Assembly: GCF_004765815.2 (NCBI RefSeq) | Contig: NZ_ML974127.1 | Location: 1,404,927 to 1,468,926 of the forward strand | Direction of reading: 5' to 3' | DNA from: Halorussus salinus | GTDB taxonomy: Archaea; Halobacteriota; Halobacteria; Halobacteriales; Haladaptataceae | DNA: 64,000 nucleotides | Part shown: positions 1-64,000 of the stretch, one piece after another | Layout: the number at the start of each line of letters is the position of its first letter | Position numbering within the stretch: the stretch's first letter is position 1 | Notes under the pieces: model-generated | The model's database searches: none | The model's input: only the letters and a program-made list of their open reading frames with translations | What the model was told of the DNA's origin: nothing | Position numbers and translations under genes: made by a program

Positions 1-731
1 CTGCAGGCGGTGACGATGCCTGCGTACGCCCGAGCCAGCCGGTACCAACAGTTGAGATTCGGGAGACACGGACCACACGGCAAGAGTTGTTCCGTCCCGA
101 CATCACCCGACGACCGAAGTTCTTCTTCGGCTTCCCGGAGGATGCGCCGGTACTCCGCAGTCGTAAGCGTCTCCTCGGTCGTGACGACTTCGCCCTCTTC
201 GACGCGTGACACCCGGATTATCGCTTTCGCGGTTCCTTCACCCGTGTCTACGTACGTGATTTCCCGGTATATCGGCGGTAAGTCGTCACGGCCCGACCAG
301 AGGAGAAACGCGTCGGTTCTCTCGCCCTCGTCCTCACGCTTGTACTTGAACGGAATGTCCACGGTCCTGTAAGACGTCCCCGACACAATCGTCCGAAGCG
401 CCTTCGCGTCTCCGACTCGTGGAGTTACGTCGGGTCCCGTGGCCTCTCGAAGTAGCGACTGGACATCCGCATCCGAGAGGGCCGCGCCGATTGCACGACC
501 GCGGTCTCCTCGCGTGAGCTTCTCGATGGTCCAGTCACGGCCGTTTTCGGCTCCGGAGACCGATCCCGACACCGCACCGACGGAGGTCAGAAACGACGCT
601 GCAGTAGCGGAAGTCTTCAGGAATCGACGCCGGTTCGGCGTCCTCGCCGAATCGGATCGCCGGTAGTCGTCTCGGTCGGTACTGTCGGTCGAATCGCTTG
701 CCGATTGTTTCGGATGTGGTTCACCACTCAT
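1..731 (-). CDS. Tat-exported protein with cysteine-bearing C-terminus, halocin-precursor-like (3' end cut by window edge)
   Basis: Translating the minus strand from the ATG at 731 gives 243 residues with no stop before the left edge. Residues 33-58 form a Tat signal (RRRFLK followed by a hydrophobic Ala/Ser stretch). A soluble middle part of about 160 residues follows, then cysteines at about 219, 222, 228 and 243 (CGPCLPNLNC, then a Cys at the edge). A Tat signal, a ~180-residue globular part and a cysteine-bearing tail is the general layout of halocin C8-type precursors, whose N-terminal part acts as the immunity protein. That assignment is inferred from layout only. An AT-rich stretch with TTAATTTT lies about 25 nt upstream of the start. 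The tail is incomplete, so the cysteine count is a minimum. Confidence 0.6.
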   Translation of the reverse strand, partial: MSGEPHPKQSASDSTDSTDRDDYRRSDSARTPNRRRFLKTSATAASFLTSVGAVSGSVSGAENGRDWTIEKLTRGDRGRAIGAALSDADVQSLLREATGPDVTPRVGDAKALRTIVSGTSYRTVDIPFKYKREDEGERTDAFLLWSGRDDLPPIYREITYVDTGEGTAKAIIRVSRVEEGEVVTTEETLTTAEYRRILREAEEELRSSGDVGTEQLLPCGPCLPNLNCWYRLARAYAGIVTAC

Positions 732-797
732 TTTCCTTCCCCAAAAGAAAATTAAGTACATCTAATAATAAAATAGTTTCTTCAGTATAATTATAAT

Positions 798-2261
798 TTA
801 TATAATTACATTCGCATGTAGGTCGGACGCCGCCTCTTCTGCGACGACTGACACGCTCGCGTTCGTCCCCGAAACGCTCGCGCTCCGGACGAACGACTCG
901 GTTCCGGCGAGCAGGACGACCGTCTCGTCGCTCGTCCGGACCGTCCGGAAAGTCACCTCGCCGTCGCGCCACGTCGTCGCCGAGTCGGTCGGCGACCGAT
1001 TCGCCGACCCGTTCGCTCGCGCGTCGAGGTATCGGTCCATCGCCCCCGCGAACTCGTCGGCCTCGCTCGGCGAGTCCCACCGCGTCGCCCAGACGAAGCT
1101 CCGGGTGCCCTCGTCGTCGGCGACCGGGACGAGGCGGTCGGTGCCCCAACCGGCCGCGGCGTCGGCCGCCCGCGTCTGGTTCAACTCCGTTCCGACCGCG
1201 ATGCGGGTGAACAGTTCCCCGTAGGTGTCGCTCCCGCCACGTGTCCGATTCGCACCCGGTTCGACCGACAGCGAGAGCGACAGCGGCGTCTCGGACCCGT
1301 CGGTGTCGTTGTGGAGAATCTGTTCGGTGGTCCGAGGCGGGTCGTCGTACACCGCCGAGACGTTGCGCGGCGAGTCGAACCGGTGGTCGAGGTAGCGACT
1401 GCCGAAGTAGTAGCGTGCGATGCTGTACTTGACGCTCGCGGGTGCCGACCGGTAGCGTTCGGTCGTGGTAATCGACGCCCAGTCGCCCGCCAGATACCGC
1501 CGGTCGTAGGCGTCGGCGACGAACACCGCCGCGCCCTCCACGACGCTGGCGTAAGTCAGGACGGTGTCGCGCGTCGGCGTCCGGTCCACGTCGAGGGCGA
1601 ACTGGAGCCGCGCGAACGCGCGCTGGCGGAACTGGACGGTGTGGACGAACTCGTGGGCGAGCGTGCGTTCGAGCGCCCGCTCGTCCGCGGCGGTCGCCAC
1701 GCGCTCGTTGACGACGACCGACTGGGCCGACGGCACGTAGGCCGCGACCGAGACTCCCTCCTCGCTGTCGTCCGTCCCGTCGTCGGAGGCCTCGTCGTCG
1801 GTGGTCTCGTCGTCAGCGGCCTCGTCGCTGGTATCCTCGCCGTCGGACTGCCCGCCTGCGTCACCACCGTCTCCTCCGATTCCCATCACGCCCGCGAAAC
1901 TCCGCGCGCTGGACTCGCTTCCGGCGGTTGGCGGACCGCCGGTGTCGCTCCGAATCTCGGCGGGGGACTTGACCACGAGGAGGGTCGGCGGCGCGACCTC
2001 GGCCCCGAGGAGGCCCGTCGTCCGGGCGAAGACCTCCTCGTGGGCGACCGGGAGCGACCCGCCGCTGACGGGGATGTCGCGGTCCGCGACGGCCGACCGG
2101 TTCTCCTCGGCGGCCTCCTCGTCGGTCGAGGTCCCGACGCCAGCGTCGGTCGTGACGCCAGCGTCGGACTCGCCGGACGCGACGGTCGTCTGCTGTGCGG
2201 TCGGCGCGGCACAGCCTGCCAGCAGGAGACAGAGGGCGCAGGCGATGGCAATCCGTGACAC
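798..2261 (-). CDS. Secreted lipoprotein, Hvo_1808-like, with HExxH motif
   Basis: 487 residues from a GTG start. Residues 1-17 form a lipoprotein signal ending LLLAGC, so the mature protein should be anchored at Cys17 outside the cell. Residues 20-75 and 115-170 are Ser/Thr/Asp/Glu-rich linkers. HEFVH at 203-207 fits the zinc-peptidase HExxH motif, and Glu242 in VVEGAA lies where a gluzincin third zinc ligand could be. The overall sequence resembles the haloarchaeal Hvo_1808 surface protein family, recalled without a search. Proteolytic activity is inferred, not known. The gene is monocistronic, separated from the left-edge gene by a 66-bp AT-rich gap. Confidence 0.75.
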   Translation of the reverse strand: MSRIAIACALCLLLAGCAAPTAQQTTVASGESDAGVTTDAGVGTSTDEEAAEENRSAVADRDIPVSGGSLPVAHEEVFARTTGLLGAEVAPPTLLVVKSPAEIRSDTGGPPTAGSESSARSFAGVMGIGGDGGDAGGQSDGEDTSDEAADDETTDDEASDDGTDDSEEGVSVAAYVPSAQSVVVNERVATAADERALERTLAHEFVHTVQFRQRAFARLQFALDVDRTPTRDTVLTYASVVEGAAVFVADAYDRRYLAGDWASITTTERYRSAPASVKYSIARYYFGSRYLDHRFDSPRNVSAVYDDPPRTTEQILHNDTDGSETPLSLSLSVEPGANRTRGGSDTYGELFTRIAVGTELNQTRAADAAAGWGTDRLVPVADDEGTRSFVWATRWDSPSEADEFAGAMDRYLDARANGSANRSPTDSATTWRDGEVTFRTVRTSDETVVLLAGTESFVRSASVSGTNASVSVVAEEAASDLHANVII

Positions 2262-2489
2262 GTTTCAGTCGCGGGACCGCCGAAGCAAAGCGTTTGGGGT
2301 GAGAGTCGGCGTGCGTGGAGTGAGGTACGAGAGCCAGCGTGCTTTGACCGTAGGGTGTCGTCTGTGTATTGCGAGATATGATTTACAACTGGTCGAGGGA
2401 GTATTCAGTACGATATCTACGCGTTCGCGGGACGAGGGTGAGATGGACGGTAAACGAGTGCTAGGCTTGAACACTGGAGTCTACCGCGA

Positions 2490-2632
2490 CTGCCCTGCAC
2501 TGCCTCGCACAGCGACCGCGGGCCTCAACCCTCCCCAACCGCCTGCGTCGTCTGCGAACGGAGTTCGCGGACTCCTCGGCCCTCGCGCGGTAGGGCGCGA
2601 CCCGCAAGCGGTCGCGCCTGCACGCGCCGGAC
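2490..2632 (-). repeat. Dispersed hairpin repeat, copy D
   Basis: Reading the minus strand, a hairpin with 9-bp arms (GGCGCGACC 2594-2602, GGTCGCGCC 2610-2618) is followed by GCGCGAGGG and later GCGGTTGGGGAGG. The same order occurs at 16581, 28405 and 51634. It occupies the right part of the 431-bp gap between purL and the lipoprotein gene. The rest of the gap (2262-2489) shows no convincing gene. Confidence 0.65.
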
Positions 2633-2692
2633 GGAAAATCGGTGTCGCTCTCGAAATCAAAATCCGACGAGAGTGACAGCGACGGCGACCCG

Positions 2693-4813
2693 TCAGTCCA
2701 GTTCGCGCGCCAACACGTCGCGGAGGTCGGCGATTTCGGCGGCGTCGTAGGTCAGCGACTCGTCGGCGACCGTCAGGTCGAGGTCGCCCGAGGAGTCCGC
2801 CGCGCCGAGTTCGGCGACCGGCGCGACGCCGTCGAACTCCTCGCGGACGGCCTCGGGGTCGGTCGTGGCGACGACGGCGCGACCGGGCGTCTCGGCGAAC
2901 AGGGCTTCGAGCGAGGCGAGGTCGGCCGAGAGACCGGCCTCGTCGGTGACCATCTCGGCGAGCGCGACCGCGAGGCCGCCGTGGCTCACGTCGTGGACCG
3001 CCGCGGTCTCGTCGCGGTCGGCGACCTCGGCCACCGTCTCCACGACCTCGCGGGGGTTCTCCGGAAGCAGGGGGAAGCGGTCGCTCCCGCCGAACTGCGC
3101 GAGGAGTTGCGAACCGCCGAGTCGGTCGCCGCCCGAGTCGCCGACGACCAGCAGGGTCGCCCCGCTCGCGTCGCCCGAGAGCGCGGCGGGCGGTGCGTCG
3201 TAGCCCTCCTTCGTCCCGGTCATCGCCAGCGTGGGCGTCGGCGGGATGGGACCCGAGGGCGAATCGTTGTACAGCGAGACGTTCCCGCCGACGACGGGCG
3301 CGTCGAGCGCGGCGCACATGTCGGCCAGTCCGTCAACGATACCTCGGAAGCCGCCGTACACGTCCGGTTTCTCGGGGTTGCCGCCGTTCAGGCAGTCCAC
3401 TGCGGCGAGGGGCGTCGCGCCCTTCGCGGCGAGGTTCGTCGCGTTCTCCAAGGCGACTGCGCGCGCTCCCTCGTAGGGCGCGGCGGTCGTCCAGTTGGGG
3501 TCCGCGCCCGACGAGACGGCCAGTCCTTTCTCGGCTTCGCGGAGTGCCAACACCGCGGCGTCGTCGCCCGGTCCCGTCGCGGTCCGGACCTGCACCTCGT
3601 GGTCGTACTGGCGGTAGACCCACCGCTTGCTCGCGGTGTTGGGGTGGCCGACGACCTCCTCGAACGCTTCCCCGAGGTCGAAGTCGGGCAGGTCGCGCTC
3701 GGGTTGGGTCGGCTCCGTCGAATCGAGGTCGTTCATCGGCGCGCCGTCGCCGAGGAACTCCGCATCGACATCGACCACGACCTCGCCCTCGAAGGTGCAG
3801 ACGTAGTTGCCTTCGGTCACGTCGCCGATGACCGAACAGCCCAAGTCGTACCGTTGGGCGACCTCGCGGACCGCATCGACGTTCTCGGGCCGGACCTCGT
3901 AGCACATCCGCTCTTGGGATTCGGCGAGCAGGATTTCGAGCGCGTTCATGTTCGGTTCGCGCTGGTGGACATCCTCCAAGCGAATCTCCGCGCCGAGACC
4001 GCCCTTGGCGACCATCTCGCTGGACGCACCGCCGAGTCCGGCCGCGCCGAGGTCGCGGGCCGCCTCGACCAGTTCGCGGTCCAGCAGGGCCTCGCTGGCC
4101 TCGACCAGCAGTTTCTCCGTGTAGGGGTCGCCGACCTGCACCGCGGGGCGGTCCTCGGTCTCGGCGTCCTCCGAGAGGTCCTCGCTGGCGAAACTCGCGC
4201 CGCCCAGTCCGTCGCGGCCGGTCGCGTTCCCGACCAGCATCAGTTTGTTGCCGGGTTCCTTCGCGTCGGCGGTGACGAGGCGCTCGTCGTCCAGCAGGCC
4301 CACGCAGGCCACGTTCACGAGCGGGTTACCCTCGTAGTCGTCGTGGAACGCCGTACTCCCCGCGACCGTGGGGACGCCGATGGAGTTCCCGTAGTCGCTG
4401 ATGCCTTCCACGACGCCCTCCAGCAGATAGCGGGAGTGTTCGCGGTCGAACTCCCCGAAGTACAGCGAGTCGGCCAGCGCGATGGGGTAGGCCCCCATCG
4501 AGAGCGTGTCGCGGACGATGCCGCCGACGCCAGTGGCCGCGCCGTCGTACGGGTCCACGAACGAGGGGTGGTTGTGGCTCTCGATACCCATCGTGATGTG
4601 CGTTCCATCGGCGACTTCCACGACCGCGGCGTCGTCGCCCGGTCCGACGACGACCTCCTCGGCCTCGGAGTCGAAGGCCGACAGGAGCGGTCGAGACGAC
4701 CGATACGCGCAGTGTTCGCTCCAGAGGTTCTCGAACAGCGCCGCCTCCGCGGGCGTCGGCTCGCGGTCGAGTTCGGCGACGACGAGTTCCCGGTCTTGCT
4801 CGGCGAGACTCAT
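2693..4813 (-). CDS. purL: Phosphoribosylformylglycinamidine synthase, PurL subunit
   Basis: 706 residues, the usual length of the small archaeal/Gram-positive PurL that works with PurQ and PurS. It catalyses the ATP-dependent conversion of FGAR to FGAM in purine synthesis. Visible landmarks are the N-terminal [13 protein letters not shown] stretch, the ESHNHPS motif near residue 80, and Gly/Asp-rich nucleotide-binding stretches repeated in the two halves (GPGDDAAVV near 57 and again in the second half). PurQ and PurS are not in this window. The ATG at 4813 is supported by a TATA-like box at 4839-4844. Confidence 0.97.
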
Positions 4814-4818
4814 TCACC

Positions 4819-4844
4819 TGTCTGTACAGACACGGCGAATTAAT
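4819..4844 (-). promoter_or_regulatory. purL promoter with perfect 14-bp palindrome
   Basis: TGTCTGTACAGACA at 4819-4832 is a perfect palindrome beginning 6 nt upstream of the purL start codon. A TATA-like ATTAAT lies at 4839-4844, 26-31 nt from the ATG, suggesting a leaderless transcript whose start would lie in or just beside the palindrome. A repressor operator is inferred from the placement. Confidence 0.5.
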
Positions 4845-5267
4845 GCCTTTCCATGTGCAGGTGCGTGCATACATCTAGGCATAGTGCCGTCGTTTACCTC
4901 GACAACCGTCGCCAACTCACCGTGGACGCGACCGTAGCGCTGACCGGACAGTCGCGTGCCACTCCGGTACCTCGGACACGTTCCCCCGATTTCGACCGTT
5001 TTCGATTCCCTATCTACGACAACCGAACGATGGCTCTCACTCTTAGCGTCTTAGACGCGACGCATAAACCATATTACGATATATAAAACAGCCCTTGGAC
5101 TGCCGACTCGTCTCCTCTCCCGATTGTCCCGGAGAAGCACTCTCACTCGAAACGCGAGGCTCCCGACTCGTCACGACGTTGCGTCCGCCGCAACGTGAAG
5201 TCCGATTCCGAGGAGCGACCGACTCCGTACCGAGGCGCTTTTGCCGCCCGCCTGCGAACCCCCGCCC
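4845..5267. other. Intergenic region between purL and the PHP gene
   Basis: About 420 bp without a convincing gene. It holds an AT-rich stretch with TATATAAAA near 5082-5090, a good archaeal box A for rightward transcription. The next start codon is about 180 nt further on, so the downstream mRNA may have a long leader or there may be a short transcript of its own. A possible 77-codon reading frame at 4853-5086 lacks support. Confidence 0.4.
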
Positions 5268-5951
5268 GTGCTATCGGTCGAGCTTCACACCCACTCGTCG
5301 CTCTCGTACGACGGCCGGGACCCGGTCGACCTCCTGTTGGAGCAGGCCGCCGCGGTCGGTCTGGACGCGCTGGCAGTCACGGACCACGACGAACTCGCGG
5401 CCAGCCTCGAAGCGGTCGAGAAAGCCGAGGAGTACGGTCTCGTCGGCATTCCGGGCATGGAGGTCAGTTCGGCGGCGGGCCACGTCCTCGCGCTCGGCAT
5501 CTCCGAACGCGTCCCCGCGGGCCTGTCGTTCTCCGAGACGCTCGACCGAATTCGCGAGCAGGGCGGCGTCGCCGTCGTGCCCCACCCGTTCCAGAAGTCC
5601 CGGAGCGGTGTGATGGCCAACATCACGGAGGCCGAACTCGCCGAGGCCGACGCCGTCGAGGTGTACAACTCCCGACTGCTGACCGGCCGAGGCAACCGGA
5701 AGGCCCGGCGGTTCGCCGAGCGCCACGACCTGCCACAGACCGCCGGGAGCGACGCTCACATCAGCGAGATGGTCGGGCAAGCGGTCACGCGAATCGACGC
5801 CGACGAGCGGAGCGCCGCGGCCATCTTGGAGGCCATCGCCGACGGCCGAACGACCGTCGAAGGCAAGCGCACCCCGTGGCACGTCAGCTTCCGGCAGGCC
5901 GCGGGCGGCGCGAAACGCCGAGTGAAGAACCGACTCGGGGAACTCCTCTGA
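5268..5951 (+). CDS. PHP-domain phosphoesterase
   Basis: 227 residues from the GTG at 5268, chosen because the conserved domain begins at once (VELHTHSSLSYDG). PHP motifs are visible: HTHSSLS (residues 6-12), VTDHDE, GMEVSS, VVPHPF, and a C-terminal AGSDAH. These are the usual metal ligands of the PHP superfamily, which includes phosphatases and nucleases acting in the cytoplasm. The substrate is unknown. It overlaps the next gene at TGATG, implying translational coupling with the asparagine-synthase-like protein. A longer start at 5241 (TTG) is possible but unlikely. Confidence 0.88.
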   Translation: MLSVELHTHSSLSYDGRDPVDLLLEQAAAVGLDALAVTDHDELAASLEAVEKAEEYGLVGIPGMEVSSAAGHVLALGISERVPAGLSFSETLDRIREQGGVAVVPHPFQKSRSGVMANITEAELAEADAVEVYNSRLLTGRGNRKARRFAERHDLPQTAGSDAHISEMVGQAVTRIDADERSAAAILEAIADGRTTVEGKRTPWHVSFRQAAGGAKRRVKNRLGELL

Positions 5952-7138
5952 TGGCCGACCCGACCGGCTCGGGGGCGGATTCGGCGGACTCGGCCGACTC
6001 GGAGGCCGACGCCGAGATGCGCGGCGCGTCGGCCGAGCGCGTGGCGCAGGCTGTCACCGACCGTGAGGCGCTGTTCGACTCGCAGGGGTTCGCCGGTCGT
6101 CTGCCGGACGGCCTCCTCGTCCGGGACGTGTTGGGCCGACAGCCGATTTTCGTGGAGCGCAGTGACGACGCGGAAGCGAACTGGTCGTTCGCGCCCGGCG
6201 ACCTCGACGACCCCGAGCCGATTCCCGCGGGGCACGTCTTCGACCCTGAACGACGAGCCACGGAGCGAGCGTTCTCGCTTCCCGACCCCGAGTACGCCGC
6301 GGACGAGCGCGAAGCGGTCCGGACGCTCGGGAGTGCGCTCCGGGAGAGTCTGGCGTCGGTCGGAACCGCATCGACCGCACCCGACGACCTCGCGGTCGCG
6401 TTCTCGGGCGGCGTCGATTCGGCTGTCGTGGCCAGCGCCGTCGACGCGCCGCTGTACGTCGTCGGCTTTCCGGAGAGTCACGACGTGGAGGCGGCCCGGC
6501 GCGCGGCGCGACTGATGAGCCGCGAGGAGGACCTGCGAGTCGTCGAGTTGTCGCCAGCGGACGTGGAGCGGGCGGTCCCCGAGGTGGCCCGCGCCACCGG
6601 GCGGACCAACGCGATGGACGTACAAATCGCGCTCCCGCTCTCTCTGGCGGCCGAGGAGGCCGCCCGCGACGGGTTCGACCGGCTCGCGGTCGGACAGGGG
6701 GCCGACGAGCTGTTCGGCGGGTACGCGAAGGTCGCCCGCGCGCCAGAGGACCCTCGCGTCGAGGCCGAGACGGTCCGCGGGGCGGCCCGCGAGGTCATCG
6801 GGACGCTCCCCGACCAGTTGGAGCGGGACGTGCTGGCGCTCCGCGCGGCGGGCGTCGAACCGGTCGCGCCGCTACTGGACGACCGAGTAGTCCGGGCCGC
6901 GCTCGCGCTACCGGGCGAGTCGCTGGTCGATTCGCGCGGCGAGCGCAAGAAGGCGTTCCGACTGGCCGCCCGCGAGTTCGTCCCCGACGGCGTGGCGTTC
7001 CGCGAGAAGAAGGCGGTCCAGTACGGGAGTCTGGTCGCCCGCGAGTTGGACCGACTCGCCCGGCAGGCCGGGTTCAAGCGCCGGATGGACGACCACGTCT
7101 CGGCGTACGTCGAATCGCGCCTCGCGGAGGACAGTTAG
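5951..7138 (+). CDS. Asparagine-synthase-like PP-loop protein without glutaminase domain
   Basis: 395 residues. The PP-loop FSGGVDSAVV near residues 150-160 binds ATP and is typical of the asparagine synthase C-terminal domain. GQGADELFGGYAK and REKKAVQYGS also match that family. The first ~130 residues are an acidic linker (ADSADSADSEAD) and an uncharacterised region instead of the N-terminal glutamine amidotransferase domain, and no N-terminal cysteine nucleophile is present. It could use free ammonia or adenylate another carboxylate. Start codon overlaps the PHP stop, so the two form an operon. Confidence 0.85.
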   Translation: MADPTGSGADSADSADSEADAEMRGASAERVAQAVTDREALFDSQGFAGRLPDGLLVRDVLGRQPIFVERSDDAEANWSFAPGDLDDPEPIPAGHVFDPERRATERAFSLPDPEYAADEREAVRTLGSALRESLASVGTASTAPDDLAVAFSGGVDSAVVASAVDAPLYVVGFPESHDVEAARRAARLMSREEDLRVVELSPADVERAVPEVARATGRTNAMDVQIALPLSLAAEEAARDGFDRLAVGQGADELFGGYAKVARAPEDPRVEAETVRGAAREVIGTLPDQLERDVLALRAAGVEPVAPLLDDRVVRAALALPGESLVDSRGERKKAFRLAAREFVPDGVAFREKKAVQYGSLVARELDRLARQAGFKRRMDDHVSAYVESRLAEDS

Positions 7139-7656
7139 TACTCGTCGGCTAGCGCGGCGAGAGCCGCGCCCACCGATTCGTCGGCCGAAAACGAGAGGCG
7201 CTGGCGCTCGTTGTCGATGACGATGGTGACGGTCGCTCGGTCGGAACCGCCGCTGACCGCGCCGCCCGCGGCGAGGAGCAACACCGACAGCGCGACGAGT
7301 CCGGCACCGTTGGTCAGGTCCCGCGTGGCGGCGACGACGCCGACCACCAGACAGAGGCCGCCGCAGGCCCGGAACGCCACCGAGAGGTCCATCCCGCCGC
7401 CCGCGGGGTCGGTCTCGACCGCCCGGACGTGGTTGTAGCCGATGGATGTCGTCTCGTCGCCGGTCGCGAAGACGATTCGTCGGTCGGTCGCCGCGAAGTG
7501 GGTCGTCGCGTCGGGAAGCACCTGCCACTGGTTGGCCCAGTGGACGTTCCCGGCGGTCCACGAGCGGCGGACCTCCTCGCTCGCTTCCAGTTCCGCCTCG
7601 ATGGCCGCGGGGAGGTCGCGCCCGCCCTCCTCGACGCCGACTTCGCCGACGCTCAT
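7135..7656 (-). CDS. Conserved haloarchaeal membrane protein, PH-like N-terminus
   Basis: 173 residues. Residues 20-90 hold a pattern seen in bacterial PH-like lipid-sensing proteins (TTHFAATDRRIVFATGDETTSIGYNHVRAVE), followed by two hydrophobic segments at about 95-112 and 118-137 that should span the membrane, then a soluble tail. Function is unknown. The 3' end overlaps the convergent asparagine-synthase-like gene by 4 nt. Confidence 0.75.
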   Translation of the reverse strand: MSVGEVGVEEGGRDLPAAIEAELEASEEVRRSWTAGNVHWANQWQVLPDATTHFAATDRRIVFATGDETTSIGYNHVRAVETDPAGGGMDLSVAFRACGGLCLVVGVVAATRDLTNGAGLVALSVLLLAAGGAVSGGSDRATVTIVIDNERQRLSFSADESVGAALAALADEY

Positions 7657-7737
7657 GTAAGCGGTCGTTCAAAACCGCGGTTAATTAACTTTCCTACTTG
7701 GTAAAATGACACGTCTATTTGAAGCGGCGACGAGCGA

Positions 7738-8220
7738 TTACGACGACCGCGCTTCGACCGCATCTATCGCTTCGAGGCCCAACTGCTGGACTTCGGTCGA
7801 AAGCTCCTCGAACGACCGGAGGTCGTCCGGACCGAACCACTCCCACTCGTCGGCGTCGGCCTCGTCGTCGCTCGCGGGGTCGATGGCTCGGAACTCGACC
7901 TCGCCGAAGTAGACGTGGTCCACGTGCTGGTGGCCCACTTCACCGCCGGGGTACACGTCGATGTCGAACAGCATCACGTGTTCGGCGGGCGCGAGTTCCC
8001 GGCCCGCGGCGGCCTCGACGCTCGTCTCGGGTTCCAGCAGGGTCACGTCGAGACCGGTCTCCTCGCAGACCTCGCGGCGGGCGGCCTCGCGGGGGAGTTC
8101 GTCGCGGTCCAAGTGGCCACCGGGCGCGAGCCACATGTCGAGTCGGTCGTGGTGGTGGAGCGCGACCGCGCCGTCGTTGACGACGTAGACGGTCGCGGTG
8201 AAGTGGCGGGTGGTCTCCAT
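7738..8220 (-). CDS. Nudix hydrolase
   Basis: 160 residues. The Nudix box GX5EX7REUXEEXGU is complete at residues 35-57 (G35, E41, R49-E50, E53-E54, G56). The family hydrolyses nucleoside diphosphates linked to another moiety, using divalent metal. Substrate cannot be told from sequence. The C-terminus is rich in acidic residues. An 81-bp AT-rich gap separates it from the membrane protein downstream. Its own upstream region carries a tandem repeat at 8252-8331. Confidence 0.93.
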   Translation of the reverse strand: METTRHFTATVYVVNDGAVALHHHDRLDMWLAPGGHLDRDELPREAARREVCEETGLDVTLLEPETSVEAAAGRELAPAEHVMLFDIDVYPGGEVGHQHVDHVYFGEVEFRAIDPASDDEADADEWEWFGPDDLRSFEELSTEVQQLGLEAIDAVEARSS

Positions 8221-8251
8221 GCGCGAGCCAACGAATCAGCGGCGGTTGGGC

Positions 8252-8331
8252 GTTGCGGTCGCACTCGGGACGATGCGGTCACGCTCGGGACGATGCGGTC
8301 ACGCTCGGGGCGATGCGGTCGCACTCGGGTG
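8252..8331. repeat. 20-bp tandem repeat, about four copies
   Basis: The string CGATGCGGTC recurs at 8271, 8291 and 8311, a 20-bp period, with a diverged unit before it and a half unit after. It sits in the 233-bp gap between the start of the Nudix gene and the end of the TFB gene. Twenty is not a multiple of three and no gene is evident, so it looks like non-coding slippage DNA. Confidence 0.75.
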
Positions 8332-8453
8332 GTGCGACTGCACTCGGACCTCACGACTGCGATTGGACGTGCGGTTCGGCGGTCGATGCGATGGTCGAGG
8401 CGCAACTCGGGACCGACTCGTACGACCGCGACTTGGCCGTCAAAAACAGAGTC

Positions 8454-9422
8454 TCAGGGCGCGATAGCGTCTTCTTTCGCTTCCAGCAGTTCGTGGTAGC
8501 GGTTGCGAATCGTGACTTCACTGATGTCGGATACGTCGCTGACCTCGCTCTGAGTCACCTTCTCGTTGCTGAGGAGGGCGGCGGCGTACACCGCGGCGGC
8601 CGCCAGTCCGACCGGCGACTTGCCGCTGTGGATGCCCTTCTCGGTCGCGGTGTCCAGCAGGTCGCGGGCGCGGCGCTCGACCTCGTCGCTGACGCCGAGG
8701 TCCGAGACGAACCGCGGGACGTAGCTCTTGGGGTCTGCGGGCTGGATTTCGAGGTTGAGTTCCCGGACGACGTAGCGGTAGGTCCGAGCGATTTCGTCCT
8801 TCTCGACGCGCGAGACGCCGCTGATTTCGTCCAGACTCCGCGGCGTTCCGGCCTGCCGCGCGGCGGCGTAGAGCGCGCTGGTGGCGACCCCCTCGATGGA
8901 GCGGCCGGGCAGGAGGTCCTCGTCCAAGGCCCGGCGGTAGATGACCGAGGCGGTCTCTCGAACGTTGTCCGGGAGACCGAGCGCGGAGGCCATGCGGTCA
9001 ATCTCGCCGAGCGCCTGCTTGAGGTTGCGCTCCTTGGAGTCGCGGGTGCGGAACCGCTCGTTCCACTTGCGCAGGCGTTGCATCTTCTCGCGCTGGCGGC
9101 TCCCGAGGGAGTTGCCGTAGGCGTCTTTGTCCTGCCAGCCGATGTTGGTCGAGAGACCCTTGTCGTGCATCGTGTTCGTCGTCGGCGCGCCGACGCGGGA
9201 CTTCTGGTCTTTCTCCTTGGCGTCGAACGCGCGCCACTCCGGACCGGGGTCTATCTGGTCCTCGTCGACGACGAGTCCGCACTCCGCACAGACCGTCTCG
9301 CCGCGCTCGTCGTCGGTGACGAGGTTCCCGCCGCACTCGGGACACTTGGTCTGTTCGCGCTCGGTCTCGGTCTCGTCGGTGGTTCGCTCGTCGGTGTGGG
9401 TTCGGGTTCGTGTTTCGGTCAT
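8454..9422 (-). CDS. tfb: Transcription initiation factor IIB
   Basis: 322 residues, the usual TFB length. A zinc ribbon is formed by Cys27, Cys30, Cys45 and Cys48 (CPEC, CAEC), followed by the B-finger region and two cyclin-like repeats (about 125-220 and 220-315). The protein recruits RNA polymerase to TBP-bound promoters. Haloarchaea normally hold several tfb paralogues, and which one this is cannot be told. The N-terminal ~25 residues are Thr/Glu-rich. A TATA-like CTTTAAG (minus strand, near 9530) lies about 100 nt upstream of the start. Confidence 0.97.
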   Translation of the reverse strand: MTETRTRTHTDERTTDETETEREQTKCPECGGNLVTDDERGETVCAECGLVVDEDQIDPGPEWRAFDAKEKDQKSRVGAPTTNTMHDKGLSTNIGWQDKDAYGNSLGSRQREKMQRLRKWNERFRTRDSKERNLKQALGEIDRMASALGLPDNVRETASVIYRRALDEDLLPGRSIEGVATSALYAAARQAGTPRSLDEISGVSRVEKDEIARTYRYVVRELNLEIQPADPKSYVPRFVSDLGVSDEVERRARDLLDTATEKGIHSGKSPVGLAAAAVYAAALLSNEKVTQSEVSDVSDISEVTIRNRYHELLEAKEDAIAP

Positions 9423-9641
9423 GGTGGAATTTGATGGAGAGAGCTAGCAATAGGTAGGTCGGTCGGCCGCAGACGGGACGGTGGATACCGGGGTCAGAAG
9501 ACGTTCCCTAGTTGTGCCCGTTTCTACTTAAAGACTGTGGCAACGCGCGATTTCACCGATACCCGTCTCCGACGCATCTTCGCGGGTTTCGACGGTCCAG
9601 ACGCGTGTCTCGGGTTCGCATATCGACCCCCGAATTCGGCA

Positions 9642-9709
9642 ATCTTTAATACTACCTTCGAGGGGCCGGTATCGAAACCCTTACCGCTGGCCCGCGGGAC
9701 TTGACGTGT
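9642..9709 (+). promoter_or_regulatory. Promoter region of gatC-gatA
   Basis: CTTTAATA near 9644-9651 matches an archaeal TATA box for rightward transcription, about 60 nt before the gatC ATG, which allows a 5' leader of roughly 30-35 nt. A transcription start has not been shown. Confidence 0.45.
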
Positions 9710-10009
9710 ATGAGCGACACGTCTGCCGGGTCCGAGGAGTCCGCGCCCGGTCCGGAGGAGGTCCGTCACGTCGCCGACCTCGCGCGCGTCGGCCTCGACG
9801 ACGACGAGGTCGAGCGGTTCACCGACCAGTTCGCGGACATCCTCGACTACTTCGAGACGCTGGACGAGGTGCCCGAGGTCGAACGCGACGCCGACCTCGT
9901 GAACGTCATGCGCGAGGACGAGGTGCGCGACTCCCTCTCGCAGGACGAGGCGCTGGCCAACGCATCGGAGACCGAGGACGGCTACTTCAAGGGACCGAAC
10001 GTCTCGTAA
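9710..10009 (+). CDS. gatC: Glutamyl-/aspartyl-tRNA amidotransferase subunit C
   Basis: 99 residues from the ATG at 9710. The helix HVADLARVGLDDDEVERFTDQFADILDY (first part shown in short) and the VMREDEVRDSL segment are characteristic of GatC, which holds GatA and GatB together in the amidotransferase that makes Asn-tRNA/Gln-tRNA from the mischarged forms. It lies 8 nt before gatA in the same orientation. gatB is not in the window. Confidence 0.95.
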   Translation: MSDTSAGSEESAPGPEEVRHVADLARVGLDDDEVERFTDQFADILDYFETLDEVPEVERDADLVNVMREDEVRDSLSQDEALANASETEDGYFKGPNVS

Positions 10010-10017
10010 TCCCAATC

Positions 10018-11298
10018 ATGAGCGCAGACTACAACGTATTCATCACCGAGGAGACCATCGAGGGAGCGGACGACGGCCTCCTCGCCGACAGCACCGTCGC
10101 GGTCAAGGACAACATCAGCACCGAGGGCGTGCGCACGACCTGCGGGTCGGAGATGCTGGACGACTACGTGCCGCCCTACGACGCGACCGTGGTCGAGAAG
10201 TTGAAGGACGCTGGCGCGACCATCGTCGGCAAGGCCAACATGGACGAGTTCGGCATGGGTTCGACCACCGAGACCTCCGCCTACGGCGCGGCCGAGAACC
10301 CCGCGGCACCCGGCCACGTCCCCGGCGGTTCGTCGGGCGGGAGCGCGGCCGCGGTCGCGGCGGGCGAAGCGGACGTGGCCCTCGGGAGCGACACCGGCGG
10401 CTCCATCCGCAATCCGGCCGCCTTCTGTGGCGTCGTCGGCATCAAGCCGACCTACGGGCTGGTCTCGCGCTACGGACTGGTCGCCTACGCCAACAGCCTC
10501 GAACAGATCGGCCCGCTCGCGCCCACCGTCGAGGAGGCCGCCGAACTCCTCGACGTTATCAGCGGTCCGGACGGGAACGACGCCACGACCCGCGACGAGG
10601 GCGACGGCTCGGACTACGCCAGCGCCGCCACGGGCGAGGTCGAGGGCACGACCGTCGGCGTCCCCACGGAACTCGTGGAGGGTGCCGACGAGGGCGTCCG
10701 CGAGCGGTTCGAGGCCGCGCTGGACGACCTCCGCGAGCAGGGCGCGACCGTCGAGGAAGTGTCTCTTCCCTCGGTCGAACACGCCGTGGAAGCGTACTAC
10801 GTCATCGCGATGTCGGAGGCCTCCTCGAACCTCGCGCGCTTCGACGGCGTTCGCTACGGCCACTCGGGCGGCTTCGACGGCAACTGGAACGAGACGTTCT
10901 CGAAGGCCCGCGAGGAGGGCTTCGGCGAGGAGGTCAAGCGCCGCATTCTCCTCGGAACGTACGCCCTCTCGGCGGGCTACCACGACAAGTACTACAAGCA
11001 GGCACAGGACGCTCGGGCGTGGGTCAAGCAGGACTTCGACGAGGCGTTCGAGTCGGTGGACGTGCTGGCCAGTCCGACCATGCCGACCCCGCCCTTCGAG
11101 GTCGGCGAGAGCTTAGAGGACCCGCTCCAGATGTACCTCGCGGACGCCAACACGGTGCCGGTGAACCTCGCGGACCTGCCCGCCATCTCGGTGCCCGCGG
11201 GCGAGGTCGATGATGGGCTTCCCGTGGGGATTCAGTTCATCGGCCCGGCGTTCGGCGAGGCGGAGATTATCCGGGTCGGCAGTGCAGTGGAGAATTAA
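10018..11298 (+). CDS. gatA: Glutamyl-/aspartyl-tRNA amidotransferase subunit A
   Basis: 426 residues, typical of archaeal GatA. The amidase signature is complete: Lys30 (AVKDN), the cis-serine region GGSSGGSAAA around 103-112 and the nucleophile in GSDTGGSIR (Ser129). The protein releases ammonia from glutamine for the GatB reaction. Start at 10018 follows gatC closely, so the two are co-transcribed. Its last 4 nt overlap the end of the convergent PIN gene. Confidence 0.97.
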   Translation: MSADYNVFITEETIEGADDGLLADSTVAVKDNISTEGVRTTCGSEMLDDYVPPYDATVVEKLKDAGATIVGKANMDEFGMGSTTETSAYGAAENPAAPGHVPGGSSGGSAAAVAAGEADVALGSDTGGSIRNPAAFCGVVGIKPTYGLVSRYGLVAYANSLEQIGPLAPTVEEAAELLDVISGPDGNDATTRDEGDGSDYASAATGEVEGTTVGVPTELVEGADEGVRERFEAALDDLREQGATVEEVSLPSVEHAVEAYYVIAMSEASSNLARFDGVRYGHSGGFDGNWNETFSKAREEGFGEEVKRRILLGTYALSAGYHDKYYKQAQDARAWVKQDFDEAFESVDVLASPTMPTPPFEVGESLEDPLQMYLADANTVPVNLADLPAISVPAGEVDDGLPVGIQFIGPAFGEAEIIRVGSAVEN

Positions 11299-11726
11299 GT
11301 ATACGGATTCTCTTTCGTCGCGAGCCGTGTGATTCCGTCGACTGTGTCGAAATCCGCGTCGAAGCTGTAGACGTACTCGATTCCTAATCGGCGCATGTAC
11401 GCGACGGTCGTCGCGTCGCCGAACGAGAGGCCGTCGTAGCGCTCGAACAGTTCGATAGCCCGACGAAAGTCCTCGTCGGTTGCCTGAACCGTCTCGAATC
11501 CGGCAGATTCGTCCAACCGGCGATACGTATCGGAGGCGAGTCCGGTTCCGAGACGTTTGTCGAGAAGATTTAGAAGCTCTAGAACGACGTAGTTGGTCAC
11601 TCGTCCGGTCGGAAGTACTCCGTGGTCGATGCCGCGCACGATGTTTCTCGCTCGCTCGTGGCGTCGCTCGTCACGCTCGTCCCAGAAGTCCAACAGCACG
11701 ACGCTGTCCACGACTGCGGCTGGCAT
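11295..11726 (-). CDS. PIN-domain ribonuclease, VapC-like toxin
   Basis: 143 residues. Acidic residues expected of the PIN active site are present: Asp7 (VVDSVVLLD), a Glu in VVLELLN, and aspartates in SFGDATT and SFDADFD. PIN toxins cleave RNA, often tRNA, and are kept inactive by the cognate VapB. Its ATG overlaps the stop of the AbrB-like gene upstream (TGATG), the usual coupling of antitoxin-toxin pairs. Whether it is a toxin here is inferred. Confidence 0.88.
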   Translation of the reverse strand: MPAAVVDSVVLLDFWDERDERRHERARNIVRGIDHGVLPTGRVTNYVVLELLNLLDKRLGTGLASDTYRRLDESAGFETVQATDEDFRRAIELFERYDGLSFGDATTVAYMRRLGIEYVYSFDADFDTVDGITRLATKENPYT

Positions 11727-11977
11727 CAGTCGAGATGCTCCCGTTCGTCCCCCGCCAAATCGTGCGCTTCAAGCGAATCCACGCCTAAATCGACCGGTTC
11801 GGCGTCGTCGAACGCGCCGTATCGCTGTCGGACGACCTCGACCCGCAGGTCGCTTTCGTCGGTCGTCTCCCATCGGAGTTTGTCGCCGGGCCGGATATCC
11901 AGTCGGTCCCGAAGGTCCGGCGGGAGCGTCACGGAGTATTCGTCGCCGACGGTCGTCTCGCTTCGTTCGGTCGCCAT
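11726..11977 (-). CDS. AbrB/SpoVT-type antitoxin, VapB-like
   Basis: 83 residues. The N-terminal TTVGDEYSVTLPPDLRDRLD is a swapped-hairpin AbrB fold signature, followed by IRPGDKLRW. The C-terminal half is acidic and probably wraps the PIN partner. As antitoxin it should also bind and repress its own promoter. It directly precedes and overlaps the PIN gene. Confidence 0.87.
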   Translation of the reverse strand: MATERSETTVGDEYSVTLPPDLRDRLDIRPGDKLRWETTDESDLRVEVVRQRYGAFDDAEPVDLGVDSLEAHDLAGDEREHLD

Positions 11978-12119
11978 ACTCGACAGTTGTGCGTGATTAC
12001 TGATAAACTTCGGGCGGCACGGCAGTCGTTGAGAAAGAACGATTATAAAAAGGCGGATTATCGGCTAACAATGTCTTCCATCAGATTTTTAACCCAAAAT
12101 CTCGAAATAGCAGACGATA

Positions 12120-12265
12120 TGGGCACGTCAAGTTCCGAGGCGACTTCAGAGAAAGTCGTTCGCAACCCCGAAAAAGACGACATCGAGGTCGATTTGGAGT
12201 TTTACGACGAGACGATGGAAGGTATCGAGGGCGTCTCGATGCCCGACCCGGACGAAAACGAGTAG
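12120..12265 (+). CDS. Small acidic protein of unknown function
   Basis: 48 residues starting at the ATG at 12120 (MGTSSSEATSEK...), ending DPDENE. The start is chosen because TTTTTAA lies about 30 nt upstream and the sequence before it uses AT-rich, atypical codons. An alternative ATG at 12071 would add 16 residues and has its own TATAAAAA about 25 nt upstream. No domain is recognised. It ends 3 nt from the convergent HEPN-like gene. Could be spurious. Confidence 0.45.
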
Positions 12266-12268
12266 TCG

Positions 12269-12865
12269 CTACTCATACAACGATACGCCGTCTGCAATCT
12301 GCTTGAGCCGTTTTTTGGAGTATCGCTGTCGGTACTCTTTTTCGATTTTGGCGGTTATCGACTCGTAAGCGGTGTCGCTTGCCTTGATAGCACTCCGAAG
12401 GTACACTAAGTCACCTTTTGACCAGTCCGGAAAGTAATCGGTAAAAGGAGCGTGTGGGTGACTCCAATCTCCTCGGTCTTTGAGTCGCGGGACCGGAATC
12501 ACGAGGTCGTTTACGTTTCTTTCGTAGTTGACACCAATCGGACCGTTGTGTTGCATGCAGTTCCGGACTGCGAGGAGTTCCGGGACGGTGTTGACCGGAG
12601 CGAACTGGGATGCCGGAAGAAACGGGTCGCAGGTCTTGGCGAACTCCCAAAGAGCGTGTATCGTGTTGACGTAGGCGTAGACCTCCCACTGTGCCTCGAA
12701 GATGCGGAGGTGTTTGGTCGGGTCGGCGTTCAGAAAGTACACCGTCTCGTCCGTACTTCCGATACGCTTGATTTTGCCGATGCACTCGCTACGCCGAGAT
12801 TTCAGGCTCAGCTTCAACGCTTCCAACTCGACGAGTTCCCGCGCGGCTTCCTGTACCGTCCCCAT
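12269..12865 (-). CDS. Uncharacterised protein with HEPN-like R-X4-H motif
   Basis: 198 residues. No family is recognised with certainty. The stretch AVRNCMQHNG places Arg101 and His106 in an R-X4-H arrangement with a polar residue after the Arg, as in HEPN ribonucleases, many of which act in toxin-antitoxin or defence systems. Most of the protein looks helical. Codon use is clearly more AT-rich than in neighbours (AAA, AAT and ATT are frequent), which suggests recent acquisition. It lies next to the VapBC-like pair. The HEPN assignment is an inference from one motif. Confidence 0.7.
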   Translation of the reverse strand: MGTVQEAARELVELEALKLSLKSRRSECIGKIKRIGSTDETVYFLNADPTKHLRIFEAQWEVYAYVNTIHALWEFAKTCDPFLPASQFAPVNTVPELLAVRNCMQHNGPIGVNYERNVNDLVIPVPRLKDRGDWSHPHAPFTDYFPDWSKGDLVYLRSAIKASDTAYESITAKIEKEYRQRYSKKRLKQIADGVSLYE

Positions 12866-13027
12866 GCCCGCAAAAATGTAATAGCTATTTAACTACGTTC
12901 CGGAATGGATGCGGCGAATCGAGTGGCGAACCGCTGACTCCCGGTAGCGAAACCAGCGAGCGCGACAAACCGCCGTTTCCGACCGCGACGACCACAGACA
13001 TTAGTCACTCCTCGTTGCCGTGCCTCC

Positions 13028-14467
13028 ATGAGCGACCCCGCAGAGCAGACGCCCGAGCCTTCGCCACCGCCGGACCCCGAGAAAGAAGGCGTCCATCCCG
13101 AGGAGGGCGAGACGACCGACGAGGCCACCGTCCACGAGGGCGGCGTCGAGTTGGAGCGCACCATCGGTCTCGGCGGCGGTATCGCCATCGGCGTCGGGAC
13201 GATGGTGGGCGCGGGCATCTTCGTCTTCCCCGGTCTCGCGGCGGGCGAGGCCGGACCCGCCGCGGCGCTCTCCTTTGCCATCGGGGCCGTCATCGCCCTG
13301 CTGGTCGCCCTGCCGACCTCCGAGTTGGCGACCGCGATGCCCCGGAGCGGCGGGGGCTACTACTTCATCTCGCGGGGGATGGGCGCGGCGTTCGGCGCGG
13401 TCGTCGGCCTGAGCCTCTGGTTGGGGCTGGTCTTCGCGTCGGCGTTCTACCTCGTCGGCTTCGGCCAGTACGCGGTGGCCGCGCTGGCCGAGGTCGGCGT
13501 CTCGTTCGGCGGCGTCGGCCCGGTGACGCCGCTGGCGCTCCTGTTCGGCGTCCTGCTCACGGGCATCAGCCTGACCGGGACCGAGAACGCAGCGAAGTTC
13601 CAGAACGCGGTCGTCGCCCTGCTGGTGGTCCTCCTCGTCGCGTTCCTCGGGTTCGGCGTCCTCGACGCCGTGGGGGTGTTCGGGAGCGAGTCGGCACCCG
13701 AACAGTTCCTCCCCTACGGCTCGTTCCCGGTGTTGACGACCGCCGCGCTGGTGTTCACGTCGTATCTGGGCTTCGCGCAGGTGGCGACCGTCGCTGGCGA
13801 GATACAATCGCCGTCTCGGAACCTCCCGCTGGCGATGGTCGGGTCGGTGTTGGCGGTCGGCACGCTCTACGTCGCGACCATCTTCGTGGCGACGAGCGCG
13901 CTCGGAAGCGCCCGACTCGCCACGCTCGGCGAGACCGCAATCGTCGCGGTGGCGCGCGAGTTGCTCGGAAACGTCGGTGCTATCGCCATCCTGCTGGCGG
14001 GCTTGCTGGCGACCTTGTCGAGCGCGAACGCCTCGATTCTGAGTTCGTCGCGGGCGCTCTACGCGCTGAGTCGGGACGCGCTCGTCCCGCGGCGCGCGAG
14101 CGAGGTCAACCTCCGGTGGGGGACGCCCCATGTCGCGCTCGTGCTGGCTGGCGGGCCGGTCGTTCTCCTCGTCGCGCTGGGTCGAGTCGAGGTGCTGGCG
14201 GAGGTGGCGTCGTTCCTCCACCTCGTGATGTACGGGCTGACCTGCGTCGCGCTCGTCCGCCTGCGGCGTTCGCGGCCGGAGTGGTACGACCCATCGTTTA
14301 CCGTGCCGGGCTACCCCGCAGTTCCGGTGCTGGGCGCGCTCGCCAGTTTCGGACTGGTCGCGTTCATGCAACCGCTCTCGCAGGTCGTCGGCGTCAGTAT
14401 CATGGTCGGGGCGGCCGTATGGTATCGCCTGTACGCCGACGACGTGCAGTTGCGAGGAGCCCTATGA
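13028..14467 (+). CDS. APC-family amino acid permease
   Basis: 479 residues. After a ~45-residue acidic N-terminus the protein has about 12 hydrophobic segments. [21 protein letters not shown] in the first segment holds the Gly-rich substrate-binding motif of APC transporters. The substrate is unknown. Its stop overlaps the start of a universal stress protein (ATGA), an arrangement common in haloarchaea and suggesting that the Usp protein regulates transport. Confidence 0.9.
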
Positions 14468-15294
14468 CAGCGACAATCCCCGACCGACCCAAGGTGCTGG
14501 TCCCGCTCGCGGTTCTCGACGGCGAGAGCCTCGCGCCCGCGCTCGTGGAAGCACTCTCGACCGTGCCGGTCGAGTTGGTCGGCTACCACGCCGTGCCCGA
14601 GCAGACCCCGCCGGGACAGGCCCGGATGCAGTTCGAGGAGCGCATGGAGACGGAACTCGCCGACCTCGCGGTGACGTTCGAGGAGATGGGCGGCACCGTC
14701 GAGACGCGCATCGTCTTCACCCACGAACCCGAGCAGACCTTCGAGCGCGTCGCGGTCGAGGAGGGCTGTGACGCCGTTCTCCTGAACAACCCGGCGACGA
14801 AGGTCGAGGAGATACTGGTCCCGCTCCGGAGCGAGATAAACGTCGAGCGAATCGTCGCGCTGGTCGCCAGCGTTCTGGGCGCGACCGACGCGACCGCGAC
14901 GCTCTATCACGTCGCGGCCCCCGACGACGAGGCGGGCCGGGAGACGGGTCAACGACTCGTGGATGCGGCGACCGAATCGCTGGCCGAGGCGAGCGTCGCA
15001 CCCGAGCGCATCGACCGGGAGATAGCCGTCTCGGAGACGCCGATAAAGACACTCGCGGCGGCGGCCGGGGAGTACGACCTCGTGGTGATGGGCGAGAGCA
15101 AGCCCTCGGTCCGGGAACTGTTCTTCGGCGAGGTGTCCGAGCAGGTCGCGTCCCAGTCGGTGACGCCCGCGCTGGTGGTGCGGCGACTGCCCGCGCTGGA
15201 GACGAAATCTGAGAAGTCGGAGGAGTCGGGCCAGTCGAGAGAGTCAGAGAAGTCGGGAGAAGCGGAGTCGGAGACCGAATCGCGGCCGGAGTGA
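14464..15294 (+). CDS. Universal stress protein, two-domain
   Basis: 276 residues from the ATG at 14464. The second half has the typical Usp end ([17 protein letters not shown], then [10 protein letters not shown]), and the first half resembles a second, diverged Usp domain ([13 protein letters not shown] at the N-terminus). The last ~30 residues are a Ser/Glu/Lys repeat tail. Overlap with the permease gene by 4 nt argues for co-translation. Nucleotide binding is uncertain because the canonical glycine pattern is imperfect. Confidence 0.85.
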
Positions 15295-15639
15295 CTACTC
15301 GCTGTACGCGAGGTTCATGATCCACTGCGAGAAAGCGTCGCTCTCGGCGTCAACCTCCTCCTCGCCGATGAACGGCGAGAGCATGTCGCCCGCCATGAGG
15401 AGCGAGAAGTCGAGGTCGCGGGCGGCGGGCGTGATGAGGTAGGTGTTGTGGCCCTCGTAGACGGTCTCCTCGCGCTGGACGAGACCCTTCTCGTACAGCG
15501 ATTCGACGATGCGACTCCCCTTCCGGGAGTCCACGTCGAGTTGCTTCCAGAAGTCGCTCTGGTGGATGCCGCCGGACTCCCGGACGAGTTCGAGACCCGC
15601 GCGCTCCGCGTCGGTGAGGTCCTCCTCGGATACTGCCAT
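15295..15639 (-). CDS. Winged-helix transcriptional regulator
   Basis: 114 residues. Residues 8-75 form a winged helix: DAERAGLELVRESGGIHQSD, then FWKQLDVDSRKGSRIVESLY as recognition helix region, and a wing ending YLITPAAR. The remaining C-terminal part is acidic. Similar short regulators are common in haloarchaea; the target is unknown. It abuts the convergent Usp gene with no gap. Confidence 0.8.
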   Translation of the reverse strand: MAVSEEDLTDAERAGLELVRESGGIHQSDFWKQLDVDSRKGSRIVESLYEKGLVQREETVYEGHNTYLITPAARDLDFSLLMAGDMLSPFIGEEEVDAESDAFSQWIMNLAYSE

Positions 15640-15726
15640 ACAGGGTACACGGTCCCCGAGCGGTTTAAAAGTGACCGTCTGGCTCGCTCGCGGACCTCGC
15701 CAGTCGTTCCGCCCTCGCCGGTCGCG

Positions 15727-16476
15727 CTATCGGTCCGCTCGCTCGACGGCGACCTCCTCGTAATCCGTCTCGCAGGGCTTGCCGTCGGCGAACCAGTAGC
15801 GACCCGCGCCGTCGGCGTCGATGGCGACCAGCGAGGAGGACCGGGTGCCGTAGTCGTCGGCGTGAACGCAGGCCCCGAGGTCGTGGTCTCGCAAGACCGC
15901 CTTCGCGCGCTCGAACCAGCCCTCGGAACCCATCTCCGAGACGGACTCTCGCCCGTCGTCGGCGGTTACGCCGTCGCTCGGCGTGTCGGGGTGGACCGCA
16001 TCGCGGATGCGTCTGGCCTTCGGCGCGGCCCCGTTGTACCCCTCGTTGACGACGACGTGGACGCCGGGGTCGAAGTGGGTGGTCCGGAGGACGCCGTCCC
16101 ACTCCAACAATCCGGCCTCGTCGCGGTCGGCGACGACGAGGTTGAACCCGGCGTACTCGCGGTCGGCGAGTTCGTTCTTGACGTAGGAACTCGCGGCGCT
16201 CGCCGACTCGCGGGCCAACGCGTCCCGGACGAGGAGGCCCCGCGAACGCTCGCCCTCGATATCAGCGCGCCGGTTCGTGACGGCGACGAACAGGCCCGCG
16301 TCGTTGTAGCCGATCCACGTCCCTCCGGCCTCGTCGTCCCGCGGGGCCACGACGCGAGGCTTTTCGTCCAAGACGCCGGGCGGCCGGGACGGGCGGCCGA
16401 GCGCCTCGTCGCGGTTCGCCGCCGCGGCTATCGGGGCGTCGCCGAACACCTGCCACGCGAGGATGAGGGTACACAC
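15727..16476 (-). CDS. NRDE-family protein (TANGO2-like)
   Basis: 249 residues starting MCTLILAWQ, with the family's namesake motif NRDE (AAANRDEALGRPSRPP) near residues 20-35. GTWIGYNDAGLFVAVTNRR is also typical. The N-terminal Cys2 could act as an Ntn-type nucleophile after methionine removal. Biochemical role in archaea is not established; eukaryotic TANGO2 is linked to haem and lipid handling. Confidence 0.88.
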   Translation of the reverse strand: MCTLILAWQVFGDAPIAAAANRDEALGRPSRPPGVLDEKPRVVAPRDDEAGGTWIGYNDAGLFVAVTNRRADIEGERSRGLLVRDALARESASAASSYVKNELADREYAGFNLVVADRDEAGLLEWDGVLRTTHFDPGVHVVVNEGYNGAAPKARRIRDAVHPDTPSDGVTADDGRESVSEMGSEGWFERAKAVLRDHDLGACVHADDYGTRSSSLVAIDADGAGRYWFADGKPCETDYEEVAVERADR

Positions 16477-16580
16477 GAGATGTGGTACGGTCTCGCACGG
16501 CTAAAGTCTCGCGGCCTTCGTGGAGTGCGAGAATCCCGAAACGACGACTCTCGGGTTCGACTTTCGGATACCACGTTCAC

Positions 16581-16730
16581 CTCGGCGCGTGCTGGCGCGA
16601 CCCTCGTGGTCGCGCCGCTGCGCGCGAGGGATGAGGACCGCAACGGAGTGAGGACCGCAATCGGTTGGGGAGGAGGAGGTGCGGTTTGTTGTGCGGTATG
16701 ATTGGAGTCGGCAGTAGCTAGCTTCTGTTC
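16581..16730 (+). repeat. Dispersed hairpin repeat, copy A
   Basis: Begins CTCGGCGCGTGCTGGCGC; the hairpin has 9-bp arms at 16594-16602 and 16608-16616 with loop CTCGT. It continues with GCGCGAGGGATGAGGACCGC, then CAATCGGTTGGGGAGG. Matches copies at 2490 (minus), 28405 and 51634. It lies in the 584-bp non-coding gap before menE's 3' end. Confidence 0.75.
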
Positions 16731-16799
16731 GACAAACACCACATTTCCGACCCCGAGATAGACAGCGACCATCACTGCGACAGCGACGACGACAGCAAC

Positions 16800-16925
16800 A
16801 GCGACCGCTCCTATCGCCGACAACAAGGAGTCACCGCAACCGCCCAGCACCGCGACAACCACCGCGACCGCGCCCCCGGACCTCCCCGCTTGCTCGGGCA
16901 CGAGGCCCTCGCGGCGCGTCCTGTC
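16800..16925 (-). repeat. Decayed copy E of the dispersed repeat, opposite orientation
   Basis: On the minus strand the segment reads GCGGGGAGG ... GCGGTCGCGGTGG ... then GACTCCTTGTTGTCGGC, matching the tail of copy C (51720-51786) in order. The hairpin part is lost or diverged. It faces copy A, giving an inverted pair. Confidence 0.5.
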
Positions 16926-17018
16926 GAACGTGTCGTCGAGTTCGTCCTGTCGAACGTGTCGTCGAGTTCGTCCTGTCGAACGTGTCGTCGAGTTCGTCCT
17001 GTCGAAGGTGTCACCGAG
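16917..17018. repeat. 26-bp tandem repeat, about four copies
   Basis: CTGTCGAACG starts at 16921, 16947 and 16973, and a fourth unit (CTGTCGAAGG) at 16999: exact 26-bp spacing. It sits 45 nt from the 3' end of menE. The period is not a multiple of three and no gene is evident. Confidence 0.85.
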
Positions 17019-17060
17019 CGCGTCCGGTGGTCAGCCAAATTCCCCTACGTAGTTTGGGAG

Positions 17061-18677
17061 CTACGAATCGCCCGACTCTCGAAGTCGCTCCCGGACCGCT
17101 TCGCGCTCGACAGTCCCGGAAGCAGTCCGGGGCAGGTCGTCGGCGAACGCGACCGTCCGGGGGCGCTTGTAGCCCGCCAGTCGCTCCCGGCAATGGGCGT
17201 CGAGGGCGGCGGTCGAGAGGCCCGAATCGGTCCCCGTCTCCACGCCGTCCTCCGGAACTACCAGCGCGCTCACGCGCTCGCCCCACTCGTCGTCGGCCAG
17301 TCCGACGACCGCGGCGTCCCGGACCTCGGAATGGTCGCGCAGGACTTCGACCACCTCGCCGGGGTGGACGTTCTCCCCGCCGGTGACGATGCGGTCCTCG
17401 CGCCGGTTCAGCACCCAGACGCGGCCCTCCTCGTCGCGGTATCCAACGTCGCCGGTGTGGAGACCGTACTCGCCGAACGCCGCCTCGGTCGCCGCCGGGT
17501 CGCCGTAGTAGCCCCGCATGACGGTCGGCCCGGAGACGACGAGTTCGCCGGTCTCGCCCGCCGGAAGCGGGGTTCGCTCGTTTTCGCCGCTCTCCTCGTT
17601 TCCTCCGTCGTTCGCGTTCGCTCCATCGCTCCCGTCCTCCTCGCCGACGACGGTCACGTCGGTCCACAGGAGGGGCCGACCGACCGTCCCCCGATGCGCG
17701 AACGCCTCGCGGGGGCGAGCGGTCGCAATCTGAGAAGCGGTCTCGGTCATGCCGTAGGTCGGGTGGACCGGCACGCCGCGGCGCTGGCACCGCGAGAGGA
17801 GTTCGTCGGGGGTCGGCGCGCCCCCCAACAGGACGAACCGGAGCGAGTTCGACAGCGACTCGCGCGCGTCGAGCATCCGCCGGAGCATCGTCGGCACGAG
17901 CGAGACGCCCGTGACGCCGTGTCGGGCCATCGCGTCGGCGGCGTCTGCGGCGTCGAAACCCTCCTGCAAGACGACCGTGGTCCCGTAGAGCGCCGACCGG
18001 AGGACGACCGACAGCCCGCCCATGTGGTACATCGAGAGACAGAGGAGCCACTTGTCGTCGGGCGTCACGCCGAGTCGGAACGCCGAGGAGGTCGCGCTCG
18101 CCAGAAAGTTACCCATCGACAGTTCGACGGCCTTCGGGTCGCCCGTCGTCCCGGAGGTGAACAGCATCGCTTGGGTGTCGGTACGGGACCACGACGCCGG
18201 GTCGAAGTCGGCGGGAGGTCGTTCCCGCAGGGCCGCCACCTCGTCCGCGTCGGGCGAATCGACCGACGCGACCGGAACATCCGAAATTGCCGCGGCGTCG
18301 GCTTCGGTCATCTCCTCGCAGACCAGCAGGTTCAGGTCGGCCGTCTCGGCCTGCCGAGCCAGTTCCGGTCGGGCGAGGCGCGCGTTCAGCGGGACCAGCA
18401 CCGCGCCGAGGCGCATCGCGGCGTGGACCAGTCGGACGAACGCGGTCCGCGTCTCCATCAGGACGCCGAGGTGGTCGCCCGCTCGAACGCCGAGCGCGGC
18501 GAGTCGGCCCGCGGTCTCGCCGACCGCCGAATCCAACTCGGCGTAGGTCCACGTTCCCCCGTCGGTCGCTCCGTCCGCTTCGATTAGCGCGGTCTCCTCG
18601 GGTGAGGTCCGCGCGCGGTCGGCCAGCCAGTCCTGCATTGTTCCATCGTGCGTGTCGGTAGCTCTCTCGTCAGTCAT
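17061..18677 (-). CDS. menE: o-Succinylbenzoate--CoA ligase
   Basis: 538 residues from the ATG at 18677. It adenylates OSB and joins it to CoA in menaquinone synthesis. ANL-superfamily motifs are present: LFTSGTTGDPKAVELS (P-loop), YGMTETASQ, TGDVGYRDEEGRVWVLNRRED and the C-terminal GYKRPRTVAF with the catalytic Lys in RTASGTVERE-type context (here Thr-Val where a Lys is usual). The start codon overlaps the end of menC by 8 nt, so menA-menC-menE form one operon. An Asn/Gly/Glu-rich insertion lies near residue 345. Confidence 0.92.
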   Translation of the reverse strand: MTDERATDTHDGTMQDWLADRARTSPEETALIEADGATDGGTWTYAELDSAVGETAGRLAALGVRAGDHLGVLMETRTAFVRLVHAAMRLGAVLVPLNARLARPELARQAETADLNLLVCEEMTEADAAAISDVPVASVDSPDADEVAALRERPPADFDPASWSRTDTQAMLFTSGTTGDPKAVELSMGNFLASATSSAFRLGVTPDDKWLLCLSMYHMGGLSVVLRSALYGTTVVLQEGFDAADAADAMARHGVTGVSLVPTMLRRMLDARESLSNSLRFVLLGGAPTPDELLSRCQRRGVPVHPTYGMTETASQIATARPREAFAHRGTVGRPLLWTDVTVVGEEDGSDGANANDGGNEESGENERTPLPAGETGELVVSGPTVMRGYYGDPAATEAAFGEYGLHTGDVGYRDEEGRVWVLNRREDRIVTGGENVHPGEVVEVLRDHSEVRDAAVVGLADDEWGERVSALVVPEDGVETGTDSGLSTAALDAHCRERLAGYKRPRTVAFADDLPRTASGTVEREAVRERLRESGDS

Positions 18678-19743
18678 GGTGTCCCCACGTGTCCGCGGTG
18701 CCGTTGCCCTCGCCCTGCGGGACGACTGCCCGGCCGTCCGCGACTGGGGCGATGTCCGGGCCGAGGTCCGACTCCAGTAGCTTCCGCGTGGCGAGTCCGC
18801 AGGCCGCAACGTCCGGTATCGCGGCCGCGACGTGGACCGCGGCGGTCCGGGCGACCGCGCCGTCGATGGTGGTCGTCACGACCGGTTCGATTCCCTCCTC
18901 GCGGGCGCGAGCCGCCAGTGCGCTGGCCTCTCGCGGGCCGCCGAGCGCCATCGGCTTCAGGATTACCGCGTCGGGGTTCGCGTCGAGCGCGTCGGAAAAC
19001 TCGACCTCGGCGAGCGTCTCGTCCAGCGCGACCGGTCCCGACAGCGCGGCGAGGCCCGCGATGTCGGTCGCGGGCAGGGGTTGCTCGACGTACGCGAGGA
19101 GGTCGCCAACTGCGTCGAGGAACTGCTGGGCCTGCTGGCGGGTCCACGCGGCGTTCGCATCGGCCCGGAGTTCGACCTCGGGGAGCGCGTCGGCCACGGC
19201 CTCGATTCGCGCCACGTCGGCGGACAACTGGCGCGCGCCGACCTTGATTTTGAGACAGTCGAAACCCGCGTTCGCGGCTTGTCGGGCCTCCGCGACCGTC
19301 TCGTCGGCGGATGCGTCGCCGACCGTCGCGTTGACCGGGACGCTCTTGGCCGGGTTCTCCGAGCCGAGGTAGCGGTAGAGGGGCACGCGCTGGCGCGAGG
19401 CCCGCAGGTCCGCGAGCGCGAGGTCGAGCGCGTGGCGCGCGGCCGGGGTCGAGTCGAGATTTTCGAGGAGGTCGTCGGGCTCCTCGCCGCCGTCGATGGC
19501 GTCGCTCGCGGTTTCACCGCTCGCGTTCGAGGCGGGAAGCACCTCGCTAACCTCCGCGAGGACCGACTCACACTCGTCGTAGTGTTCGGTCCAGCCCGGA
19601 AGCGGCGTGGCCTCGCCGACCCCGACCGCGCCGTCGTCGGCTTCCAGTCTGAGGAGGAGACCGTCCCGGCGCTCGACGGTGCCCCGAGCGGTTTCGAGGG
19701 GGTCGGCGAGCGGGAGCGAGAAGGGGCGGATGTCGGCCCTCAT
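18670..19743 (-). CDS. menC: o-Succinylbenzoate synthase
   Basis: 357 residues, enolase superfamily. Dehydrates SHCHC to OSB. Visible metal and acid/base residues: KIKVGA (Lys pair), LRADANAAW (Asp), VALDETLAEV (Asp/Glu) and VILKPMALGG (Lys). Start overlaps the end of menA by 4 nt. Confidence 0.93.
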   Translation of the reverse strand: MRADIRPFSLPLADPLETARGTVERRDGLLLRLEADDGAVGVGEATPLPGWTEHYDECESVLAEVSEVLPASNASGETASDAIDGGEEPDDLLENLDSTPAARHALDLALADLRASRQRVPLYRYLGSENPAKSVPVNATVGDASADETVAEARQAANAGFDCLKIKVGARQLSADVARIEAVADALPEVELRADANAAWTRQQAQQFLDAVGDLLAYVEQPLPATDIAGLAALSGPVALDETLAEVEFSDALDANPDAVILKPMALGGPREASALAARAREEGIEPVVTTTIDGAVARTAAVHVAAAIPDVAACGLATRKLLESDLGPDIAPVADGRAVVPQGEGNGTADTWGHHD

Positions 19744-20681
19744 AGAGCGAGACCCACCGCGAACAGGAGCGAGTGGGCGGCGAGGAGTTTCCCGGTCCGT
19801 TCTAGCGCGGGATTCAGCACCTCACCCGACGAGTCGGTGAGCATCGTCCGCGCGATGATGGCGGCGTAGGGAACCGTCACCAGCGGGAGGAGGACCGCCG
19901 GGGAGTAGCCCCGCGCGAGCCAGAACCAGACGGGTACGACGTACGACAGCGCGAGCAGGCCGACGAACTCGGCCCGACTCGCGGTGTAGCCGACGAGGAC
20001 CGCGAGGGTCTTCTTGCCCGCCTCGCGGTCGGTTTCGAGGTCCCGGACGTTGTTCACGACGAGGATGTTCGTGGAGATAGCCGCGACCGGGAGGCTGGCG
20101 ACGAACGCCGCGAGGGTGACGGTTCCCTCGGGGATACCCATCGGGAAGGCCCCGGCGAGTTTGCTCGCGGCTTGCACGTAGTAGGTACCCATCACGGCGA
20201 CGACGCCGAAGAAGACGAAGACGAACAGGTCGCCGAGACCGTGCGAGCCGAGGGGGTAGGGACCCCCGGCGTAGGCGATGCCGGAGACGACGCTGGCGAG
20301 GCCGATGACGAGAATCGGCAGGCCGCCGACGTAGACGAGGTAGACGCCGACGAGGACGGCCAGCGCGAACGTGGCGTACATCGCGCGCTTGACCGACTCG
20401 GGGGCGATGAGTCCGGACTGAGTGACCCGCGTGAACCCCTCGCGCTCGTCGGTGTCCACGCCCTTCACGGCGTCGTAGTAGTCGTTGGCGAAGTTGGTGC
20501 CGATTTGGATGAGTGCCGCGCCGACGAACGCCGCCAGCGCCGGGAGCGGGGCGAAGACGCTCTCGTGGACCGCCAGCCCGACGCCGACGAAGATGGGGGC
20601 CGCGGCCGCCGGGAGCGTGTGGGGCCGAGCGGCCATCAGCCACGCCTCGCGCCGGGAGTGTTCGGTAGCCATGTCGCTCAT
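19740..20681 (-). CDS. menA: 1,4-Dihydroxy-2-naphthoate polyprenyltransferase
   Basis: 313 residues, UbiA-type membrane prenyltransferase with about nine hydrophobic segments. The two Asp-rich motifs needed for the Mg-diphosphate are present: NFANDYYDAVKGVDTDER and NNVRDLETDREAGKKT. It attaches the polyprenyl chain to DHNA, giving demethylmenaquinone. First gene of the menA-menC-menE operon. Confidence 0.95.
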   Translation of the reverse strand: MSDMATEHSRREAWLMAARPHTLPAAAAPIFVGVGLAVHESVFAPLPALAAFVGAALIQIGTNFANDYYDAVKGVDTDEREGFTRVTQSGLIAPESVKRAMYATFALAVLVGVYLVYVGGLPILVIGLASVVSGIAYAGGPYPLGSHGLGDLFVFVFFGVVAVMGTYYVQAASKLAGAFPMGIPEGTVTLAAFVASLPVAAISTNILVVNNVRDLETDREAGKKTLAVLVGYTASRAEFVGLLALSYVVPVWFWLARGYSPAVLLPLVTVPYAAIIARTMLTDSSGEVLNPALERTGKLLAAHSLLFAVGLAL

Positions 20682-20842
20682 TGACGGGAGTTACGGCGAG
20701 CGAACAATAGCATCTGCGGTTTCGACGGAGCCGAGGCTGGCGAATCGAAGGTGTCCGGAGAACCGCTCTTCGCTCGTATCTACTCCTTGTCGCCAGAATC
20801 ACTTAAAGAGACGCAGCGAGACGGCGACGCGCCGGTGACGCT

Positions 20843-21862
20843 TCAGTCGTCGCCCGCCGCCCGAAACTCGCGGGCCGCCTCGCGCAGTCGCTCGGAGATG
20901 CCGGGTACCTCCTCGGGCGAGACCTCGCCCGACGACTCGATGTCGGCGAGGGACTTCGGGAACTCCCGGAGCGAGTAGTGAACGTCGATGCCCGCGTTCG
21001 CGCCCTCGCCCATCGCCACCGGAATCTGGTTGTGACCCGGCGTGAGGTCGCCGACAGCGTAGACGCCTTCGACGCTGGTCTCGCCGGCGTCGCCGACCGC
21101 GACGGTGCCGTCGTCGTTGCGCTCACAGCCGAGTTGGTCCACGAGGTCGGCGTTGTAGTTCGACCCGTACATCGGGAAGCCGCCGCGGTACTCGCGGAAC
21201 GCGCCGTCCTCGAACTCGAAGCCCTCCAGCCAGCCGTCGTCGCGCTTCTCCATTCGGGCGATTTCTTCGGTCACGATTTCGACGGGGTGGGCGCGCAACT
21301 GGCGGTCGGTCTCGTCGCTCCACTCGGGGTCGTCGCCGCGCAACAGCAGGTCCACCTCGTCGGTGAAGTTGAGCATAATCATCGCGACGTGAGCGGCCGA
21401 CTCGCCGGTTCCCATCACGAAGACGGGTTCGTCCACGAACAGGTAGGCGTCGCAGTGGAGACACCAGTGAAGCCCCCGGCCGGTCGGCGGGAGCGGCGGG
21501 TCGGGGCGCTCGTCGGTGAACCCCGTCGCCAACACCACCTTCTCCGCGGTAAATTCGGCATCGCCGGTCGAAAGCCGGAACCGACCGTCGTCGGTCTCCT
21601 CGACCGACTCCACGAAGTCCCGGACGTAGTCGGCCCCGTAGTCCCGAACCTGCTCGCGGGCGGTTTCGAGGAGTTCGTTGCCCGAGACCTCCTCGGTGAT
21701 GCCGATGACGTTGTGGGTCTCGGTCATCATCGCGGCGCGGCCGCCGCCGCGGTTGACGACCACGGTGTCGTGGCTCAGCCGCGTCGTGTAGAGCGCGGTC
21801 GTGAGACCGGCCGGTCCGCCCCCGACGACCGCGACTTCGTACTCGCGAAGGTCCTCTGTCAT
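20843..21862 (-). CDS. FAD/NAD(P)-dependent oxidoreductase, thioredoxin-reductase-like
   Basis: 339 residues. N-terminal FAD-binding VAVVGGGPAGLTTAL, the NAD(P)-binding segment FVMGTGESAAHVAM, and EGVYAVGDLTPGHNQIPVAMGEG near the C-terminus mark the thioredoxin reductase superfamily. The redox pair is CLHC in GLHWCLHCDAY, near residues 152-155, differing from the usual CATC. Substrate could be a thioredoxin or glutaredoxin-like protein, or another disulfide. It lies between menA and a cysteine-rich exported peptide in the same orientation. Confidence 0.88.
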   Translation of the reverse strand: MTEDLREYEVAVVGGGPAGLTTALYTTRLSHDTVVVNRGGGRAAMMTETHNVIGITEEVSGNELLETAREQVRDYGADYVRDFVESVEETDDGRFRLSTGDAEFTAEKVVLATGFTDERPDPPLPPTGRGLHWCLHCDAYLFVDEPVFVMGTGESAAHVAMIMLNFTDEVDLLLRGDDPEWSDETDRQLRAHPVEIVTEEIARMEKRDDGWLEGFEFEDGAFREYRGGFPMYGSNYNADLVDQLGCERNDDGTVAVGDAGETSVEGVYAVGDLTPGHNQIPVAMGEGANAGIDVHYSLREFPKSLADIESSGEVSPEEVPGISERLREAAREFRAAGDD

Positions 21863-21957
21863 CGGTCGGAAGTTCGGTCCTGAGCGTCTTAAGTCGGCGG
21901 GCGAGGACGAGGTCGGTCAGAAGCGACGCCGGGGGTCGAAGTCGCCGAGAAGTTCGC

Positions 21958-22263
21958 TCAGCAGTCCACGACCCAGTTACAACAGAGACACAGCTTCGGA
22001 CAGTCGGACCGACAGTACGACATGCAACAGTCGGCGTTCGGGTCGCCGACGACATCCTCGATGTCGCCGTCGATGTCGCCGACGCGGTAATCGACGCGCT
22101 CGCCGTCTTCCCACGTCGAGATGTACGAGTCGTCGTCCAACTCCTCGACGCTCAGGTCGCCAGCTTTCTCGACTTCGGTCTCCGACGCGGTGGCCGCGGC
22201 CGACGCGCCGAACGCGACTGCGCTACTCGAAGCGATACCTCGAAGGACTTGTCTTCGTCTCAT
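21958..22263 (-). CDS. Tat-exported small cysteine-rich peptide precursor
   Basis: 101 residues from the ATG at 22263. Residues 1-28 form a Tat signal (MRRRQVLRG, then Ala/Ser-rich, ending SAAATAS). An acidic propeptide-like stretch follows (about 29-78). The last 23 residues contain eight cysteines: CCMSYCRSDC, then PKLCLCCNWVVDC. Cysteine-dense C-termini behind a Tat signal are seen in halocin-type peptides. Zinc binding is the main alternative. TTTAATA lies about 30-40 nt upstream of the start. Set between menaquinone genes, to which it has no obvious link. Confidence 0.75.
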   Translation of the reverse strand: MRRRQVLRGIASSSAVAFGASAAATASETEVEKAGDLSVEELDDDSYISTWEDGERVDYRVGDIDGDIEDVVGDPNADCCMSYCRSDCPKLCLCCNWVVDC

Positions 22264-22335
22264 CACGCAATATAGTACCGAACAGAGAACTATTAAATTT
22301 TCTAATTCTATAAAGATAAATAATGTCGTCGGAGT

Positions 22336-23235
22336 TCAGTAGTGCCAGTCGAACTGCTCGAAGTCGGGGTCTCGACCCTCCACGAACGCGTCGCGCCCTT
22401 CTTGGGCCTCGTCAGTCATGTACGCCAGTCGGGTCGCCTCCCCGGCGAACACCTGCTGGCCGACCATCCCGTCGTCGGTCGCGTTGAAGGCGTACTTCAA
22501 CATTCGCATCGCGGTCGGACTCTTCTCGTTCATGGTCTCCGCCCAGTCGAGTGCGACCTCCTCCAGTTCGTCGTGGGCCACGACTTCGTTGACCATCCCC
22601 ATGTCGGCGGCCTCCTCGGCGTCGTAGTTCTTCCCGAGGAAGAAGATTTCCCGCGCCTTCTTCTGGCCGACCTGCTTGGCGAGGTAGGCCGACCCGAACC
22701 CGCCGTCGAACGAGGCCACGTCGGGGTCGGTCTGCTTGAACAGCGCGTGTTCCTCGCTGGCGATGGTCATGTCGCAGACGACGTGGAGGCTGTGGCCGCC
22801 GCCGACGGCCCATCCCGGCACGACGCAGACGACCGGCTTCGGGATGTGGCGAATCAGTCGCTGGACTTCGAGGATGTGGAGGCGGCCGCCCTTCGACGCT
22901 CGCTCGCTGTCGGCGTCGCCCTCCTCGCCGCGGTACTCGTAGCCCTCCTTCCCGCGAACCGTCTGGTCGCCGCCCGAGCAGAACGCCCACCCGCCGTCCT
23001 TCGGCGAGGGACCGTTGCCGGTCAGCAGGACGCACCCCACGTCGGTCTGGCGCTTGGCGTGGTCCAGCGCGTCGTAGAGTTCGTCCACCGTCTTCGGTCG
23101 GAAGGCGTTGCGGACCTCCGGGCGGTCGAACGCGATGCGCACGGTGCCCGACTCGACCGCGCGGTGGTAGGTGATGTCGTCGAAGTCGGGACCGGCTCGC
23201 TCCCACGCGTCGGGGTCGAAAATCTCGGATACCAT
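22336..23235 (-). CDS. menB: 1,4-Dihydroxy-2-naphthoyl-CoA synthase
   Basis: 299 residues, crotonase fold. Ring closure of OSB-CoA to DHNA-CoA. Typical MenB stretches are visible: RPEVRNAFRPKTVDEL, CSGGDQTVRG, GWAVGGGHSLH and DGGFGSAYLAKQVGQKKARE. The lack of an extended N-terminus and the SGGDQ loop distinguish it from other enoyl-CoA hydratases. It is transcribed separately from menA-menC-menE. Confidence 0.95.
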   Translation of the reverse strand: MVSEIFDPDAWERAGPDFDDITYHRAVESGTVRIAFDRPEVRNAFRPKTVDELYDALDHAKRQTDVGCVLLTGNGPSPKDGGWAFCSGGDQTVRGKEGYEYRGEEGDADSERASKGGRLHILEVQRLIRHIPKPVVCVVPGWAVGGGHSLHVVCDMTIASEEHALFKQTDPDVASFDGGFGSAYLAKQVGQKKAREIFFLGKNYDAEEAADMGMVNEVVAHDELEEVALDWAETMNEKSPTAMRMLKYAFNATDDGMVGQQVFAGEATRLAYMTDEAQEGRDAFVEGRDPDFEQFDWHY

Positions 23236-23434
23236 GTGTCGGCGTGGGGTCGGTGCGAGGAAAAAGATTGCTTGTTGGCGTATCGTCGTTCGGGCCGGTT
23301 CGGGCCGGTTCTCGGGGTGGTTCTCGGGACGGTTCGGGTCTCGGGACGATTCGGATTTCGGGACGGCTTCGGGTCGCGCCGCGGACGGTTCCGAGGAGCG
23401 AAGCTACTTCACGCCCCGCTCCGTGACGTAGGCC

Positions 23435-24634
23435 ATGACCGACGCCACCGGCGCGGACCCCGCCGCTCGACTCGCCGACAGAACCCGGAGCCTCGAACGC
23501 TCGAAGATTCGCGTGATGTTCGGCCTCGCCGAGGAGGCCCGACGCGAGTCCGACCGCGAGCTAGTCCGCCTCGAAGTCGGCGAACCCGACTTCGGGACAC
23601 CCGACCACGTCATCGACGCCGCGGCCGAGGCCGCCCGTGAGGGCGCGACCAGTTACACCGAGAACGCGGGCATCCCGCCGTTGCGCGAGGCGATTTCCGA
23701 GACGATGGCCCGCGAGAGCGGCGTCGAGTACGACCCCGAGCAGATTACGGTCAAAACCGGCGCGATGGAAGCCCTCTCGTTGACCATGATGGCGATTGCG
23801 GGACCCGGCGACGAGGTGGTCGTGCCCACGCCCGCGTGGCCCAACTACGTCAATCAGGTCCAGTTAGCCGGGGCGACGCCCGTGACGGTCCCGCTGTCGG
23901 CCGACTCGGGTTTCGACCTCGACCCCGAGCGCGTGGCCAGCGAAATCCGCGACGAGACCGCGGCCGTGATTCTCACCTCGCCCTCGAACCCGACCGGGCG
24001 CGTCTACGACGAGGAGGCCGTCGCGGAAGTCGCGGAAGTCGCGGCGGCCCACGACGCCTACGTCGTCGCCGACGAGGTGTACGGCCGACTCACGTACGAC
24101 CGGGACTTCCGGGGCGTCGCGTCCTACGTCGAGTCGCCGGAGAACGTCATCACGGTCGATTCCTGCTCGAAGACGTACGCGATGACGGGGTGGCGGTTGG
24201 GCTGGCTCGCGGGTCCCCAGTCGGTCGTGGACGCCGTGACCAGCATCGGCGAGAGTACGACCGCCTGCCCGTCCAGCGTGAGCCAGCAGGCCGCGCTCGC
24301 GGCGCTCACCGGTCCGCAGAACCCGGTTGCCGAGATGAAGGCCGCCTTCGAGGAGCGCCGGGACTTCGTGGTCGAGCGCGTCGCCGAGATACCGACCGTC
24401 TCCTGTCCTCGGCCGGAGGGCGCGTTCTACGCCTTTCTCGACGTGAGCGACCTGCCGGGCGGGAGCTTCGACATCGCCGAGCGACTCCTCGCCGAGCGGG
24501 GCGTCGTCACCGCGCCGGGCGACGGGTTCGGCGACGCTGGCGAGGGCTACCTGCGAATCAGTTTCGCCAACGGCCTCGACCGCATCGAGGAGGGACTGGA
24601 CCGCATCGAGGCGTTCGTCCGCGACGAATCGTAG
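23435..24634 (+). CDS. PLP-dependent aminotransferase, class I/II
   Basis: 399 residues. PLP is expected on Lys246 in DSCSKTYAMTGWRLGW. SPSNPTGRVYD and VADEVYGRLTYD are further fold type I motifs. It resembles AspC-like aminotransferases of archaea, but substrate cannot be deduced. It is the only rightward gene inside the menaquinone region. The 199-bp gap before it holds imperfect GGTTCGGG-type repeats (23291-23380). Confidence 0.92.
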   Translation: MTDATGADPAARLADRTRSLERSKIRVMFGLAEEARRESDRELVRLEVGEPDFGTPDHVIDAAAEAAREGATSYTENAGIPPLREAISETMARESGVEYDPEQITVKTGAMEALSLTMMAIAGPGDEVVVPTPAWPNYVNQVQLAGATPVTVPLSADSGFDLDPERVASEIRDETAAVILTSPSNPTGRVYDEEAVAEVAEVAAAHDAYVVADEVYGRLTYDRDFRGVASYVESPENVITVDSCSKTYAMTGWRLGWLAGPQSVVDAVTSIGESTTACPSSVSQQAALAALTGPQNPVAEMKAAFEERRDFVVERVAEIPTVSCPRPEGAFYAFLDVSDLPGGSFDIAERLLAERGVVTAPGDGFGDAGEGYLRISFANGLDRIEEGLDRIEAFVRDES

Positions 24635-24640
24635 CCGACG

Positions 24641-25015
24641 CTACTGGTCTATCACGTCGAGACACTCCCCGATGAAGGTGTCGTGGCTGGCGAACACCTC
24701 GCGGTCCAGCGCGACCGCGGTGCCGCTCGTCTCGTCGTGCAGGAAGTGCATCTCCACGGCGTCCTCGAACGACCGGACCGTGTAGTTCAGCGGGCCGTGC
24801 GCGTACAGGTCTTCCTGATGGGGCTTCTCGACCGCCTCCAGTCGAACGTCGCGGACGACCTCCTTGATGTCTCGCTCGGTGTACTCGTCGGCTACGTCGT
24901 CGCGGACGTACAGCACGTCGCCGCCGTCGTCGTCGTAGTAGATGACGCTCCGCAGGTGGTCGCCGACGCGGTCCCGGAGGAACGTAGTCAGGGCTTCGGC
25001 AGAGGTTACTGACAT
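24641..25015 (-). CDS. Conserved haloarchaeal protein of unknown function
   Basis: 124 residues from the ATG at 25015 (MSVTSAEALTTFLRDRVGDH). The sequence SVIYYDDDGGDVLYVRDDVA recurs in a family of ~125-residue haloarchaeal proteins with no known role. No signal peptide or membrane segment. It is 6 nt from the convergent aminotransferase gene. A longer in-frame start at 25048 exists. Confidence 0.75.
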   Translation of the reverse strand: MSVTSAEALTTFLRDRVGDHLRSVIYYDDDGGDVLYVRDDVADEYTERDIKEVVRDVRLEAVEKPHQEDLYAHGPLNYTVRSFEDAVEMHFLHDETSGTAVALDREVFASHDTFIGECLDVIDQ

Positions 25016-25099
25016 TCGAACCGACGGAGGTTCGAGTGGAGCAAGCATTAATGTTTTCTCGATTCTCAGTAAGGATAAATCGGGGGAGCCGGGGACGAC

Positions 25100-26905
25100 T
25101 CACTCGACCCGCTCGGCGACGCGCTCGGCCACCTCGTCGCGGAACCGGTGGCTCGACTCGGCGTCGGTGACGACCTCGATGACCTGCGTCCCCTCGCTCT
25201 CGACCGACGACTCGAACGCCGACCGGAACGAGTCGAGGCTCCCGACTCGCTCGAAGTCCAGCCCGTAGAGGTCGCCCGTGGGTTCGTAGTCGAGACCGTG
25301 AGGCGTCCGGAACTGGTCGGTGAACGGCGGGTCGAACTCCTCGATGGGGAGCATGTGGAAGATACCCCCGCCGTCGTTGTTTATTTCCACGATGGTCGCG
25401 TCCACGCCACACCGGGCCACCGCCAGCAGGCCGTTCATGTCGTGGTAGTACGCCAAGTCGCCGGTGACGAGGACCAGCGGGTCGTCGGTCGCGCTCCCCG
25501 CACCGAGGCCGGTGCTGGTGATGCCGTCGATGCCGCTCGCGCCCCGATTGCCCAACACCGTCACGTCGGCTCCTCGGGGGCGGCCGAACCGGTCCAAATC
25601 CCGGACCGGCATGCTGTTCGAGACCATCACGGTCGCGGGGTTGGGGGCGTCTTCGGCGACCGCCGAGAGTACCCCGCCCTCGAACAGTCGCTCGCCGCGG
25701 GCCTCCTCGACCAGTTCCCAGTACTCCTGCTCGGCGGCGGCGAAGCGGTCGCGCCACTCGTGATTTCCGGTCGATTCGACGCTCTCGGCCAGCGACCCGG
25801 CGAACCGCGTCGGGTCGGCCGCCAGCAGGTCGGTCGCGGTGAACGTCGCCTCGCGCCACCCGCCCGCGGGGTCCACGAGGAACTGCCGGGCGTCGCTCGC
25901 TTCGAGGTACTGCCGGAGAACTTTCGAGGTCGGCGACGCGCCGAACCTGACCACGACCTCCGGGTCGGGCCACGAGTCGCCGACCGATTCGAGGTAGCCG
26001 TCGTAGCCGCCAGCGACGACCACGCGGGTCGCGTGGTCGTCGCCGCGCTCGTCGCCGTGGCCGAACCGATGGCCCGACAGGGGGTCGGCCAGAATCGGGA
26101 AGCCGGTCGCCGCCGCGAGGTCCGCCAGCGCGTCGCGCTCCGGCGTCGGCGCGTCGGCGGGACCGGCGACTAACAGACCGCGGTCGGCGCTCTCGACGGC
26201 CTCCCGAACCGTCTCCATCTCGGCGTCGCTCAGTTCCGGGCGGCCCTGCCCGGTTCGGACGAAGGGCCGTCGAGTTCCGTCGCGCTCGGTCCGACCGTCC
26301 GCGCCGAGGGGTGCCTCCTCGGCCAGATTCTCCGGCACGTCACCGGGCACCTCGACCGGTTCGAGCGGCTTGCGGAACGGGACGTTGAGGTGGACCGGAC
26401 CCGGCGGCGTCCCGGTCGATTCGGCCAGCGCGCGGGCCGCGGTGGTCCGGAGCGACCGGAGCTTTCGGCCATCGGGTTCGGGTTCCGGCAGGTCGGCGTA
26501 CCACCGCACCGAATCGCCGTAGAGTTTCTGCTGGTCGATGGTCTGGTTCGCGCCCGAGTCCCGGAGTTCCGGGGGTCGGTCGGCGGTGAGGACGAGCATC
26601 GGCACGCGGGCCTGAGTCGCCTCGATGACCGCGGGGTGGAAGTTCGCGGCCGCGGTGCCGGAGGTACAGACCAGCGGCGTCGGCTTTCCGGTGCGTTTCG
26701 CTCGCCCCAACGCGAAGAAGGCGGCCGAACGCTCGTCCAAGTGCGAGAAGACCCGTATCTCCGGATGCTCGGCGAACGCGACGGTCAGGGGCGTCGAGCG
26801 ACTGCCGGGCGCGATACAGACCGCGTCCACTCCGGCGGCGGCGAGTTCCGCGACGAGGGTCCGCGCCCAGAGGGTGTTTCGGTTCGGGGCGGGAGAATCA
26901 GTCAT
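25100..26905 (-). CDS. menD: SEPHCHC synthase
   Basis: 601 residues, thiamine-diphosphate enzyme joining 2-oxoglutarate and isochorismate. PGSRSTPLTVAFAEH near the N-terminus is a MenD hallmark. The ThDP-binding GDLAYYHDMNGLL ... NNDGGGIF segment lies near residues 480-515. Start overlaps the end of menF by 8 nt. Confidence 0.96.
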   Translation of the reverse strand: MTDSPAPNRNTLWARTLVAELAAAGVDAVCIAPGSRSTPLTVAFAEHPEIRVFSHLDERSAAFFALGRAKRTGKPTPLVCTSGTAAANFHPAVIEATQARVPMLVLTADRPPELRDSGANQTIDQQKLYGDSVRWYADLPEPEPDGRKLRSLRTTAARALAESTGTPPGPVHLNVPFRKPLEPVEVPGDVPENLAEEAPLGADGRTERDGTRRPFVRTGQGRPELSDAEMETVREAVESADRGLLVAGPADAPTPERDALADLAAATGFPILADPLSGHRFGHGDERGDDHATRVVVAGGYDGYLESVGDSWPDPEVVVRFGASPTSKVLRQYLEASDARQFLVDPAGGWREATFTATDLLAADPTRFAGSLAESVESTGNHEWRDRFAAAEQEYWELVEEARGERLFEGGVLSAVAEDAPNPATVMVSNSMPVRDLDRFGRPRGADVTVLGNRGASGIDGITSTGLGAGSATDDPLVLVTGDLAYYHDMNGLLAVARCGVDATIVEINNDGGGIFHMLPIEEFDPPFTDQFRTPHGLDYEPTGDLYGLDFERVGSLDSFRSAFESSVESEGTQVIEVVTDAESSHRFRDEVAERVAERVE

Positions 26906-28256
26906 CTTCCAGTTCGTCCAGAATCGGCCGGTACTTCAGTTGGACCTCCTCGTACTCCTCGTCGGGGTCGCTGTCGGCGACGATGCCGTTCCCGGCGAAC
27001 AGCGTCGCCGAGGTGCCGTCGGTGACTGCCGACCGGAGGCCGACCGCGAAGGTGCCGTCACCCTCGGCGTCGAACCACCCGACCGGCGAGGCGTACCACC
27101 CGCGGTCGAAGCTCTCGGTGTCGAGGATGGTCTGGAGGGCTTTCTCCGGCGGGAGACCGCCGACCGCGGGGGTCGGGTGCAGGGCCTCCACGATGGAGAG
27201 GACGTGACCGTCGTCGGTCAGGTCGGCCTCGATGGGCGTCCAGAGGTGCTGGATGGTCGCCAGCTTCCGGACTCGGCGGTCGGCGACCCGGACCTCGCCC
27301 GAGACCGGCGAGAGCTGGTCGCGGATGGTCTCGACGACCAGTTCGTGTTCGTGGGCCATCTTCTCGCTGTTCTCGATGCTGGCTTCGAGTTCGGCGTCCT
27401 CCTCGGGGGTGTCTCCTCTGCCGACAGAGCCCGCGAGGGCGTCGGTCTCGACGGTCCGGCCGCGCAGGGTGGCCAGACGCTCGGGCGTCGCGCCGAAGAA
27501 GGCCCCGTGGGTCGTCGGCTCGAAGCAGAATCGGAAGCAGTCAGGGTACGACTCGCCGAGGCGCGCGAGCGCGTCGGGAATCGAGATTTCGCCCGCCAAC
27601 TCGACCGCGAGGGCTTGCGCGAGCGTGACCTTCCGGAGGTCGCCCGCCTCGATTCGGGAGACGGCCGCGCTGACCTGTTCGGCCCACTCCTCGCGGGTCG
27701 TGGTCGGCGTGGTCGAGCGGACGCCGGGCGGTCCCGCGCTTCGGGGGTCGGTCTCGGTCGGTCGCTCCGCTTGCTCGGTCAGCGCCTCGCGGACCTCGGC
27801 GAGTTCGCGCTCGACGGCCTCCGCCGAGGAGTCCCGCGCGGAGACGGTGAGCCACGTCTCGCCGTTCGCGCGGGTCAACTGCGTGCGGGGGAGGACGAAC
27901 TCGCCGCCGCCGAACCCCTGCCACGGCGGCGCGGGGTCGTGGTCGGCGTGGAACGCGAACCCGCCGAACAGGCGCGGGCGGGCCGCCTCGGGACCGTCGT
28001 AGTCGAGTCCGGCGAAGAGGTCGTTTGCGGCCTCGCGGACCGTCTCGAAGCGGTCGGCTCCCTCGGCCGCGATGCGGGCCGCGGTGCCGCCGCCAGCGAA
28101 CTCCGGACCGTAGGGGCTGGTCCAGTAGATTCTCGGCGCGTCCCGCCCGGCGAGGAACGGTCGGGGGTCGCAGTCGGGTAGCTCTACTGCCCGGCTCACG
28201 AGGGCGGAGCCGGTCGGTTCTGCCGACACCTGTCCGTCGCGGGGCGGAGACTCCAT
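26898..28256 (-). CDS. menF: Isochorismate synthase
   Basis: 452 residues, chorismate-binding fold. Converts chorismate to isochorismate, the first menaquinone step. Typical C-terminal stretches: LAGSVGRGDTPEEDAELEAS, SEKMAHEHELVVETIRDQL, LHPTPAVGGLPPEKA and WYASPVGWFDAEGDGTFAVGLRSA. The first ~100 residues are the variable N-terminal part. First gene of the menF-menD operon; the start is close after the Met at 28256, and repeat copy B lies upstream. Confidence 0.94.
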   Translation of the reverse strand: MESPPRDGQVSAEPTGSALVSRAVELPDCDPRPFLAGRDAPRIYWTSPYGPEFAGGGTAARIAAEGADRFETVREAANDLFAGLDYDGPEAARPRLFGGFAFHADHDPAPPWQGFGGGEFVLPRTQLTRANGETWLTVSARDSSAEAVERELAEVREALTEQAERPTETDPRSAGPPGVRSTTPTTTREEWAEQVSAAVSRIEAGDLRKVTLAQALAVELAGEISIPDALARLGESYPDCFRFCFEPTTHGAFFGATPERLATLRGRTVETDALAGSVGRGDTPEEDAELEASIENSEKMAHEHELVVETIRDQLSPVSGEVRVADRRVRKLATIQHLWTPIEADLTDDGHVLSIVEALHPTPAVGGLPPEKALQTILDTESFDRGWYASPVGWFDAEGDGTFAVGLRSAVTDGTSATLFAGNGIVADSDPDEEYEEVQLKYRPILDELEDD

Positions 28257-28404
28257 TCAGTCGAACTCAGGATTGGGGAGCCTTTAGTCTAACTGAATTA
28301 CTCGTGGCACTCCTCGGACGAAGACACGGCAACTGAACCGCTCGCCGCGTCGAAGACCCGTCAATTCGAATCGTTCGACTGACCATGTTCGACTGACCAT
28401 TCAT

Positions 28405-28580
28405 CTCGGCGCGTGCGGCGCGACCCTCGTGGTCGCGCTTTCTCACGCGAGGGATGAGTAGCGCAGGCCCGTGGCCGAGCAACGCAATCGGTTGGGGAGG
28501 TGTGTGGTCCGCGGTCGCGGTGCCGTGAGGTCGCAGTGCGGTTGGCGGTACGATAGGCTCAAGCCTGAAACTAGCTCACC
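28405..28580 (+). repeat. Dispersed hairpin repeat, copy B
   Basis: Begins CTCGGCGCGTGCGGCGCGAC; hairpin arms GCGCGACC / GGTCGCGC with loop CTCGT. Continues with CACGCGAGGGATGAGTAGCG and CAATCGGTTGGGGAGGTGTG, as in copy C. It fills most of the 396-bp gap between menF's start and the oxidoreductase gene's end. No gene is seen in the rest. Confidence 0.75.
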
Positions 28581-28652
28581 GGACCCAATCCCATCCCGAA
28601 CTCTCCCTCCGAATCCCATCTCGAACTCTCCCTCCAAAAGTAGCCGAATCGC

Positions 28653-29249
28653 CTAGCTGTATCGCTCCTCGTTCCACGGGTTCGCGGTGTTCGAGTAGCC
28701 GCGCTTCTCCCAGTAGCCCCGCTCCGGTTCGGTCAGGAACTCCACGCCGTCCACCCACTTCGCCCCCTTGTAGGCGTACTTGTGGGGCGTCACCACGCGC
28801 AGGGGTCCGCCGTGTTCCTCCGGGAGCGCCTCGCCGTCGAACTCGTAGGTGAACAGGACCTCCTCACGCATGCAGTCCGAGAGGGGGAGATTGGTCGTGT
28901 AGCCGTCGAGCGCCGAGAACATGACGTGGACCGCGTCGTCCTGCACGCCCGCCAACTCTGCGAGGTCCGGGAACGTGACGCCCGTGAACTCGCAGTCGAA
29001 CTTGCTCCAGCCGGTCACGCAGTGGAAGTCTTGGCTCTGGGTCTCGGCTGGCAGGTCCCGAAACTCGTCCCACGTGAACGATAGCTCGTCTTCGACCGCG
29101 CCCGAGACCGTGAACTCCCACGTCTCGGGGTTCCAGTCGGGCGTGCCGCTCTTCGAGAGGACCGGGAACTTGCTGGTCTCGCGCTGGCCCGGCGGGAGGC
29201 GTTCCCCGTCGAACTCCTCGTGAAGGTCGGTAACGTCGGTGACGCTCAT
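28653..29249 (-). CDS. Molybdopterin-dependent oxidoreductase, sulfite-oxidase fold
   Basis: 198 residues from the ATG at 29249. The Mo-ligand cysteine is Cys77 in FHCVTGWSKFDCEF, and HKYAYKGAKWVDGVEFL is also typical of the SUOX/YedY (MsrP) core. The protein is short, a single catalytic domain. No signal peptide is visible, so unlike MsrP it should be cytoplasmic. Substrate is not known. Confidence 0.88.
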   Translation of the reverse strand: MSVTDVTDLHEEFDGERLPPGQRETSKFPVLSKSGTPDWNPETWEFTVSGAVEDELSFTWDEFRDLPAETQSQDFHCVTGWSKFDCEFTGVTFPDLAELAGVQDDAVHVMFSALDGYTTNLPLSDCMREEVLFTYEFDGEALPEEHGGPLRVVTPHKYAYKGAKWVDGVEFLTEPERGYWEKRGYSNTANPWNEERYS

Positions 29250-29445
29250 ATCGGCTACTGGGAAGCGAGACAAGTAGATGTATCGACTGCGCGTGGACAC
29301 GAGGAGAATCACCTGACGGCAACCGAATCGTTCATCGGCAACGGTCCGTTTCGGGGCGAGTAAGTCCGGACTAACTCGGGTGTTGGGTGGTGGGCCGGAG
29401 TATCGACTCAATAACAAAGACGAACCTGTACTAAAGCGAGTTCGC

Positions 29446-29733
29446 ATGGCGACACAAGAAAAACGCACGACCGGTCAAGACAAGACCGTACAGGCGGCCG
29501 AGGAGACCGCGACGGATGTCACGGTCCTCGCGGCGGCAACGTCGGTCGTCCTCGCACTGCACCAGTTCTTCGTGCGAGGCAACCGAATGCAGGGTATCTT
29601 CATCGGCCTCTGGCCACCGACGATTCTGGCGTTCGCCAGTTACTACAACCAGAAGCGAATCGAGAAGGCGGTCACGGCCCTCGGCCCGAACCGCATCATC
29701 AACTCCATCGAGCAGATGCTCGGTAGCCGCTGA
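29446..29733 (+). CDS. Small conserved membrane protein
   Basis: 95 residues. A charged N-terminus is followed by two hydrophobic segments (about 27-43 and 51-67), then a basic-acidic tail. Similar ~95-residue proteins are frequent in haloarchaea, function unknown. The ATG at 29446 follows the last in-frame upstream codons that look non-coding. Confidence 0.7.
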   Translation: MATQEKRTTGQDKTVQAAEETATDVTVLAAATSVVLALHQFFVRGNRMQGIFIGLWPPTILAFASYYNQKRIEKAVTALGPNRIINSIEQMLGSR

Positions 29734-29944
29734 ACGCCGACGCGACGCCCGCCCGCCGATTTTTTGCGACCATCTGGTACAATCACCGGTTGTATCTCGA
29801 CACAAAGAAATCCAGTTACCGATTCAAAACCATCTGTTCAGGTTCTCCGAACCTATTTTTCCCTGTCGCAGAAATGGTTTTCCGTCGCCGGTACTCCTCC
29901 CCGTCAGACTTAAGAACACCCCTCCCGAAGCCACCAATGTTCCA

Positions 29945-30163
29945 ATGCCGAAGGTAGAGATAACTATTCCGGAACATCTCGAAATGCAGATCGCCCAGAT
30001 GGTCGAACAGGGCGAGTTCGTCAACCGAGAGGAGGCCATCGAGGACCTGCTCTCGACCGGTTTGAAAGCCTACAAAACGAGCGGTCCGATGGACGACGAC
30101 GACCGTGAACCGGGTATCGAAGACGAAGGAATGATGGGCCACGAAGACGAGTACGTCTTCTAA
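29945..30163 (+). CDS. Ribbon-helix-helix (CopG-like) protein
   Basis: 72 residues. KVEITIPEHLEMQIAQMVEQ followed by GEFVNREEAIEDLLSTGLKA is a ribbon-helix-helix DNA-binding domain (residues 3-45). The last 25 residues are very acidic with a terminal DEYVF. It probably binds DNA as a dimer; targets are unknown. The upstream 211-bp gap has TTAAGAAC about 30 nt before the start. Confidence 0.82.
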   Translation: MPKVEITIPEHLEMQIAQMVEQGEFVNREEAIEDLLSTGLKAYKTSGPMDDDDREPGIEDEGMMGHEDEYVF

Positions 30164-30233
30164 CCCTCTCTTCTCGGAGCAGTGTGACAGGCTGTCAGAA
30201 ACTCTTAAACCGGACACATCCGTACCCACGGGC

Positions 30234-30512
30234 ATGCACAAGGACGAGCTTCTGGAACTCCACGAGGAGATGGTCCTCATCATGGAGTACTTCCAAGAAC
30301 AGGAACGGGTCACCGACGGGCTGTTCGACCCCTACGAGGAGTTGGACGTGGACCCCTCGCACGTCCACAAGTCCAAGAGCGAACACAAACACGCCGTCTT
30401 CGTGTTGGGGAACGCGCTGGCCACCGCGATGAGCGACGACGAGTTCAGCGAGGCTGGCCGCATCGGCAAGCGAATGCAGGAACTAGCCGACGACGCCGAA
30501 TCCAAAATCTGA
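30234..30512 (+). CDS. UPF0058 family protein
   Basis: 92 residues. Helical, charged protein matching UPF0058 (MHKDELLELHEEMVLIMEYF and KSKSEHKHAVFVLGNALA). Role unknown; the family is archaeal. TTAAAC lies about 27 nt before the ATG, consistent with a leaderless transcript. A paralogue lies at 35667-35984. Confidence 0.88.
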   Translation: MHKDELLELHEEMVLIMEYFQEQERVTDGLFDPYEELDVDPSHVHKSKSEHKHAVFVLGNALATAMSDDEFSEAGRIGKRMQELADDAESKI

Positions 30513-31001
30513 AACCACGACCTTTTCCAGCGGTCGCTCGCGGCCGAGTCTACGACTCGACCACTCACTCCCTTGCAAAAGCTCGACCAAAAACACGGCG
30601 TCACCTCCTCCCTCGCTCGCCGGTACGCAGAGCGCACCGGCTTGGCTCGGTCGAAGGTTCCTTGGTCCGCTTGGTCGCTTCGCTCCCTCGCGGGAGAACT
30701 GCTGGACTCCTCGTGGGAGGCCGGGGACACGCAAGATAGACACGTTCCGGTTGCGCTCGATTGACCCTCGGGAGACGCACCGTAACCCACCGCGAGCGAG
30801 GAGTTCCGTGTGGCGCTTTGCGCCGCGCGCCGCGACGAACGAGCGGACCGAGGAACCCTCGAAGCCTCGCGCCCTCGGCGCGAAGTCGAGGGGGTGACGA
30901 CGGTTTTCATCGAAGTTTTGCGAGGGCGCGACGCTCGTGTCGCGCCCGCGGCAAAAGTTCGGGCCGCAAGATATTTGAGAGGCTTGTGGCTTCACCGTAA
31001 C
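30513..31001. other. Intergenic region with strong GC hairpin
   Basis: 489 bp without a convincing gene. Near its right end a perfect stem GGGCGCGAC (30924-30932) / GTCGCGCCC (30939-30947), loop GCTCGT, is flanked by TTTTGC on the left and GCAAAA on the right that can extend it. The stem core resembles that of the dispersed repeat, but the following conserved block is absent. AAGATATTTGAG near 30968 could be a TATA box for the next gene. Confidence 0.5.
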
Positions 31002-33575
31002 ATGGAAACGCGCACGGTCGAGCAGGTCAAAAGCTGGAAGACTCGTTCGTTCGGGGACGGGTACTCCGGCCTGCGCGAACTCTCCGACGGGGAGTTCTCG
31101 GGGGCAGTTAGGGCCGGTGGCGCGTGGCTGTTCATGCTCAACGGGCGGATAATCGGCGTCTACGAGGGGAGTCTCGACGACTTCGAGGACGCCGACGGCA
31201 CCGCCTACGCCGCGCCTCACCCGTCGCTCCCGCTTCTGTTCAGCATGAAAGAACAGGGCGGCGAGACCCAAGCAAAGTATTATACGAACGACACGCCGCT
31301 CTCGGAGGTCGATTCGACGCTCACGAGCGGGAAGTTCACGGGCTACGTCGAGTTGAGCGAGAACGTCCTGAGCGGCGACTACTACGTGGCTTACTACGGC
31401 GGACGCTCGATGAGCGTCGCGTTCGTCGGCGCGAGCGAGCAGGTCGTGACCGGCGAGGAGGCCTTCGAGCGCGCCAACGACGAGGTGGGCATCTACGAGG
31501 TCCGGGACGTGGACATAGAAGTCACGGACGTTCCCGAACCCGAGGAGCCCGACCCCGACGAGTCGGACCTCGCTGGCGGCGCGAGCGACACCGGCGGAAC
31601 GGACGCGAGTAGCACGAACGCGTCCGGTACGAGCGCGTCCGGTACGAGCGCGTCCGGTACGAGCGCGTCCAGTACAAGCGCGTCCGGAACAAGTGCCTCC
31701 GGTCCGGGGGCATCCGGCGCGAGCGGGGACGCCGCGACGAACGACGCGAACACCGACGCCGCAGGCGGCGGAACGCAGAGCGGACGAGCCACCGGAACCC
31801 AGTCTACCGCGAACCACATCGAGGCGGCCGAACCGAGCGCCGAGACCGACCAGTCCCGGCCCGCGGGCGCGCCGGGCACAGACGACGAAGGCGAACAGAC
31901 CGAGGCCGAAAGCGAACCCGAGACGACCGACAGCGCGGTCGAAGCGACCGACGCCAGCGCGCAGGCGGACGCGAACGCGAGTGGCCGGACGGAGACGGAC
32001 GCGAGTACGCGAACGGGAGCGGGCGAGCGCGAGGAGACCGGCGGACGCGAGGAGACCGGCGGGCACAAAGAGACCGGCGGACCGACGAGCGAGAGTAACC
32101 GTGCGCACGCGACCGAACCCGGAGAGAGTACGTCGTCCGGAGCGGCGTCGCCAAGTACAACGTCGCCGAAAGCGGCGTCGAGCGCCCGCCCCGAGGCCAC
32201 CCCCGACACCGACGACGACGAGGACGAGCAGGCCGACGGTGCGTTCGCCGACGAGGAGAAGTGGCGAGAGACGACGACGATTCCGTCGCTCGACCCGGAC
32301 CGAAGCGACGGCCCCGACGGTGCGGCCAGCGAATCGAGCGCGAGCGCACCCGACGAGGCGAGTTCGTCGGACCGGACGAGTGCGAACTCCTCGTCCGCGT
32401 CTCGGAGCGACGGCCGACCGGGCACGGACCGAGCGTCGAGCGGTCGGTCGAACGACCGGTCTCGGTCGAGCGCGGCCGGGTCGAATCGGTCCCCGTCGAG
32501 TGCGTCCGGCCCGTCGGCGGGCGAGTCCGGGACCGACGCCGCGCCGAGCGGGGCGACGGGTGCCGGGAGAGCGAGTGGGGCGAAGGAGCCGAGTGGGTCA
32601 GGCGGGCCGAGCGGCGCGGGAAGCGCGCCGTCCGAGTCCGGCGAGGCCAGCGACGAGGCCAAAGAGCGCATCCAGAAGCTCCGCTCGCAACTCAAACAGC
32701 GTAAACAGCAGGTCCAGCAGTTGAAGAGTCGGCTCTCCGACGTGGAGTCCGAGCGCAACGAGTACAAGCGCGAGCGCGACGCGCTCCGCCAAGAGGTCGA
32801 GCGACTCGAAGCCAAACTCGAAACCGGCGGGTCGGGTGCGAGCGAGAGCGGCAAACGGCAACTCGACCCCGCCCAAGCGTTCGACGGGACCAACCTCTTC
32901 GTGCGCTACGAGTCGAAGGGGAAGGCCACGCTGGACGAGGCCGCGGAGGGCAAAGTCGAGGCGGGCGACGTGAACGCGAACCTTCGGCTCGAACACCACA
33001 CCCAGTTCGAGGCCGACGAGGTCGAGGTCGCGGGCGAGTCCTTCGAGTCGTTCCTGACCGATTCGTTCGAGTACCGGTTCGTCTCGTGGATAATCGAGGA
33101 GTTGCTGTACGAGATTCGGGACACGGGCCACCGGGCGAGTCTGAAGGACCTCTACGAGTCGATTCCGAAGATAGACCGCGTGGACCTCCACGGGTCGGTG
33201 AGCGCGGGCGGCGGCGACGAGGACACCCGCCAAGAGTCGTTCGACATCATCATGCGCGACCGGATGGGCAACCCGCTCGTCGTCGCGGACCTCAACGACT
33301 CGCGGGACCCGACGACCGGCGAGATGATGGGGTCGCTCGTGGACGCCGCCTCGGGCGTGGCGGGGACCTACGACGAGCTATCGGGGGCGTTCCAAGTCAC
33401 CGAGAGCTTCTTCGAACCCGCGGCGCTCGAAACCACAGAATCGGCTACGTCGGGCGGGTTCCTGAGCCGGGAAAAGAGAGAGAGCTTCGTGAAACTCTCC
33501 CGAAAGCGGGGATACCACCTGTGTCTCGTGGAGTCACGGAGCGGTGGCTTCCACCTGAACGTGCCGGAACTCTAG
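31002..33575 (+). CDS. Large haloarchaeal protein with Ser/Thr/Ala linker and coiled coil
   Basis: 857 residues from the ATG at 31002. Residues 1-175 form a globular N-terminal domain (AWLFMLNGRIIGVYEG, YVELSENVLSGDYYV). About 180-545 is a very long low-complexity acidic Ser/Thr/Ala/Gly linker that includes repeated SGTSA units. A coiled coil of ~55 residues follows (KERIQKLRSQLKQRKQQVQQ), then a conserved C-terminal domain of ~230 residues (VRYESKGKATLDEA ... DRMGNPLVVADLNDSRDP). No signal peptide or membrane segment. Function unknown; the end overlaps a convergent HTH gene by 4 nt. Confidence 0.82.
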   Translation: METRTVEQVKSWKTRSFGDGYSGLRELSDGEFSGAVRAGGAWLFMLNGRIIGVYEGSLDDFEDADGTAYAAPHPSLPLLFSMKEQGGETQAKYYTNDTPLSEVDSTLTSGKFTGYVELSENVLSGDYYVAYYGGRSMSVAFVGASEQVVTGEEAFERANDEVGIYEVRDVDIEVTDVPEPEEPDPDESDLAGGASDTGGTDASSTNASGTSASGTSASGTSASSTSASGTSASGPGASGASGDAATNDANTDAAGGGTQSGRATGTQSTANHIEAAEPSAETDQSRPAGAPGTDDEGEQTEAESEPETTDSAVEATDASAQADANASGRTETDASTRTGAGEREETGGREETGGHKETGGPTSESNRAHATEPGESTSSGAASPSTTSPKAASSARPEATPDTDDDEDEQADGAFADEEKWRETTTIPSLDPDRSDGPDGAASESSASAPDEASSSDRTSANSSSASRSDGRPGTDRASSGRSNDRSRSSAAGSNRSPSSASGPSAGESGTDAAPSGATGAGRASGAKEPSGSGGPSGAGSAPSESGEASDEAKERIQKLRSQLKQRKQQVQQLKSRLSDVESERNEYKRERDALRQEVERLEAKLETGGSGASESGKRQLDPAQAFDGTNLFVRYESKGKATLDEAAEGKVEAGDVNANLRLEHHTQFEADEVEVAGESFESFLTDSFEYRFVSWIIEELLYEIRDTGHRASLKDLYESIPKIDRVDLHGSVSAGGGDEDTRQESFDIIMRDRMGNPLVVADLNDSRDPTTGEMMGSLVDAASGVAGTYDELSGAFQVTESFFEPAALETTESATSGGFLSREKRESFVKLSRKRGYHLCLVESRSGGFHLNVPEL

Positions 33576-33877
33576 TTCTCGGCTTCCGCGGTTTCGCTGA
33601 TCTTCATGTCGTCCAGTTTCGACCCGATGTCGTCTATCTTGTCGTCGAGTTCCGCGACGAACTCCTCGGTACGCTCGGTCGTGATGGCGCCCTGACTCGA
33701 CGGTTCGATGAGGTTCTCCTCTTCGAGAACGCGGAGGGAGTACCGGACCTTGTGGTGGGGGTAGCCGGTCTCGTTCGACATCTTCACGATGCCGATGGGC
33801 TCGCTCTCGATGACCATCTTCAGGACCTGCAGATGGCGCTCCAACATATCGACTTCCTTCTCAAGTCTATCTATCAT
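33572..33877 (-). CDS. Small winged-helix transcriptional regulator
   Basis: 101 residues. A short N-terminal helix (MIDRLEKEVDMLERHLQVLK) precedes a winged helix (residues 20-62, MSNETGYPHHKVRYSLRVLE as recognition helix) and a C-terminal helical tail. Conserved among haloarchaea; target unknown. CTTTTAAAAG at 33903-33912 is 26-35 nt upstream of the start and probably the promoter. Confidence 0.82.
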   Translation of the reverse strand: MIDRLEKEVDMLERHLQVLKMVIESEPIGIVKMSNETGYPHHKVRYSLRVLEEENLIEPSSQGAITTERTEEFVAELDDKIDDIGSKLDDMKISETAEAEN

Positions 33878-34136
33878 GGCATGTGTTAACTTGTCTTAGA
33901 GCCTTTTAAAAGTTGCTGTCCGCGGAGGCCCAGCGAAACCGTCGCCCCCGCTTGCTAGTGAGAGAGGGTAACATTTGTAGATTCGCACTCGACCCTACAA
34001 ATTACTTTGCATTCCGGTGGTATCCTCGATGCTGTGTCTTTTCACCGACCTCCCCGGTGATGTGGGCAGAAACGTGCATATTCAGAGCGAAAAGACCGTA
34101 ATCGGTTTACGGAGTGGGGGAGAACCAATCCGCGTA
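33878..34136. promoter_or_regulatory. Divergent promoter region between the HTH gene and purA
   Basis: Holds the palindromic CTTTTAAAAG box (33903-33912) serving the leftward HTH gene, and nearer purA an inverted repeat CCGTAA (34096-34101) / TTACGG (34107-34112) with a 5-nt spacer. The purL palindrome is not repeated here. Confidence 0.4.
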
Positions 34137-35501
34137 ATGACCGTAACCATCGTCGGTTCGCAACTCGGCGACGAGGGGAAAGGCGGCGTCGTGGACCTCT
34201 GGGGCGACGCCGTCGACGTGGTTGCCCGCTATCAGGGCGGGGACAACGCGGGCCACACCGTCGTCGAGGACGGCACCGAATACAAGCTTTCGCTGGTTCC
34301 GAGCGGTGCGGTTCGCGGGAAGGTTGGCGTCCTCGGCAACGGGTGCGTCGTCAACCCCGCGACGCTGTTCGAGGAGATAGACCAACTCCGAGAGCGCGGC
34401 CTCGACCCCGACGTTCGGGTCGCCAAGCGCGCCCACGTCATCCTCCCGTACCACCGCGTGCTGGACGGCATCGAGGAGGAAGTCAAGAGCGAGTCCGACC
34501 AAGAGGTCGGGACGACCGGCCGGGGCATCGGCCCGACGTACGAGGACAAGATGGGCCGCCGGGGGCTTCGCATCGCCGACCTGCTGGACGCCGAGGGACT
34601 GCGCGAGAAGTTGGAGTACGTCGTCCCGCAGAAACAGCGGTTCGCCGAGGAGGTCTTCGGCGTCGAGACCGGCGACGAGTTCGACATCGGGAGCCTCTAC
34701 GAGGAGTACAAGGGCTACGGCGAGCGACTCGCCGACGAGGACATGCTCGTAGACGCCGGGAACTACCTCGCCGACCGCATCGACGGCGGCGACGAAGTGA
34801 TGTTCGAGGGCGCACAGGGCACCATCATCGACATCGACCACGGCAACTACCCCTACGTCACCTCGTCGAACCCGACCGCTGGCGGGGCCGCGACCGGCAC
34901 CGGTCTGAGTCCGGGCATCGTGGGCGGCGGCGAGATAGTCGGCATCGTGAAGGCCTACCTGACGCGAGTCGGGAGCGGCCCGATGCCGACCGAACTGGGC
35001 GGCGTCGAGGGCGACACGCCCGGCTACGACGAGCAGGGCGAAGGCGACAACGAGGAGCTAGCCACCTACATCCGCGAGGAGGGCGGCGAGTACGGCACCG
35101 TCACGGGTCGCCCGCGCCGGGTCGGTTGGCTCGACGTGCCGATGCTACGGCACTCGGCGCGCGCCAACGGCTTCACCGGACTCGCGGTCAACCACATCGA
35201 CGTGCTGGCCGGGTTGGACGAGGTGAAAGTCGGGCACAGCTACGACCTCGACGGCGAGGAGGTCTTCACGATGCCCGCGACCACCGAGCGGTGGAGTCGC
35301 TGTGAACCCAACTTCCGGACGTTCGAGGGCTGGGAAGAGGCCGACTGGCAGGCCATCGCCGACGAAGGTTACGACGCGATTCCCGAGAACGCGCGGGCGT
35401 ACCTCGACTACCTCGCAGACGAACTCGACGCCGACGTGTACGCGGTCGGGGTCGGGCCGGGCCGCGAGGAGACCGTCGTGGTCGAGAACCCGCTGGAGTA
35501 A
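34137..35501 (+). CDS. purA: Adenylosuccinate synthase
   Basis: 454 residues from the ATG at 34137. Converts IMP, Asp and GTP to adenylosuccinate, the first committed AMP step. Signature residues: GSQLGDEGKGG (Asp12) at the N-terminus, GGDNAGHTV (His40), QGTIIDIDHGNYPYVTSSN and GTVTGRPRRVGW. Length is slightly above the bacterial norm of ~430. Confidence 0.97.
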   Translation: MTVTIVGSQLGDEGKGGVVDLWGDAVDVVARYQGGDNAGHTVVEDGTEYKLSLVPSGAVRGKVGVLGNGCVVNPATLFEEIDQLRERGLDPDVRVAKRAHVILPYHRVLDGIEEEVKSESDQEVGTTGRGIGPTYEDKMGRRGLRIADLLDAEGLREKLEYVVPQKQRFAEEVFGVETGDEFDIGSLYEEYKGYGERLADEDMLVDAGNYLADRIDGGDEVMFEGAQGTIIDIDHGNYPYVTSSNPTAGGAATGTGLSPGIVGGGEIVGIVKAYLTRVGSGPMPTELGGVEGDTPGYDEQGEGDNEELATYIREEGGEYGTVTGRPRRVGWLDVPMLRHSARANGFTGLAVNHIDVLAGLDEVKVGHSYDLDGEEVFTMPATTERWSRCEPNFRTFEGWEEADWQAIADEGYDAIPENARAYLDYLADELDADVYAVGVGPGREETVVVENPLE

Positions 35502-35552
35502 CGCGACGAGAACGCGCTGTTTTCGATTTCGACCCCGCTCGGGGCGTCGGCG

Positions 35553-35666
35553 GTCAGGCTTAATACCGTGCGGGCGTATGACATACCGGGGGTAGTCGGG
35601 GAGGCGAAGAGCGACGACGCGTAGCGGTCGCGCTACCGAGTCACCGACTGCGCCACCTACGGACGC
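35553..35666 (+). promoter_or_regulatory. Promoter and structured leader of the UPF0058 gene
   Basis: CTTAATA near 35559-35565 is a TATA-like box, leaving a leader of about 80 nt. In it, GTAGCG (35621-35626) and CGCTAC (35631-35636) form a hairpin with loop GTCG, enclosed by AGTCGG (35594-35599) and CCGACT (35644-35649). This is inferred from base pairing only. Confidence 0.4.
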
Positions 35667-35984
35667 ATGCAGAAAGCCGAACTCATCAATCTCCACGCGC
35701 TGCTCGCAAAGACCCACGAATACCTCGCGGACCGTCACGAACTCCCGGAGACGTTCGAGGGGTACGACGCCGACGACTTCGGCCCCTACCAGATACAGCG
35801 CCAGAAAGACGAACACGAGGCGGCGGTCGTTCTCCTCGCCGAGCGACTCGCCGACGAAGTGCGAGCGGAACGAAGCGACGAGACGGTAGCGGAATCGAGA
35901 GACGACAGGAGAGACGAGTCGAGCGACGACGGGGAAGACGAGTCGAGCGACGAGACGGTCGAAGTCGAACTTCAGGAAGCGTGA
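35667..35984 (+). CDS. UPF0058 family protein
   Basis: 105 residues. MQKAELINLHALLAKTHEYL and RQKDEHEAAVVLLAERLADE match UPF0058. Compared with the paralogue at 30234-30512 it carries an extra ~35-residue Asp/Glu/Ser/Arg tail (RRDESSDDGEDESSDETVE). Function unknown. Confidence 0.85.
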   Translation: MQKAELINLHALLAKTHEYLADRHELPETFEGYDADDFGPYQIQRQKDEHEAAVVLLAERLADEVRAERSDETVAESRDDRRDESSDDGEDESSDETVEVELQEA

Positions 35985-36151
35985 CGGCCCGCGTCGGCGG
36001 GAGCGGTCGCCGTTCTCTCTGGACGCTCGGTCGTCGGACCGACGATAAATCACGTGTTATTCTCGTCGCGAGGAGTTGCACAGTCCGGGCGAATTCGAAC
36101 GCGTTCGCCGAACCCGTCACGCTTTTGGCCTCCCCACGCACAGACAGTAGC

Positions 36152-36346
36152 ATGAAGCAGTCGCTGATGGACATCATCTGTTGTCCGCTCGACAAACAGG
36201 AACTCGAACTCGACGCGACCGAGACCGAGGACGACGAGGAGGTCCTTTCGGGTACCCTGACCTGCACCGAGTGCGGCGAGACCTACCCCATCGAGGACGG
36301 CATCCCGAACCTCCTGCCGCCGGACATGCGCGACGTGGAAGCGTAG
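36152..36346 (+). CDS. Trm112 family zinc-binding protein
   Basis: 64 residues. CPLDKQ near residue 11 and CTECGETYPIEDGIPNLLPP supply the cysteines of a Trm112 zinc fold. Archaeal Trm112 activates several SAM methyltransferases acting on tRNA, rRNA and release factor. ATG at 36152 starts directly at the family's conserved MKQSLMDIICCPL. Confidence 0.92.
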   Translation: MKQSLMDIICCPLDKQELELDATETEDDEEVLSGTLTCTECGETYPIEDGIPNLLPPDMRDVEA

Positions 36347-36379
36347 TTTTTTCTACCCCGCATTCGAGGTTTCGATAGC

Positions 36380-36967
36380 GTGTCAGAGAGTCTCCCAGTC
36401 CGCCTCAACCGCGACCGACTGCACGACATCGAGACGCGGGCGTCGTTCGAGGCGACCGACTCGTTCGCGGTGCTGGTCAACAACGGCGACGCGCCGGTCC
36501 ACGTCCACCTGCATCTGGACGACGCGCTCTCGTCGGTCGCGTCCATCCCCGCGAACAACCACTTCGTGGACGCCGACTCGACCCGACAGGTCGGCGTCGA
36601 GGTCGAGGAGGGCGGTCCCCGGCCGGTCGAGGGCCAACTCAAAATCGTCACCGGCCACGGCGCGGAGACCGACTACGTGTCCGTGACTATCGCCGAACCG
36701 GACCCCGAACCCGCGGTCACGGTGGACGACTCGCTCGGAGAGCGCGCCAGCGAGTCCAGCGACGCCGACGACGCAGACGACGAGGAGACCGACTTCGAGG
36801 TCCCGACGGCGGCCCTGCGCCGGAACGCCCCGGTCGCGGTCCTCGGCCTCCTCGCGCTAGCGGTCGCGGTCGGGTCGGCCGCGCTCGCCGACAGCGTGGC
36901 CGTGCTGGCGGGCGCGCTGGCGGTCCTCGGGAGCGTCGTCGCCGCGGGCTATCTCCTCGCGCGGTAG
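36380..36967 (+). CDS. Conserved haloarchaeal membrane-anchored protein
   Basis: 195 residues from a GTG start. Residues 1-115 look like a beta-rich soluble domain (FAVLVNNGDAPVHVHLHLDD); an acidic linker (SSDADDADDEETD) follows, then two hydrophobic segments at about 150-168 and 173-192. The soluble part probably faces one side of the membrane. Function is unknown. Confidence 0.7.
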   Translation: MSESLPVRLNRDRLHDIETRASFEATDSFAVLVNNGDAPVHVHLHLDDALSSVASIPANNHFVDADSTRQVGVEVEEGGPRPVEGQLKIVTGHGAETDYVSVTIAEPDPEPAVTVDDSLGERASESSDADDADDEETDFEVPTAALRRNAPVAVLGLLALAVAVGSAALADSVAVLAGALAVLGSVVAAGYLLAR

Positions 36968-37036
36968 CGCCATATTCACCGCTGGAATAGAAATCTATAG
37001 AATCGTAAGAGAAATCCCTAGGTAGTCCCCGTCTTG

Positions 37037-37185
37037 CCCGCCCACGTCCGGCGGCCGTCGCATCGCATCGCTTTTGCTCCCGCCCGCCCACGTTCGGCGG
37101 CCGTCGCATCGCATCGCTTTTGCTCCCGCCCGCCCACATTCGGCGGCCGTCGCATCGCATCGCTTTTGCTCCCGCCCGCCCACGC
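37037..37185. repeat. 46-bp tandem repeat, three copies
   Basis: GCGGCCGTCG begins at 37051, 37097 and 37143, a 46-bp period; each unit continues CATCGCATCGCTTTTGCTCC and CGCCCGCCCAC. The last unit ends 8-15 nt before the next start codon, so the array forms its promoter-proximal region. Period not divisible by three. Confidence 0.9.
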
Positions 37186-37192
37186 TCCTCAC

Positions 37193-37705
37193 ATGTCACT
37201 GGCCGAGGAGACCCGCGCGGCGGCCCGGCGACGCCCCTTCCTCGTGGACGCGCTCCGGGCGGGCGTGGTCAACTACACCGCGGCGGCGCGTTTGGTGGCC
37301 GACGATATCGACGGCGACCCCGACCGCGATTCCGTGGCCACCGCGCTCCGGCGGTTCGCCGACTCGTTGCCCGATTCCGAACCCGACTCGCGGGACGTGC
37401 GCGTCTCGATGCAGAGCGGACTGGGCGACGTGGACGCCGAATCCACGGACGCCGCCGACGCCCTGCTCTCGGTGGGCGGAACCGCACTCGCGCCCGGCGA
37501 GGGGTCGCTCACGGCCGTCCTCGCGTCGGGCGACGTGGACGCCGCCGCGCTCGGGCACCTCCTCGGGCGCTTGGCCGCCGAGGAGGTCGCGGTCCGAGCG
37601 GCCGGGGTCGCGGGAGGGAGTCTCCTCGTGGCCGTCGAACGTCGCGACGGTCCCGACGCGCTCCGCATCGCGGAGGACGCCCTCGACGCGGTGCCGACTC
37701 GCTAA
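37193..37705 (+). CDS. Conserved haloarchaeal protein of unknown function
   Basis: 170 residues from the ATG at 37193. N-terminal helical segment (RPFLVDALRAGVVNYTAAAR) resembles a small DNA-binding-like helix bundle found in archaea; the C-terminal part (LGHLLGRLAAEEVAVRAAGV) looks like an ACT-like or ferredoxin-like fold. No function known. Its start lies right behind the 46-bp repeat array. Confidence 0.75.
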   Translation: MSLAEETRAAARRRPFLVDALRAGVVNYTAAARLVADDIDGDPDRDSVATALRRFADSLPDSEPDSRDVRVSMQSGLGDVDAESTDAADALLSVGGTALAPGEGSLTAVLASGDVDAAALGHLLGRLAAEEVAVRAAGVAGGSLLVAVERRDGPDALRIAEDALDAVPTR

Positions 37706-37800
37706 GTGGTCTCGCCGCGGAACTCCGGTCGGCGGGCGCGAGCGCCAGCGCGGACTCCCAATCGACGCGGACTGCGAATCGGCGCGAAGTGCGGCTACCG

Positions 37801-37836
37801 AACGTTTAAAACGCCGCCTCCGGCTACTAGCCGCCA
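37801..37836 (+). promoter_or_regulatory. cysS promoter
   Basis: GTTTAAAAC near 37804-37812 is a good box A 25-33 nt before the cysS ATG, consistent with a leaderless mRNA. Confidence 0.6.
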
Positions 37837-39285
37837 ATGACGCTCCACGTGACGAACACCCTCACCGGTGAGCGGGAACGGTTCGAACCGCAGGACCCCG
37901 AATCTGTACTGCTCTACTACTGCGGCCTGACCGTCTCGGACTTCGCGCACCTCGGGCACGCCCGGTCGTGGGTCCACGTAGACGTGATGCATCGCTGGCT
38001 CGAACACGGCGGCTACGACGTGCGACACGTCGAGAACTTCACCGACGTAAACGAGAAAATCGTCGCCCGCGTCGGCGAGGAGGGCCTCGGCGAGAGCGAA
38101 GACGAGGTCGCGCGCCACTTCATCTCGGAGGTCATCACCGACATGCGCTCGCTCAACCTCCGGCGCGCGGAGGTCTACCCCCGCGTCAGCGAACACGTCC
38201 CCGAGATTATCGACCTCGTGGAGACCCTCGTCGAGAAGGGCTACGCCTACGAATCCAACGGGTCGGTCTACTTCGACGTGACCGAGTTCGAGGAGTACGG
38301 CAAACTCTCGAACCAGAACGTCGAGGAGATGGAAGCCCAAGGCGAGGAGGACGAACTCGAAGAGAAGCGCCACCCCGCGGACTTCGCGCTCTGGAAGGCC
38401 GGGGAAGCCCACCCCGACGACGCCGAACCGGGCGGCCAGACGTGGGACTCGCCGTGGGGCGAGGGCCGCCCCGGTTGGCACATCGAGTGTTCGGCGATGA
38501 GTACGACCCACTTGGACGACACCATCGACGTGCATCTCGGCGGGCAGGACCTCGTCTTCCCGCACCACGAGAACGAAATCGCCCAGAGCGAGGCCGCGAC
38601 CGGCCAGCAGTTCGCCAAGTACTGGATGCACGTCCGCCTGCTGGAGACCGGCGGCGAGAAGATGTCGTCGAGCCTCCAGAACTACTTCACGGTCCGCAAC
38701 GCCGTCTCGGAGTTCGGCGGCGACGCGATTCGGATGTTCCTCCTCTCGACGGCGTACAACAACCGCCAGACCTACAGCGAGGAGACCCTGAACGAGGCGG
38801 TCGAACGCTGGGAGCGACTGGAACGGGGCTACGACCGGGCCGTCGCGGCGACCGACAGCCCCGACGCCCGGACGAAAGTCGAGGACGACGCCCTGCGCGA
38901 CGCGGTGGCCGAGACCCGCGACGAGTTCGCGGCCGCGATGGACGACGACTTTAACACCCGCGAAGCCATCACGGCCCTGCTGGAACTGGTCAGCGCGGTG
39001 AACAAGCACCTCGATTCGCGCGACGAGTACGACTATCGGGCGCTTCGCGATTCGGTCGAGACCTTCGAGGAGTTCGGCGAGGAGGTCCTCGGGTTCGCCT
39101 TAGCGGGCGACGGCGAGGGCGACGTGGAACTGCTGGACGAACTGGTCGAACTTGTGTTGGACGTGCGCGAACGGGAACGGGACGCGGGCAACTACGAGCG
39201 CGCCGACGACCTTCGCGACGACCTCGAAGCCCTCGGCGTCGAGGTTCAGGACACCGACTCGGGCGCGGAGTTCCGGCTAGAGTAA
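37837..39285 (+). CDS. cysS: Cysteinyl-tRNA synthetase
   Basis: 482 residues. Charges tRNA-Cys. Class I motifs: FAHLGHAR (HIGH equivalent) after the zinc-ligand CGLTVSDF (Cys29), HIECSAM and FPHHENEIAQSEA for the zinc site, and GGEKMSSSLQNY (KMSKS equivalent, with Ser in place of Lys). The C-terminal helical domain is acidic as in other haloarchaea. Confidence 0.97.
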   Translation: MTLHVTNTLTGERERFEPQDPESVLLYYCGLTVSDFAHLGHARSWVHVDVMHRWLEHGGYDVRHVENFTDVNEKIVARVGEEGLGESEDEVARHFISEVITDMRSLNLRRAEVYPRVSEHVPEIIDLVETLVEKGYAYESNGSVYFDVTEFEEYGKLSNQNVEEMEAQGEEDELEEKRHPADFALWKAGEAHPDDAEPGGQTWDSPWGEGRPGWHIECSAMSTTHLDDTIDVHLGGQDLVFPHHENEIAQSEAATGQQFAKYWMHVRLLETGGEKMSSSLQNYFTVRNAVSEFGGDAIRMFLLSTAYNNRQTYSEETLNEAVERWERLERGYDRAVAATDSPDARTKVEDDALRDAVAETRDEFAAAMDDDFNTREAITALLELVSAVNKHLDSRDEYDYRALRDSVETFEEFGEEVLGFALAGDGEGDVELLDELVELVLDVRERERDAGNYERADDLRDDLEALGVEVQDTDSGAEFRLE

Positions 39286-39378
39286 CCGGTCGGACTCCGG
39301 ACTCGTGCCAACCCGCGTACTTGTTTTGTAGCGAAGCCACGAAGTTCATAACCCCCGCCTGTCTACGCGGCGAATAGC

Positions 39379-40017
39379 ATGACACGTCACGCAGTCGTCG
39401 GCGTCGCGCTCGCGGCGCTCCTCGTCCTGAGCGGTTGCACCGGGGTTCTCTCCGGCCCGGTGTCGTTCTCCGCCTCGCAGGCGACGGTCAGCGACGCCGC
39501 GCTCGAAGAGACCGGCTACCAGCACAACAGCACGCAGGCGATGAACGTCTCGCGGACCTTCGAGGCCGCCGGACAGAGCAAGGAAGTCGAGGTCACCAAC
39601 TGGATTTCCGAGTACCACCAGCGCGTCGGTCTGCCGGGCGTCGGCGAGCAGAAGGTCGCCGTCTTCGCCACCTTCTCCAGCCCGCAGGTCGAGATTCTCG
39701 GGAAGTCGTTCAACCCCCTCGACAAGTACAGCGACCGCCAACTCGCACAGCAGTTCACCTCGCAACTCGACAGTGTGAGCGGCGTCCGCGAGGTCGGGAG
39801 CCAGAACCGCACGATGCTCGGGAAGACGACCGAAGTCTCGAAGTTCGAGGCGAGCGTCACCACTGCCACGGGCATCGAGTTCGACGCCTACCTCCACGTC
39901 ACGAAGGTCAAACACGAGGGCGACTTCGTGGTCGCGGTCGGCGTCTACCCCCAGAAGCTCCCCGGACAGGAGGAGAAAATATACCAACTCATCCGCGGCG
40001 TCGAACACGGGACGTAG
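39379..40017 (+). CDS. Lipoprotein of unknown function
   Basis: 212 residues. Residues 1-17 form a lipoprotein signal with LLVLSGC, lipid attachment expected at Cys17. The mature part is beta-rich and repeats the pattern found in a conserved haloarchaeal lipoprotein family (DUF6517-like, recalled without search). No enzymatic motif. Confidence 0.78.
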   Translation: MTRHAVVGVALAALLVLSGCTGVLSGPVSFSASQATVSDAALEETGYQHNSTQAMNVSRTFEAAGQSKEVEVTNWISEYHQRVGLPGVGEQKVAVFATFSSPQVEILGKSFNPLDKYSDRQLAQQFTSQLDSVSGVREVGSQNRTMLGKTTEVSKFEASVTTATGIEFDAYLHVTKVKHEGDFVVAVGVYPQKLPGQEEKIYQLIRGVEHGT

Positions 40018-40140
40018 CGGGCGACCACGGGACGTAGTGGGCGACCCCCGACGGACCGAATCCCGACCGAATCCCGGACCGAGTACCACCGGAATCTCGA
40101 CCGAACTCCGGACCGAGTACCACCGGAGTCCCGACCGAAT
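40016..40140. repeat. Short imperfect direct repeats, 34-bp and 21-bp types
   Basis: GGACCGAGTACCACCGGA starts at 40076 and 40110 (34-bp period), with CGACCGAA-type sub-repeats between. Just before, GGGACGTAG..GGGCGACC occurs twice across and after the lipoprotein stop codon. The block lies in the 177-bp gap before the small membrane protein. Confidence 0.7.
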
Positions 40141-40194
40141 ACGAGACCGACGCGTCCGACAACGTTTTTCTCGCTCCCGCGTGTCACTGGCGAT

Positions 40195-40404
40195 ATGAAT
40201 ACCGCGCTGGCCGCCGGACTCGCGCTCACCTTCGCCGGACTGGTCGGCTATCTGGTCGGCCTCACCGCGCCGTACCCCGGCCGGGCGTTCTCCGTGACCG
40301 GCGTGATGGTCGGTATCACGCTACTGGCCATCGGGCGCTGGAACGACAGCGAAGACCGACGAGACGAGAACGGACCGGACCAGAACGGAGGAGGTCCGGC
40401 GTGA
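40195..40404 (+). CDS. Small two-segment membrane protein
   Basis: 69 residues with hydrophobic segments at about 4-22 and 30-48 and a hydrophilic Asp/Asn/Gly tail. Its stop overlaps the GTG start of corA (GTGA), so it is translationally coupled and may be an accessory to the transporter. That role is inferred from position alone. Confidence 0.7.
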   Translation: MNTALAAGLALTFAGLVGYLVGLTAPYPGRAFSVTGVMVGITLLAIGRWNDSEDRRDENGPDQNGGGPA

Positions 40405-41381
40405 CCGTCGAAGCAGTGGTCTACACCCCCGAGGGGACGACGACGCACGACGACCTGCGGGCCGCCCGCGAGGCGAGCGGGACGACGTGGGTCCGCGCCT
40501 CGGACGCTTCCACCGACGAGATGGAGCGAGTCGCCGACGCCTTCGGCATCCACCGCCTCTCGGTCGAGGACGTGCGCAACGGCGTCCGCCCGAAGACCGA
40601 GGAGTTCGACGACCACACGTTCGTCCTGCTGAAGACCGCGACCCTGCGCCGGGGCGAGACGACCTTCCGCGAGGAGATAGCGAAACGCTCGGTCGGCTTC
40701 TTCGTCGGCGAGGACTGGCTGGTCACGATGTCGTCCGAACCGGTCGGCGCGGTCGAACGCGTCTGGGAGATGGTCGTCCGCGAGGAGGGCCGCATCCTCC
40801 GGCACGGCCCGGACTTCGCCGCCTACCGCGTCACCGACGCCATCGTGGACGCCTACTTCGACGTGCTGGACGAAATCGAGGACCAGATAGAGCAGGTCGA
40901 GGAGGACGTGACGACCGCCACCGACATCGAGACCTTGGAGACTATCAACAACGTCCGCCGGGAACTCCTCTCCTTTCGGAAACTGCTGTGGCCCTCGCGG
41001 GAGGCCATCGGCTATCTCGCCCGCGGCGACCCCGAGCAAGTGCAGGAGGTCACCGAGAAGTACTTCCGCGACGTGTACGACCACCTCGTCCAACTCGTGG
41101 ACCTGACCGAGACCTACCGCGATTTGGCCAGCGGCGCGCGCGACATCTACCTCAACTCGCTGTCGCTCTCGACCAACGAGGTCATGAAGAAACTGACCGT
41201 CGTGGCGACCATCGTCCTCCCGCTGACGTTCGTCGTCGGGGTCTACGGCATGAACTTCGACGGGGGAGCCTACAACATGCCGGAACTCGGCTGGACCTAC
41301 GGTTACCCCGCGGTCATGCTCGGGATGCTCGCGATGACGGTGATTCTCGTCGCGTACTTCCGGGAGTCGGGGTACGTGTGA
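40401..41381 (+). CDS. corA: Magnesium/cobalt transporter CorA
   Basis: 326 residues. A large N-terminal cytoplasmic domain and long stalk helix precede two membrane segments near the C-terminus (about 264-284 and 300-320). The pore signature GMN is present in VYGMNFDGGAYNMPELGW. Carries Mg2+, Co2+ or similar divalent ions into the cell as a pentamer. Confidence 0.95.
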   Translation: MTVEAVVYTPEGTTTHDDLRAAREASGTTWVRASDASTDEMERVADAFGIHRLSVEDVRNGVRPKTEEFDDHTFVLLKTATLRRGETTFREEIAKRSVGFFVGEDWLVTMSSEPVGAVERVWEMVVREEGRILRHGPDFAAYRVTDAIVDAYFDVLDEIEDQIEQVEEDVTTATDIETLETINNVRRELLSFRKLLWPSREAIGYLARGDPEQVQEVTEKYFRDVYDHLVQLVDLTETYRDLASGARDIYLNSLSLSTNEVMKKLTVVATIVLPLTFVVGVYGMNFDGGAYNMPELGWTYGYPAVMLGMLAMTVILVAYFRESGYV

Positions 41382-41594
41382 ACCGGTCTCCTCGTCGGCA
41401 AATTTGACTGTTTCTCGACACCGCGAACGAGAGGTCGCTACCAGCCGTCACGAAACTTTATATCCGAGAACGGGACCAACTCGGCCCGGACGTTTCGCGC
41501 GGTTACGGGCGACCCACCCGAACCGCCAGTCCGACTAACCTGAGACACGGCCGAGCCAAATCTGATGCGCGAGCGGAGTGAGCGCGCCGAGTGA

Positions 41595-42455
41595 TTACTT
41601 TGCACCGGTCTGGACCAGCAGGACGCCGCCGAGGACGAGCGCGCCACCGACCACCGTCAGCGGCGTAATCGGCTCGTGCAACACCGCCGCGCCGAGCAAC
41701 AGCGTCACCACCGGTTCCGCGGTGCTGACGATGCTGGCCCTGCTCGCGCCGATGCGTTCGAGGCCCGCGAAGAACGTGAAGATGGGGACCGCGGTCGCAA
41801 CCACGGCGATAGCGACGACCAGCGCCCACTCGTAGTCGGTCGCCGGAGCGGCGAGTCTGCCGGTCGCGGTCCCGAACGCGAGATAGGTCGCTGCCGCGCC
41901 GGGCAACACGTGCGCCGTGAGGACCTGCGGGTCCACCGTCGCCAGCGCCGACCGACTCGCGGTGATGTAGCCCGCGTACACCACCGCGGCCCCGAGGACG
42001 ATGGCGATTCCCCGCGGGTCTGCGCCCGCGGGGTCCGCGCCCGTCACGAGCGCCACGCCCGCGAGGGCGGCCCCGAGCGCGCCGACCGTCCGGCGCGTCA
42101 CCGGTTCGTCGAGTCGCAACGCCGCCGCGGCGACGACGAAGACGGGGTAGGTGTAGAGGAGGATGCCGACAAGTCCGGCGGTCATGAACTCCAACCCCCA
42201 GAAGAACAGGCCGCTCATCGTCGCGTAGCCGACCGCGCCCAGCGCGACCCCGACCGCCAGCGACCGACCCCGGAGGAGTCGGAACTGACCGCGAGCGCCC
42301 AGCACCAGCCACACGACCGCCGTGGCGAGGAGGAACCGAAACGACAGCACGGTCGGAATCGACAGCCCCGCGGTCGCGGCGAGTTCGCCGAGGACGCCCA
42401 GCGTCCCGAATCCCGCGGCCGACACCAACACCAGCGCGGTTCCCAACCGGTCCAT
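41595..42455 (-). CDS. EamA-family (DMT) transporter
   Basis: 286 residues from the ATG at 42455. Ten hydrophobic segments in two EamA repeats; typical ends such as ASIVSTAEPVVTLLLGAAVL and PLTVVGGALVLGGVLLVQT. Substrate unknown. Starts 67 bp from a divergent transporter of the same superfamily. A longer in-frame start at 42644 would overlap the divergent gene and adds a poorly hydrophobic segment, so the shorter one is preferred. Confidence 0.88.
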   Translation of the reverse strand: MDRLGTALVLVSAAGFGTLGVLGELAATAGLSIPTVLSFRFLLATAVVWLVLGARGQFRLLRGRSLAVGVALGAVGYATMSGLFFWGLEFMTAGLVGILLYTYPVFVVAAAALRLDEPVTRRTVGALGAALAGVALVTGADPAGADPRGIAIVLGAAVVYAGYITASRSALATVDPQVLTAHVLPGAAATYLAFGTATGRLAAPATDYEWALVVAIAVVATAVPIFTFFAGLERIGASRASIVSTAEPVVTLLLGAAVLHEPITPLTVVGGALVLGGVLLVQTGAK

Positions 42456-42522
42456 GGACCGGGTTCGGAGAGCGCGCACAAAACCGGTTCGACTAAACAG
42501 CCACCGTTCGATTTCCGGGACG

Positions 42523-43458
42523 ATGACGTGGTTGGCGTCGCTCGAATCGCGCACGCCGCCGATGGCCGCGCTCGCGGTCTCCATCGTGGCGGTCAGCACC
42601 AGCGCCATCCTCGTCCGGTTCAGCGACGCCCCGAGCATCGTCAAGGCGCTCTACCGAGTCGTGTTCACTACGCTCCTGCTCGCGCCGGTCGCCGTCTCGC
42701 GGTACCGCGACGAGCTTCGGGCACTCTCTGCGCGGGACGCGCTCGTCGCCGTCGTCACCGGCGTCGCGCTCGCGGCCCACTTCGCGACGTGGTTCGAGAG
42801 TCTGGAGTGGACCACCGTCGCCGCGAGCGTCACGCTCGTCCAGTCCCAACCGCTGTTCGTTGCCGTCGGCGCGGCGGTCCTGCTGGACGAGGCCATCAAC
42901 CGCCGGATGGTCGGCGGTATTCTCGTCGCCATCGCGGGCATCGTGTTCATGTCGCTCGGTGGCCTGCTGTCGGGGGCCGCGCTCGCCGGAGCGCGACCGC
43001 TCTACGGCGACGCCCTCGCGCTCGTCGGCGCGGTCATGGCCGCTGGCTACGTGCTGGCCGGGCGGTCGCTCCGCCAGCGAGTCGCCTTGGTGCCCTACGT
43101 CACCGTGGTTTACACCGTCTGTGCGGTCGTCCTGTTCGCCGTCGCGCTGGTCGAAGTCGGCGGAGGAGGGACGGCGGCGACCGTCGAAGCACTGACCGAG
43201 TATCCCCCCGAGGAGTGGCTCCTCTTCGTCGGCATGGCCCTCGGACCGGGCATCTTCGGGCACACGGTCATCAACTGGGCGCTGAAGTACGTCGAGTCGA
43301 GCGTGGTCAGCGTCACGCTACTGGGCGAACCGGTCGGTTCGACCCTCCTCGCGCTGGTTCTCCTCGGGGAGGTGCCCGACCTGTTCACCGTGGCTGGCGG
43401 CGCGGTCGTCCTCGCGGGCATCTACGTCACCGCGACCGGCCGACCGAGCGACGCGTAG
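42523..43458 (+). CDS. EamA-family (DMT) transporter
   Basis: 311 residues from the ATG at 42523. Ten hydrophobic segments in two EamA repeats: ILVRFSDAPSIVKALYRVVF at the N-terminus and SSVVSVTLLGEPVGSTLLAL in the second repeat. Substrate unknown. Divergent from the EamA gene at 41595-42455, with a shared 67-bp promoter region. The last codons (GRPSDA, stop) are part of a short direct repeat that continues 26 bp past the stop. Confidence 0.88.
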   Translation: MTWLASLESRTPPMAALAVSIVAVSTSAILVRFSDAPSIVKALYRVVFTTLLLAPVAVSRYRDELRALSARDALVAVVTGVALAAHFATWFESLEWTTVAASVTLVQSQPLFVAVGAAVLLDEAINRRMVGGILVAIAGIVFMSLGGLLSGAALAGARPLYGDALALVGAVMAAGYVLAGRSLRQRVALVPYVTVVYTVCAVVLFAVALVEVGGGGTAATVEALTEYPPEEWLLFVGMALGPGIFGHTVINWALKYVESSVVSVTLLGEPVGSTLLALVLLGEVPDLFTVAGGAVVLAGIYVTATGRPSDA

Positions 43459-43918
43459 CGACCGGCCGACCGAGCGACGCGTAGCGACCGGTCGTCGGAG
43501 CGACCTCGGCTGGTCGGGTCGGCACCGACTCGGGGTGAGTGGGGTCGCTATCGGCGCGGGTAGCCGGGAAAGCCGGAGTTCAGGCCGACCCAAACGACGA
43601 TTCGACCCCGCGTAGACACCTCTTTCTCGGTTTTCAGGCGCTCTCTGTGGCGTCTACAGCTGAAGGATAACAAAGGGCGACTGTGGCGGAAGTTCTGGCG
43701 TAACGATGCTCTGACGCACGAATCGCGGATTAAGATGCTCAGAACGCACGGAAAACCCGAAATTAACCCCCGAAACGCAGACGAATGCCAGACGCACACC
43801 CCCACCACAGACGCCACGGAACACCGCCGACGCGGTGGTGTCCCGACGCAAGCATAGGTACGCCGACCGGAACGCCCCGAAACGGACGCACCACCGACTC
43901 CTCGGGAGGTGGCTCCCC
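43459..43918. other. Intergenic region before the first PKD surface protein
   Basis: 460 bp. The first 30 bp duplicate the end of the preceding gene. GGATAACAAAGGGCG near 43665 resembles ATATAACAAAGGCCG near 48478 upstream of the paralogous PKD gene, a possible shared promoter or regulator site. An in-frame GTG at 43835 could extend the surface protein by 28 residues. Confidence 0.4.
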
Positions 43919-46900
43919 GTGAGCGACCGCGCACGGAGCGTCCTGCTGACGCTTCTCCTCGTCGTCTCGTCGGTCTCGGCGGGCGTCGGCTCGGTCGCGG
44001 CGGCACCGACCGGCGACGCGACCACGTTCCACGTCACGCAGGGCGGCAACTGTTACGAAGTCTCCCCGCTCACGTCCAGCGAGGAGACCGTCGAGGAGTT
44101 CTACGACTACCGCGCCGGTCCCGACACGAAGTACGGTTCGTACGGCGAGGGGTCGCAGGCCGTCCAAGACAATCAGGTCAGTCACCTCTTCGTCTACGAG
44201 GGCGAGCAGGGCCTGAGCCTCGTGATGCTCCACGACGACCTCAACGAGTCGGAAGGCGGTGCGATTTCGTTCGACCTCTCGGGCCTGCCGTCCGACCGCG
44301 AGTGGGTCATCGAGGACGACAGCTACGAGAACCGGGACGACAACTTCGACCACAGCGGGACGAGTTCGTCCATCGACTGGATGTGGTCGCCCGGTCGGAC
44401 CGACGGTGCAGTGGTCCGGGGTCTCGGCGGTAGCTTCGACGCCATCACCATCGACTCCGCCTTCGGCGAGAACTCGTGGGCGTATCAGGAGCGACAGAAC
44501 CAGTGGCAGTACGCCACCGACGACGTGGACTGGAAGCTCCGGTCCGGCGACGGGTCCGAGTACGACCTCACCAAGGGCCAGAGCTTGACCATCGAGAAGG
44601 GCAGTTGTGCCGACGAGACCGCGCCGAACGCGGCGCTCTCGGCGAACCCCCAGACCGCGCAGACCGGCGAATCGGTCTCGTTCGACGCCAGCGAATCCTC
44701 GGACGGCCAGACCGCCATCGCCGAGTACCGCTGGGACTTCGACGGCGACGGCGAGATTGACGAGACCACCGCGTCCGCGACGACTTCCCACGCGTACGAC
44801 ACCGCCGACAGCTACGACGCCGCGGTGACGGTCGTAGACGAGGGCGGAAACACGGATACGGCGACGACTTCGGTCGCGGTCGAGAGCGGCGATTCGACCG
44901 CCCCGAGCGTGACCCTCGACGCGCCCGAGACGGTCACGGCTGGCGAGGAGTTCACCGCCTCGGCGGCCGCGCCCAACGCGAGCAACGTCAGTAGTTACGA
45001 GTGGACCTTCGGCAGTGCGACCGAGAGCGGACAGGAAGTCTCGCACACCTACGACAGCGCGGGCACCTACGACGTGACGGTGAACGTGACCTACGACAAC
45101 GGCACCAGCGTCGAGGAGTCCGCCACTATCGAGGCAGTCGAACCGAGCGACGGGTCGCCGACCGCGGCCTTCTCGCTCTCGTCGCAGACGGTCGCCAACA
45201 ACGAAGCGGTCGAGTTGGACGCGAGTAGCTCCTCGGACGACGAGGGCATCGCGAGCTTCGACTGGCAGTTCGGCGACGGCGAGAGCGCCAGCGGCGAGAC
45301 GGTCGAACACGCCTACGACGAGACCGGCGAGTACGAAATCACCCTCACCGTCACCGACACCGACGGCAACACCGACACCGCGAACGAGACCGTCACGGTG
45401 ACGGAACCGAAGACCATCGAGTACGTCAACGCGACCGCAGTCCGCATCCACGGCGACTACGAGACGGTGTTCGTGGACGCGACGTTCTTCGACACCAGCG
45501 GTGTCGGCACCTCGAACTACGACCTCGGGCCGGTCAACGGAACGACGGTCGTCCACGCGCAGGACGAAGGCAAGTGGGGGCCGGTCATCTCCTCGGTCAG
45601 CGTCCACGAGGAGGGCATCGACACCCCGGCGAACGCCAGCAAGAAGAACCCCGACTTCGAGGCGCAACTGGACGCGGTCCGACCGGAGCGCCCGAGTACC
45701 TTCGTCCAGAACGCGACGAAGGTCGATAACGGGACGTACGAGGTCACGTTCGGCTACGTGAACCCGAACGACCACGAGATGAGCGGCGGCAGCAAGCTCG
45801 TCGGTGGGGACGGCTCCGAGGAGTCCCGGAAGACGTTCCTGCCCGGCCGCCACACGGTCACCGTCGAGTGGACACCCGAGAGCAACGACAGCAACCTCGT
45901 CTGGGAGACCGACTTCTCGACCTTCGGACTCGGCGCGTCCACGACGACGAGTCCGACGCCCGAGCAGATCGAGTCCGGCGACATGCCCCCGGTCGCCTCG
46001 CTGGCGGCCGCCCCGACGACGGTCGAAGTAGACGAGACGGTCGCGTTCACCGCGGGCCAGTCCCGCGACGACGAGAACGTGACCGAGTACGAGTGGGACT
46101 TCGACGGCGACGGTGAGACCGAGCGGACGACCGAACACTCCAACGTCACGAAGGCCTACGCGGCCGCCGGAACTTACCACGCGACCGTGACGGTCGTGGA
46201 CACCAGCGGCCAGACGGACACGGCACAGACGACCGTGACCGTCGAGGAGGCCTCGACCGAACCGCCGACGGACGCCGGACCGAACGCGGCGCTCGCGGTT
46301 GACGACACCTTCGCGTTCGGCTCCATCGGTACGCTCGTCGCCAGCGGTTCGACCGGCGACGGCGACCTGACCTACGAGTGGGACCTCGACACCGCGAAGG
46401 ACGGCTACGAGCGCGACACCGGCCACCAGTCGTACATCGGCATCGAGACGTGGAACGTCTACGACGACGAAGGCACCTACGAGGTTAGCGTCACCGTGAC
46501 GGAAGCGGACGGCGACACCGACACGGCAACCAAGACCATCGAGGTCGTTGACCTTCAGGGTCCGACCGCGAAACTCGTCGCGCCGGACACGGTCACGGTC
46601 GGCGAGGAGTTCACCGTGACGGCGAAGGGCGCGGGCGACCCGAGCGGCCTTGACTACATCAACTGGAAGTTCGACGGCGAGAACAGAACCAACGGCGAGA
46701 CCGTCACGCACGTCTTCCACGAGACGGGCAACAAGACGGTCACGCTGTTGATGCGCGACAAAGAGAAGCACAACACCCGGATGGAGACGACCGTCCACGT
46801 CGAACCCGCCGACGACAGCAGTGACGGCGACAACGGCGGTGACGGCAACGACGGCGACTCCGAGAAGGGCATCGAGGACGACGAGGACGAGAGTACCGGC

Positions 46901-47779
46901 GGTGGCGGCTACGTGCCGCCCGCCAACCCCGGCGGAAACGGCGGGAACTCGAACAGCGACGACGCGAAGAACACCGACGACTCGAAGGCCACCGCGCCGC
47001 TGACGGACGCCGACGGCAACGTCGGGTCGGTCGCAGTCCACGCGAGCAGTTCGGACGCCGACCCGACCGTGCGAGTCAGCGATAGCGTTCCCGCGAACGT
47101 GACCGCGCCGACCGTCCAGCGGGACGGATTCGCGGCGCTCTCGTACCTGAACGTCAGCGACGCCGACAGAGCGACGTTCGAGGTCTCGAAGGACCGACTG
47201 AACGAGGCGGACGCGGCCCCCGGCGCTGTCGGGCTGTTCCGCTACGACGACGGCGCGTGGAGCGCAGTCGAGACGACCCGACTCAACGAGACCGACGACG
47301 CCTACCGATTCGGCGCGAACGTCTCGAACGGCACGTTCGCGGTCGGCATCGGGAAGGCCGTCACGAGCGTCACCGACCTCTCGGTCGGGAGCGCGTCGGT
47401 CGAACCCGGAACCGCCGTGACCGTCACCGCGACGGTCCGGAACACCGGCCACGCCGCGGGCGAGCAGACCGTCGAACTGACGGTCGGCGGCGAGGTCGTC
47501 GCCACGAAGACCGTCTCGGTCGCCGCGGACGACGCGACCGACGTGACCTTCGAGTACGCCGCCAGCGAGAGCGGCGTCTACGAACTCGCGGTCGGCGGAC
47601 AGAACGCCGAACTCGTCGTGGAGGGCGTCGAGACCACGACGACCGACGACGAGTCGAGTAGCATGGAGACCACGACCGCGACGACGACCGACAACTCGTC
47701 TGGCATCCCCGGCTTCGGGGTCGGCGTCGCGCTGGTCGCGCTGGTGGCCGCCGCGCTGGTGGCCCTCCGGCGACAGTAG
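43919..47779 (+). CDS. PKD-repeat surface protein with PGF-CTERM anchor
   Basis: 1286 residues from the GTG at 43919, which puts a signal peptide (VLLTLLLVVSSVSAGVGSVA) at the N-terminus. A ~200-residue N-terminal domain (GGNCYEVSPLTS ... FYDYRAG) is shared with the paralogue at 48530. Then three PKD-like domains (FDASESSDGQ, YEWTFGSA, FDWQFGDGES), an unassigned ~180-residue region, and about three more PKD-like domains (YEWDFDGDGET). A Gly/Asp/Ser linker leads to a PGF-pre-PGF-like and a CARDB-like domain, a Thr-rich stretch and PGFGVGVALVALVAAALVAL plus RR, the archaeosortase signal. Expected to be cell-surface anchored; ligand unknown. Confidence 0.9.
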   Translation: MSDRARSVLLTLLLVVSSVSAGVGSVAAAPTGDATTFHVTQGGNCYEVSPLTSSEETVEEFYDYRAGPDTKYGSYGEGSQAVQDNQVSHLFVYEGEQGLSLVMLHDDLNESEGGAISFDLSGLPSDREWVIEDDSYENRDDNFDHSGTSSSIDWMWSPGRTDGAVVRGLGGSFDAITIDSAFGENSWAYQERQNQWQYATDDVDWKLRSGDGSEYDLTKGQSLTIEKGSCADETAPNAALSANPQTAQTGESVSFDASESSDGQTAIAEYRWDFDGDGEIDETTASATTSHAYDTADSYDAAVTVVDEGGNTDTATTSVAVESGDSTAPSVTLDAPETVTAGEEFTASAAAPNASNVSSYEWTFGSATESGQEVSHTYDSAGTYDVTVNVTYDNGTSVEESATIEAVEPSDGSPTAAFSLSSQTVANNEAVELDASSSSDDEGIASFDWQFGDGESASGETVEHAYDETGEYEITLTVTDTDGNTDTANETVTVTEPKTIEYVNATAVRIHGDYETVFVDATFFDTSGVGTSNYDLGPVNGTTVVHAQDEGKWGPVISSVSVHEEGIDTPANASKKNPDFEAQLDAVRPERPSTFVQNATKVDNGTYEVTFGYVNPNDHEMSGGSKLVGGDGSEESRKTFLPGRHTVTVEWTPESNDSNLVWETDFSTFGLGASTTTSPTPEQIESGDMPPVASLAAAPTTVEVDETVAFTAGQSRDDENVTEYEWDFDGDGETERTTEHSNVTKAYAAAGTYHATVTVVDTSGQTDTAQTTVTVEEASTEPPTDAGPNAALAVDDTFAFGSIGTLVASGSTGDGDLTYEWDLDTAKDGYERDTGHQSYIGIETWNVYDDEGTYEVSVTVTEADGDTDTATKTIEVVDLQGPTAKLVAPDTVTVGEEFTVTAKGAGDPSGLDYINWKFDGENRTNGETVTHVFHETGNKTVTLLMRDKEKHNTRMETTVHVEPADDSSDGDNGGDGNDGDSEKGIEDDEDESTGGGGYVPPANPGGNGGNSNSDDAKNTDDSKATAPLTDADGNVGSVAVHASSSDADPTVRVSDSVPANVTAPTVQRDGFAALSYLNVSDADRATFEVSKDRLNEADAAPGAVGLFRYDDGAWSAVETTRLNETDDAYRFGANVSNGTFAVGIGKAVTSVTDLSVGSASVEPGTAVTVTATVRNTGHAAGEQTVELTVGGEVVATKTVSVAADDATDVTFEYAASESGVYELAVGGQNAELVVEGVETTTTDDESSSMETTTATTTDNSSGIPGFGVGVALVALVAAALVALRRQ

Positions 47780-47882
47780 CGATTTCCGCGAGAAGCACCC
47801 TCGATTCGACGTTCCCTTTTTCGACCCGACGACGTGCGCCGACGGCCCGACGCTTTTGACCCGCCGCTCCGTGATGTCGGCT

Positions 47883-48377
47883 ATGGGAAAAGTTAACGAG
47901 ACCGACCTCGACTGGACGACGCTCGAAAAGGGCGAGACGAAGCTCCGGCGCAAGCAGTTGGGCGAGGAGGCCGACGGCGAGGAGTTAGGCGCGAGCCTCT
48001 ACGAACTCCCGCCGGGCAAGCGGTCGTGGCCCTACCACTACCACACCGGCAACGAGGAGGCCCTGTATCTCCTCGCGGGGTCGGGGACGCTCCGACTCGA
48101 CGGCGAGACGGTCGCGCTCTCGGCGGGCGACTACGTGGCGCTTCCGGCCGACGAGTCGGGTGCCCACCGCGTGGTCAACGATTCGGACGAGCCGTTGCGC
48201 TATCTGGCCGTCTCCACGATGAACGATCCCGACGTGACCGTCTACCCCGACTCGGGGAAGGTGGGCGTCTTCTCCGGGTCGCCGCCCGGCGGCCGCGAGG
48301 AACGGACGGTTCAGGGCTACTACGAGCGCGACAGCGACGTGGACTACTGGCAGGGCGAGGAGGACGCCGACGAGTAG
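47883..48377 (+). CDS. Cupin-domain protein
   Basis: 164 residues. The cupin motifs are visible: SWPYHYHTGNEEALYLLAGSG (two His and a Glu as metal ligands) and ADESGAHRVVNDSDEPLRYL. The C-terminal 40 residues end in acidic residues. Metal-dependent enzyme or sugar/ligand binding is possible; substrate unknown. It lies between two paralogous surface proteins in the same orientation. Confidence 0.88.
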   Translation: MGKVNETDLDWTTLEKGETKLRRKQLGEEADGEELGASLYELPPGKRSWPYHYHTGNEEALYLLAGSGTLRLDGETVALSAGDYVALPADESGAHRVVNDSDEPLRYLAVSTMNDPDVTVYPDSGKVGVFSGSPPGGREERTVQGYYERDSDVDYWQGEEDADE

Positions 48378-48529
48378 GTTTTCCGACGGCCGTCCGACTC
48401 GTTCTAAGCCGCGACTGACCGCGGTTAAGCCCGGACGACGAGTCGCGTCCGGACCGGGCTATCCCGGCGAAGCCGACATATAACAAAGGCCGTCTCGGGG
48501 AAATCTCGGGGCAAGCGACCGCCCTCCCC

Positions 48530-51500
48530 ATGACTCGGACACGCACGCGCCTCGCTATCGTCGGTATCGCCCTCCTCGTGGTCGGCGCGACGGTTCCGCT
48601 GTCGCCCGCCAGCGACACCGCCGCGGCCGCGGAACACGCCTTCGTCGCGGAGCAGAACGGCCAGTGCTACGAACTCTCGCCGCTCTCGAACGGCGAGGAC
48701 GTGCGCTCGTTCTACGACTACCGGAACATCGAGAACGAGGAGGGCGCGAGCAGATACACCTACAGCTCCTACATGCCCGACCACCTCACCCAATCGGACG
48801 CCAGTCGCCTGTTCCTCTACGACGGTCCCGAGGGCGTGAGCCTCGTGATAATCCACAACACCGTCGGCGGCGACCGGGGCGACGGGAGCGCCGCGACGTT
48901 CCGGTTCGACGGCCTGCCCGAGGGTGGCGACTGGGTGGTCGAGGACGACGACTACGCCGACCAAGACGACCGATTCTACCGGAACCGCATCGACTGGTCG
49001 TGGTACGGCGACCGGACCGACGGCGGCGTCTTCCGGGGACTGGACCGCGACGGCACCGCGGTCACCATCGACCCGGCGTTCGACGAGCGGGCCGGACTCT
49101 ACGACTCGCCGGTGGACCGCTCGGGCGACACCGAGGCGTGGCAGTTCCTGACCGGGAGCGTCGGCGACCCGAGCGCGGTGAGCCTCGATATGAACGCTCC
49201 GGTGACGATTCGGACCGGGACCTGCGAACCCGACGAGACCCCGCCGAGCGCCCGACTGAACGCCGAATCGGGCACGGTCGGCGCGCCCGTCACCTTCGAC
49301 GCCAGCGAGTCGGCGGACGGCGAGACCGGCGTCGCCGAATACCGCTGGGACTTCGACGGCGACGGCGAAATCGAGCGGACGACGAGCGACGCGACGGTCG
49401 CCCACGCGTTCGCCGAGACCGGCACCTACGAGGCCAACGTGACGGTCGTAGACGAGGCCGGGAACGCAGACCGCGCGAGCGCGACGGTCGAAGTCGAACC
49501 CGACGACCCGCCCGAGGCCGCCTTCAGGGTCGTCTCGCCCGAGACCCCGGTCGAAGGCCAGCAGGTCGTCCTCGACGCGGGCAACTCGACCGACGACACC
49601 GGCATCGAGAGCTATCGCTGGACGCTCGGGAACGGCACCACCGCGACCGGCGAGCGCGTGGCCTACACCCCCTCGGGCAACGGCACGTTCCCGGTGACGC
49701 TCGAAGTCGTGGACGAGCGCGGCCAGAACGCGACCGTGGAGCGAGACATCGAAGTCCGTCCGGCCGACGAGACCCCGCCGGAGGCCGCGGTCGCGGCCAA
49801 CCGGACCACCGTCGAAGCGGGCGCTCCCGTCCGCTTCGACGCGGGGAACTCCTCGGACGACCGAGGAGTCGCGGGTTACGAGTGGGACTTCGGCGACGGA
49901 GCTACGGCGACCGACCCCGGCGCGACGGCGACCTACCGCTACGACGAGGCCGGGACTTACGACGCGACCGTCACCGTCACCGACGCCGGGGGCAACGCCG
50001 CGACCGCGAACGTGACCGTCGAGGTGTTCCCCGAGGACGAGTCGCCGCCGAGCGCCGCGCTCTCGGTGGACACGAACCGGACGAAGACGGGACAGGAAAT
50101 CGGCTTCAGCGCGAACGGGTCGGGTGACGACGAGACGAGCGTCACGACCTATCGCTGGGACTTCGACGGCGACGGCGAGACCGACCGAGCCACGAGCGAC
50201 GCGACGGTCAGCCACGCCTACGAGTCGGCAGGCAACTACACCGCGAGTGTGACCGTCCTCGACCGCGGCGGCAACGCGGACGAGGAGACCGTGAGCGTCG
50301 AAGTCGAGCGCGACGAGCGAGCGAAACGCGACGAGGGCGGAGGCGGAAACGGCGGTGAGAGCGACGGCGGTAGCGGCGGCAACGACGCCGGAGGAGGCGG
50401 CGGTGGCGGAGGCGGCGCGGTGGACCGCGGGCCGCCGCCGGTGCTGACCGAGACCGACGAGCGCGGCCCGAACGCGGGAGTCGTGGACGTGCGCAACGGC
50501 CGGGCCGACGGAGCGATTCGGGCCGCCCTGCCCGAGACCGCGGCGGCCGAGGAGACCGGCGTCGCGTTCCGGGAGATAGGGGTGAACCTCTCGCGCGACG
50601 AGGCGCACTTCGTCGTGGAGACCGCCCGGAGTGGAGACGAACCGCTGTCAGACGTTCCGGCGGACGTGACCCTCGGCTCGCTGTCGGTCGGCGCGAAGTA
50701 CGTCGAACCCCGGCAGGTCGGCGGCGTGGGCTACACCGTCGCCATCGACCGCTCGCGGCTCGCCGACGCGGGCCTCGCGCCCGCGGACCTGACCGCCTAC
50801 CGGCGCGCGGGCGACGAGTGGGAGGCGGTGAACGCGACGGTCCAGTCGCGGGGTGAGACGGTTCTCCTCCGAATCGCGGCCGACGGGTTCGCCCCGATAG
50901 CGGTCGGCGCGGAGCGGTCGGTGACGGTCGCCGACGCCGAACTCGCGGCCGCGGAAATCGCCGCCGACGAAGCGGTCGCGCTGAACGCGACCTTCGAGAA
51001 CGACGGGAACTCGACCGCGACGTTCGCCGCGAATCTGACCGCCGACGGCGAAGTCGTGGCGACGAAGCGAGTCACGGTGCCCGCCGAGGAGACCGCCGAA
51101 GTCACGCTCCGCGCCGACATCGCGCCGGGCACCCACGCGGTCGGTCTCGCGGGCGAGCGCGTCGGGTCCGAGAGCGCGCGAGTCGGCGACGTGACGGTGG
51201 CCGAACCCACCGCGGACATCTCGGTCGCGGACGTGTCGGTCAACGAGTCCGATATCACGGCGGGCCAGCAGGTCGCCATCACCGCGACGGTCACGAATCG
51301 CGGGTCGGCGTCGGGCGAGCGCGCCCTCGCGCTCTCGCTGTTCGGCGAGGAGGTCGCCACGAAGCGAATCGCCCTGTCGGCGGGCGAGCGCGCCGAGGTC
51401 ACCTTCGTCCGGCGAATCGACGCCGCGGGCGAGTACACCGCCGAGGTCGGGAACGCGACGGCCGCGGTGTCGGTCGAGGAGGTCGGCGACGGCGAGTCGG

Positions 51501-51592
51501 CGAGTCCCGAAATTCCGGTTCCCGGCTTCGGCGTCGGGGTCTCGGTGGTCGCGCTGGTCGCGGCGCTCCTCGTCCTCCGGAGACGGGAGTGA
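48530..51592 (+). CDS. PKD-repeat surface protein with PGF-CTERM anchor, paralogue
   Basis: 1020 residues. Signal peptide at 1-35 (LAIVGIALLVVGATVPLSPA). The N-terminal domain (NGQCYELSPLSN ... FYDYRNIE) matches that of the protein at 43919. Four PKD domains follow (each near a FDASES / FDAGNS start and a YRWDFDGDGE or YEWDFGDGA core). A Gly/Asn/Asp-rich linker precedes a PGF-pre-PGF-like domain (IGVNLSRDEAHFVVETARSG) and two CARDB-like domains. Ends VPGFGVGVSVVALVAALLVL and RRRE, the archaeosortase signal. Probably S-layer-linked surface adhesin or carbohydrate-binding protein. Confidence 0.9.
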   Translation: MTRTRTRLAIVGIALLVVGATVPLSPASDTAAAAEHAFVAEQNGQCYELSPLSNGEDVRSFYDYRNIENEEGASRYTYSSYMPDHLTQSDASRLFLYDGPEGVSLVIIHNTVGGDRGDGSAATFRFDGLPEGGDWVVEDDDYADQDDRFYRNRIDWSWYGDRTDGGVFRGLDRDGTAVTIDPAFDERAGLYDSPVDRSGDTEAWQFLTGSVGDPSAVSLDMNAPVTIRTGTCEPDETPPSARLNAESGTVGAPVTFDASESADGETGVAEYRWDFDGDGEIERTTSDATVAHAFAETGTYEANVTVVDEAGNADRASATVEVEPDDPPEAAFRVVSPETPVEGQQVVLDAGNSTDDTGIESYRWTLGNGTTATGERVAYTPSGNGTFPVTLEVVDERGQNATVERDIEVRPADETPPEAAVAANRTTVEAGAPVRFDAGNSSDDRGVAGYEWDFGDGATATDPGATATYRYDEAGTYDATVTVTDAGGNAATANVTVEVFPEDESPPSAALSVDTNRTKTGQEIGFSANGSGDDETSVTTYRWDFDGDGETDRATSDATVSHAYESAGNYTASVTVLDRGGNADEETVSVEVERDERAKRDEGGGGNGGESDGGSGGNDAGGGGGGGGGAVDRGPPPVLTETDERGPNAGVVDVRNGRADGAIRAALPETAAAEETGVAFREIGVNLSRDEAHFVVETARSGDEPLSDVPADVTLGSLSVGAKYVEPRQVGGVGYTVAIDRSRLADAGLAPADLTAYRRAGDEWEAVNATVQSRGETVLLRIAADGFAPIAVGAERSVTVADAELAAAEIAADEAVALNATFENDGNSTATFAANLTADGEVVATKRVTVPAEETAEVTLRADIAPGTHAVGLAGERVGSESARVGDVTVAEPTADISVADVSVNESDITAGQQVAITATVTNRGSASGERALALSLFGEEVATKRIALSAGERAEVTFVRRIDAAGEYTAEVGNATAAVSVEEVGDGESASPEIPVPGFGVGVSVVALVAALLVLRRRE

Positions 51593-51633
51593 GTTCTAGG
51601 GGACTCGGGCGGTCGAACTCGACGAAGCAACCG

Positions 51634-51796
51634 CTCCGGCGCGTGCTGGCGCGACTTCGTGTCGCGCCATCGGCGCGCGAGGGATGAGGACCGCAGGTCT
51701 GTGGCCGAGGACCGCAATCGGTTGGGGAGGTGTGTGGTTCGCGGTTGCGGTGCTGTGCCGTTGCGGTAGACTCCTTGTTGTCGGCAGTAGCCCGCT
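51634..51796 (+). repeat. Dispersed hairpin repeat, copy C
   Basis: Hairpin arms GGCGCGAC (51648-51655) and GTCGCGCC (51661-51668), loop TTCGT, then GCGCGAGGGATGAGGACCGC and CAATCGGTTGGGGAGGTGTG and a tail ending TTGTTGTCGGCAGTAGC. Best-preserved tail among the copies. It fills the 298-bp gap between the surface protein and queC. Confidence 0.75.
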
Positions 51797-51890
51797 TCTT
51801 CCCCAATCAAACGTCGAGGAAATCGCGGAGACAACCGTAGCTTACAGCCGCCCTCTCATCAGTTTCGACCGAATCCTGCTCGACCGAATC

Positions 51891-52595
51891 CTAGTCCGCG
51901 TACTCCGGCCGCTCGTCGTACGCGATGGGGTCGCGCACGCCGACGTTCTGGAACGCCTGCAACCGGAACGCGCAGGCGTCGCAGGTGCCGCAGGCCGGGG
52001 CCTCCTCACGGTAGCAACTCCACGTGTGTTCGTAGGGCACGCCCAACTCCACGCCGCGCTCGGCGATGTCGGTCTTCGACCACTCCACGAACGGCGCGCG
52101 CAGTTCGATGTCCGTCTCGTCTTTCGTCCCGGCGTCGATGACGTTCTGGAAGGCGTCGAAGAACGCCGGGCGGCAGTCGGGGTAGCCCGAGAAGTCCTCG
52201 CTGTGGGCACCGATGAACACCGCCTCGCAGTCGTTGGCCTCGGCGTAGGCGGTCGCCATCGCCAGCAGGTTCGCGTTCCGGAACGGGACGTAGGAGGTCG
52301 GGACCTCCTCGGAGTCCAAGTCGGCGTCGGCCACGTCCATCTCGTCGTCGGTGAGACTCGACCCGCCGATGGCCGCGAGGTGGCCCGTCTCCACGTGGAG
52401 GAAGTCCGCGGCGTCGAGGTCGTCGGCGAGTCGCCGGGCGCACTCGTACTCTCGGTCCTCGGTCTCCTGTCCGTAGGAGGTGTGCAGGAGATAACAGTCG
52501 TAGCCCTCCTCGGCGGCGAGGTAGGCCGCGGTGGCGCTGTCCATCCCGCCGGAGGCGAGGACGACCGCGCGTTTCTCGGCGTTCGTCTCGGTCAT
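51891..52595 (-). CDS. queC: 7-Cyano-7-deazaguanine synthase
   Basis: 234 residues from the ATG at 52595. PP-loop ASGGMDSATAAYL at 14-26 binds ATP; the zinc-binding CGTCDAC near residue 205 and the YVPFRNANLL segment are QueC hallmarks. Makes preQ0 from CDG, needed in archaea for archaeosine in tRNA. A longer in-frame start at 52673 adds 26 poorly conserved residues. Confidence 0.95.
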   Translation of the reverse strand: MTETNAEKRAVVLASGGMDSATAAYLAAEEGYDCYLLHTSYGQETEDREYECARRLADDLDAADFLHVETGHLAAIGGSSLTDDEMDVADADLDSEEVPTSYVPFRNANLLAMATAYAEANDCEAVFIGAHSEDFSGYPDCRPAFFDAFQNVIDAGTKDETDIELRAPFVEWSKTDIAERGVELGVPYEHTWSCYREEAPACGTCDACAFRLQAFQNVGVRDPIAYDERPEYAD

Positions 52596-52679
52596 GCCGG
52601 ACCACTGGACCGGCAGGTAGATGAGTCGTACGGTTCCGACCAGCGAGGAGCTATCGGTCTCCCGCGGTGTCACACCTCG

Positions 52680-52922
52680 TCAGTGTCGCGTGACGTGATA
52701 CAGCACGCCCCACACGAACGCGAGGCCCGACGCGATGAGGAGGCTCCCGGCCGTCTGAGGCGCGAGTTCGACGCCGGTCGTGGCGACCAGCAGGTCCCCG
52801 GCGAGGTTCGACACCTCCACGAACGAGGGCGTGTGGTTCCAGACGTACTTCGAGATGACCGTGGCGACTATCATGCTGGCGAACGCCGAGAAGGAGTGCG
52901 AGCCGCCCGATGTGAGTGCCAT
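52680..52922 (-). CDS. Small membrane protein of unknown function
   Basis: 80 residues with hydrophobic stretches at about 11-26 and 58-77. The N-terminus is Ser/Gly-rich (MALTSGGSHSFSAF). Set between queC and queE in the same direction but with normal spacing on both sides; no link to the queuine pathway is evident. Confidence 0.65.
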   Translation of the reverse strand: MALTSGGSHSFSAFASMIVATVISKYVWNHTPSFVEVSNLAGDLLVATTGVELAPQTAGSLLIASGLAFVWGVLYHVTRH

Positions 52923-53046
52923 GTGGTAGTTACGACTCCCTTATTATTTGTCCCTGTCACGCAGTCACTTAACTGTATTCAGACGCCACATCGATGGCGC
53001 GATTCGGACGCTCCTCGAAATTCGTCTTCCGAAGGTTTCTCCGCGC

Positions 53047-53871
53047 TCAAGTCTCGGGCGCGTCGTTCCAGAGGTTGACGTGGAGTCGCGGCGTGTACCG
53101 GAAACCGAACTCCTGTGCGAGTTCGGCGGCGACGGGCCGGGTCTCGGCGACGCGCTCTTTGGTCGCACCCTCCGGCATCAGGAGTACGTCGGTGTCCCGA
53201 ATCTCGACCGCGGCGGCGTCCCGGAGTCGGTCCAGCAGGTCCGTCGCCTCGGTCACGTCCGCGCGGTCGCTCACGACGAACTTGAGTTGGAAGTCGTACT
53301 CCTCCACGAGCGCCGCGAGCGCGTCGAGGTCGATACGACGCTCGTCGTGGCGCTCGGCCCACTCGTCGGCGTCGGTCGGTTTGCCGTCGGGTCTGGCGGT
53401 CTCGTCGGGCGTCGGCGTGCTGGACGCCAGTTTGGGACTCACGCTGGCGAGGTCGATGGGCGCGTCGCGGTGGATGGTCCCGTTGGTCTCGACGGTGGTG
53501 TGGTAGCCCCGCGCGTCTAACTCCTCCAAGAGCGCCACGGACGCGTCGTGCAGGAGCGGTTCCCCGCCGGTCAGGACCACGTGGTCGGCGTCGTAGGACT
53601 CGACCTCGGCGACTATCTCCTCGACGCTCATCGTCGCGTGGGTCGGCTCCCACGAGGTGTGATACGAGTCGCAGAACCAGCACCGGAGGTTGCACCCCGA
53701 GGAGCGGACGAAGACGCTCGGGACGCCCGCGAGTCGGCCCTCGCCCTGTAGGGACTCGAAGAGTTCGTTGATAGGGAGCGCGTCGCCCGAGTCGTCGCTG
53801 GCGTTCTCGGTCTCGCGCTCTCGGGTCGCCGATTCGCCCGCGTCGGCGTCCACGTCGCTGGTGACGGGCAT
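53047..53871 (-). CDS. queE: 7-Carboxy-7-deazaguanine synthase
   Basis: 274 residues, radical SAM enzyme. CX3CX2C is complete at Cys60, Cys64 and Cys67 (SSGCNLRCWFCDSYHT). Converts 6-carboxytetrahydropterin to CDG. An acidic ~30-residue N-terminal extension precedes the domain. 2 nt from the end of queD, so both are on one message. Confidence 0.95.
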   Translation of the reverse strand: MPVTSDVDADAGESATRERETENASDDSGDALPINELFESLQGEGRLAGVPSVFVRSSGCNLRCWFCDSYHTSWEPTHATMSVEEIVAEVESYDADHVVLTGGEPLLHDASVALLEELDARGYHTTVETNGTIHRDAPIDLASVSPKLASSTPTPDETARPDGKPTDADEWAERHDERRIDLDALAALVEEYDFQLKFVVSDRADVTEATDLLDRLRDAAAVEIRDTDVLLMPEGATKERVAETRPVAAELAQEFGFRYTPRLHVNLWNDAPET

Positions 53872-53873
53872 CG

Positions 53874-54326
53874 CTACAACTCGGCCCCGCCACAGAGTTC
53901 GGCGGTCTCGCTCACCTGCACGGCGACCTCCGAGACGTTGTCGGGCAACTCGTCGGCGAGGCGACGCTCCAGCACCGCGCTCATCACCTCGGCGGTCGGC
54001 GGGGCGTCGAGGACGACCAGCGCGTCACCGTCGCCGGACTCCTCGAAGGCCTCCACGAGCGGGTCGCCCTCCTCCAGCAGGAAGCGGTGGTCCCACTCGG
54101 AGATTATCGAGGTAATATCCCCCTTGTCCACGACCCAGCCCTCGTCGCGCAACTCGCCGACGACCTTGACCGTAATCTCGTAGTTGTGGCCGTGCGGTCG
54201 GCTACACTTGCCGTCGTGGTGCTGGATGCGATGCCCGCTTGAGATGCGGATGGGGCGGTCGCGCCCGACGTAGAGCGTGCGCTCGCCCGACTCCGCGAGA
54301 GGAGACCCGGAGATTCGTTGAGCCAT
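53874..54326 (-). CDS. queD: 6-Carboxytetrahydropterin synthase
   Basis: 150 residues. Zinc ligands are His32, His45 and His47 (GHRIQHHDGKCSRPHGHNYE); Cys41 is the catalytic thiol of QueD-type enzymes. Converts dihydroneopterin triphosphate into 6-carboxytetrahydropterin, the first step on the way to preQ0. Precedes queE. Confidence 0.94.
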   Translation of the reverse strand: MAQRISGSPLAESGERTLYVGRDRPIRISSGHRIQHHDGKCSRPHGHNYEITVKVVGELRDEGWVVDKGDITSIISEWDHRFLLEEGDPLVEAFEESGDGDALVVLDAPPTAEVMSAVLERRLADELPDNVSEVAVQVSETAELCGGAEL

Positions 54327-54426
54327 ATCACGAGATTATCCGGCGCGCACTTAACTTCACGCAAACGGCGGCCGTGTGGGTCGAGCTGGCAACGCGAGGG
54401 TCGGCGGGCGCGAGGGCCGGGCGCGA

Positions 54427-55428
54427 CTACTCGGTCGTCGTCGCCGACAGCGCGACGGTCGTCGTCCCGGAGACACAACCCTCGACGCTGGCGGTCACGG
54501 TGCCGTCCGACGAGGCGGCGTACGCGGCGTCCACGGTCTCGGACCACTCGACGCGACCGCTCGGGGCGACCGACTTCCGGACCAGCAAACTCTCGTCGTC
54601 GTCGGCGATGGTCGTCGGCCAGTAGACCGCGGCCAGTAACTCGCCCCCGACCTCGGCCACGTTCTCGGCGGTCAGGGACAGTTCGACGGTCTCGCCGTCG
54701 GCGACCGTCGCGTCGAACGACCGGAGTTCGAACCGGGGCGCTGGCTCGCCGAGCGCGGCGGCCTCCTCGGCGGGGAGGTCCCAGACCGCCGTCTCGCCGC
54801 CGTACCGACACCGAATCGCGGGCGAGTCGGCGGCCAGCGGCGACGGCACCTCGAAGGCGACCCACCCGACGCCGCCCTTCGCGGCCCCGTCGGCGTACGG
54901 GTCGTCGTACTTGACTCGGCCCCGTCCGGCGAGCGACGTGGTGAACGCGCCGGTCGTTCGCTCCTCGATTTCGGCCGCGGGGAAGCGTTCGCCGCCCGCG
55001 ACCAACTCGAAGGCCTCGGCGGTCGGCGGTCCCGCGGCGTCGGCTCCCGACCCGTCGTCGCTCTGGACCGCGGCCACGACGAACTGGGCCTCCTCGGGCG
55101 CGAGGACGCCGCCCGACCCCATGATGGAGTCGTAGGCGACCGCCGGTCGGGCGACGGTCTCGGCCACGCCGACGCTCACGTCGGCGACCGACCGCACCGA
55201 CGACGCGGGAAGGTCGAAGGAGTCGGTGTTTTCGGGCGTCTCGGTGGTCGCGCCGTCGGTTCGGTCGTCGGTAGTCGAATCGGTCGTCGGCCGCTCGGCT
55301 ACCGTCGGTTCGCCGGTCGTCAGTTCGTCCGCGGTCGAACCACTGCCGCCGCCGAGACACCCGGCCGCGCCGATAGCGAGGGCGGCGGCGCTCGTCCGGA
55401 GGAGGCGTCGTCGTTCGGTGGAGGGCAT
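54427..55428 (-). CDS. Tat lipoprotein of unknown function
   Basis: 333 residues from the ATG at 55428. ERRRLLRTSAAALAIGAAGC is a Tat lipoprotein signal with lipid attachment at the Cys of GAAGC. A Thr/Asp/Glu-rich linker of ~50 residues leads to a beta-rich domain. No recognised family. The N-terminus could begin 9 residues upstream. Confidence 0.75.
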   Translation of the reverse strand: MPSTERRRLLRTSAAALAIGAAGCLGGGSGSTADELTTGEPTVAERPTTDSTTDDRTDGATTETPENTDSFDLPASSVRSVADVSVGVAETVARPAVAYDSIMGSGGVLAPEEAQFVVAAVQSDDGSGADAAGPPTAEAFELVAGGERFPAAEIEERTTGAFTTSLAGRGRVKYDDPYADGAAKGGVGWVAFEVPSPLAADSPAIRCRYGGETAVWDLPAEEAAALGEPAPRFELRSFDATVADGETVELSLTAENVAEVGGELLAAVYWPTTIADDDESLLVRKSVAPSGRVEWSETVDAAYAASSDGTVTASVEGCVSGTTTVALSATTTE

Positions 55429-55581
55429 ACCCGCCGATACTCGAACGCCCGACAAGTGCTTTCTGCCGAGGTCGGGGGTCTATCGTACCCGTCCGATACA
55501 CATCTACACACGTCTTTAGAAAATCAAATTCTATCGAAGAAGTATCTATGGAATGCCTTGAAAAATCTAGAAATGGGTGCG

Positions 55582-55947
55582 CTACGATTCGTCGTCCTCG
55601 CCCGGCCGCTCGGCCAGTCGGTCGAACCGCGACTGTGCCGAGTCGGTCCGGCGCTCGGTCTCCTCGGAGTCGTGTGTCATCGAGACCACGAACCCGTTCT
55701 TCACCGACAGTTCCAGCACGGCGTCCTGCCGCCGGGCGTCGGCGGGGAGTCGCCACGCCGGAATCGCGCGCTCGGCGACGACCGACTCGCCGGATTCGAG
55801 GAGCAAGACCGCTAGCTCGCGCCCGCCGTCTTCCGTGCGACCCTCGGCGTCGCGCTCCCCGCCGCTTCGCGCCGGGTCGGTCTCCTCGAAGCGGTCCACG
55901 ACGGCGACGTAGCGCCCGTCGGCCACCTCGGTTTTCTCACCCGTCAT
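55582..55947 (-). CDS. DUF3006-like protein
   Basis: 121 residues. The N-terminal YVAVVDRFEE, then LAVLLLESGE and the AIPAWRLPADARRQDAVLEL stretch fit the short DUF3006 fold. These proteins often accompany ComEC-like metallo-beta-lactamase proteins, as here: its start overlaps the end of the next upstream gene by 11 nt. Confidence 0.82.
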   Translation of the reverse strand: MTGEKTEVADGRYVAVVDRFEETDPARSGGERDAEGRTEDGGRELAVLLLESGESVVAERAIPAWRLPADARRQDAVLELSVKNGFVVSMTHDSEETERRTDSAQSRFDRLAERPGEDDES

Positions 55948-57409
55948 AGCTGACCTCCGCCACGAGCGACCCGTCGGCGTCGCGGACGAAAACGGTGTCG
56001 CCCGCGTTGTTCCAGACCGGCGCGTCGGCGTTCCAGTAGTAGTCGCCGCCGCCGTCGGTTCCGCGGCCGGTGTGGAGCGTCAGCGTCTCGCCGGGCGCGA
56101 GTTCGGTCCCCGCGGGGAAGGCGTACCGGTGGTCGGCCTCGTCGCTCACGACCCACCCCGAGAGGTCGATGGTCCGGTCGCCCGCGTTCCGGAAGACGAC
56201 GTACTCGTCGTTCAGGTTGGCCGCCTCGTCTCCTCGGGCGTCGGCGTGGACTCGGGCGACGGCGAGCGAGTTGGCGGTGTCGGAGTCGTCCGCGTCGGCG
56301 GTACTCGATTCGGGAGTCGTCCCGCCGTCCGCGGCCACTATCCCCGAACTCCCGCCGACTGCGAACGTCGCCCGCCGTTCCAGCGGCCCGTCCGCGCCGG
56401 GCGAGACGCCCGACGCGCTCCGGAGGTCCAGCGGGTCGGTCGGGGCCGCGCGCCGGGTCCGGACCACCGCGCGCTCGCCGTCGGTCTCGACGACCACGGT
56501 GCCGTGGACGCCGGTCCAGTAGGTCGGGACTCCTCGGTCGGCGAGGCGCGCTAGCACTTCGCGGTGCGGGTGGCCGTACGGCGAGTCGTAGGCGCTCTGG
56601 ATGACGGCGATTCGGGGGCCGACCGCCCCGAGGAGACCGGGGCCGGTGCTGGAGTTCGACCCGTGGTGGCCCGCGGCCAGCAGGGTCGCGTTCAGCGCGC
56701 CAGCGTAGCGGTCGGTCAGGTAGCGTTCCGCCGCTCGCTCGGCGTCGCCCGGCAGGAGGAGACTCGCGTTCCCGTAGCCGACCCGGAGGACGAGGCTGTT
56801 CTCGTTGCGCTCGCGGTCGGCGAGGTAGCCCTCCGGTGGCGACAGCACGCGGACCGACGCGCCCGCCATCGGAATCTCGTCGCCCGCCTGCGCCCGGTAG
56901 AGCGTGACGTTGTGCCGTTCCACCGCGTCGAGGTAGTCCTCGTAGGTCCGCGTGCCCGCCGCGATACCGGGGTCGTAGACGGCCCCGATGCCGTCGGCCT
57001 CGGTCTCGAAGTACTCGATGACCTCGGCGTGGCCGCCGATGTGGTCGGCGTCGGCGTGGGAGGTCACGAGGTAGTCGATGCGGGAGACGTTTCGAGCGCG
57101 CAGGTAGTCGAGGACGTGTTCGCCGTCGTCGTTCCAGTTGCCGGTGTCGTAGAGCAGGGTCTCGCCGTCGGGACCGACCACGAGGACGCTACCGCCCTGC
57201 CCGACGTGGAGGAAGTGTATCGAGAGCGTGCCGTCGCTGGCGTTCCCGCCGGGCGCGGGCGCGAGACCCGCGTCGGCGGTCGTTCGGTCGGTCGTCGCCG
57301 TGTCGGGCGACCCGCCGAGGCCGACCCCGCCGAGACACCCCGCGAGCGACGAGACGACGACCACCGCGACGACGACGCGCGCGAGTCGAGGAGCGCGGGG
57401 ACGGTTCAT
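55937..57409 (-). CDS. Secreted ComEC-like metallo-beta-lactamase with lamin-tail domain
   Basis: 490 residues. Lipoprotein signal at 1-25 (SSLAGC). A metallo-beta-lactamase domain (about 60-320) carries TSHADADHIGG at 117-127 (His118, Asp120, Asp122, His123) and AAGHHGSNSS. The C-terminal ~110 residues form a lamin-tail-like domain (LNDEYVVFRNAGDRTIDLSGW). The layout suggests an extracellular nuclease-like hydrolase rather than the ComEC channel, which is absent. Precedes the DUF3006-like gene. Confidence 0.87.
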   Translation of the reverse strand: MNRPRAPRLARVVVAVVVVSSLAGCLGGVGLGGSPDTATTDRTTADAGLAPAPGGNASDGTLSIHFLHVGQGGSVLVVGPDGETLLYDTGNWNDDGEHVLDYLRARNVSRIDYLVTSHADADHIGGHAEVIEYFETEADGIGAVYDPGIAAGTRTYEDYLDAVERHNVTLYRAQAGDEIPMAGASVRVLSPPEGYLADRERNENSLVLRVGYGNASLLLPGDAERAAERYLTDRYAGALNATLLAAGHHGSNSSTGPGLLGAVGPRIAVIQSAYDSPYGHPHREVLARLADRGVPTYWTGVHGTVVVETDGERAVVRTRRAAPTDPLDLRSASGVSPGADGPLERRATFAVGGSSGIVAADGGTTPESSTADADDSDTANSLAVARVHADARGDEAANLNDEYVVFRNAGDRTIDLSGWVVSDEADHRYAFPAGTELAPGETLTLHTGRGTDGGGDYYWNADAPVWNNAGDTVFVRDADGSLVAEVSYDG

Positions 57410-57847
57410 CGGGTCTCCTCAAGGCCCGGAGCGTCAACACTCTTTCCCACGTCCGAGACGATTCCGTCGGAACGTCGCCGAATCAGTTCGAGGAGTTCGG
57501 AACTGTAGTCTACAGATTCCTCGACTAAATACTTGTTAGCATACAGCACGAACCTACGTCAGAACGAGGTTAGATACGTTCGGCGAGAGGTAATTGTATC
57601 GGAAAAATAGTTAACAATGTACGCGGCATACGGGTCGTCGTGATATCTCGTCACGGAGTCCCACCGGAACGACCGAGGAGTCCGCGTCCGGAGACGAGCG
57701 TGAAGTTGCGGCACGCTCGGCGCTTCCGCGCGTCGTCCCGCGTTTTTCCTTACGTTCTATCCGACACAGTAGTGAATTCATCTCCAACTAAATGTTAAAG
57801 ACAGCTAGAAAAGATTTAACAACGTCTGTTGTGTATAATCTATCGCA
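57410..57847 (+). promoter_or_regulatory. Region upstream of the lanthipeptide precursor, with promoter
   Basis: 438 bp without a gene. TTTAAC at 57815-57820 is 28-33 nt before the precursor ATG, a good archaeal box A for a short leader. The preceding part has other AT-rich stretches (near 57600-57620 and 57770-57800). Nothing else recognisable. Confidence 0.5.
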
Positions 57848-57994
57848 ATGTCCGTGACACAGCATACCAGTGACGTGAAGGCAGAGATCGAAACCGAGTA
57901 CGCCCGCGACGGGTCCGACGCCCTCGACGATTCGTCGGAGCCGATGCGAGCCTGTAGCTGTTACACTCGCATCTGTTGCGACATCGACTCCTAA
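57848..57994 (+). CDS. Lanthipeptide precursor peptide (class II)
   Basis: 48 residues. The N-terminal ~33 residues form an acidic helical leader (MSVTQHTSDVKAEIETEYAR and on), ending SSEPMRA. The core is CSCYTRICCDIDS: Cys36, Cys38, Cys43, Cys44, with Ser37, Thr40 and Ser48 as possible dehydration sites. A LanM gene lies 2.8 kb away and an ABC transporter directly downstream. No Gly-Gly (or Gly-Ala) cleavage site precedes the core, so leader removal must differ from classic LanT peptidases. Too short for automatic gene calling in many pipelines. The assignment is inferred from the core and the neighbourhood. Confidence 0.82.
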   Translation: MSVTQHTSDVKAEIETEYARDGSDALDDSSEPMRACSCYTRICCDIDS

Positions 57995-58024
57995 ACGACC
58001 GCGACGACCGAGGTCGTTTTTTTT
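57993..58024 (+). terminator. Hairpin plus T-run after the precursor gene
   Basis: AAACGACC (57993-58000, starting within the stop codon) pairs exactly with GGTCGTTT (58012-58019); eight T follow at 58017-58024. An intrinsic-type terminator or attenuator that should give a short abundant precursor transcript while allowing some read-through into the ABC genes. Confidence 0.65.
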
Positions 58025-58116
58025 TCGGCCGTGCGTCTGTCCGCTACGCCCCTCGGCCACGGCGACGAGAGCTGACGACGATTCGGCGGTCTTCCGCCGG
58101 GAACTGACTCGATAGG

Positions 58117-59157
58117 ATGCGAGATACGACACCGGAACGAAGACAGAGACGCGACGACGAGGCCGAATCCGCGGAGAGCGACGCCGACCGAGTGCGACCG
58201 GGAGACCCGGCACTCGCCGTCGAGGGCCTCTCGAAGTCGTTCGGCTCCGGCGACGGCGCGGTCACGGCGGTAGACGACGTGTCCTTCTCGGTCGGTCGCG
58301 GGTCCATCGTCGGACTCCTCGGGCCGAACGGCGCGGGAAAGACGACCACCATCAAGTCGATACTCGGAATGGTCGTCCCCGACGCCGGGTCGGTCCGGAT
58401 AGAGGATGTGGACGTTCACGCCGACCCCCGCGCGGCCTACGAGCGCGCCGACGCGATGTTGGAGGGCGCGCGAAACGACTACTGGCGGCTGACCGTCCGC
58501 GAGAACTTGGAGTACTTCGCCAGCATCGGCGGCGAGGACCCCGCGGCGGTGCGAGACCGCCACGACGAGTTGCTCGACAGGCTCGACATCGCCGACAAGG
58601 CCGACGAACCGGTCCGGAACCTCTCGCGGGGGATGAAACAGAAGGTGTCGCTGGCCAGCGTCCTCGCCCGCGACGTGTCGGTCGTCTTCTTGGACGAACC
58701 GACGCTCGGACTCGACGTGGAGAGTTCCCTGCAACTGCGCGAGGAGCTAGGCCGACTCGTCCGCGAGCGCGACCTCACCGTCCTCCTCTCCAGTCACGAC
58801 ATGGACGTTATCGAGGCGGTCTGTGACCGCGTGTTGATTCTGAACGACGGTCGCATCGTGGCCGACGACTCGGTCGAGTCGCTCCTCTCGTCGGTCGAAC
58901 TGCAGGGCTTCCGCGTCGCGGTCGCCGACCTCTCGGACGCGACTCGGCGGTGGGTCCGCGACGAGTTCGAGGTCGAGGAGATGACGACTTCGGCCGACAG
59001 AACCCGGTTCACCGTCTCGACGGACCCGGCGGGGTTCTACCGACTCACGAACCGATTCGAGGCCGAGGAGGTCCGACTCGAAGACGTGCGCACGGTCGCG
59101 CCGGACCTCGAAGACGTGTTCATCGACGTGACGAACGACGGAGGCGGAGAACGATGA
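58117..59157 (+). CDS. ABC transporter ATPase
   Basis: 346 residues. Walker A GPNGAGKTT at 69-77, ABC signature LSRGMKQK at 169-176, Walker B VVFLDEPT at 189-196, and the H-loop in LLSSHDMDV. A ~35-residue acidic N-terminus precedes the domain, and ~100 residues follow it. No peptidase C39 domain is fused. It should power export of, or immunity to, the lanthipeptide together with the permease gene downstream, to which it is joined by two mini-cistrons. Confidence 0.93.
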   Translation: MRDTTPERRQRRDDEAESAESDADRVRPGDPALAVEGLSKSFGSGDGAVTAVDDVSFSVGRGSIVGLLGPNGAGKTTTIKSILGMVVPDAGSVRIEDVDVHADPRAAYERADAMLEGARNDYWRLTVRENLEYFASIGGEDPAAVRDRHDELLDRLDIADKADEPVRNLSRGMKQKVSLASVLARDVSVVFLDEPTLGLDVESSLQLREELGRLVRERDLTVLLSSHDMDVIEAVCDRVLILNDGRIVADDSVESLLSSVELQGFRVAVADLSDATRRWVRDEFEVEEMTTSADRTRFTVSTDPAGFYRLTNRFEAEEVRLEDVRTVAPDLEDVFIDVTNDGGGER

Positions 59158-59203
59158 CCAACGGGGGCGAACCATGACGAAGGAGAGAGGTGGAGAACGA
59201 TGA
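59154..59203 (+). other. Two overlapping mini-cistrons between ABC ATPase and permease
   Basis: The ATPase stop overlaps an ATG (59154) that encodes MTNGGEP and stops at 59177. That stop overlaps an ATG (59174) encoding MTKERGGER, which stops at 59203 in overlap with the permease start (59200). All three junctions are ATGA. GGAGAACGATGACC flanks the block at both ends, so it likely arose by a local tandem duplication. Confidence 0.6.
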
Positions 59204-60000
59204 CCGAGGAGACCAGCGCCGACCGGACCGGCGGGCATCGCCACCTCTGGCGCGCGGTACTCAAGCGGGAGGTCGTCCTGTTCGTCCGGTACCCGCTGAA
59301 CGCGCTCGGCGGGTTCGTGGTGTTCCTGTTCATGTTTCTGGTCATCTTCCTCGGCGGGCGGGCGTTCGCCGCCCCGGCGCTGTCCAGTTCCATCGAGGGC
59401 ATCGTCGTCGGCTTCTTCCTCTGGACGCTGGCGACGGCCTCCTACGTGGACATCTCCCAAGACATCGGCAAGGACGCCAAGTGGGGCACGCTCGAACGCC
59501 ACCTGATGACGCCGTTCGGGTTCGGCGTCGTGCTGGCGAGCAAGTCGGTCGCCAAACTCCTGCGCGAGGCGGTGATGGCCGTCGCGTTGCTCGTCGTCAT
59601 GCTCCTGTTGACCGGCGTCGAACTTCGACTCGACGTGCTGACGGTCGTCCCGATTCTCGTCGCGACGCTCGCGTCGGTGTTCGGCCTCGGGTTCGCGATG
59701 GGCGGACTGACGCTCCTGTACAAGCAAATCGGTAACTGGGCGGCGCTCCTCCAGTTCGGCTTCATCGCGCTGGTCGCCGCGCCCACGCTCGACCTCGGGT
59801 GGGCGAGGCTTCTCCCGCTCGCGCAGGGGAGCGCGCTCCTCCAGCGCGCGATGACCGACGGGACCCGCCTCTGGGAGTTCCCGGCGACGGACCTCGGTAT
59901 CCTGCTGGCCACGGGAATCGGGTATCTCCTCGCGGGCTACCTCGTCTTCCAGTTCGCACAGCGACGCGCCCGGCGGTTGGGCGTCCTCGGCCACTACTGA
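59200..60000 (+). CDS. ABC-2 type permease
   Basis: 266 residues with six hydrophobic segments; typical of the ABC-2 membrane proteins encoded downstream of ATPases. ATG at 59200 overlaps a mini-cistron stop. Pairs with the ATPase at 58117; probable roles are export of the modified peptide or self-protection. No further permease subunit is visible. Confidence 0.9.
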   Translation: MTEETSADRTGGHRHLWRAVLKREVVLFVRYPLNALGGFVVFLFMFLVIFLGGRAFAAPALSSSIEGIVVGFFLWTLATASYVDISQDIGKDAKWGTLERHLMTPFGFGVVLASKSVAKLLREAVMAVALLVVMLLLTGVELRLDVLTVVPILVATLASVFGLGFAMGGLTLLYKQIGNWAALLQFGFIALVAAPTLDLGWARLLPLAQGSALLQRAMTDGTRLWEFPATDLGILLATGIGYLLAGYLVFQFAQRRARRLGVLGHY

Positions 60001-60024
60001 CCACCGAACGACCACACCGAACTC

Positions 60025-60774
60025 ATGATTTCCGATGTCGCCGCCAAGTACGACGCCGTAGCGAGCGAGGGCCACGCCGACCGGATGGAAGCGTCCTACT
60101 GGCCGGTCGTCGAACAGGTCGTCGAGGAGATAGCCGTCGATGCCTCGACCACCGTCTTGGACCTCGGGACCGGCAACGGCTACGCCGCGAGATACTTCGC
60201 CTCGGAGGGGGCTACCGTCGTCGGCGTGGACGTGTCCGGCGAGATGGTTCGGGTCGCGCGCGAGGCGTCCGACGAGGAGGAAGCGCCCGGCGAGTCCGAA
60301 GCGGCCGACGAGTCGGCGACGACCGGCGAGACCGAGACGACCGACGACGGACTCCTCGACTTCGCCGTCGCGGACATGCACGACGTACCGATAGCCGACG
60401 ACAGCATCGACCTCGCGTTCTCGATGGACGTGCTTCCCTACTCGCGGGACCTCTCGACGCCGCTCGGCGAGGTCGCCCGCGTCCTCGCGCCCGACGGCGC
60501 GTTCCACTGCTGTGTCAACTACTACGCCGAGGCCGCCCGGTTCCAGCGCGAGGAGGCCCGCGGCGGTCTCGGGATGACGCTCCACTCGGCCGACGAGTAC
60601 GCCGACGCCTTCGCGGCGGCTGGCTTCCGAGGAGTCTCCCAAGACACCGTACCCAACACCGCGATAGAGATACCGCCCGAGGAGGCGTTCCCGACCGACG
60701 GCTGGGAGACCAGCGAGGACATGCGCCGGACGCTCCGGGAGTGGGGCACCCTGCTCACGGTCGGGGAGCTGTAG
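60025..60774 (+). CDS. Class I SAM-dependent methyltransferase
   Basis: 249 residues. SAM motif I VLDLGTGNGYAARYF at 44-58 with VVGVDVSGEM as motif II; ADMHDVPIADDSIDLAFS follows. An unusual ~30-residue acidic insertion (about 83-112, DEEEAPGESEAADES) lies after motif II. In this cluster it could methylate the lanthipeptide, but it could also be a general methyltransferase. It lies 24 nt after the permease and ends 19 nt before the convergent LanM gene. Confidence 0.88.
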   Translation: MISDVAAKYDAVASEGHADRMEASYWPVVEQVVEEIAVDASTTVLDLGTGNGYAARYFASEGATVVGVDVSGEMVRVAREASDEEEAPGESEAADESATTGETETTDDGLLDFAVADMHDVPIADDSIDLAFSMDVLPYSRDLSTPLGEVARVLAPDGAFHCCVNYYAEAARFQREEARGGLGMTLHSADEYADAFAAAGFRGVSQDTVPNTAIEIPPEEAFPTDGWETSEDMRRTLREWGTLLTVGEL

Positions 60775-60793
60775 GCCGACGAACGTCCCCGAA

Positions 60794-63700
60794 CTACTCC
60801 AGCAACAGCACGCAGGGGAGACTCGGGTCCACCAGTCGGAGCAGTTCGTAGCCGATTCCGGCCTCGCCGCCGAACAGCGACGGGTTGTGCCAGTGGTCGG
60901 TCTGCCAGCGCGCCCGGAACTGCCTCTCGCGGTCGGCGCGCGCGACGCTCGCGGCCGCCAGTCGGCGCGCGTCACGGCGATACTCGGCGTCGCCGAGGTC
61001 GGTCCCCGCCCGGTTCAGGAACGCCACGCGCCCGAAGTTGCCACAGCAGAGGTGGTCGTTGCCCTGCAACGTCTCGGCCTCGACGCCCGCCAGCGCGTCG
61101 CGGGCCTCGTCGCGGAGGTCGCGGCGCTCCTCGGCGTCGAGACTCCCGCCGCGACCGTCCGCGGCCATCCCGAGGCGAGCGAGACCGATGCCGCTCCGGC
61201 CGTTGCACCACGCGTCGCCGAACTCGCCGTCGAACGCCGGGCGGAGGTCCCGCCAGTTTCGCTCGTCGGGCGAGTAGTGGCGGCGCTCGAACGCCAGACT
61301 CTCGACGCCCGCCTCGGCGAACCGGTCGTCCGAGACCGCTCCGAGCCGGACCAGCGCGAGCGCGATACCCGAGACGCCGTGTGAGAGACCCGTCAGCGGT
61401 TGGCCGTCCACCGCGGAGTGCCACGCGGGAACGCCGTCGGCGTCCGCGCGCTCGGCCAGCAGGTGGTCGCCCGCGGTCGTCGCGCGCTCCACGACCTCCG
61501 CGCTCCCCGTCTCGTCGTGGAGCGCGAGGAGACCGAGAATCGCGCCCGCGCTCCCGCCGAGCAGGTCGTACGCCCCGTCCGAGCGAATCTTCTCGGGCGT
61601 GAGCGCGCTCGCGGCCGTCTCGGCGACCCGGACGTACTCGTCGGCGTCGAGGAGGTCCCCGAGTTTGGTGAACCCGTAGACGACCGAGCCGATTCCCGTG
61701 ACGCCCAGCGGGAGGTCGGCGACGCTCTCCGCGGAGACGGCGTCGGCCACCGGGTCGGCGACCTCCTCGGCGAACTCGGCGAATCGCGGTTCGTCGGCGG
61801 TGCGGGCCAGCGCGGCGGCGAACAGCGCGACGCCGAGTCGCCCCCGGTAGAGGTCGTCGGGGAGCGTATCGACCGAGACGCCCTCGGGTCGGTTCTCCCG
61901 GACGAGCCACGTCGGGTCGCCGTCTCGGCCCTCGACCGCGGCGTCCACGAGTCGGTCGTAGCAGTCTCTCGCCGCGCGCTCGAACGTCGCGTCGTCGGGG
62001 TCCAGTGCGGTCTCGTCCGGGGTCGGTTCCGTGGCACGCCCGCCGTGCGAGCGCGTCTCCGGGTCGAAGGCGTAGCGGACGTACTCGCGCTGTTCGGCCA
62101 AGTCCTCGTCGCCCAGTCCACGGATTCGTTCCCGCATCGACTCGTATGGCGTTCGGTCGAACAACTCCTCGACGCACCGCTCGCCGTCCCAGTAGAGGGC
62201 GGTGTCGTCGGTGGACGCCCCGAACCGCGGCACGTCGAGGCGGGCCAGCGCGTCGAGTTCGGCCCGGTAGAGCGGTTCGTAGTCGAATCCGGTGTCGGCG
62301 TCCGCGAACAGCGTCAGGAGGGCTTCGGACTTACAGCCGAACTGGAGTCCGGTCCGGAGGTACTCGGGCGTCCGGAGCGACTCCAACACCGCCGCGTACT
62401 TGGCCGTCTCGCGGTAGACGACCCGGACCTCGCAGTCCTCGAACGCCGAGAGCGGGCCGTCGTCGGCCAGCAGGTCGTCGCGCCGGGATTCGAGGAGCCG
62501 ATACCCCTCCTCGAACCCCGCCGCGATTCGGTCGGCGTGGTCGGCCGGGCGGGTCTCGTCGCCCCGGAGTTCGGGGAGGTTCGAGACGCTCCCCTCGGCG
62601 ACGCGCCGGTAGTCCATCTCCATCAGGTCGGTGTTCACCTCGCTGAACACCGGCTCCCGGACACCGCCGGTCTCGTCGTCCACGACCGCGAACGCGCCGG
62701 TGCCGACGTTCGTCGGGCCGCCGTCGCCCGTCGCGTCACTCTCGTCGCCGGTCGCGCCATCGTCGCCGCTCGTTCCGCCATCGCCGCCTGCCGAGCCGCC
62801 CCCGCTTGCTGCACCGTCCCCGCCTGCCTCACCGGCCCCGGCGGCGTCGGTGGTCGGTATCAGCCCCGTCCCGACGACCGACTCGTCGGCGACCCGCTTG
62901 ACGGCCCGGTCCATGTGGGGCGCTCGCTCGGGCGGTATCTCGGGTTCCGCCAGCGTCTCGGCGTCCACGACGACCGGCTGGTCGCCCGCCGCGACCACGT
63001 TGTCGGCGTGGCCGTCGCCGAACCGGAGCGCGTACAGCATCGCTATCAGCACGCCCGCCCGCCGGTAGAACCGCTCGACCTCCTCGGCGGTCGCACACTC
63101 GTCGGTTTCGGCCCACTCCAGCCAGCCGTACTCCTCGCGGGCGAGACAGTCGAGCGTCCGGAGTTCGGGGAGGCCCGACGAGTTCGCGCTCGACTGTTCT
63201 GTTCTCGACTGGTCGTTCACCCACGCGAGAAGGTCGTAGAACGCGCTCGTGACCCGCATCTCTCGGGGTTTGTACGCGAGCGTGACCCCGGAGGAGAACC
63301 CGACGCGGAGCGAGGCCCGGCCGCCCTCGTGGTAGTCGCCCACCACGTCGATTCGGGTCACGTCGCCCAACCCCTCGTCGCCGCCCAACCGCTCGTCGTC
63401 GCCCGAGCCTTCGCCGTCGTCCCCGAACCGCTCGGCGAGTTCGGGGGCGTCACGGGCGAGTCGTCCGCAGAACTCCTCGACGGTCGCGACCCACTGGTCG
63501 AGTATCGACGCCAGCAGTCGCGACAGAAACGCGTACTCCACGAAGAACTCCCGGAGGCCGTCGTCCAGCGCGCCCGCGACGAACGCCTCGTAGTAGTTGC
63601 GGGGGTCGTCCGGCTCCGGCGGGTCGTCGGCCAGCGCCAACTCCCGGTCGTGGTGGGCGACGAACGTCTTGAACTCCACGAACAGCGGATGGGCGACGAC

Positions 63701-64000
63701 GTGTTCGACTCGCTCGGCCAGCGCGACCTCGAAGTCCGCGAGCGCCGCGTCGGTCAGCGTCTCCTCGACAGCCTCGTCGTCCAACCGCGAGCGAGCGGCG
63801 GCGACGATTGCCCCGACGACCTCCTCGAACGGGAGTTCGCGCTCCGAGTCGGGACTCTCGACCGAGGAGGGCGCGACTTCCGCGACGAACGACGACACCT
63901 CCTCGACGGTCGCCACCCAGTCGGGAAGCGGTTCGTCGTCCGGCCACGCGTTCGACTGTAGGCGCTCGCGGCAGTCGTCTCGCGACAGTCCGAGCGCGTC
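60794..64000 (-). CDS. lanM: Class II lanthipeptide synthetase LanM (5' end outside window)
   Basis: At least 1068 residues; the frame stays open to the right edge, and upstream of the GTG at 63916 the residues DALGLSRDDCRERLQ and LPDWVAT still resemble the LanM N-terminus, so the start lies outside. Dehydratase part: kinase-like GDGHADNVVAAG near 62999-63016 and VVDAETL after it. Cyclase part: zinc ligands in WCNGRSGIGLARLG (Cys codon 61205-61207) and HLCCGNFG (Cys pair 61043-61048), that is the CCG motif of ProcM-like enzymes. A Gly/Ala/Ser/Asp-rich insertion of ~55 residues lies at 62690-62870. Converts Ser/Thr to dehydro residues and adds Cys thiols to form (methyl)lanthionine. Confidence 0.93.
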   Translation of the reverse strand, partial: DALGLSRDDCRERLQSNAWPDDEPLPDWVATVEEVSSFVAEVAPSSVESPDSERELPFEEVVGAIVAAARSRLDDEAVEETLTDAALADFEVALAERVEHVVAHPLFVEFKTFVAHHDRELALADDPPEPDDPRNYYEAFVAGALDDGLREFFVEYAFLSRLLASILDQWVATVEEFCGRLARDAPELAERFGDDGEGSGDDERLGGDEGLGDVTRIDVVGDYHEGGRASLRVGFSSGVTLAYKPREMRVTSAFYDLLAWVNDQSRTEQSSANSSGLPELRTLDCLAREEYGWLEWAETDECATAEEVERFYRRAGVLIAMLYALRFGDGHADNVVAAGDQPVVVDAETLAEPEIPPERAPHMDRAVKRVADESVVGTGLIPTTDAAGAGEAGGDGAASGGGSAGGDGGTSGDDGATGDESDATGDGGPTNVGTGAFAVVDDETGGVREPVFSEVNTDLMEMDYRRVAEGSVSNLPELRGDETRPADHADRIAAGFEEGYRLLESRRDDLLADDGPLSAFEDCEVRVVYRETAKYAAVLESLRTPEYLRTGLQFGCKSEALLTLFADADTGFDYEPLYRAELDALARLDVPRFGASTDDTALYWDGERCVEELFDRTPYESMRERIRGLGDEDLAEQREYVRYAFDPETRSHGGRATEPTPDETALDPDDATFERAARDCYDRLVDAAVEGRDGDPTWLVRENRPEGVSVDTLPDDLYRGRLGVALFAAALARTADEPRFAEFAEEVADPVADAVSAESVADLPLGVTGIGSVVYGFTKLGDLLDADEYVRVAETAASALTPEKIRSDGAYDLLGGSAGAILGLLALHDETGSAEVVERATTAGDHLLAERADADGVPAWHSAVDGQPLTGLSHGVSGIALALVRLGAVSDDRFAEAGVESLAFERRHYSPDERNWRDLRPAFDGEFGDAWCNGRSGIGLARLGMAADGRGGSLDAEERRDLRDEARDALAGVEAETLQGNDHLCCGNFGRVAFLNRAGTDLGDAEYRRDARRLAAASVARADRERQFRARWQTDHWHNPSLFGGEAGIGYELLRLVDPSLPCVLLLE

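Follow-up and report, generated by a model that had tools for sequence, protein, structure and literature searches.

What is encoded by a short reading frame of Halorussus salinus that ends in a dense cluster of cysteines and lies among the menaquinone genes, and does its product have anything to do with them? The frame is contained in a 64,000-nucleotide stretch of contig NZ_ML974127.1, referred to here as the window, and was compared with related genomes of the genus, of the family and of the class.

The precursor gene and its neighbors

The reading frame at 21958-22263 (minus strand) has an ATG start and a product of 101 residues beginning MRRRQVLRGIAS (MRRRQVLRG). A Tat-type leader is followed by a middle that is acidic and free of cysteine, and the final 23 residues contain eight cysteines; the length and cysteine count given in the original prediction are borne out by the translation. 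The leader (about residues 1-26, 22186..22263, minus strand; MRRRQVLRGIASSSAVAFGASAAATA; the cleavage point is a guess) was recognized by an RR motif and a hydrophobic stretch, and a similar leader is found in the 26 aligned members of the family described below. The middle, putative pro region (about residues 27-77, 22033..22185, minus strand), delimited by sequence and alignment, has a net charge of about -17, and shows a weak hairpin at residues 47-60 in a poor AlphaFold model (2 sequences, mean pLDDT 45). The core (residues 78-101, 21961..22032, minus strand; DCCMSYCRSDCPKLCLCCNWVVDC), delimited by the even cysteine number and the cysteine conservation in the family, contains cysteines 79, 80, 84, 88, 92, 94, 95 and 101, the last residue, in the framework CC-3-C-3-C-3-C-1-CC-5-C. 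In a six-frame translation of the 64-kb window, six or more cysteines per 24 residues occur only in this tail and in one Arg-rich out-of-frame stretch.

Full-length orthologues, 76% identical, were found in two of the 17 other genomes of the genus (G004 and G014; 59 related genomes searched), and both likewise adjoin menB. The dN/dS values of the window gene against these are 0.30 and 0.32 (NG86, whole gene), 8 of 8 cysteines are kept, and none of the changed residues in the tail region (9 of 25) is a cysteine. Because of the two orthologues at the same place, the dN/dS of about 0.3 and the retention of all cysteines, 21958-22263 is a real coding gene under purifying selection; a chance open reading frame is ruled out by the orthologues and the dN/dS. 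A matching named record is Halorussus aquaticus XZYJ18. No family was found for it in Pfam or NCBIfam, where neither it nor the other members matched known antimicrobial families. Comparison with solved structures gave weak matches, mostly to leaders and none convincing, plasmid records contained no match, and an Rfam scan yielded nothing of use.

The location among menaquinone genes had been described correctly: the gene lies between menB (22336-23235) and a TrxB-like flavoprotein gene (20843-21862), followed by menA (19740-20681), all on the minus strand. The adjacency on one strand could point to menaquinone or thiol redox work together with the flavoprotein, which keeps a CxxC motif (CLHC) and matches thioredoxin reductase (TIGR01292) with 152 bits, under the cut-off of 343. 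However, when the 1.5 kb downstream of menB is compared across 18 genomes of the genus, 3 have the peptide and 10 the flavoprotein, and 7 of these 10 lack the peptide. In the other genomes, other genes or menA directly follow menB. Most relatives of the peptide are located in another island, and the window gene has its own AT-rich promoter gap. Since the flavoprotein stands there in 7 genomes without the peptide, the connection suggested earlier is unsupported, a partnership with the flavoprotein or the menaquinone genes was rejected, and a redox role is very improbable and largely refuted. The gap downstream of menB gains and loses genes. No LanM or other lanthionine synthetase was detected among the neighbors tested (menB, flavoprotein, menA, menC, menD and menF); a LanM is encoded elsewhere in the window genome, beside another peptide.

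A family of precursors with even cysteine numbers

A total of 28 members were collected from 13 haloarchaeal genomes, 26 of them from fetched loci (12 genomes) and two, L131 (G001) and L145 (G003), from a family-wide search. Eleven of the 18 genomes in the genus have them, a patchy distribution, as do 1 of the 9 of the sister genus (G019) and the sole genome of another family (G035). They mostly occur two or three together within one metabolic island. A 29th copy, in G002 (L035:8398-8712), is split between two frames, with the leader in one and the body in another; it is probably decaying, the alternative being a sequencing error. Among 391 genomes, a profile with the leader matched 120 at E≤0.001, most through the leader only and to other Tat proteins, and a leader-free profile gave strong full-length matches only in the Halorussus-like genus, missing the G019 member that the profile with the leader had found; both searches scored 12-14 candidates per genome, so that rarer members can be missed. 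A limited literature search found no description of the family, the even-cysteine rule or the CTAG box discussed below. The family is lineage-specific, fast-changing and, as far as searched, undescribed; disulfide-rich secreted precursors as such are a known kind.

The island that hosts most members encodes two glutamate dehydrogenases, a mesaconyl-CoA hydratase-like protein, a C-C lyase and a carboxyltransferase, and presumably resembles the methylaspartate cycle. The window genome has the same island without any peptide. A 124-aa membrane protein and a MaoC hydratase, constant neighbors of the arrays, were considered as partners and rejected, because both are present in this peptide-free island. 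No immunity, modification or transport gene was recognized beside the family genes.

Tat leaders were assigned by sequence only, from the pattern RR-x-[VL]-L-[KR] followed by a hydrophobic stretch. An RR leader with a hydrophobic stretch is present in 28 of 28 members, and RR at residues 3-4 is invariant in the 26 aligned ones, of which 8 match the Pfam profile TAT_signal and 5 match TIGR01409, weakly (E up to 1). The window peptide likewise has the twin-arginine leader of a predicted Tat substrate, as originally proposed, and the mature, presumably exported part would be no longer than about 75 aa.

Leader and middle can be aligned throughout the family, and the tails show 18 cysteine frameworks with 6-16 cysteines. 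The cysteine number is even in 28 of 28 members and the last residue is exactly Cys in 26 of 28; among predicted genes from these loci that contain five cysteines or more, used as controls, 9 were even (one being the frameshifted member) and 17 odd. In ten pairs of related members, differences were counted at 38 of 259 leader positions, 102 of 493 middle positions, 63 of 202 non-cysteine core positions and 0 of 106 cysteines. The members being related, the parity and divergence counts are not independent trials; the frameworks nevertheless differ by whole cysteine pairs. Divergence that rises from leader to core with fixed cysteines is the pattern of defensin or toxin precursors.

Because the cysteine number is always even and the frameworks differ by whole pairs, fully paired disulfides are favored over zinc. 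The eight cysteines of the core very probably form four internal disulfides, and we hold with good confidence that the peptide is both exported and disulfide-bonded; the relatives, with their leaders, spacings and parity, argue for the small exported disulfide-rich peptide that had been predicted. A cytoplasmic zinc-binding small protein with a misread leader would be in keeping with the many small CxxC zinc proteins of haloarchaea, and homologues with a conserved zinc spacing and a cytoplasmic location had been named in advance as evidence against export. The opposite was seen, namely 18 spacings, the RR leader and hydrophobic stretch in all 28 members and the even-cysteine rule, which makes a zinc protein the least probable of the readings considered.

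Longer precursors with a Tat leader and a cysteine-rich tail were found in 42 of 391 genomes of the class (query: five such proteins). Forty were taken, at least one from each of the 30 loci returned and further copies in G000 and G198, with duplicates and unrelated reading frames removed by hand. They have 203-273 aa, with an RR leader, a nearly cysteine-free domain and a cysteine-rich tail that is even in 39 of 40; the exception, L171, is even in total once Cys45 is counted. Six are present in the window genome (L178-L182; C1:310721, C1:559129, C1:1223203, C2:444023, C4:446241 and C4:447793), with 208-229 aa and differing cysteine-rich tails of 6 to 18 cysteines, always even. Profile comparison of the short and long kinds detected resemblance only between their leaders (97% probability, 29 columns) and not between the mature parts, and direct homology was rejected on this ground. 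The two kinds are of the same design, sharing the RR leader and the even-cysteine tail, with no common ancestry of their mature parts apparent in this comparison.

Parity also bears on a secreted metallothionein-like scavenger, whose dense cysteine clusters would bind soft metals such as copper or zinc outside the cell. Many members do contain CC, CxC and CxCC motifs, and one subfamily contains CxCxCYCCIC. Metal clusters, however, need no parity. That all 28 short precursors and, with Cys45 of L171 counted, all 40 long ones are even over many frameworks argues against this role, as do the aromatic residues common in the cores, and it is regarded as unlikely. Many of the family cores are acidic and polar.

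Proposed role and related systems

To our knowledge, sequences are available for few archaeal antimicrobial peptides. Defensin- and hepcidin-type prepropeptides, which are eukaryotic and take the Sec route, have a leader, an acidic pro-region and a short, cysteine-dense C-terminal core; the likeness of the window precursor to these is an analogy only. Tat is the route for folded proteins, and the question is raised how it would serve peptides that carry four to eight disulfides. With a leader, a parity rule and a promoter box to define it, the family offers dozens of candidates to synthesize.

In the mechanism proposed here, the prepropeptide would leave the cell by the Tat route and lose its leader. 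The 24-residue C-terminal core would be oxidized to four disulfides and released or displayed, the acidic middle serving as a pro-region that keeps it soluble or harmless before cleavage by an extracellular protease. The likeliest function would be halocin-like antagonism of competing haloarchaea, and the precursors may form a fast-diversifying, lineage-specific set with promoters of their own, inserted at convenient gaps between housekeeping genes. Taken in full, from Tat export and the disulfide-locked core to antagonism, this reading is given an even chance. Precedents are halocins H4 and C8, with precursors that are reported to be Tat-exported and activated by proteolysis (PMC11509114, PMC12893001). 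The antagonism reading is weakened because many family cores are acidic and polar, whereas PMC11509114 describes the halocins known to date as hydrophobic, because no immunity, modification or transport gene was recognized beside the family, because no known antimicrobial family was matched in Pfam or NCBIfam, and because the likeness to the longer precursors ends with the leader.

The same structural evidence, with no immunity gene recognized, would also suit an exported disulfide peptide with a non-lethal role in cell-cell signaling, protease inhibition or cell-surface cross-linking, and the several different peptides of a genome could serve as signals or inhibitors. Conflict, more than a shared signal, would account for the strong framework diversity and the patchy presence. 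Antagonism is favored, and a non-lethal role is regarded as possible but rather unlikely.

Among halocins, the precursor of halocin C8 (ProC8), as presented in PMC11509114, is Tat-exported and composed of an immunity part, HalI, and a C-terminal HalC8. The window precursor has in common with it the predicted Tat-type export, a proposed C-terminal active part and a haloarchaeal producer, and putative halC8 genes are reported in Halorussus in the same text (PMC11509114). It differs in length (101 aa against 283 for ProC8) and in core size (24 residues against 76), and has a middle of about 51 aa in place of a HalI-sized domain between leader and core (dimensions of ProC8 from PMC11509114). No HalC8-type match was among the Pfam and NCBIfam matches, and the peptide is set apart from HalC8 by size and layout. 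With microhalocins (<10 kDa) the family would share the size class and, by prediction, the secretion design, and it differs in its many acidic, polar cores; the microhalocin-like activity hinted at earlier is a hypothesis. Other cysteine-rich, hydrophobic C-terminal tails were noticed at L063:955-1332 and L066:1942-2235 and are, we assume, reminiscent of halocin C8; neither gave a credible NCBIfam family match, and L066 gave none in Pfam either.

Promoters and the CTAG box

The gap upstream of the window gene (22264..22335) is AT-rich (GC 0.31 in a window of 0.68 GC), with TTAG at -42 (22305-22302) and a TATA-like TTTAATA from -34 (22297); the 60 nt preceding the family starts are likewise AT-rich. 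Of 26 family genes, 23 have a CTAG in the 80 nt preceding the start; in 18 it falls between -48 and -40, and it mostly stands just before a TATA-like stretch. Among predicted gene starts of these loci whose upstream GC is <0.50, taken as controls, 3 of 43 have a CTAG, none at -48 to -40; all controls gave 14 of 350 (17 near family genes excluded). In 2000 dinucleotide shuffles of the 28 upstreams the count averaged 7.2 and reached 15 at most, against 23 observed. The window gene is without CTAG, its TTAG at -42 being one base away; in both orthologues a CTAG lies at -25, with a second one at -45 in one of the two, and the upstreams of L131 and L145 have none. For the long precursors, CTAG lies within 80 nt before the assumed start in 15 of 40. 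Members thus appear to carry their own promoter, with a CTAG element common to the relatives; a promoter role of this box is put forward as a hypothesis. A scan for sigma-70-type promoters was of no use, this promoter type not being that of an archaeon. Beyond the family, CTAGAAA followed by an RR start does not identify such genes: 30 of at least 60 matches were translated, and the three cysteine-rich tails among them were known members, with two further matches leading to a 12-aa and a 2-Cys reading frame.

CTAG is under-represented in haloarchaea, and an orphan CTAG methyltransferase is present in 174 of 217 genomes, its role being called open there (PMC6471742). In Haloferax lucertense, PMC11001535 reports CTAG enriched upstream of start sites, also at about -35 to -45. 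On the widest proposal, which we consider unlikely, haloarchaea would possess a large undescribed secreted arsenal of short and long Tat-exported disulfide peptides, with tens of always even cysteine frameworks, controlled in the Halorussus group through CTAG boxes at about -40 to -48. The tetramer being the one that the conserved orphan methyltransferase modifies, the arsenal might on this proposal form a regulon switched by CTAG methylation or by a CTAG-binding regulator. If the box matters, it would be a direct reporter for what CTAG methylation does in haloarchaea.

A doubled box, CTAG-N4-CTAG, stands just before the TATA-like stretch in several members (for example L034:9886, L034:13978, L036:11110 and L037:9140). 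Genome-wide in the genus, CTAG-N4-CTAG-NNAA has 10 sites, 4 of which precede family genes, against 7 for the reversed control, and is not clearly enriched. CTAG-N4-CTAG also precedes a predicted secreted protein and an unidentified gene, the two sites being L192 (G003:C8:11327) and L188 (G015:C4:128727). The only exact CTAG-N4-CTAG-NNAA of the window genome (L228, G000:C1:483000-493000; box at 6167-6182) precedes a 50-aa reading frame (5977-6129, minus strand; MARDISQ...TNCYLSTDPICGSSGEDDEMEF), which lies tail-to-tail with a LanM gene (2604-5900, plus strand; TIGR03897, 587 bits, cut-off 304) and probably encodes a lanthipeptide precursor.

Follow-up and report, generated by a model that had tools for sequence, protein, structure and literature searches.

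A class II lanthipeptide gene cluster of Halorussus salinus, almost certainly the aln-gamma locus of archalan gamma

The window, as the whole analysed stretch of 64,000 nucleotides of Halorussus salinus DNA is called here, holds in its last part (57848-64000) five genes, recognised from open reading frames and domain searches as a precursor peptide, an ABC transporter ATPase, a permease, a SAM-dependent methyltransferase and a convergent LanM synthetase (Table 1). The preliminary description, made from the raw sequence, took this region for a haloarchaeal class II lanthipeptide cluster and proved accurate: the 48-residue precursor with its cysteine-rich core, the ATPase, the permease, the methyltransferase and the LanM all lie where it had put them.

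Table 1. Features of the lanthipeptide cluster, in window coordinates
Feature	Position	Strand	Remarks
Precursor AlnGammaA, 48 aa	57848..57994	+	MSVTQHTSDVKAEIETEYARDGSDALDDSSEPMRA-CSCYTRICCDIDS; core equal to the published archalan gamma core
Leader peptide, 35 aa, acidic	57848..57952	+	Cleavage site from PMC12144867
Core peptide CSCYTRICCDIDS, 13 aa, Cys-rich	57953..57991	+	Exact 13/13 match to the published core
Terminator-like hairpin followed by T-run, between precursor and transporter genes	58001..58027	+	-15.4 kcal/mol, z -2.3
ABC transporter ATPase, DrrA-like, 346 aa	58117..59157	+	PF00005 105 bits; TIGR01188 219 bits, below its cut-off of 312
ABC-2-type permease, 266 aa	59200..60000	+	PF01061 24.6 bits, just below the cut-off of 26.9
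Class-I SAM-dependent methyltransferase, 249 aa	60025..60774	+	PF08241 74 bits; candidate for Cys1 methylation
LanM synthetase, 1129 aa	60794..64000 (window-equivalent end 64183)	-	First 61 codons beyond the window

The precursor shows the organization of a class II lanthipeptide BGC, a leader followed by a core with Ser/Thr and Cys residues in the vicinity of a LanM gene. Its leader starts with MSVT, comparable to MSVA and MSIA in the other precursors of the same genome, and the hairpin behind the gene may keep the precursor transcript above the level of the downstream genes. Within 1.7 kb upstream of LanM no further precursor could be recognised, and no tRNA that could have served as an integration site was found near the cluster. 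The surroundings hold, on the minus strand of the window (55937-57409), a ComEC-like metallo-beta-lactamase domain fused with a lamin tail domain and adjoined by a DUF3006 gene, and, just past the window end (L007:9908-17998), a type IIG restriction-methyltransferase with candidate defence genes (PADLOC REase_MTase_IIG, PDC-S11 and a helicase piece).

In the genome, the LanM frame was followed past position 64000 to its start 183 nt beyond the window end, completing a protein of 1129 residues (full ORF at L007:4794-8183). The claim that this gene encodes a LanM, rather than a protein with merely LanC-like matches, is borne out by NCBIfam TIGR03897 (692 bits against a cut-off of 304, far beyond chance) and by the Pfam domains DUF4135 (307 bits) and LANC_like (PF05147, 165 bits), both over their cut-offs. 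Alignment to CylM (PDB 5dzt; reference residues D252, H254, K274, D347, H349, N352, D364, R506 and T512, with roles from PMC4550811 and LanM numbering verified by script) showed conservation of the residues for phosphorylation (K305, D390, H392, N395, D407) as well as for elimination (D283, H285, R587, T593). The DxHxxN motif and the zinc cysteines pointed out earlier are both present; the latter (C993, C1046, C1047) form a Cys-Cys-Cys site with a CCG motif in the C-terminal LanC-like cyclase domain. This motif occurs in nearly all haloarchaeal LanMs examined, and in LanMs of the ProcM/SyncM type it has been linked to low substrate specificity (reviewed in PMC12328550). LanM-like proteins serving another role than lanthipeptide synthesis, such as CA_C0082 of Clostridium acetobutylicum, are on record (PMC10301443), and the window protein could in principle be one of them. 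However, it retains all catalytic residues and is adjoined by a precursor, a transporter and a methyltransferase, while the product of this very core has already been made heterologously from the BGC (PMC12144867), which leaves such a role a negligible probability.

In regard to the product, Song et al. (2025, PMC12144867) described archalan gamma as encoded by the aln-gamma BGC in Halorussus salinus YJ-37-H. The core of this peptide, CSCYTRICCDIDS, carries thioethers between Ser2 and Cys3 and between Thr5 and Cys9, a Cys1-Cys8 disulfide and a methyl group on Cys1, as deduced by chemical derivatisation and subsequent mass spectrometry (PMC12144867). The compound was obtained by expression of the BGC in Haloferax volcanii and depends on it, and crude extracts of strains with aln-alpha to aln-gamma inhibited haloarchaea, an activity that belongs to the crude extract (PMC12144867). 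The 13-residue core singled out in the preliminary description equals the published one, and with these modifications (core minus two H2O, plus CH2, minus 2H) a monoisotopic mass of about 1456.5 is predicted. Furthermore, the cores of archalan alpha (GCGFTCSPFSSW), archalan beta (GLPSASMYSFEHCC) and sallan A2 (CTRYSF) are found in exact form in the same genome, and its six LanC-like places all lie in LanM-sized frames, corresponding to exactly six LanMs; six lanthipeptide BGCs have been reported for YJ-37-H. Because of the exact core match, and because the number of LanMs and the cores of the two other archalans and of sallan agree as well, the cluster is almost certainly aln-gamma of Halorussus salinus, from YJ-37-H or a near-identical genome, making the class II lanthipeptide archalan gamma. 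The strain itself would be YJ-37-H, judging from precursor identity and LanM count. As these are the grounds for the assignment, a closely related but different Halorussus strain with the same precursor could be imagined, the locus then being a further aln-gamma family member instead of the published one. This is very improbable, given that four independent cores match exactly, that the number of LanMs equals that of the reported BGCs, and that the archalan alpha- and beta-type precursors of other Halorussus species diverge in leader or core. The aln-gamma cluster and the structure of its product were already published in 2025 and are not new.

Two other LanM clusters in this genome, L009 (G000:C4:24500-44000) and L012 (G000:C1:479000-498000), contain none of the published precursor cores that were checked, and a simple precursor filter gave no candidate in either.

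With the structure given, the methyl group on Cys1 calls for an enzyme. As the Cys1 thiol is engaged in the disulfide, the methyl should sit on the terminal nitrogen, and we infer that the cluster methyltransferase N-methylates Cys1 inside the cell after leader removal. A cytoplasmic methyltransferase would reach this nitrogen only in the absence of the leader, so the leader would be removed before export, which fits a genome devoid of C39 peptidase and a cluster with a DrrAB-type exporter rather than LanT. Alternatively, a host enzyme could add the methyl, with the cluster methyltransferase doing something else, for instance acting on another of the six lanthipeptides. Relatives of this methyltransferase exist in nearly all Halorussus genomes (43-49% identical; the top match in the rest of the order has 44% identity), and the aln-beta product is N-methylated, yet its locus shows no methyltransferase family of any kind from about 6 kb upstream to about 13 kb downstream of the precursor. 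Against this stand the contiguity and common direction of the methyltransferase gene, which adjoins the transporter genes, with the precursor and transporter, and the fact that the product of this cluster carries the methyl on residue 1 (PMC12144867). A host enzyme is therefore considered unlikely, and methylation by the cluster enzyme is preferred.

The aln-beta locus deserves a closer look in this respect. According to Liang et al. (PMC10105419), archalan beta owes its N-methylation to a methyltransferase encoded within the aln-beta BGC. With Pfam, no methyltransferase was found among the genes around the precursor and LanM at this locus (L011, G000:C6:214000-233000); a genome-wide search with Methyltransf_11 gave a single match on the aln-beta contig, about 30 kb off, and a TYW1-like radical SAM protein is the sole SAM-type gene in the neighbourhood. 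As a weak lead, either this radical SAM gene was the one meant by Liang et al., or another methyltransferase acts in trans. Since the neighbourhood apparently lacks a methyltransferase, the window methyltransferase could even be a shared tailoring enzyme which also methylates archalan beta from its unlinked locus, a scenario to which we give a low probability.

The ATPase and permease form a DrrAB-like pair, which would export mature archalan gamma and probably also protect the producer. The ATPase is 57% identical to that of the sallan cluster, and the permease shows 40-44% identity to permeases close to LanM genes elsewhere; in plasmid records the ATPase was the only cluster gene matched, at about 76%. 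No LanT with a C39 peptidase domain, as typical of a bacterial class II BGC, was found in the cluster, as noted in the preliminary description, and for the Peptidase_C39 family (PF03412) the absence extends to the entire genome, whereas 8 of 14 control genomes were positive. LanT with a C39 peptidase is frequent in bacterial clusters and does not define class II lanthipeptides. The further notion that the missing LanT peptidase and the short core make the cluster unusual did not hold, both being ordinary among haloarchaeal clusters. In Halorussus, short cores and the presence of several LanMs in one genome are nothing out of the ordinary. For other archaeal lanthipeptides, too, proteases with genes outside the BGC have been invoked (PMC12144867).

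The following pathway is proposed, with the order of steps being our own suggestion and the product chemistry fixed by published work. LanM would phosphorylate Ser2 and Thr5 of the core and then eliminate the phosphate, after which its zinc cyclase would add Cys3 and Cys9 to the dehydrated Ser2 and Thr5. The 35-residue leader would be cut off by a host protease from outside the cluster, the freed amino group of Cys1 would be methylated by the cluster methyltransferase, and Cys1 and Cys8 would join in the disulfide. Export of archalan gamma would follow through the ABC pair, and antagonism against other haloarchaea is its likely use.

LanM genes were found in 11 of the 18 genomes of the genus and, at E <= 1e-60, in 38 of the 392 genomes of the order. 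Among these 392 genomes there is neither a close orthologue of the window LanM, the closest being 45% identical (alignment of 40), nor a convincing homologue of the precursor, in agreement with its published status as an orphan node. A weak precursor-like match in the genome G247 (E 0.008) was dismissed as chance, as no LanM is listed there and no convincing precursor ORF lies at the locus, and weak matches in the genome G008 lie next to a LanM that has precursors of archalan beta type. No match to the window LanM was obtained in viral contigs, and no confirmed relative in the genome contig collection, from which the source genome itself may be absent.

Different organization patterns were also seen at other lanthipeptide loci. 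In L053:7937-11157 (minus strand, G016) and L054:7493-10587 (minus strand, G003), both from Halorussus genomes, the DUF4135 dehydratase and the LanC cyclase of the class II synthetase are encoded by stand-alone genes, adjoining a DUF6895 gene in both cases. The two genes overlap by 4 nt in L053, where a candidate precursor lies at 11329-11469. Similar halves are present in G219, G340 and G184; such repeated occurrence points to a genuine gene arrangement and not to a frameshift. At L042:2028-2654 (minus strand, G008), two very Cys-rich candidate precursors with the endings CTGSCLCTNIACDGCSCGC and CSCICSFGCNGCSCCC adjoin an ABC pair 55% and 40% identical to the window pair, with a LanM nearby on the opposite strand.

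The window is thereby tied to archalan gamma, which belongs to the small group of archaeal natural products whose structure has been published. Compared on cores and LanM count, no difference was found between the window cluster and the aln-gamma BGC of YJ-37-H (PMC12144867), which has the identical 13-residue core and the same profile of six LanMs with archalan alpha, archalan beta and sallan precursors. In the BGCs for archalan alpha and beta, which this strain also has (Liang et al. 2023, PMC10105419), a class II LanM is likewise combined with a short MSVA-type precursor, but their LanMs are only 34-40% identical to the window LanM, and cores and rings differ. Among bacterial class II synthetases, CylM (PDB 5dzt) and LicM2 (6st5) share, by sequence, the two-domain make-up of this LanM. 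The kinase and lyase residues are identical in CylM, whereas its zinc site is Cys-Cys-His in place of the Cys-Cys-Cys of this LanM, which in that feature resembles the ProcM/SyncM type (PMC12328550).

Follow-up and report, generated by a model that had tools for sequence, protein, structure and literature searches.

The 48-residue precursor of archalan gamma in Halorussus salinus, a lanthipeptide whose leader lacks a double-glycine site

How is a peptide of 48 residues, with cysteines crowded at its C-terminus and no Gly-Gly site ahead of them, turned into a ring-bearing product, and which protease sets that product free? The question is raised by a small open reading frame (ORF) of Halorussus salinus, found in a stretch of 64,000 nucleotides (contig NZ_ML974127.1; the window hereafter) beside genes for an ABC transporter, a methyltransferase and a LanM enzyme (Table 1). 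Read directly, the ORF starts with ATG at 57848, stops with TAA at 57992-57994 and translates as MSVTQHTSDVKAEIETEYARDGSDALDDSSEPMRA followed by CSCYTRICCDIDS; residues A35, C36, S37, C38, T40, C43, C44 and S48 bear the same numbers as in our preliminary description of this DNA. Short, and with both Ser/Thr and Cys in its C-terminal core, it has the make-up of a class II lanthipeptide precursor. The TTTAA upstream, 29-33 bases 5' of the ATG, would fit a haloarchaeal transcript with no 5' leader or nearly none. The hairpin that follows the ORF has a folding z-score of -0.48, its energy alone not exceeding that of shuffled sequences.

Table 1. Features of the archalan gamma locus, in window coordinates.
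Feature	Position	Strand	Description
TTTAA, TATA-box-like	57815..57819	+	5' of the ATG; from sequence only
Archalan gamma precursor gene	57848..57994	+	48 aa plus stop; core identical to the published one
Leader peptide	57848..57952	+	residues 1-35, with VKAEIETEYARD motif; removed after Ala35 (core start from PMC12144867)
Core CSCYTRICCDIDS	57953..57991	+	residues 36-48; rings, disulfide and methyl as published (PMC12144867)
Terminator-like hairpin, then T-run	57993..58025	+	between precursor and ABC genes; pattern scan
ABC transporter ATPase	58117..59157	+	346 aa; PF00005, E 5.5e-30
ABC-2 type permease	59200..60000	+	266 aa; PF01061, E 2.1e-5, 24.6 bits, under the 26.9 cut-off
SAM-dependent methyltransferase	60025..60774	+	249 aa; PF08241, E 1.8e-20
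LanM	60794..64000	-	1129 aa in full, first 61 codons past the window edge; convergent

Letter for letter, the last 13 residues of the ORF equal the core of archalan gamma (PMC12144867). This class II lanthipeptide comes from H. salinus YJ-37-H; the product was isolated, and its structure was published in 2025. The ORF is the archalan gamma precursor, an object already known; the two share the core and the LanM cluster, and at the level of the core we found no difference from the published account. The genome also encodes the cores of archalan beta, sallan and archalan alpha near other LanM genes, and holds six LanM loci (the gamma LanM accounts for two of the seven PF13575 matches), the number of lanthipeptide clusters reported for YJ-37-H (PMC10105419). 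Because four published cores and the six LanM loci match, it belongs to this strain or to one indistinguishable from it at these loci.

A chance or silent frame, with the true precursor elsewhere, is hardly conceivable. The ORF has just 48 codons and no match in Pfam or NCBIfam, as such a frame might; yet the published product carries exactly this core (PMC12144867) and the leader is similar to those of five other precursors, and on these grounds we rejected the idea. Nor did we see a second precursor past the right edge of the window, the case that the preliminary description had named as refuting its view, in a locus (L002) that reaches about 12.9 kb beyond that edge; the single further ORF of L002 to pass our precursor filter encodes a 63-aa zinc-ribbon-like protein. 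The whole precursor was matched in only one of 18 genomes of the host's genus, namely its own, which counts against wide conservation.

The published structure shows how the four cysteines are used. In core numbering, thioethers join Ser2 to Cys3 and Thr5 to Cys9, Cys1 and Cys8 form a disulfide and Cys1 carries one methyl, a structure worked out by partial desulfurisation and by reduction with DTT (PMC12144867); (methyl)lanthionine is thus published for the product of this very core. Translated to the precursor, the rings are Ser37-Cys38 and Thr40-Cys44, the disulfide is Cys36-Cys43, the methyl sits on Cys36 and the leader is cut off after Ala35. We compute a monoisotopic mass of 1456.52 for the peptide so modified. 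The sequence-based expectation of at most two thioether rings agrees with this structure. It had, however, placed Ser37 and Thr40 N-terminal to Cys43 and Cys44 only, whereas Ser37 also precedes Cys38 and closes a ring with its neighbour; an oxidised pair does exist as surmised, but it is Cys36-Cys43 rather than Cys36-Cys38 (PMC12144867). As a whole, that earlier reading was right about the two rings, an oxidised pair and the missing glycine site, wrong about the cysteine pairing, and did not foresee the methyl on Cys1. Crude extract of Haloferax volcanii expressing the aln-gamma cluster was anti-haloarchaeal, and the authors caution generally that products of heterologous hosts need confirming in native strains (PMC12144867). 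Archalan gamma, with its adjacent Ser-Cys ring and its disulfide, is among the few lanthipeptides of archaea whose structure has been mapped.

The enzyme needed for such rings is encoded in the cluster. The full LanM gene (L002:3821-7210) scores 692 bits against TIGR03897, for which the cut-off is 304, and matches both PF13575 and PF05147, that is, a dehydratase fused to a LanC-like cyclase, as in the bacterial class II LicM2 and CylM systems. Its dehydratase motifs GDYH (282), AYKP (303), GDGHADN (389) and VVVDAET (404) align with those of LicM2 and CylM, and its cyclase part contains WCNG (992) and CCGN (1046). The residues that we take to be catalytic or zinc ligands are kept (WC and CC are present), the His of the CHG motif being Cys here, so that CCG stands where LicM2 has CHG. 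Bacterial class II systems usually combine a double-glycine leader with a C39 peptidase-ABC exporter. In contrast, the archalan gamma cluster has no C39 peptidase.

This absence bears on how the leader is removed. Neither GG nor GA occurs anywhere in the precursor, just as the preliminary description had stated for the stretch before the core; a single GS at positions 22-23 lies within the leader, 12 residues before the core, and the boundary itself is Arg-Ala followed by Cys. The 346-aa ATPase matched only ABC_tran/AAA domains, bearing out that no peptidase is fused to it, and the proteins scanned in the cluster and its flanks include no peptidase. With neither a double-glycine site nor a fused peptidase, the view that another protease must cut holds. 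The possibility that the genome encodes a C39 exporter at another site was rejected: C39 matches numbered zero in the genome itself and zero in 392 sampled genomes of the host's order, while the same search gave matches in 8 of 14 control genomes, including that of the archaeon Methanosarcina acetivorans.

Archalan gamma is not peculiar in this respect, contrary to what had been assumed at first. Among 22 haloarchaeal precursors, gamma included, only one (L071) has GG, GA or GS within 10 residues before the first Cys, which served as a stand-in for the core start, the actual start being published for four of the 22, all from this genome. Eight ORFs judged unusable were left out of the 22 (L002 7568, L011 1144, L013 1195, L066 3611, L073 1305 and 14327, L075 6936 and L075 166, the last precursor-like but running off its locus), and L070 gave none. 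Because C39 is absent from all 392 genomes and the site occurs in one precursor of 22, a missing Gly-Gly site is the rule among haloarchaeal lanthipeptides. No paper among the matches listed paired 'C39' with 'haloarchaea', and we do not claim the absence of C39 as unpublished. We tentatively propose, at slightly less than even confidence, that the whole group of haloarchaeal class II lanthipeptides lacks the C39/double-glycine route and that a housekeeping cytosolic protease cuts the leader before N-methylation and export. If so, leader cleavage would have been handed over from the cluster to the host.

Since alignment of the cores with MAFFT was not meaningful, leaders alone were used to relate the precursors. 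The gamma leader resembled those of L065, L066, L068, L010 (beta) and L067, its scores being reached by 0, 0, 1, 2 and 2 of 1000 shuffles, respectively; in the remaining 16 of 21 comparisons 26-975 of 1000 shuffles did as well, and these are weak or chance similarities. The signal is thus confined to five precursors. Against the 21 other precursors the gamma core scored at chance level, except for L068 (6 of 1000 shuffles), which we do not trust on 13 residues. Because the gamma leader resembles those of five precursors beside related LanM genes, leaders are conserved between related clusters, whereas cores vary. At the DNA level a C-x-C-x-T-x-x-C-C core pattern matched 99 of 392 genomes, a reversed-pattern control also matching widely; among 20 loci examined (L045-L064), only the genome's own L053 combined a short ORF with an acidic leader of the lanthipeptide type.

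The order of maturation and the roles of the methyltransferase and the ABC pair are what we infer; the rings, the disulfide, the methyl on Cys1 and the core start are those published. LanM would bind the acidic leader, dehydrate Ser37 and Thr40 and close Ser37-Cys38 and Thr40-Cys44, and the leftover Cys36 and Cys43 would oxidise to the disulfide. Residues 1-35 would be removed by a protease whose gene lies outside the cluster, the cluster methyltransferase would then N-methylate Cys36, and the ABC-2 pair would export the peptide, protect the cell, or both. Taken together, this account of the ORF as archalan gamma precursor is in our judgement very probably correct. The main text of the paper gives the residue that is methylated; within it, the alpha-amine is the most likely site, because in Cys1 the disulfide takes up the thiol and a peptide bond the carboxyl. 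That amine becomes free only once the leader is gone, and N-methylation would therefore follow the cut. Because methylation would follow leader removal and, by eye, no signal peptide is evident in the methyltransferase, the cut is probably cytosolic. Together with the absence of C39 from the 392 genomes, the order of cut, methylation and export would narrow the search for the protease to cytosolic enzymes.

This order makes a cytosolic protease more likely than secreted subtilases. That a halolysin cuts the leader outside the cell would parallel another haloarchaeal antimicrobial precursor, HFX_0892 of Haloferax mediterranei, activated by the halolysin HlyR4 (PMC12893001), and the search for an unlinked subtilase suggested at the outset did return 16 PF00082 (S8 family) matches in the genome, candidates for such an enzyme if they are secreted. 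None of the 16, however, was found linked to the gamma cluster, and an N-terminal methyl, if added by a cytosolic SAM enzyme, needs a free N-terminus before export; we regard extracellular cleavage as unlikely. A lysyl- or arginyl-type cut near residues 33-36 had also been suggested: the published cut falls in this interval, after Ala35 with Arg34 one residue upstream, but not directly after Lys or Arg. The residue just before the core is A (gamma), A (beta), D (alpha) and V (sallan) in those precursors of this genome for which a core is published, four in all; this variety tells against a single leader peptidase of strict sequence specificity and in favour of a general protease combined with trimming. 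The leader might first be nicked by an endoprotease, after Arg34 for instance or at a site farther upstream, with aminopeptidases then trimming until the ring-bearing N-terminus stops them. The varying residue before the core speaks for such a two-step course, and the authors explain related products by the action of generic peptidases and of unknown aminopeptidases, yet their main text describes no trimming intermediates of archalan gamma (PMC12144867). We consider it a serious possibility that falls a little short of probable; it would refine, not oppose, the account given above.

The cluster methyltransferase likely N-methylates Cys1, given its gene in the cluster, the only methyltransferase seen there, and the published methyl; a host enzyme could instead be responsible. 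At the cut-offs used, no homologue of it turned up in the genome's other five LanM loci, nor in the 12 LanM loci compared from other genomes. The aln-beta cluster is reported to have a methyltransferase gene (PMC10105419), and a methyltransferase-domain protein near the L012 LanM (L012:301-1059) is not a tblastn match to that of the gamma cluster. Homologues of the ABC pair lie at two LanM loci of the same genome, sal (ATPase 57% and permease 52% identical) and L012 (46% and 40%); in other genomes they occur close to the LanM genes of L070, L074 and L075.

Archalan alpha, archalan beta and sallan share with gamma short acidic precursors, a LanM and the lack of a double-glycine site at the core, but differ in core sequence and ring pattern (PMC10105419, PMC12144867); alpha and sallan are reported with reverse rings (Cys before Ser/Thr), as against the adjacent Ser-Cys ring and disulfide of gamma. 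The SalA gene (L014:9578-9760; G000:C6) ends ...SAVCTRYSFDYASKN, so besides its leader sallan must lose C-terminal residues. The extra D of sallan A1 is N-terminal according to the text of the paper but fits the C-terminus of the gene sequence. Adjoining the sixth LanM of the genome is a 44-aa precursor-like ORF, MSSDSLKDQIEAAYEQD... (L012:9694-9828; G000:C4), and this LanM is, by tblastn score, the nearest to gamma LanM within the genome, at 40% identity. Two related LanM loci of other genomes, L074 (G023:C2) and L075 (G008:C15), each list four precursor-like ORFs with Cys-rich cores, one of those in L075 being cut by the locus end.

To the right of the window, past LanM, L002:10050-19680 resembles a restriction or defence island adjoining the lanthipeptide cluster: it encodes a PLD/helicase protein, two proteins with a NucS_C domain and a DNA methylase of the Eco57I type. 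A few kb to the left of the cluster, minus-strand genes at 51891-54326 give matches to QueC, to a PTPS-family protein and to a radical SAM protein, a combination that recalls 7-deazaguanine (archaeosine-type) biosynthesis.
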